Source of the DNA: a virus | Reading direction: 5' to 3' (one strand) | Length of the DNA: 35,193 nucleotides | Virus record (IMG/VR): IMGVR_UViG_3300030117_001860 | Coordinates: 1 to 35,193 of that record | Shown: piece after piece, positions 1 to 35,193 of the stretch | How the letters are laid out: every line of letters starts with the position of its first letter | How positions within the stretch are numbered: position 1 is the first letter of the stretch | The notes under the pieces: generated by a model | The model's input: the letters and a program-made list of their open reading frames with translations, nothing else | Told to the model about the DNA's origin: nothing | Database searches by the model: none | Program-made: the position numbers and the translations under genes

Positions 1-83
1 GCTGATTATCCTTTTATGGTGGACTTCCAGCAATTCACCTTGTTTCATTATGTTGTTGCCAACATAAGCCCCAACTACGCTTT
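1..83 (-). other. Group I intron, 5' part (P1, P2, P4, P5), cut by the window edge
   Basis: Read on the minus strand, the capsid reading frame runs to ATC CCT at position 84 and then meets stops, while the RNA folds like the start of a group I intron. P1: exon CCCU plus intron AA (87..82) pairs with UUGGGG (74..69), giving the typical U-G wobble at the splice site. P2: an 8-bp perfect stem (67..60 with 55..48) closed by a GCAA tetraloop. P4/P5: GCUG (31..28) with CAGC (4..1), joining GAA, GUCC (24..21) with GGAU (11..8), joining AA. This is the conserved P/Q core order. P6 to P9 and any homing endonuclease would lie beyond position 1. The splice position is inferred from P1 and from loss of the reading frame. 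Confidence 0.82.
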
Positions 84-245
84 AGGGATTTTTACAAAGT
101 CACCGCCCCTTTGTGCGGATAAATTTAATTCTGCCAAAGGTTGCACTACCCCACTCTGTAAGAAGCTATCTGTCTGAGTAGTAGCCTCAATTAAGTAGGG
201 GGTGAACACCTCTGGTATAATCAAGTCACTGCGAACTGTCGCCAT
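84..245 (-). CDS. Major capsid (coat) protein, exon 1, N-terminal 54 codons
   Basis: The ATG at 245 opens a frame beginning MATVRSDLIIPEVF and ending GGDFVKIP. This resembles the N-terminus of phage coat proteins of the HK97-like type that follow a scaffold gene. It forms the icosahedral capsid shell. The open frame stops four codons past the inferred splice site, where the group I intron fold begins. In coat proteins of this kind the KIP segment is normally followed by more shell-domain sequence, which is absent here. The C-terminal 220 residues of what looks like the same gene lie at the opposite window edge (34530-35192), as expected for a circularly permuted genome. The family is recognised by eye; the joining of the two parts is inferred. 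Confidence 0.75.
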
Positions 246-313
246 GATAATTTAATTAATATGTTCACTTCGAGGCACAACCTCTGACATGGCACAACCA
301 CGTTAGTTCTATA
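246..313 (-). promoter_or_regulatory. Scaffold-capsid intergenic region with short repeats
   Basis: This 68-base gap lies between the scaffold-like gene and the capsid start. It contains a direct repeat of GGCACAACC (274-282 and 291-299). A 6-bp hairpin, GTTAGT/ACTAAC with a 5-base loop (302-318), overlaps the scaffold stop codon. There is no T-run, so a classical terminator is not supported. It may be a processing site or may separate translation of the two genes; that function is a guess. Confidence 0.3.
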
Positions 314-985
314 CTAACCGCTAACTGCGTTTTTGAGCATATTATATTTATTTATGTCTGTACGATATAACCTTGCTTGCTCGGTTAAATTAAAAGAATC
401 TTTTGCAAATGGATTATTTTCACCGCTAGTTACAAACTCTGTTTGCACTTTAGTTGTCGTTGCTCCACCGCCTTGTGGTCTTGGGTTCTTCTGTACCCAT
501 GAGGGCATTTTTGTCATTGCCCAATCTTTTACAGGTGTTCTGTTATAACCATCAACAACAACAACTGTTCCATCAGCCTCTCTTGCAAGTTGATCCTTAC
601 TAATGCGAGATAACACATATTGTGGATCGTGTACAACATCAGCAAGTGCTGTTACTGCTGGGGCTTCAACTTCAAGCTGTCTCTGTCTAGCTTCTAGCTC
701 TTGGATTCTTTTGTTCTTTGCCTCTTCAGCATCACGATACTGCTGTGCTTGTTTAGCAATCGCCTCATCATATCTACCCTTTGCCTCTAGCTCTTCTTTT
801 TCTTTCTGTTGTTTGAAAGCAATCAAAGCATCTACATCAACATCTGGTGGTACAGCTTTTGCCGCCTCCTTAGCTTTTTTGTAGTCATCTAAAATTTCTC
901 TGTTGCTTTTCCTGAGTGCTTCAACTTCTGCCATCAACGCTGTTGTGTCTACAGGTGGATTTGGTTTGATTGGTTCGTCAGCCAT
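314..985 (-). CDS. Scaffold-like head assembly protein
   Basis: A 223-aa, highly charged protein with a long central region (about residues 18-105) rich in Glu, Lys, Ala and Gln that should form coiled coil. It lies directly upstream of the major capsid gene, the usual place of a scaffolding protein, which organises coat subunits into the procapsid and is then lost. The C-terminal part has a conserved-looking segment (VKDWAMTKMPSWVQKNPR, about 152-169) and a tail ending in a helix (about 199-220), where scaffolds usually bind the coat protein. No protease motif was seen in it or nearby. The role comes from position and composition, not from a recognised catalytic or binding motif. Confidence 0.7.
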   Translation of the reverse strand: MADEPIKPNPPVDTTALMAEVEALRKSNREILDDYKKAKEAAKAVPPDVDVDALIAFKQQKEKEELEAKGRYDEAIAKQAQQYRDAEEAKNKRIQELEARQRQLEVEAPAVTALADVVHDPQYVLSRISKDQLAREADGTVVVVDGYNRTPVKDWAMTKMPSWVQKNPRPQGGGATTTKVQTEFVTSGENNPFAKDSFNLTEQARLYRTDINKYNMLKNAVSG

Positions 986-1014
986 AAATAAAAAATTTAC
1001 AATTATTCACAATA

Positions 1015-1296
1015 CTAGCTCCACTTTGTCTTGTCTGCCCAAAAAGCTGCTGACATTTTACCTTTGGCAATATTTTTAGCGTGTCTAGCCTTAAAACTTC
1101 TACGTTTGGCCTTATCTGCCTCTGATTCTCCCTTTCTAGGTGGCTTAGTCTTAGCACCTTGCATACCAAACCTGATTAATTTAATCTTGTCCCCTTCTTT
1201 CGCTAGTACAACATGAGACTTTGTAGGATGTGATGGTGTTCTCTTGGGTTTGTTAAAACCAGCTAGTCCAAATCTTTTAAGTCTAGGATCACTCAT
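1015..1296 (-). CDS. Small basic phage protein (conserved, unknown function)
   Basis: 93 aa, very rich in Lys and Arg, with the segments RLKRFGLAGFNKPKRTPSHP near the start and SFKARHAKNIAKGKMSAAFW near the end. I recognise this pattern from phage genomes, where such proteins sit between the minor head gene and the capsid genes; the function is unknown. The start ATG at 1296 overlaps the TGA of the upstream gene (ATGA), so translation is likely coupled. It is the last of seven tiny basic genes. DNA binding or packaging inside the capsid is an inference from charge and position only. Confidence 0.75.
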   Translation of the reverse strand: MSDPRLKRFGLAGFNKPKRTPSHPTKSHVVLAKEGDKIKLIRFGMQGAKTKPPRKGESEADKAKRRSFKARHAKNIAKGKMSAAFWADKTKWS

Positions 1297-1448
1297 TTAC
1301 CCTTCCTTCTCATTGCTAATCTATGTGCCTCTGTAAATGACATTCCTTCTCTCATCTTACGTTTCATAAAATCCATGTGCGCTTTGGTATGACCATGCGC
1401 CTTTTGATGTTTGGCTAAAGTATTTTTTTGTCTTGTAGTTAATTTCAT
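1293..1448 (-). CDS. Small basic protein, 51 aa
   Basis: The reading frame starts at ATG 1448 with MKLTTRQKNTLAKHQKAHGH and ends in RRKGK. It contains four His and many Lys and Arg residues and looks helical throughout. The start overlaps the stop of the upstream 81-aa gene, and its own TGA overlaps the next ATG, so it is coupled at both ends. This two-sided overlap and the lack of stops support a real gene despite its size. I recognise the type (a short K/H-rich peptide next to phage head genes) but no function. Confidence 0.65.
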   Translation of the reverse strand: MKLTTRQKNTLAKHQKAHGHTKAHMDFMKRKMREGMSFTEAHRLAMRRKGK

Positions 1449-1690
1449 TTTTTCTTCCTCAACAAATCAGCGTCTGCTTTTCTTGCACCGCCTTTGCCAG
1501 AAATAAAACTATTGACCCTCCCCATAGCCCATGCACCCATAGGAACATTCCTTGAGCCACTTGATAAGTAAGCACCTTGTCCACGCCTGTAAACGGCTGC
1601 AAGCTGACGATATGTAAATCTTGATTTCTCTGCCTTTGCTCTAAGATTTTTTTCTACGGCGGCGGACAGTGGTTTTCTTTTTGGAGCCAT
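1445..1690 (-). CDS. Small basic phage protein (DUF5824-like)
   Basis: 81 aa with the segment FTYRQLAAVYRRGQGAYLSSG (about residues 25-45) followed by MGAWAMGRVNSFI. This pattern is shared by small proteins of many environmental phages, sometimes grouped as DUF5824; I make that assignment from memory. The protein starts MAPKRKP and ends RKKK. Its N-terminal 16 codons overlap the end of the upstream gene by 50 bases in another frame. It forms part of the chain of tiny basic genes between the minor head protein and the scaffold. Molecular function unknown. Confidence 0.75.
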   Translation of the reverse strand: MAPKRKPLSAAVEKNLRAKAEKSRFTYRQLAAVYRRGQGAYLSSGSRNVPMGAWAMGRVNSFISGKGGARKADADLLRKKK

Positions 1691-1865
1691 CTTGTTTTGT
1701 GCGTGATTTGGATACTGCCTTTATGTCAATAAATTCACCTTTTTTGTAAGCTTCCGCTGTGCGTTTTATTTCAGCCGCTTTTGCACTCTTGTTTTTGGCT
1801 CCACTAAGGTATTTCTTAGCAACGCCAGTTTTTTTATCTTTTGCAACTTTGCGGAATCTTCTCAC
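1641..1865 (-). CDS. Small basic phage protein, 74 aa, GTG start
   Basis: The frame begins with GTG at 1865 inside a GTGA overlap with the stop of the upstream 34-aa gene, which explains the choice of start. The core TGVAKKYLSGAKNKSAKAAE (about residues 13-32) is a pattern I know from other phage head regions; the C-terminus is a run of Arg and Lys. The protein overlaps the next gene by 50 bases. Function unknown; the basic tail would favour nucleic acid binding. Confidence 0.7.
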   Translation of the reverse strand: MRRFRKVAKDKKTGVAKKYLSGAKNKSAKAAEIKRTAEAYKKGEFIDIKAVSKSRTKQDGSKKKTTVRRRRKKS

Positions 1866-1966
1866 TTTTTAGTTTTCTTTTTTGCAGTAGGCTTAGTTTC
1901 CTTGTTGTTTGTTTCTTCTGCTCCTTTTTTTGCATCAGACAATCTTTTTATTATTGACTTTCCCAT
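1862..1966 (-). CDS. Very small Lys-rich protein, 34 aa
   Basis: ATG at 1966 gives MGKSIIKRLSDAKK, then an acidic stretch GAEETNNKE and a Lys-rich end. The ATG shares its A with the TAA of the upstream 22-aa frame (TAATG) and its own stop overlaps the GTG of the next gene. This tight coupling is the main support for expression. No family recognised. Confidence 0.5.
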   Translation of the reverse strand: MGKSIIKRLSDAKKGAEETNNKETKPTAKKKTKK

Positions 1967-2034
1967 TATTTTTTACCTCCCTTCTTTTTTTTCTTTTTAC
2001 CTTTTGGCTTCATTGAACCATAGTGTGAGGGCAT
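1966..2034 (-). CDS. Possible 22-aa Lys-rich peptide
   Basis: ATG at 2034 encodes MPSHYGSMKPKGKKKKKKGG plus two more Lys. Similar MP(S/A)HYG peptides with a Lys tail recur in phage head regions as I recall them. The stop overlaps the next start by one base. The small size means it could be fortuitous, but its position in an otherwise unbroken chain of coupled genes argues for it. Confidence 0.45.
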   Translation of the reverse strand: MPSHYGSMKPKGKKKKKKGGKK

Positions 2035-2059
2035 GACAATAAAAGTAGCTGTCTTTATA

Positions 2060-2209
2060 TTACTTCTTTTTGCGTTTTTTAGCTGTCTTTTTTTTGCCAG
2101 CAGTAGATAGTGCAATGGCCTGTGCTTGCTTCAATGTGCGGCCCTCTCTCATTAACAAACGAATATTGCTAGAGATAACAGATTCAGATTTTCCTTTTTT
2201 TAATGGCAT
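2060..2209 (-). CDS. Small basic phage protein, 49 aa
   Basis: ATG at 2209 gives MPLKKGKSESVISSNIRLLM, then a segment REGRTLKQAQAIALSTAGKK and a Lys/Arg tail. The layout (S..VIS.NI..LM..G....QA.AIAL..AGK) matches a family of short phage proteins seen near portal and minor head genes. It starts two bases after the stop of the minor head gene. It is the first of seven small basic genes; function unknown. Confidence 0.7.
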   Translation of the reverse strand: MPLKKGKSESVISSNIRLLMREGRTLKQAQAIALSTAGKKKTAKKRKKK

Positions 2210-2211
2210 AT

Positions 2212-3495
2212 CTATAGTTTATATTCTTTTTTGATTTGGTCTAATGTTTTTTCTGTTCCATCGCTTCTAATAATCTGTCTTAATGCCTTTTGACCAGAAC
2301 TTCCTTTTTTACTTGCTAATGTTTTAAAAAATCTTACTCTCTGTTCATTGCCAAGAGTTTTTATCTGTAGTTCTTTTTTTTGGTTCAATAACCAATCACC
2401 ATAAGCCTGCCCCTGCGGAACTCGACCTGTCATGCTTGGCCTTGTATCAAGCTTAGTTACTGGTGGATCTTGTAGGTTCTTAAATGGTTTTACCTTTTTA
2501 CCATTTACTGTATATTCCGTATTTCTCAAGCCTTCAAAATCAACAACAGGAACAGTAGTTGATCGACAATTAAAGTGCTGAGGTGGTGTCGGCCCTTTGT
2601 TGTATTCAAATATCTGACCATCTAACCTCTGACAGATTGGTGTGGTTTTTGAATCCAATGTCGCAACATATTCATATTTAGGAGCAACTTTGCTATTTGC
2701 AGCATAAACAGCCTGTGATGCTTGATTCTGCACTTGATTCACAGAAGTTCTTACAATCGTCTGGATTTGATGATTTGCAAGTTTTGTAAGTTCTCCACCC
2801 GATGCTGCAAGCTGTTTGACAGATAGTGGCCCAAAATCTGCAAAATTCAACTGACCAACTAATCGTCTTGCAATCTGTTGTGATGTCTCTCCACTAAATA
2901 CACCTGATCTGATTGCCAATGCAAGTTTTTCCTGTGAACTGGCAGCGATACCTCTAAATGCTTTATTGACAGTTTCTCCATTAGGCAATGTTATTGCTGA
3001 TCCTTGAGTTGCAGTAAGTTCAAACTTACCAGCACCAAATCTTTTGAAAGCATCTTCCTTGAACTGTTCAGTTGTAAATATGTTTACCTGTGTTGGGTCT
3101 GTCATTATCACAGATTCTGCATATTTTGGACTTATTGCAACGCTATTGATCGGCACATCTCCTGATGCTGTCACCTTTTTCAGTTCATTAACGATAAAAT
3201 CTCTTTGTAAAAGAATTATCCCCTGTAATTCTTTCTTGAAATCTCTTGCCGTAGCACCAGACCATGTATTAAGGCTGTCTTTTGCCTGTTTTATTATCGC
3301 TCTTAGTCTTTTTCTTGTTTCAGGTGCAATAATTGCAGCCTCGCCAGCCCTTCTCTGCCTGAAATCAATCTCTCTTAGTTTTTTTGCAGCATTTAAAATT
3401 ACCTCGTTGTAAGTAACGGCATATTTTTTTGCAACAGCATTACTGAAACGGTTGAGATCAATAGTCTCTCTAAAAAATACCTCTGGAATTGACAT
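2212..3495 (-). CDS. Minor head protein, Mu gpF / SPP1 gp7 family
   Basis: 427 aa. The C-terminal half (about residues 235-320) holds the MuF-type domain: a helix with RTSVNQVQNQASQAVY, the segment YVATLDSKTTPICQRLDGQ, and the PPQHFNCRSTTVPV ending with its conserved His, Asn, Cys and Arg. Proteins of this family bind the portal or the packaged DNA and are incorporated into the procapsid. The N-terminal part is helical with no other recognised domain, and the basic C-terminal extension (after about 330) is not assigned. The gene lies right after the portal gene, which is the standard location. Start at ATG 3495, three bases after the portal stop. Confidence 0.9.
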   Translation of the reverse strand: MSIPEVFFRETIDLNRFSNAVAKKYAVTYNEVILNAAKKLREIDFRQRRAGEAAIIAPETRKRLRAIIKQAKDSLNTWSGATARDFKKELQGIILLQRDFIVNELKKVTASGDVPINSVAISPKYAESVIMTDPTQVNIFTTEQFKEDAFKRFGAGKFELTATQGSAITLPNGETVNKAFRGIAASSQEKLALAIRSGVFSGETSQQIARRLVGQLNFADFGPLSVKQLAASGGELTKLANHQIQTIVRTSVNQVQNQASQAVYAANSKVAPKYEYVATLDSKTTPICQRLDGQIFEYNKGPTPPQHFNCRSTTVPVVDFEGLRNTEYTVNGKKVKPFKNLQDPPVTKLDTRPSMTGRVPQGQAYGDWLLNQKKELQIKTLGNEQRVRFFKTLASKKGSSGQKALRQIIRSDGTEKTLDQIKKEYKL

Positions 3496-3498
3496 TCA

Positions 3499-4893
3499 TT
3501 AAGCTGCGTCAGGTTCTGTTGGGGCTTCCATTTCGATCAACCCACCAGATTGCGTTGCCTCGACTTCTTCTTCCACATCAAAGTCATCACCAAGAATTTC
3601 ACCACTGCTAAGTTGTGTAAGTAATGTTTCCTGACTGATAGTACCAGCAGTGAATAATGCAAGTAATGATTGGATCTCCTGTGGTTCTAATCTTGCAGTC
3701 ACAAAATCTCTATTAACAAAAGAACTCCCAGCGTTAGGTTCATTAAGATATTCACTATGAAACTTAAGACAATTATCAATCAAGTCTTGCATCTGTTGGG
3801 CTATTACCATCATGGTGCTGTCATTCTGTGATCTATCTATTCTCTTGGCCTCTGCTGATTCTCCTACTAACTTCTGCCCAAGAACCGCAGCTAATGACAA
3901 AGTATTAATTTGTTCTTTGAGATCACCAAGCCTTTGAAATTGGCTTGCGTAACTGTCACTAGATGGGCTGATATATTCCATGCGTGACTCAGGTGGTAAA
4001 GCTAAAGCCTCACTTGGGCCAGTAGTTATTTCATCTGCGTTTGGATAACCAAAGACTGCAAGTAAAGGTACAGAACTGACATGTAAAATATTATCCAAGT
4101 CTGATTGAATTTGATAATGCTTAAGATTTAATTCTGCTATGTCATACAAAGGGCTTCGGCTTTCGTAATATCCAACTCGGTTTGAATAAGCAACAGCAAA
4201 AGGAATCTTATCCTTTATGCTCATCTCTCCTTCATCATGTAATTTATATTCACCTTTTTTATCTTTTCTATGTATCTCAAACCGCCCAGGTTCTAATACT
4301 CTGATCTGCTTTACAATCTTCTCTCCATACTTACCATCAGGTTCGACAACCTGTTCCATTAATCGTAATTGAGTAAGCTGCCTTACACCATCAATAACTT
4401 CTGTTCTCCATCCCAAAATATTTTTTGGCTCATATGTCACCCAATATGGTCTGACTTTTTCTCCATCTCTTGGAGCATCTACAAGCACACCGCAGTGTCC
4501 GAGTGAAATCGCTATTCTTGCCGTATTGTATAACCAGACATTTAGATCATTTTGCTCTAAGTCCACATCGAAAAGCTGCTCCCTCACTAAATCAGAGACA
4601 CCATCAAGACGAACAGGTTTTCGCACTAACATTCCAGCTAACATCTTCTCGATTCTCTGCATGAAGGGAACTACATTGCTTCTGCTAAGCCTGCGATCAT
4701 AGCTATCGTCAGTTTCCCTTTCAAGTTGTGGAAGGTATTTTCTATGCTCACTCCTTACTTTATAAGTTCCCTCCCTGAGGTCAGTTATGAGATCCCAAAA
4801 CTGTGCCATGCGTTGATAGGCAGCATTAGGGCTTGCAACCGTTGTAGGAGCTAATGTTACAGGCTGATTGTAAATATTTAGTGAGCTATACAC
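3499..4893 (-). CDS. Portal protein (DUF4055-like)
   Basis: 464 aa, close to the normal size of a portal subunit. Portals form the dodecameric ring at one capsid vertex through which DNA enters and leaves and where the tail attaches. Recognisable parts are the N-terminal YRKYLPQLERE-type region, LGHCGVLVDAP (about residues 131-141), WVTYEPKNILGW, and the C-terminal GESAEAKRIDRSQNDSTM segment that matches DUF4055 portals. The end is acidic (DDFDVEEEVEA), as in many portals. It lies between the large terminase and the MuF-like gene, which agrees with the assignment. Confidence 0.88.
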   Translation of the reverse strand: MYSSLNIYNQPVTLAPTTVASPNAAYQRMAQFWDLITDLREGTYKVRSEHRKYLPQLERETDDSYDRRLSRSNVVPFMQRIEKMLAGMLVRKPVRLDGVSDLVREQLFDVDLEQNDLNVWLYNTARIAISLGHCGVLVDAPRDGEKVRPYWVTYEPKNILGWRTEVIDGVRQLTQLRLMEQVVEPDGKYGEKIVKQIRVLEPGRFEIHRKDKKGEYKLHDEGEMSIKDKIPFAVAYSNRVGYYESRSPLYDIAELNLKHYQIQSDLDNILHVSSVPLLAVFGYPNADEITTGPSEALALPPESRMEYISPSSDSYASQFQRLGDLKEQINTLSLAAVLGQKLVGESAEAKRIDRSQNDSTMMVIAQQMQDLIDNCLKFHSEYLNEPNAGSSFVNRDFVTARLEPQEIQSLLALFTAGTISQETLLTQLSSGEILGDDFDVEEEVEATQSGGLIEMEAPTEPDAA

Positions 4894-4919
4894 GGTTTTT
4901 CCTCATAGTACCATTACTT

Positions 4920-6266
4920 TTAATATATTCTAATACCAGTTGGCTTGCCTGCCCTACCATAAAGCAAATTAAATTCACGATAAATTAAATACCCCAAGGC
5001 ATCATTCATATGGTCATATCCATTCTGTTTATCTGGATCTCCTGTCTTTTCATCGTAACTCTGTAACTCAAGGCACGAAATCAAACGAGTGCAACGGGCA
5101 TGAATCGCCAAACGTCTTTCCCCTTTGCCGTTTTGTAATAACGCATTGACGGTTGCAACTCGATCTTTGATAAAGGGGTTGCTCTTGAGAGCCATTGAAC
5201 TGAAGCCGTAACTTTCGAGGATTGCAATGTCTGTCTTTGATGCGTTGATTGTTGAACGTGCTGAACCACTAGCGTCAGGGTAAACTAAAATTCTGTTTGA
5301 AGGATAACGTCTAAGTATCTCTTGTGCCAACGCATCTGTATCTTTTTCTTTTGATATTTCATCAATGATCACCAGCCTGTCACCATCTCTCACACCAATG
5401 ACGGAATTGCAGTTCATCACGTTAAAATCTACCCCTATTAAAAGGGTTTCCATTTTTATGTCAAACGGTATTGTGCTGATGACATGATGCTCCCTGGAGA
5501 ACCTATTATAGACCTGACCGCTAGTTAAATTGACCCATTGGCCAAGGAGATAAGCCTTTATTAACTGCGGTGGATAATTCTCATATAAAGATGGAATAAA
5601 CGAATCTGGAAGATAAGGGTTATCAGCCGTTTTTGCTTGTATCAATGCAGTGTCAGATTTTCTATTTTTTTCAAATGTTTCAAATGCCCAGCCATGACCT
5701 TCTGGAGTTGTTGTTGCATAAAACTGCTGAACATTACCTGACCTTAATCTTGCAAGAGCCATATTCATTGCTTGCTCCGCCTCTTTCTTAGGAATTGTGT
5801 CAGCCTCATCAAATCCGACTGCGCACAAATTATTTCCTCGCAATCTTTGATATGTAAGCATTGTTCTTAACAAAATTGTATGTGTTCCTTCCTTCCAAGA
5901 AAGTTGGTACTCCGGAAGCGGTGATGCTCTAAATGTGTAAGGTATTTGCCATTCGTCTAATAGTTCATTAAATGTACGAATTAAAATGTCTCTTAGCATA
6001 GGTGCTGTTGGTTGAAAAACAGCAGATACATGACCAATATTCAGACAGGCAAGCATTACAGCCTTTGAACATAGAGCATATGTTTTACCAGCACCAAAGC
6101 CACAGACAAGTGCTAGTTTTCTGTGTTCTAAATCATCACAAAATTTTGCTTGATGTGGTAGTAAACCTTGATAAATTTTTTCTATCGTTTCTTGCGTTGT
6201 AGGAAGATTATATGCACCAATCTCATATAAAACTTTTCCAGGTTGAACTGTATCTAAAATGCTCAC
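4920..6266 (-). CDS. Terminase large subunit
   Basis: 448 aa packaging motor that cuts concatemeric DNA and pumps it into the procapsid through the portal. The ATPase domain shows Walker A GFGAGKT (residues 56-62), Walker B AVGFDEAD (149-156) with the catalytic Glu, and the coupling motif ATTTPEG (about 190). The RNase H-like nuclease domain shows GVDFN (about 275), VYPDASG (about 330) and the DHMNDALGY segment (about 426) with the last acidic metal ligands. The start ATG overlaps the stop of the small subunit (ATGA). The protein looks complete. Confidence 0.95.
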   Translation of the reverse strand: MSILDTVQPGKVLYEIGAYNLPTTQETIEKIYQGLLPHQAKFCDDLEHRKLALVCGFGAGKTYALCSKAVMLACLNIGHVSAVFQPTAPMLRDILIRTFNELLDEWQIPYTFRASPLPEYQLSWKEGTHTILLRTMLTYQRLRGNNLCAVGFDEADTIPKKEAEQAMNMALARLRSGNVQQFYATTTPEGHGWAFETFEKNRKSDTALIQAKTADNPYLPDSFIPSLYENYPPQLIKAYLLGQWVNLTSGQVYNRFSREHHVISTIPFDIKMETLLIGVDFNVMNCNSVIGVRDGDRLVIIDEISKEKDTDALAQEILRRYPSNRILVYPDASGSARSTINASKTDIAILESYGFSSMALKSNPFIKDRVATVNALLQNGKGERRLAIHARCTRLISCLELQSYDEKTGDPDKQNGYDHMNDALGYLIYREFNLLYGRAGKPTGIRIY

Positions 6267-6583
6267 GAAATAATCTGTGCAAGTCTAGCTGCTGTATTGA
6301 TTGCACCAAGAGCAATATGCAAGTGACCTTTTTCTCTTGCTTCCATCTGTAGCGTTGCAGCTTGCGCTAAAAGATTCGCCACCATTTCGGGTCTTTCCAT
6401 ATCCCAATCGGCCTTCATTTCGGCTCTAGCGATCTCTAAATACTTATCAACGGTTCTTGCACCAACCCCCCACTTGTCTGAGGCATAACGAAGACAATCA
6501 GATCTACGGCCACCTTTAGCGATGATTTCGCCAAGCTTACGTGACCTAATAACAGTTTCTAATTTTGTACCTTTTTTAGCCAT
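6263..6583 (-). CDS. Terminase small subunit (putative)
   Basis: 106 aa, directly upstream of and overlapping the large terminase. Residues about 25-50 (GGRRSDCLRYASDKWGVGAR then TVDKYLEIAR) read as a helix-turn-helix, and the C-terminal half is helical (LLAQAATLQMEAREKGHLHI), fitting the ring-forming oligomerisation region. Small terminases recognise the phage packaging site and regulate the motor. The repeats just upstream (6584-6700) may include its recognition site, which is inference. Confidence 0.8.
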   Translation of the reverse strand: MAKKGTKLETVIRSRKLGEIIAKGGRRSDCLRYASDKWGVGARTVDKYLEIARAEMKADWDMERPEMVANLLAQAATLQMEAREKGHLHIALGAINTAARLAQIIS

Positions 6584-6856
6584 TACATAGATGTTACACG
6601 CAAATGAGAGAATATGAATATTTCTTAATTTTGAGACTCATTTGAGACTGAGCAAGTGTTCCCACGTTCCCGATGTTCCCACCTTTGTACCAAACTTACC
6701 TCGCGTTATATTTATCCCCTATATCCCCCATAATATACAATATTGTATTTATATATAATATACTAGGAACATAAGGAACATATATATATATAGTAGTTAT
6801 AGAGGGGGTTTTGAGCGTTCCCGAAGGTAGGAACAGGGTGGGAACAGTAAGGAACA
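6584..6856. repeat. Repeat-rich, AT-rich intergenic region; candidate replication origin
   Basis: This gap is 273 bases long and shows ordered repeats. GTTCCC occurs at 6658, 6666 and 6675, spaced 8-9 bases. On the other side the inverse GGAAC occurs at 6766, 6775, 6830, 6841 and 6851, with spacings near 10, plus GTTCCC at 6817. Between the two arrays lies a strongly AT-rich stretch (about 6705-6800) with a perfect 14-bp palindrome, ATACAATATTGTAT (6735-6748). TTTGAGAC is repeated at 6630 and 6641, with a third copy inside the helicase gene (6923). Iterons flanking an unwinding region beside a primase gene fit an origin; terminase binding is an alternative. No convincing gene seen here. Confidence 0.5.
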
Positions 6857-8896
6857 TCAGGTAGATTTTTGAAACCAAACCCATTTCGGTGTTCCCATCA
6901 ATCTTTTCTTTTTTCGATCATATTTGAGACTGCGTAAGATTTGGCTAACGGTCATCATGTCAGATCTTGTTTGTCTTTCGATTGGTTTCTCCACTGCTTC
7001 AGTTAACAAAAGTTCAATTGTTATATCTTTTACAGCGTTAGCGGGATCGTTCAGATAGTTAGTTATTACAGATAACCAGGGAGAATCAACCATATAAGAA
7101 AGGTTTTCTTTTTCGATCTGGTTTTCTTGTTTAAAGGATAAAAAGTGAGATTCTTTATTTTTAAAGGCATGAACGGCAGCCGACCAGATGTAATCACGTT
7201 CAAGCTGTAGAGAATCAAGCTCAATTGATTTTGTAGTGCAGGGTATTATGTGAAATCGCCTGTTTCCTGTATCATCTATTAACAAACCTGACTCTTTATT
7301 GGTTGATCCGACAATAATTCCTCTTCTTGGCCATTCTTCTACGGCTTTACCGTAAGGAACACGCAGAAGGTCTGTTGATCTTGATAAAAATGCTTTTATA
7401 GTGCCTGCGTGTTTGCGACTTGTAACTCCATCAATTTCAGACCATTCCATACCCCATGAACGGTGAAGGACTAAAAGATCATCTTTAGATGAAATATCAC
7501 CGAGAGCATCTGAAAAGAAGGGGCCGAACAATGTTTGCCAGAATGATGATTTTTTTATTCCCTGTGAACCCTGTAAGACAGTGGCGGTGTCATGTTTACA
7601 ACCTGGGATATAAACTCTTCTTACTGCGTTTATAAGAGTAAGTTTGAGCATGGTGTCATATATTGTCGGTTTGTTAAGGCTTACATCGTGTGGCCTGAGA
7701 TAAAAGGTTGCCAATCTGTCTATTATATACTTTTCAGGTTTAATTTCGTTGTAGCAGTGATCAAGATAAAGCTTTACAGGATCATATTCATTTTCATGAG
7801 CTACTTTTAAGAGACAATCAACCGCCATTTCTTTTGGCACTTTATAACCAAGTTCTGCGAGGGTAAGATAAAATATTTCAATATTTTTTATAACTTTGCC
7901 ATCCATTTCTATGGAATGGGAGAAGGTATTGAATCTGATTTTCTGTTTGAGGTTGCGTAAAAAATTTATAAGTTCCTGTGAAGTTAATTGTTCTAATTTT
8001 CGGGGAAGAGGAGTTGATTCTTCTGTTGGGGTTATTGAGGTGGGGAAGGATCGTGGTGGTGGAGTCCAGCCATCTTCAGAGGCAAACTTCTGGAGAGTAC
8101 CGAGAGAAACCCCTGATGATTTGAAGGATGCCCATTTTTTTTCACATTCTCCCGATTTATATTTGCTGTTCCTTTGTGATAGCTGTTCCCAATCAAAAAG
8201 AAGAGAATCATCCCCAACTGAGTGAGCAGCCATACCAATTTTGACCCATGTATCATAATCATCAAGTCGATTAGGATTTATTGATTCAAGAAGAGAACGT
8301 GCTTTATCAGTATCTGAGTTAAAAGTTTGTATCTGTGGTATTTTTTTCTTTTTCGGCTCCATCATCTTTTTTATTATTTCAAGAGGAGCTTCTGCAATTT
8401 CAAGATCAGAGGGTGAACGATTTTCCATCCATCTGTAACCGTCAGTTTTTGGATGTTTACCAGATACTATTGATTGTGTACCATTCCACCGCAGTTCTAT
8501 CTGCTCAACAGAACCATCCTCATCTTTCACACCTGTCTGAAATTTTCTTGTCTTTATCTTTGACCAATACTTTTCTGGAACTTGATAAATTATCTGAAAT
8601 CTACCGACCCGACCTGATGTAACCATCCATGATGGTGGGAGTGATGATAAAGAGAAACCCCACTCACCTAATATCTTCCCTGCTGATGGCCCATCATGAT
8701 CTAGAAATAATAAACCACCTGAAGGAGTTCCACAACATACACCGATACCTGTTGATCTATTGGAAGAAATTTCTTTAAATAGTTGTGAACGTGTAAGAGG
8801 GTTATTTTGCCAATCATTTTGATATGGTCTTTTATTTTGAACGGCAACAAAACCCCAATGCTTTGGCAAGCGAAATAATTCTTCTTTTGTATCCAT
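6857..8896 (-). CDS. Primase-polymerase / VirE-type helicase fusion
   Basis: 679-aa replication initiator. The N-terminal part (about 10-170) is a PrimPol-type catalytic domain: FLDHDG with metal-binding Asp66 and Asp68, IELRWNG with Glu134, and SGKHP with His148. A PriCT-2-like linker domain follows (about 195-270). The C-terminal part (about 410-600) is a VirE-type SF3-like helicase: Walker A GSQGIKKSS (443-451), Walker B-like MEWSEID, sensor GSTNK (530-534) and DDTGNRRF with the Arg finger. Such proteins make primers and unwind DNA at the origin. The candidate origin lies directly after its stop. No replicative DNA polymerase is present, so the host enzyme is probably used. Confidence 0.9.
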   Translation of the reverse strand: MDTKEELFRLPKHWGFVAVQNKRPYQNDWQNNPLTRSQLFKEISSNRSTGIGVCCGTPSGGLLFLDHDGPSAGKILGEWGFSLSSLPPSWMVTSGRVGRFQIIYQVPEKYWSKIKTRKFQTGVKDEDGSVEQIELRWNGTQSIVSGKHPKTDGYRWMENRSPSDLEIAEAPLEIIKKMMEPKKKKIPQIQTFNSDTDKARSLLESINPNRLDDYDTWVKIGMAAHSVGDDSLLFDWEQLSQRNSKYKSGECEKKWASFKSSGVSLGTLQKFASEDGWTPPPRSFPTSITPTEESTPLPRKLEQLTSQELINFLRNLKQKIRFNTFSHSIEMDGKVIKNIEIFYLTLAELGYKVPKEMAVDCLLKVAHENEYDPVKLYLDHCYNEIKPEKYIIDRLATFYLRPHDVSLNKPTIYDTMLKLTLINAVRRVYIPGCKHDTATVLQGSQGIKKSSFWQTLFGPFFSDALGDISSKDDLLVLHRSWGMEWSEIDGVTSRKHAGTIKAFLSRSTDLLRVPYGKAVEEWPRRGIIVGSTNKESGLLIDDTGNRRFHIIPCTTKSIELDSLQLERDYIWSAAVHAFKNKESHFLSFKQENQIEKENLSYMVDSPWLSVITNYLNDPANAVKDITIELLLTEAVEKPIERQTRSDMMTVSQILRSLKYDRKKKRLMGTPKWVWFQKST

Positions 8897-8898
8897 TG

Positions 8899-9042
8899 TT
8901 AAGCAGCCTGCTCCATTCTTTCAGCAACTATAAGTCTGAGTAAACAGGATCTAGATTCAGAACCTTTATTATCATCAAGCCATTTTATCTGACCCTGCGA
9001 GAGTTGAATATTGATTGTTTTTAAAATTTGCTCTTGTTCCAT
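8899..9042 (-). CDS. Small ribbon-helix-helix protein, probable repressor
   Basis: 47 aa from ATG 9042, two bases upstream of the helicase gene. KTINIQLSQGQIKWLDDNK followed by ESRSCLLRLIVAERM has the pattern of a CopG/Arc-type fold: a short strand that enters the DNA major groove, a helix, a turn and a second helix. Proteins of this size usually bind operators as dimers. Being first in the minus-strand replication unit, next to a divergent promoter region, suggests it represses its own promoter and perhaps the rightward genes. The fold is read by eye; the role is inferred. Confidence 0.65.
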   Translation of the reverse strand: MEQEQILKTINIQLSQGQIKWLDDNKGSESRSCLLRLIVAERMEQAA

Positions 9043-9073
9043 AACTAGGGTTGTTTATGTGTAACTATAGGGT

Positions 9074-9101
9074 AAGATAGCACCATATACAGTATAGTCA
9101 A
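9074..9101 (-). promoter_or_regulatory. Probable promoter and operator of the RHH-primase unit
   Basis: On the minus strand TTGACT (9101-9096) is followed after 16 bases by TATCTT (9079-9074), a reasonable sigma-70 pair. The pseudo-palindrome TATACAGTATA (9086-9096) lies between the two boxes and just before the rightward gene at 9101. It is a good candidate operator for the small ribbon-helix-helix protein. The promoter is a pattern match and the operator is inference. Confidence 0.45.
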
Positions 9102-9343
9102 TGTTTAAAACTAAAAAAGAACTTGTTTGGCTTGCAATTTTAGATAAATGCAAATTACCATCAACAAAAATGCTTTTATCACAACAGGCAGAACTTCGAT
9201 GTATTGCTTTAGATGAGGTAGTGATTGCGTTATCACCCAATTGGGAAAATATGATAAAAAGTAGAAAAGCAACAGTTGAACAAGCAGTAAAAGAAGTATT
9301 TGGTAATTATATGAAAACTACATTTATTACAAAAGAAAAATGA
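9101..9343 (+). CDS. Unknown 80-aa protein, first gene of rightward early block
   Basis: 80 aa, mixed charge, helical, no signal or membrane segment. It starts MFKTKKELVWLAILDKCKLP and ends in a Lys-rich tail. The stop overlaps the start of the SF2 helicase gene (ATGA), so the two are probably translated together. No Shine-Dalgarno sequence is visible before the ATG. I do not recognise the family; the location suggests an early or accessory replication role. Confidence 0.65.
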   Translation: MFKTKKELVWLAILDKCKLPSTKMLLSQQAELRCIALDEVVIALSPNWENMIKSRKATVEQAVKEVFGNYMKTTFITKEK

Positions 9344-10653
9344 TCCAGCTTAGAGATTATCAAAAAGTGGCAAGCAAAAAGTTGACCAAGCTTTGTCAGA
9401 TCAAAAAATGTGCATATTTAAGTGGTGAATGCAGAACAGGCAAAACAATGGTGGCACTGTCTGTTGTCAGAAATATGGCACTTGAGAAGGTGTTGGTGAT
9501 CACTAAGAAGAAGGCCATACCAAGTATTGAGAGTGATGTAAGGAAGATGAATCTTGAGAGGGTAGTATCCATTACTAACTTTGAGATGTTGAAAAGGTTC
9601 AGAGGATCTAGCTGGAATATGATCATCGTTGATGAAGCCCATAGTGTTGGAGCATTTCCAAAACCATCGCAGAGATATCTGAATATCTTGAAACTTAGAT
9701 ACAACAGTATCATTTTGATGAGTGGAACACCAAGCCCTGAGAGCTTTAGCCAGCTATATCACCAATGGTCATTGACACCTTTTCTGTGGAGTCATTATCA
9801 GAACTTTTACAGATGGGCAAGTGATTATGTGGATGTAAAAGAAAAAAGAGTTGGTACTGGTATTGTTATCAAAGATTATTCAGATGCAAGACAAAGCAGA
9901 ATATTAAAAGATATTGAACCTTACACAGTTCAGATGACCCAGAAGGAAGCTGGCTTTACTCAAGAAGTTGAGGAAGAAGTGCATATGGTAAAGATGTCCA
10001 GGAGAACATATAGGTTGGCTTTGAGGATTATAAAAAATGGGGTTATTGGTCGCCCTGGAGGAAGATCAGTGGTTGCTGATACTGGTGCAAAGGTAATGAG
10101 CAAATTACGTCAGATTTATAATGGTCATGTGATCACAGAAAGACATGGGGCTATTGTATTTGATAAAAGCAAAGTTAAATATATAAGGGATAATTTCAGT
10201 GGAAGGATTGCGATTTTATATTGTTTTATTGCAGAAGGCAAAATGTTGAGAGAATATTTTGGTGATCGTGCAACAGATGATCCTGATATATTTAACGCTG
10301 TAAGCGATTCTGTTTTTATCGGTCAGGTCAAGAGTTGTCGTGAAGGTGTTAATTTAAGCAGTGCCGATCATCTTATATTTCTTGGGATAGATTATTCTGC
10401 ACTTAGTTATTTGCAAGGCAGGGAAAGAGCCAGCTTTCTTGGTAGGGATAGAAAGAATAAAATACATTATATTTTTGCAGAGAAGGGAATCGAGCCAAAA
10501 GTATATGATGTTGTTAAATTAAAGGAAAGCTACACGATCAATCATTATAGAAATGACAGAGGCTCAATATCAGAAGAAGCTGATAGACAAGCACGAGAAA
10601 GAAGGATGGACAGTGATCAAGTTAATTATGTGCAACAAAGCTGGTTTACCTGA
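9340..10653 (+). CDS. SF2 (SNF2/DEAD-like) helicase
   Basis: 437 aa ATP-dependent nucleic acid translocase. Motif I is GECRTGKT (29-36), motif II VDEAH (97-101), and motif III MSGTP (127-131). The second RecA-like lobe has the segment SCREGVNLSSADHLIF and QGRERA, corresponding to motifs V and VI. The length and layout match the short phage helicases found beside VRR-NUC nucleases. It probably remodels replication or recombination intermediates. The last 33 codons overlap the next gene in another frame and look like a non-conserved polar tail. Confidence 0.9.
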   Translation: MIQLRDYQKVASKKLTKLCQIKKCAYLSGECRTGKTMVALSVVRNMALEKVLVITKKKAIPSIESDVRKMNLERVVSITNFEMLKRFRGSSWNMIIVDEAHSVGAFPKPSQRYLNILKLRYNSIILMSGTPSPESFSQLYHQWSLTPFLWSHYQNFYRWASDYVDVKEKRVGTGIVIKDYSDARQSRILKDIEPYTVQMTQKEAGFTQEVEEEVHMVKMSRRTYRLALRIIKNGVIGRPGGRSVVADTGAKVMSKLRQIYNGHVITERHGAIVFDKSKVKYIRDNFSGRIAILYCFIAEGKMLREYFGDRATDDPDIFNAVSDSVFIGQVKSCREGVNLSSADHLIFLGIDYSALSYLQGRERASFLGRDRKNKIHYIFAEKGIEPKVYDVVKLKESYTINHYRNDRGSISEEADRQARERRMDSDQVNYVQQSWFT

Positions 10654-10792
10654 TATTGTTTGTATGAAACCAGATGAGGTCAAGTTTATTGAGGTCAAAG
10701 GACCAAAGGGGAGATTGAGTGAGATTCAGAAGTATAGGATTGAAGAGTTGAAAGAAAAGGGATTCGATGTAAAAGTAATGAAACCACGTTAA
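10553..10792 (+). CDS. VRR-NUC domain nuclease
   Basis: 79 aa, the normal size of a stand-alone VRR-NUC (PD-(D/E)XK) nuclease. AGLPDIVCM supplies the catalytic Asp and FIEVKGPKGRLSEIQ supplies the E-x-K pair and the following conserved helix. Such enzymes cut branched or flapped DNA and are often coded next to SF2 helicases in phages. The start ATG lies 101 bases inside the helicase gene, and the overlap encodes the first conserved helix (EAQYQKKLIDKHEKEGW), so the overlap is likely real. Confidence 0.88.
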   Translation: MTEAQYQKKLIDKHEKEGWTVIKLIMCNKAGLPDIVCMKPDEVKFIEVKGPKGRLSEIQKYRIEELKEKGFDVKVMKPR

Positions 10793-10805
10793 TTTTACAT
10801 TTTAG

Positions 10806-10834
10806 TTGACAAAGCAATTTGTTGCATTTATGCT
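10806..10834 (+). promoter_or_regulatory. Sigma-70-like promoter with inverted repeat at the start site
   Basis: TTGACA (10806-10811), exactly 17 bases, then TATGCT (10829-10834). Transcription would begin near 10841. An inverted repeat TAGAGA/TCTCTA (10836-10841 and 10850-10855) spans the expected start and could be an operator or a 5' hairpin. The promoter also shows that an upstream ATG at 10819 is unlikely to be used. Confidence 0.6.
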
Positions 10835-10845
10835 TTAGAGAGAAA

Positions 10846-11553
10846 ATGTTCTCTATTTATCCAATGACTTCTATTACATTTCCAATGCGTGAAAAAAAAC
10901 CACAACAAATAGGAAATTACCTATTAACAAAAAAAACACCTAAACAGTTAAAAGCAGATATGAATGAAAACAATCATGAATTATCTGATTTGATAATTGA
11001 TGATCCAAGTTGGGAATCTTTTGCTTGGAATGGTGTAATTTTAACTTCACCTTTGATGGCACTTCGAGGTGCTGAAAGTCTTAAATACTTGCCTGATGGC
11101 ACGGTAATAGTAGAACCATTTCCTAGAAATCCTGATGGAAATCTTGTGTATAAAAATGCTAAAGGTTTATACGATAACAAAGCTATTCGTATAGCAGATA
11201 TTGTAAATCAAGTAAATAAAAAATTACTAGAACTTGGTAAAAAAACAATTACAGATCAATCTGTTCTGTCTAATTTAAAAAAAGCAGCAAAATATTTACA
11301 TACTGCTTATAACCTTGTTTTAAGACCTGACAGCACTCACATGACAGTAACCCTACTAAATGCTGATGCTACTGATAAAGAAATAGCTAAATGGTATAAC
11401 CAAATGGAATCAAGGTTGGAAAAGATTATTACACTTGCACAACACGCAAAGAATAGTGATTTTAAAGAATTAAAATCATTACCTAAAGCCCAACAAAAGT
11501 TTTTAAGATGTAATGAGGCTTTTAAATTACAAACAGGTAACGAAAATGAGTAG
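10846..11553 (+). CDS. Unknown 235-aa early protein
   Basis: ATG 10846 is chosen because the strong promoter at 10806-10834 places the transcript start after the in-frame ATG at 10819; ATG 10864 is another possibility. The centre (about residues 120-165 from this start) has a helical stretch with VNKKLLELGKKTITDQSVLS that could form a helix-turn-helix, and the C-terminal half looks helical. The DNA of this gene and the next is visibly richer in A and T than the helicase and recombination genes on either side, suggesting separate acquisition. I do not recognise the family. Its end overlaps the next start by eight bases. Confidence 0.65.
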   Translation: MFSIYPMTSITFPMREKKPQQIGNYLLTKKTPKQLKADMNENNHELSDLIIDDPSWESFAWNGVILTSPLMALRGAESLKYLPDGTVIVEPFPRNPDGNLVYKNAKGLYDNKAIRIADIVNQVNKKLLELGKKTITDQSVLSNLKKAAKYLHTAYNLVLRPDSTHMTVTLLNADATDKEIAKWYNQMESRLEKIITLAQHAKNSDFKELKSLPKAQQKFLRCNEAFKLQTGNENE

Positions 11554-12520
11554 TTCAATAATCCCTGAGATTGTTGGTCAAACGGAGATTCTTTTAGATT
11601 CTCCTATGACACCACAAGAACTTCAAAGACAAGTTGAGGTTGAGGCTATTTTTACATCTGCTGATTTAACCAAAGACGAACAAAGATTAATTCAAGGGAA
11701 ATGTCTAATAATTTTAACTAGAGAAGGTCTTTATAGAGGTAACAATGGAAAAAGAAAATGGACAGAATATTTAAAAGAACATTCTCATAAAATTACCGCA
11801 GATGGAGAACCAATAAAATTACAAACTTCACATAATCTACGAGCTTTTTATATGTTGCAATCTGAAATACCACAATTCCGAACGTTCGGAATTTTGCCGT
11901 CTATTTCTCATGCTCAAGAATTAATAGGTTATATACCTTTACCAAATAAATATCCTAAAGATTATAATGAAAAAGATAAAAAGTTAATCGAAAAAGCAAT
12001 AAATATCTGGAAAACTGCTTGCGGTAAAGTTGGTGTAAATGAGAAACCATATTTTCAAACTGTTAGAGATCTTGCTTACAAACAACGAGCATTAGATCAA
12101 AGAACAAGACCAACAATAAACACAATACAACAGTCTGTTGAAACACCGAAGCAAGTTTATGATCCTTCAACAGAATCAGCTAATAGGTATGTCACACCCA
12201 TTTATGAAGATGATAGTCCACCTATAAAAACATACGAACAAGAGAGAAATAAGCAAGAAGTGGATCTTCATTCAGAATGTGAAAGATTACATAATGTTTT
12301 ATATGAAGCAGAAACAAGTTTACAAAATTTAAATAGTGTTTTGTACAATCAGATTAATAAATATGGAAGTGCATATTTGGATCAAATGAAACAAATTGAT
12401 GCTGGTTTATATACTGTTTCAGATATTGATGATCAAATAGATAGATTGCATCAGCAAACAGCTTATCTTGTTGATCTTTTGCAAAAAGAAATAGAACCTA
12501 ATGATCTTGTAAATGAGTAA
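11546..12520 (+). CDS. DUF3102-like DNA-binding regulator (tentative), 324 aa
   Basis: ATG 11546 (MSSSIIPEIVGQ) overlaps the stop of the upstream gene and is preferred to the in-frame ATG at 11513. Residues about 35-110 contain RLIQGKCLIILTREGLYRG, then KRKWTEYLKEH and TSHNLRAFY. This resembles the layout of DUF3102-type proteins and related ParB-like phage regulators; the match is by eye and weak. The middle is polar, and the C-terminal part (about 240-318) looks like coiled coil. Codons 110-117 contain a perfect 20-bp palindrome. Its last segment, IDAGLYTVSDIDDQIDRL, is echoed by the small frame directly after it. Confidence 0.55.
   Translation: MSSSIIPEIVGQTEILLDSPMTPQELQRQVEVEAIFTSADLTKDEQRLIQGKCLIILTREGLYRGNNGKRKWTEYLKEHSHKITADGEPIKLQTSHNLRAFYMLQSEIPQFRTFGILPSISHAQELIGYIPLPNKYPKDYNEKDKKLIEKAINIWKTACGKVGVNEKPYFQTVRDLAYKQRALDQRTRPTINTIQQSVETPKQVYDPSTESANRYVTPIYEDDSPPIKTYEQERNKQEVDLHSECERLHNVLYEAETSLQNLNSVLYNQINKYGSAYLDQMKQIDAGLYTVSDIDDQIDRLHQQTAYLVDLLQKEIEPNDLVNE
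11874..11893. repeat. Perfect 20-bp palindrome inside a coding region
   Basis: AATTCCGAAC is followed directly by its reverse complement GTTCGGAATT, with no spacer. It lies in frame within the regulator-like gene, encoding QFRTFGI. Ten matched base pairs in a row are not expected by chance in 35 kb. It may be a protein binding site, for example for the host gene's own product. Confidence 0.8.
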
Positions 12521-12625
12521 GTGTTGACAGGTATTGATGTTGGAGTGTACAGCATTAATGATTTAGATAATAAAATTAAAATTTTAGAACAAGATCTAAT
12601 GAAAATAAAAGCATTATTGAACTAA
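12521..12625 (+). CDS. Possible 34-aa protein resembling the end of the upstream gene
   Basis: The frame begins with GTG directly after the TAA of the upstream gene and encodes TGIDVGVYSINDLDNKIKIL and onward to KIKALLN. It matches the upstream protein's QIDAGLYTVSDIDDQIDRL in order and spacing, so it probably arose by duplication of the C-terminal segment. It could be a real small coiled-coil peptide or a leftover fragment. The frame also contains a TTGACA box (12524-12529). Confidence 0.4.
   Translation: MLTGIDVGVYSINDLDNKIKILEQDLMKIKALLN
12524..12553 (+). promoter_or_regulatory. Weak promoter candidate upstream of the methyltransferase-like gene
   Basis: TTGACA (12524-12529) is a perfect -35 box, but the best -10 after 18 bases is TACAGC, a poor match. 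A transcript starting near 12560 would lead into the gene at 12629. The other two TTGACA promoters in this block have better -10 boxes, so this one is tentative. Confidence 0.3.
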
Positions 12626-12628
12626 ACA

Positions 12629-13240
12629 ATGAAAATCCTTGTAGCCTGTGAATACTCAGGGCAGATCAGAGATAGTTTTGCTCGTTTTGGACATGATGCA
12701 ATAAGTTGTGATTTCTTACCTACAGAAAGACCAGGCAAGCATTATCAGGGAGATGTGAGAGATATTATTAATGATGGATTTGATTTGATGGTGGCGCATC
12801 CAAGCTGTCAGCACCTTGCAGTGTCAGGCAGTAGACACTTTTGGAGAAAGCAGAAAGAACAGAAAGAGGCCCTTGATTTTGTGCGTATGCTTATGGATTG
12901 CAACATACCGAGATGGGCCATTGAAAACCCGATCAGTGTTATAAGCTCTGCAATAAGACCTCCAGATCAGATAATTCAGCCTTGGGAGTTTGGTGACAGT
13001 TTTCAAAAGACCACCTGTTTATGGCTCAAGAACTTACCAAAACTGAAACCGACCAAGATTGTAGATAAGGGTGAATTTTATATTTCTCCTAGTGGCAAGA
13101 AACTTCCTCTTTGGTATTCACAGGCAAAAAGCGGAAAAGTGCGCAGTAAAAGTTTTCCAGGCATCTGTGATGCCATCGGCAGGCAATGGGGAGATGAGAC
13201 AAATCTCCCGATACCTGTTGAGCAACTCAATCTTTTCTAA
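12629..13240 (+). CDS. DNA cytosine methyltransferase-like protein
   Basis: 203 aa, shorter than usual C5-methyltransferases. MKILVACEYSGQIRDSF is the SAM-binding start, VAHPSCQHLAVSG corresponds to the catalytic Pro-Cys loop (PSCQ instead of PPCQ), and RWAIENP is the ENV-like motif. FGDSFQKTTCLWLKNLP is typical for a group of small phage proteins annotated this way. No clear target-recognition domain is visible between the motifs. It may modify phage DNA against host restriction, but activity is uncertain given the compact form. No partner restriction enzyme was seen. Confidence 0.75.
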   Translation: MKILVACEYSGQIRDSFARFGHDAISCDFLPTERPGKHYQGDVRDIINDGFDLMVAHPSCQHLAVSGSRHFWRKQKEQKEALDFVRMLMDCNIPRWAIENPISVISSAIRPPDQIIQPWEFGDSFQKTTCLWLKNLPKLKPTKIVDKGEFYISPSGKKLPLWYSQAKSGKVRSKSFPGICDAIGRQWGDETNLPIPVEQLNLF

Positions 13241-13242
13241 GG

Positions 13243-13271
13243 TTGACAGTTGTTGAACATTAGTTTATTAT
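13243..13271 (+). promoter_or_regulatory. Strong sigma-70-like promoter
   Basis: TTGACA (13243-13248), 17 bases, TATTAT (13266-13271). All six bases match in the -35 and five of six in the -10, with ideal spacing. It begins right after the methyltransferase-like gene and would drive the recombination unit from 13297 to at least 15353, whose genes overlap one after another. Confidence 0.7.
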
Positions 13272-13296
13272 TAGAAAGCCCCTGAAACCCAACCCC

Positions 13297-13434
13297 ATGA
13301 AACATTGGTTTCTTTACCTCTGCATTTTTGGCATAGGATATTTTGCACTTTCAGATTCATTACTTCAATCTACTAAGATTGATTGCTTTACATATAATGT
13401 CGAGGCTGCTTGTCAGGAGCTCGCAAGACGATGA
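13297..13434 (+). CDS. Small membrane peptide, 45 aa
   Basis: ATG 13297 encodes MKHWFLYLCIFGIGYFALSD and a polar tail ending CQELARR. The first 18 residues form one hydrophobic segment, an N-terminal anchor or uncleaved signal. Two Cys in the tail could pair outside the membrane. The stop overlaps the next gene's ATG (ATGA), and the strong promoter lies 25 bases upstream. Family unknown. Confidence 0.55.
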   Translation: MKHWFLYLCIFGIGYFALSDSLLQSTKIDCFTYNVEAACQELARR

Positions 13435-13718
13435 TGAGTGAATATGATCTTGGTCTGCGCTTCGGTAAACAACCGAGGAAGAAGCGACCAACCCCTGAAC
13501 GCTCCGACCTCGGCAACCCAATTTTAACCATGACCGATAAAGAAATCTTTAATACATTTGCATCTGTAATTGATTCTCCAGACGCATCACCTTTTCTCAA
13601 GAGACTTGCACAGGCTGGTCTTGTTGCAATGCCACAGGACAAGGCACTTATCTTAAAAACATGGCCTCGGATAATGATGCAATATGGCCCTCATACTAAG
13701 AGGTACACAGACTCATGA
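13431..13718 (+). CDS. Unknown 95-aa protein of the recombination operon
   Basis: It starts at ATG 13431 (or 13434), overlapping the stop of the membrane peptide. A basic N-terminal part (RFGKQPRKKRPTPERSD) is followed by a helical region (EIFNTFASVIDSPDASPFLK, about residues 36-55) and a C-terminal helix. Its stop overlaps the exonuclease start. Position suggests an accessory factor for the exonuclease and annealing pair, but no family is recognised. Confidence 0.65.
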   Translation: MMSEYDLGLRFGKQPRKKRPTPERSDLGNPILTMTDKEIFNTFASVIDSPDASPFLKRLAQAGLVAMPQDKALILKTWPRIMMQYGPHTKRYTDS

Positions 13719-14518
13719 CAACAGGATCAATTCAAATTTCAAACGAAAAATATCATTCTGATGATGCGATCTCAGCATCAATGAAAAAAGTAATGGTAAA
13801 GCATGGCCCGAAAGCTTACTGGAACTCTTTTCTAAATCCTGACAGGCCAGAACATAAACCGACAAGTGCAATGCTCTTGGGAACATTGACTCATTGTGCT
13901 GTATTAGAACCTGATGAACTGACAAAAAGATTTGTTGCAGTATCTTCCAGGACAACCAAAAAAGGAAAAGAGGAGGCAAAAGAGGCTGAAGCAAAAGGTC
14001 TTACGGCTGTCACTGAAGCTGATATGGAAAATGCGATCAAGATGAGGGATGCTGTATTCTCAGAACCTCATGCCAAAAAATTACTGAGCTTTGGTATTGC
14101 AGAGAAATCATATTGGTGGGATGACAAATCCACTGGTTTGACTTGTAAGTGCAGGCCAGATTGGCTTAATAAAGATATTATTGTAGATCTTAAAACCAGC
14201 AGATCAGGAGCAAACCCTAGAGACTTTGCAAAGGCTGTTGCTAATTTCACCTATCATCTCCAGGCAAAACATTATCTCAATGGTATTCCATCAGCAAAAA
14301 GATTTATTTTTCTTGTAGTGCAATCTGAATATCCATTTGATGTCGGTTTATGGGAGTTGGATGATGATGCGTTGAAAGAAGGGCAAAAACTTTCTAGAGA
14401 AGCTCTAGATAAGATTGCCGAATGTCGCCTGCTTGATGATTGGCCAAGCTGGTGTCAAACAGGAGTTCAATCTTTATCCTTGCCCCGATGGGCATATTCA
14501 ACCCCAATAGAACAATGA
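13715..14518 (+). CDS. RecE-like PD-(D/E)XK exonuclease (DUF3799 type)
   Basis: 267 aa, the size of the catalytic half of exonuclease VIII-like phage enzymes. Motifs: GTLTH with His60, a Glu at 130 (AEKSYWW), CRPDWL with Asp149, IVDLKTS with Asp158 and Lys160, and HLQAKHYL with Gln183. These form the metal site that degrades one strand of duplex DNA ends to leave 3' single-stranded tails. The next gene encodes a Rad52-type annealing protein, the usual partner, and the two overlap at ATGA. Confidence 0.9.
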   Translation: MTTGSIQISNEKYHSDDAISASMKKVMVKHGPKAYWNSFLNPDRPEHKPTSAMLLGTLTHCAVLEPDELTKRFVAVSSRTTKKGKEEAKEAEAKGLTAVTEADMENAIKMRDAVFSEPHAKKLLSFGIAEKSYWWDDKSTGLTCKCRPDWLNKDIIVDLKTSRSGANPRDFAKAVANFTYHLQAKHYLNGIPSAKRFIFLVVQSEYPFDVGLWELDDDALKEGQKLSREALDKIAECRLLDDWPSWCQTGVQSLSLPRWAYSTPIEQ

Positions 14519-15150
14519 GTTTTAATGAAGAGCAGAAAAAACTGCTGAATCAAAAAATTAACAAAGACAATGTATCCTTCAGAAGTGGTGGAGGTGGTCA
14601 AAAGCTAGCTTATGTTGAAAGCTGGCACGTTATAAAAGAAGCCAACCGTATTTTCGGTTTTGATGGCTGGAGTTCTGAAACATTAGAAACATCTTTAGTT
14701 GCTGAAGATTCCAAGTGTGTTTCTTACATTGCAAAGGTAAGAATTACCGTTGGAAATGTTATTAGAGAGGGAACAGGTGCTGGTCATGGCCGCATGGGTG
14801 GTGTAGGTGATAAGCATGAATCAGCAATCAAAGAGGCAGAGAGTGACGCAAGAAAAAGATGTCTTATGCAGTTTGGAGATTCCTTTGGCCTGTCTTTATA
14901 TGATAAGGGCAAGGCTTGGTCTAAGACTGAGGACAGCAAACAAGCTGCCACCTCCAGTGATAAACCGATTGATAGATCCGACAGTGAAAAGTTCATCAAA
15001 GAATGTGAAGCCTTTATTAATAAACCAGCTAACAAAACCAAGCTGGGGATATTAAAGAAAAACATTTCCAAACGATATGAAACTAAAACTATTAGTGAAG
15101 ATCAAAGAGATGGATTACTGACACTTATTCTAGAGAAGGAGGATTCATGA
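14515..15150 (+). CDS. Rad52/Rad22-type single-strand annealing protein
   Basis: 211 aa from ATG 14515, which overlaps the exonuclease stop; an upstream in-frame ATG (14440) would lie deep inside that gene and is less likely. The first 140 residues match Rad52-type annealing proteins: LAYVESWHVIKEANRIFGFD then GWSSE, the G-rich turn GTGAGHGRMGG, and AIKEAESDARKRCLMQFGDSFG. The C-terminal third is charged, possibly for contact with the host single-strand binding protein. Together with the exonuclease it would repair and concatenate phage DNA and promote genetic exchange. Confidence 0.9.
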   Translation: MSFNEEQKKLLNQKINKDNVSFRSGGGGQKLAYVESWHVIKEANRIFGFDGWSSETLETSLVAEDSKCVSYIAKVRITVGNVIREGTGAGHGRMGGVGDKHESAIKEAESDARKRCLMQFGDSFGLSLYDKGKAWSKTEDSKQAATSSDKPIDRSDSEKFIKECEAFINKPANKTKLGILKKNISKRYETKTISEDQRDGLLTLILEKEDS

Positions 15151-15353
15151 ATGAACTGATCACATCAGATCAACTGGCTGAAGAGCTTGGTGTAAAACCA
15201 CAAACTGTGCGACTTTGGAGAACCAAAAGTCGTAAGGGAAGACCATCTGGTCCGAAATGGACTGTGATCCGTCAACCCAATACCCATTCAAGAAATATAC
15301 GTTACCACCGTAGCGATATTGAAGAATGGCAAAACACAAACAACCCTAACTAA
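15147..15353 (+). CDS. Excisionase-like / MerR-type HTH protein
   Basis: 68 aa. ITSDQLAEELGVKPQTVRLW (residues 4-23) is a clear helix-turn-helix of the HTH_17/excisionase type, followed by a wing-like basic segment and RYHRSDIEEW, the typical end of such domains. It could bend DNA during excision or act as a simple regulator of the operon. No integrase occurs in the window, so the excision role is doubtful. The start overlaps the Rad52-like gene stop. Confidence 0.75.
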   Translation: MNELITSDQLAEELGVKPQTVRLWRTKSRKGRPSGPKWTVIRQPNTHSRNIRYHRSDIEEWQNTNNPN

Positions 15354-15362
15354 CTTATTCAA

Positions 15363-15668
15363 ATGGAATCAGCATTTACAGCACGTTTTAAATTCATTGC
15401 AAACAGAAGGAAAAAAAGCGGAAACGATTGTGACCGTTATTTATTGATTGACTACACTCCAGAAGAGGCAAGAAAGGCAGCCAAATGGCTTATTGCTCAA
15501 GCTGATGCCTGCGATACCCCTGGAGGATCTACCATCAGGAAATATACTTCTAGAACAAACTATGAAGAAATCCCTGGGTTCACCATATTCGGCAGTCAGT
15601 GGTCTATTGATCCACATTCTGAGGAAGAATGGGTTGATGGCCGTGGCACGATAGCACCGAGGGTCTAA
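15363..15668 (+). CDS. Unknown 101-aa protein
   Basis: A mixed, soluble protein starting MESAFTARFKFIANRRKKSG and containing YTPEEARKAAKWLIAQADAC (about residues 38-57), probably a helix, then a more strand-like part rich in Gly, Ser and Trp. Ten bases separate it from the HTH gene, and it is the last gene before the structured intergenic region. Family not recognised. Confidence 0.6.
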   Translation: MESAFTARFKFIANRRKKSGNDCDRYLLIDYTPEEARKAAKWLIAQADACDTPGGSTIRKYTSRTNYEEIPGFTIFGSQWSIDPHSEEEWVDGRGTIAPRV

Positions 15669-15903
15669 CTTTTATAGGGGCATTGGTGTTAATTGCTAAT
15701 CTGATCCCACTTAGTTCGGCTTGATCGAATCAGAGGGGCAAGAAATTAAATTTCTTGAGGGCAAAGATTAAATTTTGCAAGGTGATAACTCTGGGAGGCC
15801 CCCAGTAGGGAAGCCAATAATAGGTGACCATTTAAGTGGACGGCAAAAATCTTATGAATCAAAATCAGACAAGTTTACATCATATAAGACCCCTTTTTTA
15901 TTT
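15669..15903 (+). other. Structured intergenic region, possible 5' leader RNA
   Basis: This 235-base stretch has no convincing gene but several inverted repeats. CTGAT/ATCAG encloses TTCG/CGAA (about 15700-15733). CAAGAAATT-A-AATTTCTTG is a perfect 19-base palindrome (about 15739-15757). GCAAA/TTTGC (about 15761-15778) and CTGGG/CCCAG (about 15791-15805) follow. The second and third hairpins look like a 22-24-base imperfect direct repeat, each with GGGCAA and TTAAATTT. It lies directly before a run of small genes, so a regulatory leader or small RNA is possible; no known riboswitch class was matched. Confidence 0.45.
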
Positions 15904-15990
15904 ATGACAACAGCCGAAAAAATTGCAGCAGCTAGGAAAAGAGTTGCTGAACTTGAATTATTAATCAAACTATGGAGTAAATCAAAATGA
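15904..15990 (+). CDS. 28-aa conserved-type phage peptide
   Basis: ATG 15904 encodes MTTAEKIAAARKRVAELELL and IKLWSKSK. I recognise nearly the same peptide from marine cyanobacterial phages, and the helical pattern suggests a coiled coil. The stop overlaps the next ATG (ATGA). A longer frame with a TTG start at 15775 runs through the structured leader and is less likely. Function unknown. Confidence 0.6.
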   Translation: MTTAEKIAAARKRVAELELLIKLWSKSK

Positions 15991-16256
15991 ATCAAGAAAA
16001 CCTAGAAAAAAAAGTAAATTTTCTAAAAGAAAATTATGATGTTATAGCAAAAAAAATCACTCATTATGATGCAGCTTTTAGAATCTTAGATAACCATATT
16101 GCTAAGAAAACTGAAGACATTGATAAGATGGATGCCATTGCAAGGAAATCAGATAAAACTTTTGAAGGTATTATGAAATCTATTCAGATTTTAATGAATA
16201 CACAATTACTTCTAAAAGAACAGCTTGATAAATTAGAAAAAAAAATAGATCGATGA
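15987..16256 (+). CDS. Coiled-coil protein, 89 aa
   Basis: An almost wholly helical protein, from NLEKKVNFLKENYDVIAKKI to LLLKEQLDKLEKKIDR, with heptad-like spacing of Leu and Ile. No membrane segment or signal. It overlaps the 28-aa peptide gene and the 210-aa gene by four bases each. It may form a complex with the similarly helical C-terminus of its neighbour. Function unknown. Confidence 0.65.
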   Translation: MNQENLEKKVNFLKENYDVIAKKITHYDAAFRILDNHIAKKTEDIDKMDAIARKSDKTFEGIMKSIQILMNTQLLLKEQLDKLEKKIDR

Positions 16257-16885
16257 GGACAACATTAGCAGACCTCAGAGGCAAACTTGTTGCATGGAAA
16301 GGCTGGGAAACTAGCCAAAGGCATAACAGGACATGGATTTGTATTTCTAAAGCTTATGTCATCCCCTGGGATAGAAATATGGCAATTCAAAAAATTGTTG
16401 AAAAAAAAGGTGGGTTTAATTTACATCATTTTTGGCTTACAGGTGATAAACAAACCAATGTTCCACAACCAATTCATCTGTATGACAAGGTGGGAGGTGT
16501 CGGCATTGTTCGTAGTTATATGAGAAATAATGGATCTATTGACTACACAATAAAAATGCCTTCTGATCTTTGGAATGTAGAAAGTTTTATAGATTTATAT
16601 AATGAAGAATATAAAAAAACATCAGAAAAACAAAAAATTCAAAGATTAGAAGAAGGGCTAAAACATATTGAAGAACACGAAAAAGATAATGAGCATATTT
16701 TATATGGTTTAACTAGATCAATAAGTAGTTTAAAAAAAGAATTAGAAGAAGAAAAAAGATTTATTGAAAATTCACTTAAAGCTACAAACAGGGCTTTAAA
16801 AACAGTAAAAATGAATGGCAAATGTAAAAAATTAGATTTAATAAAATTTCCAAGTAAAAAAATCCGTAAACAAAAAGTTTTTTAA
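16253..16885 (+). CDS. Unknown 210-aa protein with globular N-terminus and coiled-coil C-terminus
   Basis: The first ~120 residues look globular, with aromatic and Gly residues (RTWICISKAYVIPWDRNM, GGFNLHHFWLTGDK, YDKVGGVGIVRSYM). Residues about 125-190 are charged helix with many Glu and Lys. The end is basic. No catalytic motif identified. It is coupled to the preceding coiled-coil gene and shares its A/T-rich DNA. It is one of the largest genes here with no assigned function and could be a host-takeover or lysis factor. Confidence 0.6.
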   Translation: MRTTLADLRGKLVAWKGWETSQRHNRTWICISKAYVIPWDRNMAIQKIVEKKGGFNLHHFWLTGDKQTNVPQPIHLYDKVGGVGIVRSYMRNNGSIDYTIKMPSDLWNVESFIDLYNEEYKKTSEKQKIQRLEEGLKHIEEHEKDNEHILYGLTRSISSLKKELEEEKRFIENSLKATNRALKTVKMNGKCKKLDLIKFPSKKIRKQKVF

Positions 16886-16888
16886 CAA

Positions 16889-17035
16889 ATGAAAAACAAA
16901 GACCTGATCAAAAATTACTATGACCAACTTGCAGAATTACAGAAACAATACTGGTTTGAAGGTATGGAAACCAAAGAATATTGTGTAAGATATGATGCTA
17001 TAAAGAAAAGGATAGCGGAACTAGAAAATGAGTGA
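16889..17035 (+). CDS. Small helical protein, 48 aa
   Basis: ATG 16889 starts MKNKDLIKNYYDQLAELQKQ and continues YWFEGMETKEYCVRYDAIKK to ELENE. Helical, no signal sequence. It starts three bases after the upstream stop and overlaps the next gene by eight bases, which supports translation. No family recognised. Confidence 0.55.
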   Translation: MKNKDLIKNYYDQLAELQKQYWFEGMETKEYCVRYDAIKKRIAELENE

Positions 17036-17312
17036 TTCAATAAAACTAAGACGATTAAAAGAAATAAGACGTAAAGATTTAGAAAAAAACCTTTTAGATG
17101 TAGAACTAAAAGGATATGACCATTATATTTTTATTAATGACCGCAACAAAGCACAAGTTGTTTCAAAACAGGGTGGCTGGGTTTCAGAGCATATAAAAAC
17201 TGCAATCCTAAAATTTAATTTTGAGATTGATAAGACTGACTCTATGTTAGTTAAAGATTTTGAAAAGAAACATCTTAACGAATACGAAAAAACTTTTTCA
17301 AAGGATGTTTAG
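17028..17312 (+). CDS. Unknown 94-aa protein, last of the rightward block
   Basis: It begins MSDSIKLRRLKEIRRKDLEK, with a middle part that looks strand-rich (YDHYIFINDRNKAQVVSKQG, about residues 30-49) and a helical end. It overlaps the end of the opposing gene (17275-17550) by 38 bases, so the two transcripts collide tail to tail. Family not recognised. Confidence 0.55.
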   Translation: MSDSIKLRRLKEIRRKDLEKNLLDVELKGYDHYIFINDRNKAQVVSKQGGWVSEHIKTAILKFNFEIDKTDSMLVKDFEKKHLNEYEKTFSKDV

Positions 17313-17550
17313 GTTTCTTTTTTCTCATCTCTGTTACAACACGATTTGCTTCTAGTTCTATAAGCCTGTTTAATAATGATGCCATAAAAATATCCTGATC
17401 AAATTTTTTTCTGACAAGATGTGTACAATATCTTTTTATATTATCTAAATCATTAGCTTTCATAATTTCTCTACATTCCATTTCAACTTCTAATTCTATT
17501 TCTGGAGGTGCAGGTTCTATATTTATGTTGAGAAATTTAGTAATTTTCAT
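17275..17550 (-). CDS. Unknown 91-aa acidic-then-basic protein
   Basis: ATG 17550 is chosen because it lies just after the stop of the upstream 58-aa gene. Residues 1-30 (MKITKFLNINIEPAPPEIEL) are acidic with Pro, the centre is helical (NDLDNIKRYCTHLVRKKFDQ then ASLLNRLIELEANRVV), and the end is strongly basic (RKKKPKHPLKKF). No membrane segment. It converges with the 94-aa gene. Family not recognised. Confidence 0.55.
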   Translation of the reverse strand: MKITKFLNINIEPAPPEIELEVEMECREIMKANDLDNIKRYCTHLVRKKFDQDIFMASLLNRLIELEANRVVTEMRKKKPKHPLKKFFRIR

Positions 17551-17551
17551 T

Positions 17552-17728
17552 TTACTGAAGTCCAGTGGTTGAACCTGGGAACATCCTTGATTCAATAAAA
17601 GCAACTGCTTGATCGTCTATTGTGTTATCTGTCTGTTTTGCAATTGCCTTAAGAAGATCCATAATCAATCTCTTCATTGCTTTTGATTTTATAAATACAA
17701 GAAGAATAGGTTTTAGAATTTTTACCAT
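17552..17728 (-). CDS. Small amphipathic protein, 58 aa
   Basis: ATG 17728. MVKILKPILLVFIKSKAMKR starts with a hydrophobic segment; LIMDLLKAIAKQTDNTIDDQ and AVAFIESRMFPG follow. I recall similar short proteins in cyanophage genomes, where a membrane or lysis-related role is suspected but unproven. It stops one base before the next gene. The upstream 65-base gap holds promoter-like boxes in both directions. Confidence 0.55.
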   Translation of the reverse strand: MVKILKPILLVFIKSKAMKRLIMDLLKAIAKQTDNTIDDQAVAFIESRMFPGSTTGLQ

Positions 17729-17750
17729 CGTTTTTATGTGTTACTTCCCA

Positions 17751-17779
17751 AACATAGCTAAGATGCTAGTATTAGACAA
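17751..17779. promoter_or_regulatory. Divergent promoter region
   Basis: For the leftward genes, TTGTCT (17779-17774) and TATGTT (17756-17751) are 17 bases apart on the minus strand. For the rightward genes, an extended -10 TG-C-TAGTAT lies at 17764-17772, with only a poor -35. The gap separates oppositely directed genes, so promoters are required near here. The boxes themselves are modest matches. Confidence 0.4.
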
Positions 17780-17793
17780 GAATCTTAACTTTC

Positions 17794-18063
17794 ATGGCTG
17801 AAGAGAAGGAAGACAAAGAAGGTATTGAATGGGGTGATCTGTTTGGTCACACTATCCGATTTATGATTTTGACCTGGAGTTTATCAATGATGACTTTGGG
17901 GTACATGGGTAAAGTAAGGATTGACGGAGCGTTTACGGCTGGACTCGTCAGTGGGGTGCTCGGAAGTTATGGAATTAGTGTAGGACAGAAGAAAAGTGGC
18001 ACGAATAATGGCAATGCACCTAAAATAGTGGATAATAGTAAAAACAAAGTAGGTGTCAAATGA
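17794..18063 (+). CDS. Small membrane protein, possible holin
   Basis: 89 aa. The acidic N-terminal tail (AEEKEDKEGIEWGD) is followed by one transmembrane helix (FMILTWSLSMMTLGYMG, about residues 23-39), a short loop, and a second Gly-rich hydrophobic stretch (AFTAGLVSGVLGSYGISVG). The C-terminus is polar. Size and layout fit a holin, which would form pores to release a lysin; such proteins are common in cyanophages under this tentative label. No lysin was found beside it, so this stays inference. Its stop overlaps the next gene's ATG. Confidence 0.55.
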   Translation: MAEEKEDKEGIEWGDLFGHTIRFMILTWSLSMMTLGYMGKVRIDGAFTAGLVSGVLGSYGISVGQKKSGTNNGNAPKIVDNSKNKVGVK

Positions 18064-18578
18064 AAAAACTACTACCTTTTATATTTCTTGTTTCCGCACC
18101 AGCTTATGCAGATATAACGCATAGTATTCAATCAGTAGCGAGTGTATCTACATTAGGTGCTAGTGCCACTTCGGAGCGTATTGCGTCTTCTATTAGTGTT
18201 GCAGGTACAAACGTTACACCTAAAGCAAATACGGTAGCAGGTCAAATAGGTTCTCTTGACCTAGCTGATGCTGGCATTACTAACGGTGTTCCTACTGTAG
18301 ACTACGATACGAGTTTTAACGTAGTAAATACAGGTGATGCTTTCTCAGCAAGTGAAACATTTTTGCAAGGCGATAGTACAAGTACAACAGCAACGACAGT
18401 TACAAATGGTATTGCTGCCTTGCCTCTTTTAGGCTCCTATACGGTGGTATCTGGTGGCGATCCTGGTTCTGTAGCAATCACAATGGATAGTGGACAAGCA
18501 TTGACAGTTAATTTGGCAGATATGGGTGCTGGTACTACTGCTACGTTACAAAGCACTATTACTCTTGGCCTTGATTAA
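18060..18578 (+). CDS. Secreted beta-rich protein 1, 172 aa
   Basis: A classical signal peptide: MKKLLPFIFLVSAPAYA with cleavage expected after AYA (residue 17). The mature part is rich in Ser, Thr, Ala and Gly with short repeats, low in charge, and probably beta-structured. It is the first of three consecutive genes with signal-like segments, a combination I have seen in marine cyanophages. A role at the host envelope during lysis or superinfection exclusion is possible, but none is proven. Confidence 0.65.
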   Translation: MKKLLPFIFLVSAPAYADITHSIQSVASVSTLGASATSERIASSISVAGTNVTPKANTVAGQIGSLDLADAGITNGVPTVDYDTSFNVVNTGDAFSASETFLQGDSTSTTATTVTNGIAALPLLGSYTVVSGGDPGSVAITMDSGQALTVNLADMGAGTTATLQSTITLGLD

Positions 18579-19006
18579 TGAGATGGCTTCTATGCCTGTT
18601 TCTTACAGTGCCTAGTGCATATGCAGGTAGTATCACGCCTAGATTTACAACAGGTCAAATGGAGTCATCCAGCCGTAGCGTATCTACGATCCAAGAAACG
18701 ATTGTTACTGAAAACTATAGAACAGGTTTCAGCTATACAGTTCAAGGCCATAATATTAAAACAGATTCATATATCTCACCTGATGCGACATATACAACAA
18801 GTCAAAATACAGGCAATGGAGCAGTTAATTTTCAATGGGTGACACCAGAATTAACAAGCAAGCCTCAGTGGGAAATCGTGAGCCAAGGGGCAGACTTTTC
18901 TCTTGTAGAGAACTTCTTAGCTCCAGGATTAGACGCAATATCGGTAATAAATCGCACACAAACCATAGAAACCCAAACAACTTCCTTAAGTATCTTTTCC
19001 CAATAG
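18578..19006 (+). CDS. Secreted protein 2, 142 aa
   Basis: MRWLLCLFLTVPSAYAG is a signal peptide with cleavage expected after AYA. The mature part begins SITPRFTTGQMESSSRSVST and ends TTSLSIFSQ, and is rich in Thr and Ser. This beginning and the FSQ end match a cyanophage protein type I remember, function unknown. The ATG shares one base with the upstream stop. Its last 172 bases overlap the frame of the third secreted gene. Confidence 0.65.
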   Translation: MRWLLCLFLTVPSAYAGSITPRFTTGQMESSSRSVSTIQETIVTENYRTGFSYTVQGHNIKTDSYISPDATYTTSQNTGNGAVNFQWVTPELTSKPQWEIVSQGADFSLVENFLAPGLDAISVINRTQTIETQTTSLSIFSQ

Positions 19007-19620
19007 GATTACTGTTTACAAGTCCTCTTTATGCTAGTAATACAATAAGTTCGCCTTCGGCCAGTTCGTCTGGAACGGTCATTAATAATGGATACCAGAC
19101 TATAAATGGAAACTTTCCTACTCATAGATTTTCAAATGGAATACAATGCCAACTTCCCACTTTGGCTATCACTCCCTTTGTCACTAAAGGAGAAAATTTT
19201 TCCCTTCCAAGAAGTACAATCTCTAGAACCAATATTTATGACAGTGCAAAAGACAGTGATACAGGCCAGTTGCTTAATCCTGGGGACATTTTATATGTTG
19301 CAGAACAAGAAAGATTAGATCAAACAGTATATAACTTAAATTATGGAATCACTGCTAGTTTCCAAATACCTTTAGGTAAAAACTTTAACAAGGAGTGTTT
19401 AGAAGCAGCCCAAACATATAGAAAGTATCAGGAGTTTATGCTTGATGCCAAGAAATTAGAAGTCAATCTCAATCGTCTTAAAATATGTGCCGAGCAACTG
19501 AAACTTGGTGTTAAGTATGTGGGAGATGATGCTGTTAGTTGCCGTAACGTGGTTTTGACAACTGTACCTAATCAGGTTTTACCTCATCAGCATTCTTTGA
19601 CTTCTGAAAACGACCAATAA
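18835..19620 (+). CDS. Secreted protein 3 with unclear start
   Basis: The conserved-looking part begins at a signal sequence, FLKYLFPIGLLFTSPLYA (DNA from about 18982), with cleavage after LYA, then a beta-rich part (QCQLPTLAITPFVTKGENFS) and a helical region with Cys residues (KLEVNLNRLKICAEQLKLGV). No ATG, GTG or TTG lies just before the signal; the nearest in-frame ATG is 18835, which adds 49 polar residues and a 172-base overlap with the upstream gene. A rare start codon or frameshift is possible. The end overlaps the opposing gene by 53 bases. Confidence 0.6.
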   Translation: MGDTRINKQASVGNREPRGRLFSCRELLSSRIRRNIGNKSHTNHRNPNNFLKYLFPIGLLFTSPLYASNTISSPSASSSGTVINNGYQTINGNFPTHRFSNGIQCQLPTLAITPFVTKGENFSLPRSTISRTNIYDSAKDSDTGQLLNPGDILYVAEQERLDQTVYNLNYGITASFQIPLGKNFNKECLEAAQTYRKYQEFMLDAKKLEVNLNRLKICAEQLKLGVKYVGDDAVSCRNVVLTTVPNQVLPHQHSLTSENDQ

Positions 19621-20209
19621 CCTTTTTAAAAACGGTCTTACTTAATGATTTAAGAACTCCCAAAAGTAATGGGCTACTGGCAGCCAACAGAGAAATAGTA
19701 ACGACATTAAGAGCAGCACTAGGCGTAGGTAGTACTGATTTAACGAAAGTGACTTCTTCAAGAATTGGTACGCAATCTACCCCATTATCACCACGTTTGT
19801 AAGCAATGATCCTCTGAGTTCTTAAATCTGTTGTAAAACTTCCCACAGGCAATACTCGTGATAAATCTGGACAGGGGGGAGGTTCTATATTTTCTACCTT
19901 TTTTTTTGGTGGTGGCACAATAGGAGGTTTGTATATTGCTTGTTGCTCTGATTGCGTAGGTGTTACTGTTTTAATAAGTTTGCTTGGATCGTATTCTATT
20001 GGATTAAACGAAGGCATTTCTCCTTCTGGGCAAGTTATATATGCATTTCTGTCGTTGTATAAAATACTAGGATTTTTTGTTATCTCTAAATCTCTGTGAT
20101 ATAAATTACAGCCAGGAATATTACCTGTTAAAACGTGTTCTATTGTTAAGGGTGTTTCTAGTATATCTATCTTCGGTATTTTTATCTCAGGTACTTTAAT
20201 CGTAGGCAT
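19568..20209 (-). CDS. Pro-rich protein with C-terminal membrane segment, 213 aa
   Basis: It starts with repeated short units (IKVPEIKIPKIDI), has Cys-containing segments (GNIPGCNLYHRD, AYITCPEGEMPSF, EPPPCPDLSRVLPVGSF), and a Pro-rich linker (KPPIVPPPKKK). A hydrophobic stretch (ALNVVTISLLAASSPLLLGV, about residues 165-184) then precedes a basic end. This looks like a single-pass membrane protein; orientation is not certain. Similar proteins occur in cyanophages with unknown function. It overlaps the zinc-ribbon gene at its start. Confidence 0.6.
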   Translation of the reverse strand: MPTIKVPEIKIPKIDILETPLTIEHVLTGNIPGCNLYHRDLEITKNPSILYNDRNAYITCPEGEMPSFNPIEYDPSKLIKTVTPTQSEQQAIYKPPIVPPPKKKVENIEPPPCPDLSRVLPVGSFTTDLRTQRIIAYKRGDNGVDCVPILEEVTFVKSVLPTPSAALNVVTISLLAASSPLLLGVLKSLSKTVFKKVIGRFQKSKNADEVKPD

Positions 20210-20357
20210 CTCTTTTCTTTAACACCTCTACCTCTGAGAAGCATTTAGGACAAGATAAATTAGTCATTACAGAAAACTCAGGATAACCATTCATATCTTC
20301 TTCAATATCAATGTCTCCACCTATTATTAGCTCTGTATCGCACCAATAACAATTCAT
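20196..20357 (-). CDS. Small zinc-ribbon protein, 53 aa
   Basis: ATG 20357 encodes MNCYWCDTELIIGGDIDIEE, then NLSCPKCFSEVEV. The CxxC pair at 3 and 6 and the CPKC pair at 36 and 39 form a zinc ribbon. This combination is common as a small cyanophage protein. It overlaps its neighbours at both ends (by four bases upstream and 14 downstream). A protein or nucleic acid contact role is likely; none is known. Confidence 0.7.
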   Translation of the reverse strand: MNCYWCDTELIIGGDIDIEEDMNGYPEFSVMTNLSCPKCFSEVEVLKKRDAYD

Positions 20358-20578
20358 TTGATTATTGGCATAGATGGGCCTGTGACTTTTGGTAAACCTT
20401 TATCTAAAACCTTTGGCATCATGCCTTGCACGTTACCAAGAATCTCATTCATTACCTTTGCTTTGAACTGTTCTGACGTTACATACCTGTAACCTATTAC
20501 GCCCGTAGCAGTCATGGAAGCTACCATTAGGAATGAGATGATACTTAAAATATTAGCTATTTTTTGAAACATGATCAA
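20354..20578 (-). CDS. Small single-pass membrane protein, 74 aa
   Basis: The N-terminal segment IANILSIISFLMVASMTATG (about residues 7-26) with VIGYRYVTS forms a membrane anchor. It is followed by a charged part and the ending PKVLDKGLPKVTGPSMP, which I recognise from other marine cyanophages. Starts at 20578 and 20572 are both possible. It lies downstream of the tail fibre accessory genes. Function unknown. Confidence 0.65.
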   Translation of the reverse strand: MIMFQKIANILSIISFLMVASMTATGVIGYRYVTSEQFKAKVMNEILGNVQGMMPKVLDKGLPKVTGPSMPIIK

Positions 20579-20607
20579 AGAAGTTATTAATAAAATGGTA
20601 GCACCAC

Positions 20608-20805
20608 TTACGTTGATGACGCTGTTTTTTCTTGTGGGGTTGATGCCTGTGTTTCTTGTAGCTGGTTTTCTTCGGATTCTTGCATCTCCAAAATCTGCTG
20701 ATCCAGCAACTTTATCGCACCAGTAATCTCATAGAGATTTGCTAACTGCTTTTCTTTTTCTAACAACAAATGTTGTTTTGTTTCTAATAGTTTTTGTGTA
20801 TTCAT
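20608..20805 (-). CDS. Coiled-coil protein, 65 aa
   Basis: LLETKQHLLLEKEKQLANLY and AIKLLDQQILEMQESEE give a helical, charged protein with a Gln/Thr/Ser-rich end. It is three bases from the 95-aa gene upstream. It may support fibre assembly given its place after the tail fibre gene. No family recognised. Confidence 0.55.
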   Translation of the reverse strand: MNTQKLLETKQHLLLEKEKQLANLYEITGAIKLLDQQILEMQESEENQLQETQASTPQEKTASST

Positions 20806-20808
20806 AAT

Positions 20809-21096
20809 TTAAGAGTAAAGTGTTTTTCCTTTTTCAATGGCAGCGTCTATATCAACAAATGATTCAGTTGTCCATATAGATGTCGTGCTATCAAGTCTTT
20901 TTTTATAGCTTCTAATCGTTTGTAGATGTTTTACATTTCTTTCTATCATTTCTTTCCATTCTGTTTCAGTTGTTGTTTTATCAAATGAATTTCGAGTTTG
21001 ATATGCAGCAAAATTTGCATCTGCATTTATTACAGTGACGCTATCACCAGCAATAAGATAAATCTTTGAAATTTCATCTGCTGTGTATTCTTCCAT
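20809..21096 (-). CDS. Unknown 95-aa protein downstream of the tail fibre
   Basis: It starts MEEYTADEISKIYLIAGDSV and has the helical segment TETEWKEMIERNVKHLQTIR. The position, just after the fibre gene, is where fibre assembly chaperones or small accessory proteins occur. The sequence does not match a known chaperone by eye. No membrane segment. Confidence 0.6.
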   Translation of the reverse strand: MEEYTADEISKIYLIAGDSVTVINADANFAAYQTRNSFDKTTTETEWKEMIERNVKHLQTIRSYKKRLDSTTSIWTTESFVDIDAAIEKGKTLYS

Positions 21097-21119
21097 AATA
21101 AAAAATTTACTAATCCAGT

Positions 21120-22544
21120 TTACCCTGCTTCAAGGGCTGTGACTTTTTTTGATAATTCTTGCACTGCTTTTACTAATATTGGTACAAATTTTCCATATGA
21201 AGCTTCTAACTTATCGGGATTTGATTTATAGACAGCACCAATATAATCATTTTTGTCACCTAATACCGCATCAATTTCTTGTGCAATAAAACCAAGTTCT
21301 TTCTTTCCATCTTTAGCACTAGGTTCACGCATCGCCCATGTAAATTTTCTTGGTCTAAGTGCGTTTATTATATCAAGACCATCTTCTGAATCAACAATAT
21401 CTGTTTTATCTCTTTCATCAGATAATTCAGTTATTGTCTGAACTTGACATCTGAGCACAGTAATACTTGAATTTCCAAGAGTAACTTCATTACTTGCAGA
21501 ATTTGAGGAAGGATCAGAACCGTTTCCTAATGTAAGGCAATTACTGCCCGTAGTAGTAAGATCACCGGCGTTCATACCCACACAAGTATTGCTATTTCCA
21601 GAACTAATTTCCTTGCCTGCATTACGTCCCACGGCAGTGTTGTCTGAACCTGTACAATCTTCCAAAGACGTTGCCCCTACTGCTGTATTGTTAGAATTAG
21701 TTGTATTGGATGTAAGTGCACTTTGCCCTACCGCGACACAAAAGCTACCAGAACTATTTGAATTTAAAGCATTTTGCCCCAATGCAGAATTATTTCCGCC
21801 CGAAGTGTTTGCGGAAAAACATTCCGAACCCATAGCTGTGTTTTGAACGCCTGTATTAGTTGCCCGCATACAGTTGTACCCCACTGCGGAGTTATTATTA
21901 GCTTCTGTGTTTGCTTCCATTGCCTGACTCCCTACTGCCGTGTTTTGAATACCTGTACTGTTATTCAGAAGGCATTGAAAACCTGCGCCAGTGTTGTTAT
22001 TACCACCATTATTTGTTAAAGCTTGCTTCCCAACAGCCGTGCAATTACTTCCCGAAGTTATTGACGATAAACACGCATAACCCAGTCCAGTATTGTCATT
22101 TCCAGAGGTCAGAGCGTCTAAAGTTTCTGCCCCAAATCCTGTGTTGTTAGCTCCAGAATTTAAATTGGTCATAACAAGATTACCAATTGCAGAATTATTT
22201 CCGCCAGAAACTGATCCATCTAAAGCTAATGCTCCAAAACAAGTATTACCGGCCACACCATTTGCACCCTTACCAATTTGAAGACCATCTATTGATCCCC
22301 CAACAGCAAAAGCTGGGCCGCCTGCTAATGTAAATAGATCAATAAAAGCATTATTTGCTGTATTTCTAAGCTGCATAACACTTGTGGAAGTATTAGCAAA
22401 AAAACCACTTGCAAAAGTTGTGCTTGCTGCCGAGGAACCTGAATTATTTGTTGCTATTGCTTGTAAAACAGTATTTATGTCAGCCCTGACGTTGGCCCCA
22501 GTAGAGTTATCAATTGTATAGTCCGAAGCTTGTGCCATTTGCAA
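21120..22544 (-). CDS. Tail fibre with repeat stalk and S74 intramolecular chaperone
   Basis: 474 aa. Residues about 85-330 consist of about a dozen repeats of about 22 residues with patterns such as GNDNTGLGYACL, GIQNTAVGSQAM and GGNNSALGQNAL, like left-handed beta-roll stalks. Many repeats carry a Cys near the same place. The last 100 residues (from Ser375, LSDERDKTD) form the peptidase S74 chaperone domain; Ser375 and Lys380 correspond to the self-cleavage pair, so the domain would trimerise the fibre and then be cut off. The C-terminus is coiled coil. The fibre probably binds the host surface. It follows gene J. Confidence 0.88.
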   Translation of the reverse strand: MQMAQASDYTIDNSTGANVRADINTVLQAIATNNSGSSAASTTFASGFFANTSTSVMQLRNTANNAFIDLFTLAGGPAFAVGGSIDGLQIGKGANGVAGNTCFGALALDGSVSGGNNSAIGNLVMTNLNSGANNTGFGAETLDALTSGNDNTGLGYACLSSITSGSNCTAVGKQALTNNGGNNNTGAGFQCLLNNSTGIQNTAVGSQAMEANTEANNNSAVGYNCMRATNTGVQNTAMGSECFSANTSGGNNSALGQNALNSNSSGSFCVAVGQSALTSNTTNSNNTAVGATSLEDCTGSDNTAVGRNAGKEISSGNSNTCVGMNAGDLTTTGSNCLTLGNGSDPSSNSASNEVTLGNSSITVLRCQVQTITELSDERDKTDIVDSEDGLDIINALRPRKFTWAMREPSAKDGKKELGFIAQEIDAVLGDKNDYIGAVYKSNPDKLEASYGKFVPILVKAVQELSKKVTALEAG

Positions 22545-22579
22545 TACAAAATTTTATTTAATTATATACTACTCTTAAA

Positions 22580-25500
22580 TTAACCACCACGCCCAAAACC
22601 AGTAGCGGCATATTTAAAATTTCTGTTAACATTACTACCACCAGAATCTTTTACATCTATATCGAAACCGCTACCAGTGATATTTGATAAAACAAAAAAA
22701 TCTCCCTGTGATTGATTTTCTATTGTTATTCCTATTGAAGGTAAAACAGAATTTGCTGCAACACTAGTACCTGACTGACCCGTGAAGAAACTATTAGTGA
22801 AGGTCACTGATGTTGTTGAACTGCCAGAAGCAATAAAACCACCAGCAGAGGCTCCTGCATTTCCAAGGCTTGTTTCTGTTCTGCTTTCTATTAATGCTGT
22901 ATATCCTAACTGTTCAATTTCTATTGATTGTGCAATATCTTTTGTTTCTAAATCACATCTAAATTTAAAACCTCTTGCAATATATTTACCATTTACAAAA
23001 GGATTGAATTGACTAAATTCTGCACTGAAATTACAGTTACCACTTGTCGATAAAGATGTTGCAGAAGTAAGGGTAAAAGTATTTGTGGTAATACTTTGTA
23101 TTTCATAATCACCATCAACACCAGTACCAGAAGTGAAATCTACATTTACAAAGCTACCGACAGAATATCCATGAGAAGATTTTGTGATAGTAATTATGGT
23201 ACCAGCAGCTCCTGACCCATTATTTATCGTATAAGTACCAGCAGTTGAGGTGTCAGGATCTGAGTCAGTCGTCGCTACAAGTAATTTTGCGTTTACATCA
23301 ACGGCAACAGTTGTACCATCAAAATCAGTCCATGTATCAATATTTGCACTTCTATCATCAAATAGTTGATTGTTATAAAATCCTTTTGTCACAATATGTC
23401 TTTGTAAGACAAGCGGTTGTTTTCCACCTAAATCTAAAGTATTCGCAAAACTATAAGTTCCACCTGTAGCAACAGAGTTGTCTAATAAATCCAAATCATC
23501 TATGGCATCAAAATCAGAAACACCATCAATAGTGTCTTCAGAACCAAGAACAAGACCATTCAGACTACTACTAAAAAAACAACCAACTTTTGCACCATTA
23601 AAAGGTGTTCCGTCTGTATCTTCCCTATCTGTTAAAACTGTTAATTTAGGAAATAGGTCAGGTTGAGTTGAAATGTTTTTAATTGATGCTGCATTAGCAC
23701 TTATTCTGCCTCCGTCATCCTTGAAGGCTAAAAAATATGTACCGTTAACAATATTAGGAACAATAGTTTCGTTTACATTACCTGATAATTCAGGAATTAC
23801 GTCAACAGAATCTGTAAAAGATGCACCTGTTGTCAAATTTGAACCACGAATTATTACGTTTCCACCATGCACCACATCAACAGAGGTTGATTTATTAAAA
23901 CGTAATCTTATAAATTGATCTGATAATGGTTCTATCTGTACATTTTGTACATCTTCCGGTAAAGCTGTTTTCCCCTTGGCATTGAAATTTAGCAGAGAAG
24001 TCCCAGCACTTAATTTTCCAAGTGTATTAACAGACTTTACAGCAAATTGATAAGTTCCTAACCTTGACTCAAAAAGCTCAAAACTTGGTCTGGCCACCCT
24101 TAATCTTTCTGGGTTATCATTTTCATATTGAAATTCTAGTAAATATTCCTTAACACCTTGTACAGGTTCCCATGCAACAAATATTTTTGATACGGCTCTA
24201 TTACTAAGAGCAACTATTTGCTCTGTTGCCGTTAGGTTACTTGGAGAAGGTTTTTCATTTAATAAAGTTGTAATTGTCCTTGGGTTAGCAGCAACGGTTG
24301 TATCTTCTACCTGTGTATATTTATTTGTATCATGAATAACTGCTGTGATTGTATATTCAGATTCATTTTTTTCTTCAATAGAAACAACCCGATATATTTG
24401 AAATTCAACACTAGTATTTTCTATAGCCCAAACGCTATTTGGTAAAGGATCAGATGAAAAAGAAGAAAAAAGAGTAACTGTGGAACCCGAAACGCTATGG
24501 ATAGCTCTGCTTTCAACTGAACCATCAGATAAAACAACAGACAATGTTGCTGCATTTTCTGATGTTAAATCTGTATTGTTTGCATCATCAACAACAATAG
24601 CGGTTGTATCAGTTGTTGTTCCTGTAATTTCATCTGTAATCGTAGTGCTTGAAACAGATTTTATACGACCACCTCTTCTAACCCCTGCCCTTAATGAATC
24701 CGCAATGGCAATAATTGTAGATGGTCTTACAATTACACCAGCTTCAAGAGTAGTTGTAAAAGAAACTACCTCAGATTCTTTTAAATTTGAGTATAAAAAC
24801 CACCGGCCTAATCTATTTGCTTGGCCTCTTGAAGTACAGGCAAAAGCTTTTAAAGTTTTTCTAGTCCTTCCAAACTTTGATATTGAATCTGATAAAGCTG
24901 TAATATCAGCAGTTGTAACAAGTTCATAATCTATTGTTTGAGTATCATTATCAAAATAGGCAACTTCAACCTCTGTATATTTTGTTCTTTGTCCTACACC
25001 CTGATATGTAAACCCCTCCTCTGTAACATTTGAATTATTAAAAATATATTGAGGATCTGATGTATTTGTAGAAACGTTTGTTGGTCTGTCTTGAGAAATC
25101 TGCAAACTACCATTACTATAAAAAGGCATGGCGTTCATTACAGAACATAAATCATTAATCAAACTGTAGGCATCATTTTTTTGATTTATAATTATATTTG
25201 TTGAAAACCGTGGCTCCGTTGTGTTTGTAATAGGGTCAGTAATTAAAGTACTTGCATAAGCACTTGCAGAATAAAAACTATAAACATCTAAAGTGTCAGG
25301 GTCAATAATCCCATCTGTTCCACCAAATCCTTTGTCTGTTGTCAAAATGTCATATAAAATCCATGCCGGATCAGAACACCATTCTTTCTTAAGAGTTCCA
25401 TCAGTGCCTGTTTTAAAAGTACCGTCAAAAACATAATCATCAGGATAAATAACTCTTCCATTATCACTGTCAATTAGCGTTCCATTTGGTACGAGGATCT

Positions 25501-26281
25501 TAGTACCCTTGATACGGTACATACGTTTGGGATAGCTTTGAAATTCCTGAGCATTAAATCTGATGGCAACATAAGCAAAACCTTGATAAGAGCTTGTATC
25601 TGTATTTATTTCAGTTAAAGATAAAAAATTTGTTTTGTTTTGTATTGTGGATTCTGTGCTGTCGTCTGTATTTCTTATAACTGTGATGTCAATTGGAAAA
25701 CTCATTGTTTTTTCAAACTTAATCTCAAAATCTTTTACAAATGGACTTGTTGCTTTACCATTAATAGAATTTGCCTGTACTGGATCATGAACAGTACCAT
25801 CGTTTTCTGTAATTCTTATAGATATTTTCACTTCAGAACCAACAATATCTCCATTATCTTCAAATTTTTGTAAGCTTGGAACCTGTATGCTTACTCTTAC
25901 CTTATCAACATTAGTATCTGTTATTGATCTTGTTACAGAAGTTGTTTTTGTGACTTCTACATTAACAGGAACAGTTTTTTCTATCGCATTAATTTCTTGC
26001 AATGCTGTTTGATCTGATGCACCATTTTTAAAAAAAACTTCTACATCAGAAAAATTTTCTTCACCATTTGCGTTCATTAATGGTGTTCCATCTAAGAAAA
26101 CATTTTTTCTAAAAGTATCAGTTCCAGCGCCACCAGCGTCTAATATCGAATCCACTTCTCCGTACCCAAGCAAATCTAATACTGTTGCAAATTGTTTACT
26201 TCGCAGGCCACCATCTATCAGGTCAGGATCAACTACCTTTCTATCAGTTCCAAATAATTGATCATCAACTAATCTAGGCAT
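22580..26281 (-). CDS. Tail tip / host-specificity protein, lambda J family
   Basis: 1233 aa, similar in size to lambda gpJ. The N-terminal part (about 1-500) has J-type regions: MPRLVDDQLFGTDRKVVDP, GSDPAWILYDILT, and the insertion region with repeated Ser/Thr. A fibronectin III-like domain (about 690-780, with KIFVAWEPVQGVKEYLLEFQ) follows. Residues about 1014-1087 carry a small domain that also occurs in L and M. The C-terminal ~140 residues are Gly- and Ser-rich and likely contact the receptor. It shares its start with the stop of gene I (TAATG). Confidence 0.88.
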   Translation of the reverse strand: MPRLVDDQLFGTDRKVVDPDLIDGGLRSKQFATVLDLLGYGEVDSILDAGGAGTDTFRKNVFLDGTPLMNANGEENFSDVEVFFKNGASDQTALQEINAIEKTVPVNVEVTKTTSVTRSITDTNVDKVRVSIQVPSLQKFEDNGDIVGSEVKISIRITENDGTVHDPVQANSINGKATSPFVKDFEIKFEKTMSFPIDITVIRNTDDSTESTIQNKTNFLSLTEINTDTSSYQGFAYVAIRFNAQEFQSYPKRMYRIKGTKILVPNGTLIDSDNGRVIYPDDYVFDGTFKTGTDGTLKKEWCSDPAWILYDILTTDKGFGGTDGIIDPDTLDVYSFYSASAYASTLITDPITNTTEPRFSTNIIINQKNDAYSLINDLCSVMNAMPFYSNGSLQISQDRPTNVSTNTSDPQYIFNNSNVTEEGFTYQGVGQRTKYTEVEVAYFDNDTQTIDYELVTTADITALSDSISKFGRTRKTLKAFACTSRGQANRLGRWFLYSNLKESEVVSFTTTLEAGVIVRPSTIIAIADSLRAGVRRGGRIKSVSSTTITDEITGTTTDTTAIVVDDANNTDLTSENAATLSVVLSDGSVESRAIHSVSGSTVTLFSSFSSDPLPNSVWAIENTSVEFQIYRVVSIEEKNESEYTITAVIHDTNKYTQVEDTTVAANPRTITTLLNEKPSPSNLTATEQIVALSNRAVSKIFVAWEPVQGVKEYLLEFQYENDNPERLRVARPSFELFESRLGTYQFAVKSVNTLGKLSAGTSLLNFNAKGKTALPEDVQNVQIEPLSDQFIRLRFNKSTSVDVVHGGNVIIRGSNLTTGASFTDSVDVIPELSGNVNETIVPNIVNGTYFLAFKDDGGRISANAASIKNISTQPDLFPKLTVLTDREDTDGTPFNGAKVGCFFSSSLNGLVLGSEDTIDGVSDFDAIDDLDLLDNSVATGGTYSFANTLDLGGKQPLVLQRHIVTKGFYNNQLFDDRSANIDTWTDFDGTTVAVDVNAKLLVATTDSDPDTSTAGTYTINNGSGAAGTIITITKSSHGYSVGSFVNVDFTSGTGVDGDYEIQSITTNTFTLTSATSLSTSGNCNFSAEFSQFNPFVNGKYIARGFKFRCDLETKDIAQSIEIEQLGYTALIESRTETSLGNAGASAGGFIASGSSTTSVTFTNSFFTGQSGTSVAANSVLPSIGITIENQSQGDFFVLSNITGSGFDIDVKDSGGSNVNRNFKYAATGFGRGG
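23020..23240 (-). repeat. Copy of the repeated insertion domain, in J
   Basis: The encoded segment TITKSSHGYSVGSFVNVDFT, then SGTGVDGDYEIQSI and NTFTLTSATSLSTSG, matches segments of L and M in order and spacing. The shared DNA word GTAAAAGTATTTG near 23071 also appears in the other copies. The domain looks like a small beta-sandwich. Confidence 0.8.
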
Positions 26282-26892
26282 TAGGTTATGCTTTTAACTA
26301 CTTGAGTGGAATCTGTTCCTGAGCTTATTATAATTGAACCACTAAAAACCAAACCATAAATTATAGGAATTGGAACACCACTATTACTAACATTCTGTAT
26401 GCCACTAAAAGAATAAGAACCTCTTATTGCTGGGTCAATCTCACTAACATCTGAAGTATTAGGTATTGGATTTTGTGGTGCTATAAGATCAGTGACACCA
26501 CCAATAAGCAATGAAGTTCCTAATGTTGTTACTACAGGGCCTATAGCAGCACCAAGAGTTATACCTAGAATGGTAACACCTCCAGCCGCTATAGCATTTC
26601 CAGCACCTATTCCAAGCACTCCTCCTATTATTGGTATTGCAGGGCCTGAACCCGTAGCAACAGGAATAATTTGTATATCGCCCTGACCAGACATTGTAAG
26701 ATATTCTTCTGTAATTACCCTACCACCCATTTTTATTTTATATATTTGATCATTCATATGTTTTTGTATGCCTTCAAAGTTTGCAATTAAAAAACTCATA
26801 GCTTGCTGTGGTGATTTTACCGCAGCCATAAAATATGACTTTCCTAAAAATTGCCTTAACTTACCATATACTTTTATTTTTTTAAGCTGCAT
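26281..26892 (-). CDS. Tail assembly protein, lambda I family
   Basis: 203 aa. The N-terminal half (KVYGKLRQFLGKSYF, PQQAMSFLIANFEGIQKHM) is the ubiquitin-like fold of the lambda gpI family. The middle is a long Gly/Ile-rich hydrophobic stretch (IPIIGGVLGIGAGNAIAAGG and TLGAAIGPVVTTLGTSLLIG), also usual for this family. gpI acts in assembly of the tail tip with K and J. The position between K and J and the overlap with both agree with this. Confidence 0.85.
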   Translation of the reverse strand: MQLKKIKVYGKLRQFLGKSYFMAAVKSPQQAMSFLIANFEGIQKHMNDQIYKIKMGGRVITEEYLTMSGQGDIQIIPVATGSGPAIPIIGGVLGIGAGNAIAAGGVTILGITLGAAIGPVVTTLGTSLLIGGVTDLIAPQNPIPNTSDVSEIDPAIRGSYSFSGIQNVSNSGVPIPIIYGLVFSGSIIISSGTDSTQVVKSIT

Positions 26893-27589
26893 ATCTGTAA
26901 ACCCCTCTTAGTGCTTGTTGGTATCTTAAGTCAAAAAGTTCTCTGCAACTCAAAGCTTTTATATTATGATTCAATATCATGTTATCACCTATATAAACAG
27001 CGACATGATCTAAATTACCTGTGACAGATTGAAAAAGCAAAACATCACCAACTTTTATATTTTTATTACTTGCCTGTTTTTTAAAGCCACCCAAAGGCAA
27101 AGCTTTTTCAAATTCTGGTTCCTTAATAAAATCTTTTATTCTTTTTGGTCTTTTCCAATCCATCAATTTTATTTTCTTAGTTTCCAAATACCAATCAGAA
27201 ATTATACTCCAGCAGTCATATTTTCCCCAGATGAAATTACGGCCAATTAATGAAGGTGCTTTCCAGCCTGTAGGCTCAAACGATTCCCAATGATCATGTT
27301 CAATACTGTAAATAAAATATGGAAACCCAAGATGTTCACAGGCTGCCCTGTCTGTATCTGATGGCGTTGCAGCCCCTACAGGGTGACTATGTATTACTCC
27401 AATAACTTCCCCAGTATCTTCACATTCTGCCCAATCATCAGGATCAAGGATAAAAAATTCAAATTTACCCTCTGCTAAATTTTTACAAGGCCAAAAAGTT
27501 TCTTTACCTTTAATTATTGCAAGTAAACCACAAGCCTCTTCTGGTGCTTGTTCTTTTGCATATTTTATAAAAGATTCTTTCCAAGTCAT
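26882..27589 (-). CDS. Tail tip protein, lambda K family (JAB/MPN + NlpC/P60)
   Basis: 235 aa with two peptidase domains. The N-terminal JAB/MPN metalloprotease shows EEACGLLA and the zinc motif HSHPVGAATPSDTD (about residues 67-80). The C-terminal NlpC/P60 cysteine peptidase shows YDCWSII with its Cys, DHVAVYIG with its His, and a following polar residue. In lambda gpK, the NlpC domain may help the DNA cross the cell wall. Here both sites look intact, so it may be the only peptidoglycan-cutting enzyme in the window. Confidence 0.9.
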   Translation of the reverse strand: MTWKESFIKYAKEQAPEEACGLLAIIKGKETFWPCKNLAEGKFEFFILDPDDWAECEDTGEVIGVIHSHPVGAATPSDTDRAACEHLGFPYFIYSIEHDHWESFEPTGWKAPSLIGRNFIWGKYDCWSIISDWYLETKKIKLMDWKRPKRIKDFIKEPEFEKALPLGGFKKQASNKNIKVGDVLLFQSVTGNLDHVAVYIGDNMILNHNIKALSCRELFDLRYQQALRGVYRYAA

Positions 27590-27591
27590 AA

Positions 27592-28410
27592 TTAAAAATT
27601 AACAAATGTTCCAACGCCTGCAAAGTCAGCCTTTGTTACAAGTTTTTTTGGTGCAGATATACCGAACAGATCAAAACTACTTACAAGTTCAAATTGTACA
27701 ATATTTCTATTTTCAATAGTTTTTCTTTCAATAAAATAAACCTCTCTTGGTAACTCTGCTGAAGGATCAACAGAACCGCTTTTATATGGGTTTACATCAG
27801 ATGGAAAATTAACTTCATCTAAATCTTTACTCAATGCTCTACGCCTTGTCACTTTTGCTCCTGCAAGATCAGATATTGCTGTGGTTTGATTTGTAAGCTG
27901 AAGTATTGATGTTATCGTTCCTAATAAGTTTGATAGCGTTAAAGTTGGTCTTGGCAGTTTACCTTTACCAGAATACTTAAAACCTTCAGCTTTTACAGGC
28001 ATCCTTGAATATGTATTTGCCTGCCATACAATATCTAAACTATCTTTCATATTATTGCCGCTATGAAATAAATAAACGGTTGGATTTGCTATTGTTGCAT
28101 TGATATTAAAAGATACAGTACCGCTTGTGAATAGTGAAGTTGTGCCTGTAACTGTAAAAGTATTTGTATCAACTGTTTGAATGGTATGAATCCCATCAAT
28201 GCCATTACCTGTAGTGAAATCAAGGCTTAGGATTAAACCAGTAGAAAATCCATGGCTACTTAGTGTGATAGTGATTGTTGTTAATTCTTGAACATAAGTT
28301 GCTGTTTTTGCTGTTTTTGTATAATGAACATCTGCTTTTAATTCAACAGAATATAATTCAATAATAGATTTATTTGTTAAGCCTTGAAGTGCGCTTGTAG
28401 GAACTGCCAT
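27592..28410 (-). CDS. Minor tail protein, lambda L family, without iron-sulphur cysteines
   Basis: 272 aa. Residues 1-30 and about 108-200 match L: IIELYSVELK, LFHSGNNMKDSLDIVWQANT, MPVKAEGFKYSGKGKLPRPT, TLSNLLGTI. Residues about 31-107 are an inserted domain also found in J and M. Known L proteins carry a C-terminal domain with four Cys that bind a 4Fe-4S cluster; this protein has no Cys at all and ends soon after the core. Gene K starts three bases later, so a lost frame is unlikely. It should join the tube and tip. Confidence 0.85.
   Translation of the reverse strand: MAVPTSALQGLTNKSIIELYSVELKADVHYTKTAKTATYVQELTTITITLSSHGFSTGLILSLDFTTGNGIDGIHTIQTVDTNTFTVTGTTSLFTSGTVSFNINATIANPTVYLFHSGNNMKDSLDIVWQANTYSRMPVKAEGFKYSGKGKLPRPTLTLSNLLGTITSILQLTNQTTAISDLAGAKVTRRRALSKDLDEVNFPSDVNPYKSGSVDPSAELPREVYFIERKTIENRNIVQFELVSSFDLFGISAPKKLVTKADFAGVGTFVNF
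28090..28320 (-). repeat. Copy of the repeated insertion domain, in L
   Basis: The segment TITITLSSHGFSTGLILSLD then FTTGNGIDGIHTIQTV and NTFTVTGTTSLFTSG interrupts L between its VELK strand and LFHSGNN. The same order of Gly, Asp, His and Thr appears in J and M. GTAAAAGTATTTG also occurs here (near 28157). Confidence 0.85.
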
Positions 28411-28976
28411 TATGGTTCAAATACTTCACGAAAAGAACAATTTATAATTGCTCTGTTGTTATAAGGAATAGTTTTTGTCCATGAATCACAAACATATTGT
28501 CCAGCACCAGAAAGTGTTATTGAAACATTACCGCTATTTGTAGCGGAAGCAGCAGCCGTAACTGTAAAAGTATTTGCATCAGCAGACGAGGCTACAGCAA
28601 AAGTTCCATCAGTTGCAGAACCACTTGTATAATCAATCGTCAAAACATCACCAATAGCAACTCCATGTGAAGTGATACTAATAGTCACAGTAGTCCCACT
28701 TTGCGAATATGTACCTGTTTTTGTAAAGCCTTCTGCTGGTGGTGTAAATGTAAAACTTGCCTGATCGTTTACTCTACTTCTCAAAAATGCTTCTATGACA
28801 TCTGCATCAGTCTCAGACACGTTAAAAGTAAGATCATATTCTTTAGGGTCTTGAGATAATGGAAGGCCATATAAAGCCCTAAACTCATAACCATCACCAA
28901 GCGAAGAAACCCTAACTTTTGGTTTGCTTTGTTTTCTCATCCCATAAGTGGGAGTTATTGATGGAAATGTAGCCAT
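28410..28976 (-). CDS. Minor tail protein, lambda M family
   Basis: 188 aa. The N-terminal 80 residues (YGMRKQSKPKVRVSSLGDGY, AFLRSRVNDQASFTFTPP) and the end (YVCDSWTKTIPYNNRAIINC) match gpM-like proteins. Between them, residues about 84-158 are the same domain that occurs in J and L, placed in a loop before the YVCDSW strand. M lies at the tail-tip end with L and K. The stop shares one base with the start of L (TAATG). Confidence 0.85.
   Translation of the reverse strand: MATFPSITPTYGMRKQSKPKVRVSSLGDGYEFRALYGLPLSQDPKEYDLTFNVSETDADVIEAFLRSRVNDQASFTFTPPAEGFTKTGTYSQSGTTVTISITSHGVAIGDVLTIDYTSGSATDGTFAVASSADANTFTVTAAASATNSGNVSITLSGAGQYVCDSWTKTIPYNNRAIINCSFREVFEP
28503..28727 (-). repeat. Copy of the repeated insertion domain, in M
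   Basis: The segment TVTISITSHGVAIGDVLTID then YTSGSATDGTFAVASS and NTFTVTAAASATNSG is inserted between TPP and YVCDSW of M. It shares the SHG, DG and NTFT positions with the copies in L and J, and the DNA word GTAAAAGTATTTG (near 28565). Confidence 0.85.
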
Positions 28977-30814
28977 TATCTATTTAACAAACCCCCTGCC
29001 CTTTGCTCATCAATTATAGTTGCCTGCACAACAGAAGCAATCAAACCGCCTAGTTGATCGGCTTCTGATCCATTTCCTTGAACAGAACTACCTGTTGCGT
29101 CTACGTTTACGGTGATCATATTGTTTGTTGTATTACCGCCCCCGATAGCATTGTTTGGAATAATTGTGCCAGCGGTTTTTGGTACAAACAATTCTGGCCC
29201 ACGTTCCCCTACTACTGAAATTTTATTAACAGGTGGTTGACCACCGTTTGCAAAAAGTCCACCAATCAAACCACCTAAAAATCCACCAATGCCTTTTCTT
29301 TTTCCACCAAAAGAAGCCCCAAAGTTTTCTCCAAAATTTCCTAATAATTTATCTATCTGAGCATCAATGATCTTATCTCTAATTTTATTTAATACATTGG
29401 TCATTGCCTGACCAAACGACTGTGCTCCAGTAATAGATTCTCTTAAATTACTCTTGATACTGCTTTCAATTTCTTCACCCACTGCCGTCATTTTTTCTTT
29501 CAATTTTTCTGCTGCCTCTTGATTTTTCTTTTGAAGCTCTTCTTGTTCCTGTAATTTTTTATTCTGTTTTTCTATCTCATTTGTTTTAACTATTTCTGTA
29601 AGCAATCTTTTTTGAACTTGATCATAGTTTTTATTAAGTTCTGCAAGCTGTCTTTTTAATGATGCTTCTGCTCTTTTGTTATTATTTTCCTGTGCTGTTC
29701 CTAATCTTTGTAAAAGTTTCTGTCTTGAAATAAATAATCTATTTAGTTCACTTTTTAATGCTGCCTTATCTCCATCTTGTAATGCTTTTATAAATTTTTT
29801 CTGTTCAGTTATATTTTTAATCAAAGCCGTTGTGACAGCACCAATACCCACAGCAATAGCAGCAAATGGCAAAGCCTTTAATGCAATCGTTGCTAATCCA
29901 CCTGCAAAAGCTATTTTCTGTAATCCTAAAGCCACAGCTGGTAAAATTACCACCACACCCTTTGCTGCAAATGCTATCGCTGCAAATATCGCAGCAGTTT
30001 TGGCAATCGGTGAATTAACAAACTCAACAGCTGCTTTTGTCAGTTCCGTTAATGCTCTGATCACAGGCAAAATGGCTGGAGTAAGTTGTTCTCCTACTGC
30101 TCTTGATAAGTTTTCAGCTTCATTACTTAGATTTTTAAATACCTGTGTCGGGTCATTTTCCAAGATCGCCTTCAAATCCTCGCCACCCTGTTTTCCTAGT
30201 TGTCTCAATGCCCTGATCACCACATCACTTGTTAACTTACCTTGGGCAGCAAGTTCTTTCAGTTTACCTACATCTACATCCAACTCATCTGCCAATGGTT
30301 TTAGTATCAATGGTATCTGCTCTGATACGCTCCTAAATTCATCTCCAGCCAACCTACCAGAACCAAGAGCCTGTGCTAATTGTCTGAAGGCATTGGAGGC
30401 TTCCTGTGCATTTGCACCACCTAATTTTGCAGCAGTATTAAATCCGATAAAAGTCGTTCTAATATCTTCTAGACTTACCCCTAATGGTTTTAATCTTGCT
30501 GTAATATTTGTAACACCCTCAAGAGCTTCTGTTGCACTAAGACCAAATAAATTTTGAGCATCAGTTGCAATCTTTTGAGCCGCAGAAAAATCTCCTGTTG
30601 CTTTTGTAAGTAGTCCTAAACGTAAATTTAATTTATCAAAATTGATTGATGTTCTTACTGCCTGTCTTGCTAATAATGAAATCCCAACACCACCAATCGC
30701 TGCTTTTAAACCACCAAACGATCTTTGTAGCGCATTGGTTCTATTTTGTACACCCTGCAAGGCTCTTGTTGCACCACTGGCATCAACTCTTAGGGTAACA
30801 ACTGACTCTGCCAC
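28976..30814 (-). CDS. Tape measure protein
   Basis: 612 aa. The tape-measure domain lies at about residues 70-230 (LGLLTKATGDFSAAQKIATD, FRQLAQALGSGRLAGDEFRS, PLILKPLADELDVDVGKLKE). A hydrophobic region (about 270-340) and a long coiled coil (about 340-440) follow. The end resembles lambda gpH (Gly-rich, VTVNVDATGSSVQG). Using about 0.15 nm per residue, the tail would be near 90 nm, in siphovirus range. It follows the frameshifted G-T chaperone gene, as in lambda. Confidence 0.92.
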   Translation of the reverse strand: MAESVVTLRVDASGATRALQGVQNRTNALQRSFGGLKAAIGGVGISLLARQAVRTSINFDKLNLRLGLLTKATGDFSAAQKIATDAQNLFGLSATEALEGVTNITARLKPLGVSLEDIRTTFIGFNTAAKLGGANAQEASNAFRQLAQALGSGRLAGDEFRSVSEQIPLILKPLADELDVDVGKLKELAAQGKLTSDVVIRALRQLGKQGGEDLKAILENDPTQVFKNLSNEAENLSRAVGEQLTPAILPVIRALTELTKAAVEFVNSPIAKTAAIFAAIAFAAKGVVVILPAVALGLQKIAFAGGLATIALKALPFAAIAVGIGAVTTALIKNITEQKKFIKALQDGDKAALKSELNRLFISRQKLLQRLGTAQENNNKRAEASLKRQLAELNKNYDQVQKRLLTEIVKTNEIEKQNKKLQEQEELQKKNQEAAEKLKEKMTAVGEEIESSIKSNLRESITGAQSFGQAMTNVLNKIRDKIIDAQIDKLLGNFGENFGASFGGKRKGIGGFLGGLIGGLFANGGQPPVNKISVVGERGPELFVPKTAGTIIPNNAIGGGNTTNNMITVNVDATGSSVQGNGSEADQLGGLIASVVQATIIDEQRAGGLLNR

Positions 30815-30839
30815 AAATAAAAAAAGCCTTTATTATATA

Positions 30840-31022
30840 TTACCTTGATTTGTCCTTTTGTCGTTGTGCTGCTCTTTTTTCTTCTTCATATTTGTTTTCA
30901 TAATATGCAGCCCAATATATCAACTCTTCCTGAGAAATAGAAGTTCTTAGTTCATTAATTGTTTTACCTAGTTCTGTTGCGAGAAAAAATTCAAAGTTAA
31001 GCCAATTATCTCGCCTTAATCG
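30840..31022 (-). CDS. Tail assembly chaperone T part, made by -1 frameshift
   Basis: A 60-codon frame in the -1 register that has no start codon of its own at the right place. It encodes RLRRDNWLNFEFFLATELGK, then ISQEELIYWAAYYENKYEEE. Such short helical regions with Trp and Tyr are typical of the T part of G-T fusions, which brings tape measure and tube protein together. It is reached from gene G through A AAA AAC at 31028-31022. The stop lies 26 bases before the tape measure start. Confidence 0.85.
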   Translation of the reverse strand, partial: RLRRDNWLNFEFFLATELGKTINELRTSISQEELIYWAAYYENKYEEEKRAAQRQKDKSR

Positions 31023-31369
31023 TTTTTTGCTGTATCTATATCAAGTTTGATATCAAACAAAAATAACTCTATTTCATTTAAAATATTTTCTGGAAGTTCT
31101 CTTTGTAAGTTTGGTGCATCAGCGAGAGCAAAAGCCTTTGTACCATCTTCTAGTTCTGCCATTTGGCAAAGTAGTTGAGTTGATATAGTTAAAGCTTCAT
31201 CAGTACCAGAGACACTTTGCGCTCTTTGCCTATCAAATCTTGTTAATGGCTTAAAATATAAATCAACAACTTTTTCACCTTTAGAGTTTTTAAATTCATA
31301 TTTACGTCTAGCTGTCATCTGATCTTTGTAAGATTCAGTCAACAGATCAATAGTTCTTTTGTTTGGCAT
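31016..31369 (-). CDS. Tail assembly chaperone G
   Basis: 117 aa soluble helical protein: KYEFKNSKGEKVVDLYFKPL, then ALTISTQLLCQMAELEDGTK and a C-terminal helix with acidic residues. It lies between the tail tube and tape measure genes, where lambda G sits, and coats the tape measure during tail assembly. The stop is directly preceded by GCA AAA AAC GAT, containing the heptamer that allows part of the ribosomes to continue into T. Confidence 0.85.
   Translation of the reverse strand: MPNKRTIDLLTESYKDQMTARRKYEFKNSKGEKVVDLYFKPLTRFDRQRAQSVSGTDEALTISTQLLCQMAELEDGTKAFALADAPNLQRELPENILNEIELFLFDIKLDIDTAKND
31022..31028 (-). promoter_or_regulatory. Programmed -1 ribosomal frameshift site A AAA AAC
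   Basis: The zero frame reads GCA AAA AAC GAT TAA, so the slippery heptamer has the canonical X XXY YYZ phase. After slippage the next codons are CGA TTA AGG CGA, entering the T frame. Only two codons separate it from the zero-frame stop. No stimulatory structure was worked out. Confidence 0.85.
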
Positions 31370-31400
31370 AAATTTAATGGGGTTAGTTATTTAAAATTTA

Positions 31401-31820
31401 CTATATGTCTGAAGTTATTGCACCAGTTGTTATAAATGAAATGTTTATCAACTGAGTTTCTCCAAGTGTTGCACCATACTCAGCACTTGTAATAATTCCA
31501 GAAAAAGCTAATTTTTTTGAACTAGCTGAACTATCAGGGAACAATTCAAACAATGCGTCACCAGCGTCACCTGTTGTTAATATGTCTTCAACAAATGCAA
31601 GATAGTCTGAGTTTCCAGCATTATCATAAATTAATTCTGCTGTGCCTTCACCAGAGATAAGACCGCCAACAAATGTTTTTGATGTATTACCTTGAACTGT
31701 GGTTTCTAAAGTATCTTTTGAAATAGATAATGACCAAGACCTAGTTCCAGAAATATCGGCTTCAGTTCCAGCCGCATTGTGGAACATGACCTTGCCTACA
31801 TCACCTCTAATAGCTGCCAT
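31401..31820 (-). CDS. Major tail (tube) protein
   Basis: 139 aa, in the range of small tube proteins. MAAIRGDVGKVMFHN and TRSWSLSISKDTLETTVQGN, then SGEGTAELIYDNAGNSDYLA and LGETQLINISFITTGAI, follow the beta-sandwich tube pattern that also occurs in TP901-1-like and lambda V-like proteins. It lies just before the G chaperone gene. Hexamer rings of it should form the tail tube. Confidence 0.85.
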   Translation of the reverse strand: MAAIRGDVGKVMFHNAAGTEADISGTRSWSLSISKDTLETTVQGNTSKTFVGGLISGEGTAELIYDNAGNSDYLAFVEDILTTGDAGDALFELFPDSSASSKKLAFSGIITSAEYGATLGETQLINISFITTGAITSDI

Positions 31821-31849
31821 GACAAAAAAAAGAAAGATTTATAAATATA

Positions 31850-32002
31850 TTAACTCTTTTCGGAAGTTTTTACATCTTTTTTAGATTTTTGTTGACTCTC
31901 CATATATCTTTTGCAATTAGGATCCCACATTTGCGAATCTCTTACACCTTTGACAGCTTCGATAGCGTCAAGCATTTCTTCTGTAATAACAAGTTTTGGC
32001 AT
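31850..32002 (-). CDS. Small protein, 50 aa, between tail terminator and tube
   Basis: ATG 32002 gives MPKLVITEEMLDAIEAVKGV and continues DSQMWDPNCKRYMESQQKSK with a Lys/Ser-rich end. It starts three bases after the tail terminator stop and lies on the same strand, so it is likely translated. Helical, no signal. Function unknown. Confidence 0.6.
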   Translation of the reverse strand: MPKLVITEEMLDAIEAVKGVRDSQMWDPNCKRYMESQQKSKKDVKTSEKS

Positions 32003-32004
32003 GA

Positions 32005-32427
32005 TTAAAGATCCTCGTAAATGTTAAAAGTAATTCTAATTTGTGTTTGAAACTTACCTTCTGGACTTGATGCAAACACTTCAGGGCCGACAGGAGAATC
32101 AAAAATTACATTACTTACAGTCACTCTATTGTATAAGTCTCTAAGCCTTTTGCAAATTGTGTAATTAGACCCTGCTCCAATACCTTCTTCTGTAAATATG
32201 TTAAGAACAACCAGACCGACAACATTATTTGTCGCTGCGCTTGTATCTCCCTGACTTAGATATTCATTTGCACCGAAACTTGTAAGACATTGTACAAAGG
32301 TATCTTCTGTTGTTGAATCAAATGCCATATTGTTAAAAATGACAGGAATAACTGGACTTGATGCTAGTTCTGTTGCAAGTCTTGCCTCAATTGTGGATCT
32401 GACGGTATTAAGGTCTGTTGCTGCCAT
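32005..32427 (-). CDS. Tail terminator protein (lambda U-like)
   Basis: 140 aa. STIEARLATELASSPVIPVI, FNNMAFDSTTEDTFVQCLTS and EVFASSPEGKFQTQIRITFN give the mixed alpha-beta layout of the terminator family that ends with FNIYEDL-like strands. It caps the tube and joins it to the head. The start and the previous stop share one base (32427). Placement after the neck genes fits. Confidence 0.75.
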   Translation of the reverse strand: MAATDLNTVRSTIEARLATELASSPVIPVIFNNMAFDSTTEDTFVQCLTSFGANEYLSQGDTSAATNNVVGLVVLNIFTEEGIGAGSNYTICKRLRDLYNRVTVSNVIFDSPVGPEVFASSPEGKFQTQIRITFNIYEDL

Positions 32428-32855
32428 TATTTGTTCCTCACTATTCTTGCAAGCTGTCTAGGAATATAATTTGTTGTCAGTTCTTTTGCAATAAGTTCTG
32501 GAAATCCAGGTACTGTTCCCTGCCTTGTTTTATATTGACCACCCCATGTTGGCGGTAAGTTGATACCAAAACAAACAGGCTCTGCATATTCCAGATTGCT
32601 TGTAATTGTTCCTTTAAATTTTTGTATTTTTGTCTGCCATGAATCCCTCAGTTCACCTCCCTTGTGTTTCAATATTGATTGCCTGAAAAATTTTGGAAGA
32701 GCATCAAGTTCTGATTGTGTGTAATTATCAGATGAAAAAACTGGTGTTGCTTTTTTTACCCTTGCTGTCCAGTTTAGAGTAGTTGCAGCGACAAGATCAA
32801 TCACCACTTCTTTCATCACATCATCAATCTGATTTAGTTTTATCTGCCTAGCCAT
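32427..32855 (-). CDS. Neck / tail completion protein, HK97 gp10-like
   Basis: 142 aa. It begins with a helix (VMKEVVIDLVAATTLNWTAR), followed by GELRDSWQTKIQKFKGTITS and NLEYAEPVCFGINLPPTWGG, and ends with a helical tail. The GxLRxSW... and YAxPV... sequence is typical of HK97 gp10-type tail completion proteins, which seal the tail at the neck. It lies between the head closure and tail terminator genes. Confidence 0.75.
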   Translation of the reverse strand: MARQIKLNQIDDVMKEVVIDLVAATTLNWTARVKKATPVFSSDNYTQSELDALPKFFRQSILKHKGGELRDSWQTKIQKFKGTITSNLEYAEPVCFGINLPPTWGGQYKTRQGTVPGFPELIAKELTTNYIPRQLARIVRNK

Positions 32856-32857
32856 AG

Positions 32858-33211
32858 TTACCTCAAGATAAGATCAAAACTTATAGGTGTATTATTTTGC
32901 TCATTTGTACGAACTTGAATAATTTTAAATTCAACACTACTTATTACAACCCTGTCTTTTGTGGTCGGTACAAATGTAAGATCACCACTAGATATAGTTA
33001 GCAGTTTATCCTGTGACTCAATCAAATCATTTACTTGATTTCTTGAAACATTACTCAATGCACCTTTGATTGTTGTATCAGATGTAGATTCTGTTATAGC
33101 TCCAGTAGTAGTGTTATATGCTCCTGCTGTTACTTGTCTGATAGTCACATCACCACCAAGCTTCTTTAGTGAAGCACTAGCAGCTTTTTTTAGTGCATTT
33201 GCAAGACTCAT
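32858..33211 (-). CDS. Head closure / stopper protein (putative)
   Basis: 117 aa. VTIRQVTAGAYNTTTGAITE and KGALSNVSRNQVNDLIESQD, then VPTTKDRVVISSVEFKIIQV, fit the small beta-rich stopper proteins that close the portal after packaging. The order after the first connector protein supports this. The start ATG overlaps the stop of the 91-aa gene (ATGA). Confidence 0.7.
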   Translation of the reverse strand: MSLANALKKAASASLKKLGGDVTIRQVTAGAYNTTTGAITESTSDTTIKGALSNVSRNQVNDLIESQDKLLTISSGDLTFVPTTKDRVVISSVEFKIIQVRTNEQNNTPISFDLILR

Positions 33212-33483
33212 AATGAATATGCAATAACCTGACCACTTGCAAGAGTGATACTTGTGATAACACCTTCAACTTCTGTTGATGCTTTCATTGTGATGCCGTT
33301 GATAGTTGCAGAACCATTTTCTGTTAAGTTCTCAGCTACAAAAGTTGCTTCAGCATCTGCCAAACAATGAACCTTTCCAAATCTGCCTGTATGTGTTGCA
33401 GTATTTGTAATGATTAACCCTGCTGGGTATTGGTAGCCGTAGTTCACTTTAAGACCTCTTGATTGATAAGTTTGCTCTTCCAC
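33208..33483 (-). CDS. Small structural-type protein, 91 aa, GTG start
   Basis: It begins with GTG at 33483, within the last codons of the connector gene (35-base overlap). KVHCLADAEATFVAENLTEN and GVITSITLASGQVIAYSL give a beta-rich protein ending in GQVIAYSL, a pattern seen in other marine phage structural genes. It could be a head or neck accessory protein. Function unknown. Confidence 0.65.
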   Translation of the reverse strand: MEEQTYQSRGLKVNYGYQYPAGLIITNTATHTGRFGKVHCLADAEATFVAENLTENGSATINGITMKASTEVEGVITSITLASGQVIAYSL

Positions 33484-34009
33484 CTATTCTAATACCCATC
33501 AAGTAATGATCAACTATCGGTGGTATTCGATCAATACCGGTAGCCCCATAAAATCTAGGAGTCACATTTATATTTCCAATACTTACAGCAGCAAAGTCTT
33601 CTAAGCCGCTTAGTTCTAACCCGTTCCTGTTGTTGTTTAGATATACAGCTAATATAACCTGTGCGTGTTTTACCCGATCTGGAATTTCAGTATCAAGGTA
33701 ATAATCAGCAACTAATCTATTTGGAAAGCTCAAACCATACAAGTTGGTGTATGTATCAGGTTTCCTTACTCCTGATCTAGGCCACTCAAGTGCCTGTGTG
33801 TCAGCTACTTTTGCACCTAAAAACTTTTCTCTGTCGATTCTTTGGGCTGATGTAAACAAAGCCCTGTTTTTGTTATCAGTGCTTGATCCGTCCCATGCCG
33901 CAGTGTCATCACTAAGAACTAAACCCTCAATGAAAGAGTTTGCGTCAGCAAGAGTTATATAAGTGTTGGCATTAGCCCCGCCAACAGTAGCATCAAGAGT
34001 TATCGCCAT
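33449..34009 (-). CDS. Head-tail connector protein (DnaT-like ssDNA-binding fold annotation)
   Basis: 186 aa. YITLADANSFIEGLVLSDDT, RALFTSAQRIDREKFLGAKV and ALEWPRSGVRKPDTYTN are typical of phage proteins filed as DnaT-like. By position they act as the first adaptor below the portal. The C-terminal half contains VKHAQVILAVYLNNNRNGLE and a long end with Gly and Arg. It is followed by the stopper and neck genes, so an adaptor role is likely. Confidence 0.8.
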   Translation of the reverse strand: MAITLDATVGGANANTYITLADANSFIEGLVLSDDTAAWDGSSTDNKNRALFTSAQRIDREKFLGAKVADTQALEWPRSGVRKPDTYTNLYGLSFPNRLVADYYLDTEIPDRVKHAQVILAVYLNNNRNGLELSGLEDFAAVSIGNINVTPRFYGATGIDRIPPIVDHYLMGIRIGGRANLSIKRS

Positions 34010-34130
34010 TGAGTTTTACCTTTTTGGACTTAGTTTTTGATTTTGGCTTTTCAAGAGTTTGAACAAGTGAAGCTGCTTTTTGGGCAGCCTCATTTTGTTC
34101 TCTCATTCGCCTAAAAGCGAACATTGCCAT
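33993..34130 (-). CDS. Small basic protein, 45 aa
   Basis: ATG 34130 encodes MAMFAFRRMREQNEAAQKAA, then SLVQTLEKPKSKTKSKKVKL and ends GDNS. The ATG shares its A with the stop of the decoration protein gene (TAATG), and the stop lies 17 bases inside the connector gene. A short helix followed by a Lys/Ser-rich tail. Function unknown; position suggests a head accessory protein. Confidence 0.6.
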   Translation of the reverse strand: MAMFAFRRMREQNEAAQKAASLVQTLEKPKSKTKSKKVKLNGDNS

Positions 34131-34495
34131 TAGCTAGATGCCCCCTTAAGAGCAACAAAATTAATAACAATAGCTTCACCTAGATCACCGGCTGATAAAT
34201 TAGAAACAACAATTTTAAATGAACCGTCAAAAGTACCGTTAGCACTTACAAGGTAAGCACCAAGAGTACCTCCAGAACCATGACATGCAACGACCACATC
34301 AGTTGTTGAAATCTTGCTGTTTGTAACTGTAAAAGCAACTTCTGCACCAGCGGCTAATGAAGCATTGTGCATTGTAATTTGACCACTCTCAGTGTTGAGG
34401 GTGACACCTGTTGCTTTGTTAGTCCCTTGCGTAACAGTTCCACCTGTCGTTGGGCCAATAAGTGACCCTGCTGTGACATCAAATAAAGAAGGCAT
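34130..34495 (-). CDS. Capsid decoration-type protein
   Basis: 121 aa, beta-rich with few charges. TLNTESGQITMHNASLAAGA, then EVAFTVTNSKISTTDVVVAC and NLSAGDLGEAIVINFVALKG form a pattern of small phage proteins coded after the capsid gene. They are thought to bind the outer capsid as spikes or stabilisers. No signal or membrane segment. It starts 34 bases after the capsid stop. The assignment rests on sequence pattern and position. Confidence 0.65.
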   Translation of the reverse strand: MPSLFDVTAGSLIGPTTGGTVTQGTNKATGVTLNTESGQITMHNASLAAGAEVAFTVTNSKISTTDVVVACHGSGGTLGAYLVSANGTFDGSFKIVVSNLSAGDLGEAIVINFVALKGASS

Positions 34496-34529
34496 GATAA
34501 AAAATCCTAGTTATAGTAAGGGTTCTCAG

Positions 34530-35192
34530 TTAATCCTGATTACTCACGTTCGTTGAGCGTACAATCCCTATATTTTTTGTTTCATAGACTTTCGACCAAG
34601 AGCCTACAGTTTCAAGAGTGCTTCTATTGGGGTTTACAGTTGTTACTGCATATTTCAACCCTACAGGGTGATAGATGTAGTGGAGATCCACTGCCATTGC
34701 TTCCTCAAGAGCAAGAATGTCTCTATCTGTTTGTGTTCTGATTGGTGCTTTTTCACCTGTAACAACTGCCCCTTGTTTAAAGAAGAATGTTGAATACTCA
34801 GTTGAAGCTCCAGATCCTGTGGTTGGAATATCGTCACTTACGATTATTCTTAAACCACCAAATGTCTCAACAACATTAGGGCCATCAAAGGCTCTTGTTG
34901 TACTACCACCTGTAGCGTCTGAATCTGGTGCGCCTGTGTTGTCGTAAATACGATCAATCATATTACGCTCTAGCAAATCACCATAAACATTAGAGTGCAT
35001 TGCTATTGCTGTAAGCTTGCCGCCTTGATCTCCAAGCTTTGATTTTGCTCTTGCGATATGACGAGGGCTTAATACTGTAGGAGAATCACCTGATTCACTG
35101 TCGATTGTTAGATCAAATAAAGCTGAACTGCTTGAGTTTGCGTTGATAGATCCAAATGCACCAGTTAAGCAAGAATATAAATCCTTTTGCTT
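34530..35192 (-). CDS. Major capsid (coat) protein, C-terminal 220 residues
   Basis: The frame enters the window at 35192 (KQKDLYSCLTGAFGS) and runs to the stop at 34530. SPRHIARAKSKLGDQGGKLT followed by AIAMHSNVYGDLLERNMIDR is the typical end half of this coat protein type, and the later segments (YSTFFFKQGAVVTGEKAPIR) match too. The first 54 codons lie at the opposite window edge (84-245). About 60-70 residues of the middle are missing if family length is normal. An internal ATG at 35000 is not the true start. Confidence 0.88.
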   Translation of the reverse strand, partial: KQKDLYSCLTGAFGSINANSSSSALFDLTIDSESGDSPTVLSPRHIARAKSKLGDQGGKLTAIAMHSNVYGDLLERNMIDRIYDNTGAPDSDATGGSTTRAFDGPNVVETFGGLRIIVSDDIPTTGSGASTEYSTFFFKQGAVVTGEKAPIRTQTDRDILALEEAMAVDLHYIYHPVGLKYAVTTVNPNRSTLETVGSWSKVYETKNIGIVRSTNVSNQD

Positions 35193-35193
35193 T

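Follow-up and report, generated by a model that had tools for sequence, protein, structure and literature searches.

Group I introns are already known from phage capsid genes. In mycobacteriophage LittleE (Cluster J), a capsid intron is spliced in infected cells, as established by RT-PCR and protein sequence, and the same paper cites a capsid intron in Tuc2009 (Pope et al. 2013, PMC3706429). Crass-like phages of the Delta and Zeta groups carry group I introns in their major capsid protein (MCP) genes, one MCP being in five fragments (Yutin et al. 2021, PMC7886860). The intron described here adds one case. It resembles that of LittleE in interrupting the major capsid gene, in following an exon 1 that ends in U and in ending in G, but the LittleE intron is ~820 bp long, contains an endonuclease frame and resides in an unrelated phage, and its group I assignment is given as "most likely," not as certain (PMC3706429). 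The BAKA/Optimus intron is comparable in being endonuclease free, 265 nt long and located in a structural gene, and its splicing was seen by RT-PCR; however, it lies in a tail gene with a single reported site, and the likeness drawn here is one of description (PMC3706429). The crAss-like introns share the MCP gene with ours but belong to gut phages and were recognized by intron-encoded endonuclease domains (PMC7886860). The psbA group I intron of S-PM2 and the free-standing F-CphI, also from a marine cyanophage, provide a model for endonuclease-driven mobility in trans (PMC6083498), whereas psbA is a photosynthesis gene; no such endonuclease was detected here, with an Endo VII search that had no positive control. 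What is less ordinary in our case is that one endonuclease-less intron appears to have spread over several sites in unrelated capsid genes.

We analyzed a 35,193-nt stretch of viral DNA (IMG/VR record IMGVR_UViG_3300030117_001860), referred to as the window. Its first bases almost certainly belong to a group I intron of ~252 nt, of which they form the 5' end. This intron, probably of subgroup IA2, has no endonuclease gene, lies in a cyanosiphovirus major capsid gene and appears to behave as a near-neutral mobile element.

A capsid gene split between the two contig ends

Both ends of the contig lie inside the MCP gene, and it represents a MED4-184-like cyanosiphovirus genome in circularly permuted form; MED4-184 is a phage of Prochlorococcus MED4. 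The relevant features are as follows.

1..83, minus strand: 5' third of the group I intron, with the IGS (GTAG..GGGG), GCAA-loop P2 and the 5' strand of P3, P4 and P5; the contig stops within it (RF00028 positions 1-95 and relatives)
84..93, minus strand: 5' splice region AAAAATCCCT, in which CCCU pairs with intron GGGG as P1, with U.G at the splice point
84..245, minus strand: first 54 codons of the major capsid gene, forming its 5' exon, from the ATG at 245-243 to ..AAAATCCCT (frame, DNA match, PHROG 247)
314..985, minus strand: gene for the head scaffolding protein, next to the capsid gene on its upstream side (PHROG 206; order as in MED4-184)
34530..35192, minus strand: last 220 codons of the capsid gene (KQKDLYSC..), for the C-terminal part of the protein, at the opposite contig end (synteny with MED4-184)

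The minus-strand frame MATVRSDLIIPEVFTPYLIEATTQTDSFLQSGVVQPLAELNLSAQRGGDFVKIP is open up to window position 84, the last base of VKIP, and then reaches a stop after two codons (KA). The DNA match to the MED4-184/MED4-117 capsid gene (84.6%) stops exactly at this break, with query position 162 corresponding to window position 84. The first-pass annotation had thus read the coordinates correctly: the capsid frame breaks after base 84, and 83 nt are left over. In MED4-184, both capsid pieces are in one gene, 213 nt apart, and the order of portal, head morphogenesis, scaffold position, capsid and adaptor is that of the window; the capsid protein of an intact relative belongs to the PHROG 247 major head proteins. 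The window lacks ~169 intron nt and, from the exon that follows, 213 nt (71 codons), ~380 nt in total. It holds 83 of ~252 intron nt, and its own P7, P3' and P9 would lie outside the contig. Elsewhere, in the early region, positions 12629-13240 and 14440-15150 encode a DNA methyltransferase (PHROG 757) and a Rad52/22-family recombination protein.

The fragment and its complete counterparts

The fold proposed earlier for the 83 nt was reproduced: P1 (CCCU/GGGG) with a U.G wobble at the splice point, P2 formed by TTATGTTG and CAACATAA around a GCAA loop, and then P4/P5. Thermodynamic folding by itself is insignificant and not decisive for an intron (z score of -1.4; 20 of 200 shuffled sequences folded equally well). 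In a search of 400 nt, the RF00028 covariance model aligned to the fragment over model positions 1-95 with a score of 28.5 bits (E = 1.8e-5), the match being truncated on the 3' side; this is below the gathering score of 50, at which scans of the whole window gave no match. Of the helices, the window shows P1, P2 and parts of P3-P5 only, and, taken alone, the fold and the model match are suggestive. The proof of an intron comes from relatives, because complete introns that score 77 to 88 bits over the full model occupy the same site; the window fragment is 94 to 98% identical to them.

Eighty IMG/VR loci with the nearest capsid proteins were examined, of which 63 were readable across the site. 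The gene was uninterrupted in 55 of the 63, 7 had 251 to 253 extra nt at the site of the window, and in 1 (L024) the insert lay at another place in the gene; the intron is therefore absent from ~87% of the close relatives that could be read and present in roughly one in eight. The eight complete introns in these relatives scored 76.8 to 88.1 bits over the full RF00028 model (E values from 1e-17 to 5e-21; gathering score, 50), and the P3 and P7 partners that the first-pass annotation had proposed to look for are present in complete same-site copies, together with P6, P8 and P9. Its proposal of a group I intron inside the capsid gene is thereby supported. Excision of the 251 to 253 nt restores the intronless frame with no indel (the gap between exon pieces is 216 nt without and 467 to 469 nt with the intron), and the resulting junction, ATCCCT/TTCTACAAAGC, joins KIP to FYKAN in frame (KIP/FYK). 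In all complete copies listed, the 5' exon ends in U, paired to the G of the IGS, and the intron ends in G, the 3' end being seen in relatives only. Complete copies are 248 to 253 nt long and consist of ribozyme helices throughout. The exact site, the complete core in relatives, the in-frame joining of exons and the absence of room for an ORF can all be read from the sequences.

Ribozyme structure

Among 24 distinct introns, 1,353 of 1,368 helix cells (99%) form standard pairs, a count that uses helices assigned by hand and leaves shared ancestry uncorrected. Two-sided changes occur in eight helices (P2, P3, P5, P6, P7.1, P7.2, P8 and P9.1), for example, CCAG/CTGG to TCAG/CTGA in P6, GAAGC/GCTTC to CTCC/GGAG in P7.1 and CAAGG/CCTTG to TAGGG/CCCTA in P3, while P4, P7 and P9 are invariant. 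Two extra stems, P7.1 and P7.2, with compensatory swaps, stand between P7 and P3'. Two stems at this position are typical of subgroup IA, and it is for this reason that we consider the intron, by eye, to be probably IA2.

These data bear on whether the element is a dead remnant that has lost splicing and left the capsid gene broken. The window does hold part of an intron only, and splicing is predicted from sequence. However, complete copies retain every helix with compensatory changes, and the exons are in frame and conserved, which makes a remnant extremely improbable compared with a functional intron.

Nearly the same intron at other capsid sites

Three pattern scans with different intron pieces, blind to the host gene, and a core-motif scan found copies at four sites.

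Site A: KIP/F of the siphovirus capsid; ~21 contigs, the window and the single-cell assembly L227
Site B: within the Tyr codon of FTPY, also in this siphovirus gene, ~113 nt upstream of site A; 8 contigs (L024, L086, L087, L088, L092, L095, L102 and L224)
Site C: T7-like podovirus capsid, within ..LFLKVFSGE..; L103, L105 and L106, 84 to 88% identical
Site D: another position in a T7-like capsid; L202, 83% identical

The capsid proteins at sites A and B (PHROG 247) and at sites C and D (PHROG 267) matched no common family. At every site, the 5' exon ends in CCU. All 17 complete copies listed for site A follow CCCT, and among other site A copies L096 alone differs (ATTCCT); CCCT was present at this position in just 5 of 57 intronless alleles, a fraction uncorrected for shared ancestry. 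At site B, intronless relatives mostly do have CCCT. The IGS segment before GGG usually complements the local 3' exon (P10): GUAG/CUAC or UAGA/UCUA at site A, AGAU/AUCU at site B (shorter in one copy, L092), ACUUUA/UAAAGU (L103 and L105) or ACUUUG/CAAAGU (L106) at site C and CGGG/CCCG at site D. At sites A, B and D, the match extends over no more than 4 bp and is not always better than that to a foreign exon.

Few members of the T7-like group have the intron (1 of the 80 nearest loci). The closest cultured phages, MED4-117, MED4-184, P-HS2 and the podovirus P-SCSP2, are all without it, and it was not found at high identity in GenBank phages, in which the sole match covering more than 80% was 66% identical and the others, e.g., in crAss-like phages, were partial. 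Near the site C position, at ~1490-1500 of L226 (GU943031.1, reversed), the capsid gene of MedDCM-OCT-S08-C159, which has no CDS annotation, contains an apparent frameshift.

The first-pass annotation had suggested that the intron puts virion production under splicing control, and the interrupted gene is indeed expected to be highly expressed late in infection. We found no evidence for regulation. A regulatory intron that gates capsid production is hard to reconcile with its absence from 55 of the 63 readable close relatives, with its occupation of different sites and with the finding that nothing beyond the ribozyme helices appears to be conserved; we consider it very unlikely and favor a near-neutral mobile element.

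Why the contig stops inside the intron

An assembly error, in which 83 foreign nt were wrongly joined to the capsid exon, could be suspected since the element is located at a contig end, and one 56-kb intron-bearing contig (L288) that also holds a T7-like capsid gene may be chimeric. However, the base-exact same junction occurs in ~20 other contigs, most of them with downstream exons, and in a contig from a single-cell genome (L227). We give a chimera next to no credence, and these junctions refute the assembly-error reading as far as the element itself is concerned. Like the window, the contigs of L082, L090, L107, L016 and L224 start or stop inside the ~250-nt intron, and several alleles co-occur in one sample; 3300030101, for instance, yielded both L025 (site A) and L102 (site B). 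The window probably ends here because a near-identical repeat occurs in several co-occurring phages, and breakage of the assembly at the intron by this shared repeat is likely.

Two of these contigs merit description. IMGVR_UViG_3300037991_000102 (56,384 bp; L084 and L288) holds an intron-bearing siphovirus capsid gene and a T7-like capsid gene ~35 kb apart and is possibly chimeric. L227 (CACGZD010000010.1, AG-426-I04) is an intron-bearing capsid gene of this phage type in a single-cell assembly labeled uncultured alphaproteobacterium; the host may be an unexpected one, or viral DNA may have been carried over.

Proposed splicing and movement between sites

We infer that the intron would remove itself from the late capsid mRNA by two transesterifications: guanosine would attack after CCCU, and the exons would then be ligated at the 3' G, with the UUCUAC exon held by P10. 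The product would be the full-length capsid protein, while translation of the unspliced mRNA would stop after 56 codons. The occurrence of the intron in ~1/8 of close relatives, its conservation above that of the exons and its presence at other CCU-flanked capsid sites are consistent with near neutrality and mobility.

In approximately unbiased (AU) tests, separate clades of site A and site B copies were rejected (p = 4e-4 and 3e-8), while a single clade of site C copies was not (p = 0.2), so that one movement into or out of the T7-like gene would suffice. The intermixing of A and B could also result from recombination between copies. The intermixed copies at two sites, together with the close copies after CCU in T7-like capsid genes, suggest that an endonuclease-less intron has moved repeatedly from one capsid site to another. 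Mean identity was 93.6% for the introns, 85% for the upstream exon and 90, 86 and 84% for successive downstream exon blocks; an intron more identical than its flanks is as expected of mobility with co-conversion or of ribozyme constraint.

The idea of a homing intron with a LAGLIDADG or GIY-YIG gene found no support: the intron contains no endonuclease ORF, 252 nt being too short for any such gene, and searches of records, many of them incomplete, gave no match to GIY-YIG or HNH_3 (12 records) or to HNH or LAGLIDADG_3 (14 records). Endonuclease VII had no match in the searched records but none in the controls either, and no homing endonuclease was matched among the window ORFs that were scanned. 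Two routes of spread may be envisaged, namely, recombination at the DNA level, with co-conversion and an endonuclease provided in trans, and rare reverse splicing of RNA at sites that match the IGS. Co-infection is a plausible route, since the nearest isolates of both phage groups infect Prochlorococcus MED4. In its most specific form, transposition between capsid genes of unrelated phages would occur by RNA reverse splicing at CCU motifs of very abundant late mRNA in co-infected Prochlorococcus, with the P10 match gained later. We regard this as a speculative and rather unlikely scenario; if true, it would explain why close copies are all in capsid genes and at several sites. A review finds no direct evidence that introns take the reverse-splicing route and names those of rDNA as the best circumstantial cases (PMC3984707).

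Capsid genes as intron homes

A scan of IMG/VR with the core motif AATTGCTGGRA..AATCAGCAGCCAAG returned at least 120 stretches. Among the matches listed, 109 upstream exon fragments included major head families PHROG 1328 (15), PHROG 267 (6), PHROG 10 (4), PHROG 617 (4) and PHROG 283 (2), i.e., about 21 to 31 capsid cases, given that head families may be double-counted; noncapsid homes among the matches listed were psbA (13) and DNA polymerase, tape measure and terminase (a few each). IMG/VR favors contigs with hallmark genes, and this sample is an indication, not a census. The capsid gene had been called an unusual home for an intron, a view that we reject, as it is the commonest host gene in the core-motif sample and capsid introns have been published (PMC3706429, PMC7886860).

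Further capsid introns were noted. L132 carries a group I intron at 1704-1914 in a capsid gene of PHROG 1328, the family most often interrupted in the core-motif sample. In L180 (IMGVR_UViG_3300025086_003858), the region encoding a PHROG 1357 capsid protein (3145-4976) is broken by four group I introns, and L189 has an intron at a further position of the same gene.

Introns in capsid genes split a marker by which ocean phages are found and classified, and assemblies may break at the capsid because of them. Two capsid families that are unrelated to each other, and whose closest cultured kin grow on Prochlorococcus MED4, contain nearly the same intron at several sites, which constitutes a natural test case for how endonuclease-less introns reach new sites.

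Follow-up and report, generated by a model that had tools for sequence, protein, structure and literature searches.

Promiscuous Ig-like domains on phages were reportedly described by Fraser et al. in 2006, and the system presented here resembles them in that a small beta module is found over several virion proteins, though the fold matched here is a beta-barrel. Among siphophages of lactic-acid bacteria, 'evolved Dit' proteins are described as carrying CBMs in loops of the galectin domain (PMC7291167), and Dit insertions of lactococcal phages are reported to aid adsorption to exopolysaccharide-bearing hosts (PMC10688798). For the 936 phages, PMC6669499 describes CBMs on the neck passage structure, the major tail protein and the Dit, with cell binding in the two cases tested. 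Insertions within the Dit core are also seen in T5 pb9, where an OB-fold is inserted, and in marine phage R4C, where the barrel-like insertion domain protrudes outward and resembles a T7 fibre domain (PMC10276861). As for the fold that concerns us here, the beta-barrel of the K1F endosialidase is presented in PMC12632334 as one of three polysialic-acid binding sites and as a hotspot of host discrimination.

The stretch of DNA analysed (the window) is IMG/VR virus record IMGVR_UViG_3300030117_001860, 35193 bases long. It carries a lambda-type tail module on the minus strand, in the order tape measure-M-L-K-I-J, which is the lambda-like tail tip order, with portal, terminase, head morphogenesis, helicase and primase genes elsewhere. 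The genes of this region and the units within them are as follows.

28976..30814, minus strand: tape measure protein (Pfam TMP_3)
28410..28976, minus strand: gene M, lambda gpM-like distal tail (Dit) ring protein, 188 aa (Pfam Phage_min_tail, 54.6 bits, cut-off 39)
28515..28721, minus strand: barrel unit in M, residues ~86-154 (HMM 99.5 bits)
27592..28410, minus strand: gene L, lambda gpL-like hub protein, 272 aa (Pfam Phage_tail_L, 96.9 bits, profile positions 6-142 of 206)
28105..28308, minus strand: barrel unit in L, residues ~35-102 (HMM 94.5 bits)
26882..27589, minus strand: gene K, JAB and NlpC/P60 tail peptidase (Pfam)
26281..26892, minus strand: gene I, tail assembly/plug protein, without the unit in the window (phrog_32)
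22580..26281, minus strand: gene J, central tail fibre / host specificity protein, 1233 aa (phrog_31 central tail fiber J, E 5.7e-166)
23024..23245, minus strand: barrel unit in J, residues ~1013-1086 (HMM 95.5 bits)
21120..22544, minus strand: S74-chaperone fibre, next after J

As in the 'evolved Dit' proteins, M holds an in-frame module in a Dit ring protein and has relatives with the site empty, but it is a lambda-type Dit without a galectin domain, its module is a predicted endosialidase-type barrel placed in the ring domain, and the module is repeated in L and J. The likeness to the 936 phages is that several virion proteins of one phage are decorated, whereas the module family and the host class are different, the carriers here being M, L and J in the tail tip of a marine phage, joined by I in some relatives. 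The predicted M core superposes on lambda gpM (8iyk_E) over 109 of 109 residues with a Z of 13.7, and predicted M aligns with the T5 pb9 core over 93 residues (rmsd 2.1) and with the R4C Dit over 158 (Z 8.6, rmsd 4.7); both of the latter have an insertion within the Dit core, but the inserted folds differ from the one found here.

The cultured relatives are the Prochlorococcus phages MED4-184 and MED4-117, with M 55.8% identical over its full length and J about 44%. A single-cell genome contig labelled uncultured Alphaproteobacteria (AG-426-I04; L399, CACGZD010000010.1) also has the tail module, with the unit in M and not in L, and this lone single-cell match is a hint of an alphaproteobacterial host for part of the group. 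Other features of the module vary as well. The last 90 residues of the window L hold zero cysteines, so that the C-terminal four-Cys (4Fe-4S) domain of gpL is absent, and of the 232 distinct complete L proteins fetched, 230 have no more than one cysteine there (S-H1 has 4); this Cys-rich domain is called universal among gpL homologues in the lambda structure paper (PMC10721106). In MED4-184 (L001:8142-9110) a JAB-like K part is fused to gene I in one ORF, with no NlpC/P60 seen in the translation. The S74-chaperone fibre has many repeats of the type N-(T/S)-A-(V/L)-G, and its listed ORF has a TTG start.

M, L and J each hold one homologous unit of about 70 residues, which confirms what the sequence-only reading had proposed, and the HMM boundaries fall within a few residues of its figures. 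Local pairwise scores are 156 for M-L, 140 for M-J and 177 for L-J, far above the maxima of 60, 70 and 70 from 2000 shuffles (z of 18.8, 14.2 and 20.5), and with M as tblastn query the window record yields the L copy (E 8.2e-14, 44% identity) and the J copy (E 3.3e-10, 36%). A profile HMM built from seven seeds, including all three window units, finds three units and no more when the window is read in all six frames, one each in M, L and J. Shared DNA words had also been noticed, and one of them, GTAAAAGTATTTG, does have just three occurrences in the window, one in each unit (23073, 28154, 28564). However, it overlies the conserved residues N-T-F-T in a genome with AT-rich codon usage (AAT 0.78, TTT 0.90), and is therefore weak evidence of recent copying.

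By profile and by modelled structure, the unit matches a six-stranded beta-barrel, a homologue of the barrel domain that phage endosialidases carry beside their catalytic part (PF12195), rather than the Ig-like module suggested earlier. A profile of 77 units finds the solved endosialidases 4hiz (phi92) at an E of 8.7e-8 and 1v0e (K1F endoNF) and 3gvj at 4.8e-6, and 66 of the 77 units match PF12195 at E <= 0.1, the best at 5.5e-10. The window copies score below the Pfam gathering score of 35 bits (whole M 25.7, whole J 18.8, J unit alone 24.9), and L gives no row in the PF12195 search of the window proteins, so we describe these units as relatives of PF12195 and not as members. The AlphaFold2 model of M has a pLDDT of 89.6, and that of the J unit (residues 1010-1089) has a pLDDT of 88.7 and six strands. 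Residues 82-158 of the M model align with the 4hiz_C barrel over 77 residues (Z 10.2, rmsd 1.8), and a unit modelled alone aligns with 4hiz over 76 (Z 9.2, rmsd 2.2). Riboflavin synthase and E1 FCCH barrels come next after 4hiz for the lone unit, with Z of 8-9; the barrel class is thus common, and it is the sequence match, not the fold, that singles out the endosialidases. Structural matches in BFVD include endosialidases, tail spikes and J proteins.

The units are like the endosialidase barrels in profile, in the six-stranded fold and in an H-G-x-x-x-G-D turn, and have a conserved core with an invariant His; they differ in that the barrel stands alone in lambda-type M, L and J, with no catalytic (sialidase) propeller. 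An Ig-like fold is not the first choice, the best sequence and structure matches being endosialidase barrels, and no Ig domain appears among the matches listed (50 Foldseek rows, 50 VIA rows). Weak antibody rows in the profile search are at chance level (E 1.5 and worse), and Pfam He_PIG matches M at an E of 0.011, below its cut-off.

In each of M, L and J the unit is an inserted domain, since relatives have clean in-frame empty sites, and the host proteins are otherwise normal, the unit lying in their loops as first suggested. The M site is empty in S-H1, AG-345-A17 and L204, and the L site in MED4-184, L066, S-H1, AG-345-A17 and others. For instance, the L protein of L066 reads ...TLVSALH-GSTD-VTRFHSG... 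at the insertion point, where the window has the barrel, and MED4-184 has the unit in M and J and lacks it in L. The empty J site reads ...TTDDDP-SSG-SASFTQFN... in two relatives (L102 and L010), with J about 78% identical over the first ~1000 residues.

Nor is the unit a fixed part of M and L in all relatives, which would have refuted the sequence-only reading: it is missing from 58 of the 245 distinct complete M proteins and from 137 of the 232 L proteins counted in the same way. Among distinct complete ORFs from 315 fetched loci it is present in 187 of 245 M, 95 of 232 L, 81 of 127 J and 14 of 200 I, counts that depend on the queries used (two scans with unit-bearing and two with unit-free queries, best 80 of each), and in the same loci it is found in 0 of 145 K and 0 of 186 tape measure proteins. 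A second, larger HMM likewise gives no match outside M, L, J, I and three carriers that come from other phages. Within this tail module the unit is thus confined to proteins of the tip, namely M, L, J and, among relatives, I. The insertion site is almost constant in M and L, and J has additional sites. In 243 distinct M/L pairs the L unit never occurs without the M unit (98 with both, 98 with M only, 47 with neither).

Several related or neighbouring inserts were also seen. The 14 units in gene I are longer, divergent and at the C-terminus (L065, L148, L144, L129 and others), and an early part of J in L030 (L030:4553-5260) has a divergent unit-like stretch (TATYT...SSPHGYAVDE...) at a different site. 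Another loop of L carries a different insert, with the motif ...YYC(S/T)THGN(S/A)MGN... that looks cupredoxin-like, in some relatives (L070:3452-4450 and L002:7415-8407).

The history of the units was followed by trees and by comparison with their flanks. A tree of 95 unit representatives has 8 changes of site label against a shuffled mean of 51.2, so the units group by insertion site. At shared residues, two units of one genome agree in their synonymous codons as often as units of different genomes do (within v between: M-L 0.499 v 0.484, M-J 0.454 v 0.453, L-J 0.482 v 0.483), and the window copies are thus without sign of recent copying or conversion. The trees likewise give no sign of recent copying or gene conversion among the window M, L and J, and the fairly recent copying once read from the shared DNA words is not upheld. 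Unit identity tracks flank identity, with r of 0.55 in M, 0.37 in L and 0.54 in J (60 sequences each; 0 of 500 permutations as high). Mean identities of unit, N flank and C flank are 0.66, 0.68 and 0.72 for M, 0.73, 0.78 and 0.81 for L, and 0.64, 0.59 and 0.64 for J, meaning that in M and L the units evolve just a little faster than their flanks, and in J they do not. A hypervariable binder was considered and rejected, the units being not clearly faster than the flanks.

On a tree of the M and L cores (232 rows; FastTree, with a long branch to S-H1) the fewest state changes are 1 for L, 3 for M and 9 for J, the last scored in 123 rows and all of them minima. The L insertion looks single and old, and the J insertion looks to be the labile one. 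One transfer is visible: the J protein of one relative (L070) has a second unit of the M type at residues 314-382, which is 82.6% identical in DNA and 86% in protein to the M unit of another (L066), and 70.5% in DNA to the M unit of its own genome, while J of a third (L086) is the empty version of that site (...NGTFKSD-KEYSNDPAW...). As judged from these comparisons, this is a clear passage of an M-type unit into J. GGTACTT is common to the recipient J, near residue 314, and to the start of the inserted unit, a possible microhomology. The spread of the unit through neighbouring tail genes, a further part of the sequence-only reading, accordingly stands over a longer time, given this second J site and the C-terminal units of gene I, but not as a recent event. 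The best explanation is that each insertion goes back to one or a few old events and has since been passed down together with the gene that holds it.

Units of this kind are also found outside this lineage. The major capsid protein of P-SSP2 and P-SSP3 has one, where P-SSP7 (about 75% identical) has a short loop; the P-SSP2 protein (L004:1643-2956) is T7-like. Further carriers are fibres of P-HM1, P-HM2 and MED4-213, tail tube B of NATL1A-7, and fibres or spikes from Mannheimia, Aeromonas and Bacillus. With the capsid unit as query, 79 unit-bearing loci were fetched, 9 of which have two or three neighbouring carrier ORFs; one of the nine (L361) is a member of the present tail family, and in another locus (L336, 2134-4579) the unit is in the capsid protein and in an adjoining tail gene. 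We found no description of such a spread of the endosialidase-type barrel through virion proteins in the open-licence PMC literature. It is possible, and we offer it tentatively as the less probable side of the question, that the barrel serves aquatic tailed phages in general as a cassette for decorating the virion, captured many times in exposed loops of tail-tip, tail-tube and major capsid proteins to make multivalent glycan binders, in this family in M, L, J and I, with one hop visible beside its empty site.

A related question is whether M, L and J each took up their unit independently from a common stock of phage barrel domains, and not by copying from gene to gene within the lineage. The units do form three separate groups: in a cleaned tree, built without J-like ORFs, outlying J rows and second-site J rows, those of J, L and M each lie on one side of a branch (supports 97/81, 16/65 and 90/69, L and M not being firm). 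Unrelated phage barrels are also about as close as the window units are to each other (0.41 for the window M against J, 0.46 against L and 0.55 against a fibre unit from outside). However, a single clade of J, L and M, which is rejected with J proteins among the outside rows, is not rejected in the cleaned tree with the J-like outside rows removed (p-AU 0.35), and the M-type transfer into J among the relatives is a clear case of movement between genes. We regard separate capture as nearly an even call that tilts slightly against it; it is in any case compatible with the function that we propose next.

We favour, with moderate confidence, the explanation that these are old in-frame barrel insertions in M, L and J that act as weak, multivalent binders of surface glycans. 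An endosialidase-type barrel would sit in exposed loops of the Dit ring protein M, the hub protein L and the central fibre J, and would bind carbohydrate with low affinity, a decoration in the manner of an 'evolved Dit'. In lambda the tip holds 6 M, 3 L, 3 J and 3 I according to PMC11101478, and this stoichiometry, if shared, would place about 12 barrels in a ring around the tail tip. They may then keep the virion on surface polysaccharide through many weak contacts at once, until it reaches the true receptor; the weak multivalent binding proposed in the sequence-only reading is plausible. From the likeness to proteins with protruding or sugar-binding insertions we infer that the barrels would be exposed at the surface and would bind glycans to the benefit of the phage; by this analogy they probably help the tail to grip a sugar-coated host surface. 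Placement is consistent with this, the distribution of the units following the line of the lambda tip: M, L, I and J are reported in the tip and K is reported as undetected in the virion by mass spectrometry (PMC10721106), and here the tip proteins have the unit while K and the lumenal tape measure do not. As to the ligand, the K1F pocket residues S460 and S468 lie opposite Asp in the J, L and M units (in a profile alignment with an offset in numbering that is itself deduced), which makes sialic acid unlikely under that mapping. A counterpoint to glycan binding is that the same fold has other roles, as in E1 FCCH and riboflavin synthase.

The main alternative is that the barrel is a structural clamp or spacer that stiffens the tip, protects loops or locks subunits together, with no ligand on the host. 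A rapidly changing receptor binder would not be expected to have units that change at nearly the rate of their flanks around a conserved core and invariant His, and relatives of the domain are found in major capsid and tail-tube proteins, where clamping is plausible. We nevertheless think a clamp unlikely: the L unit is present or absent between close relatives with little else changed, so it is dispensable for assembly, and the best-matching solved domains are the sugar-binding endosialidase barrels. That the units are instead a fast-moving exchange cassette, now swapped between genes and phages so as to change binding adaptively, as the sequence-only reading had supposed, is very improbable, and for M and L of the window it is for the most part refuted already, the second-site J insertion and the nine state changes at J being set against clustering by site, the lack of excess codon identity within genomes, unit identity that follows the flanks, and an L presence that needs one change.

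What emerges is a domain of known kind, inserted long ago at several sites and in a setting that is new, a variation on the theme of the 'evolved Dit' and the decorated virion. This gives a name to a domain that falls below curated cut-offs and is hence unnamed in the virion proteins of many aquatic phages. The presence and absence of the unit in close relatives, such as L with or without it beside a unit-bearing M, is a natural experiment, and cultured MED4-184, together with Prochlorococcus MED4, makes the idea of glycan binding testable. If it is true, each tip would have a dozen weak binders that can be read from sequence, and if the barrels bind surface glycans they would give insight into how marine phages capture their hosts in dilute water.
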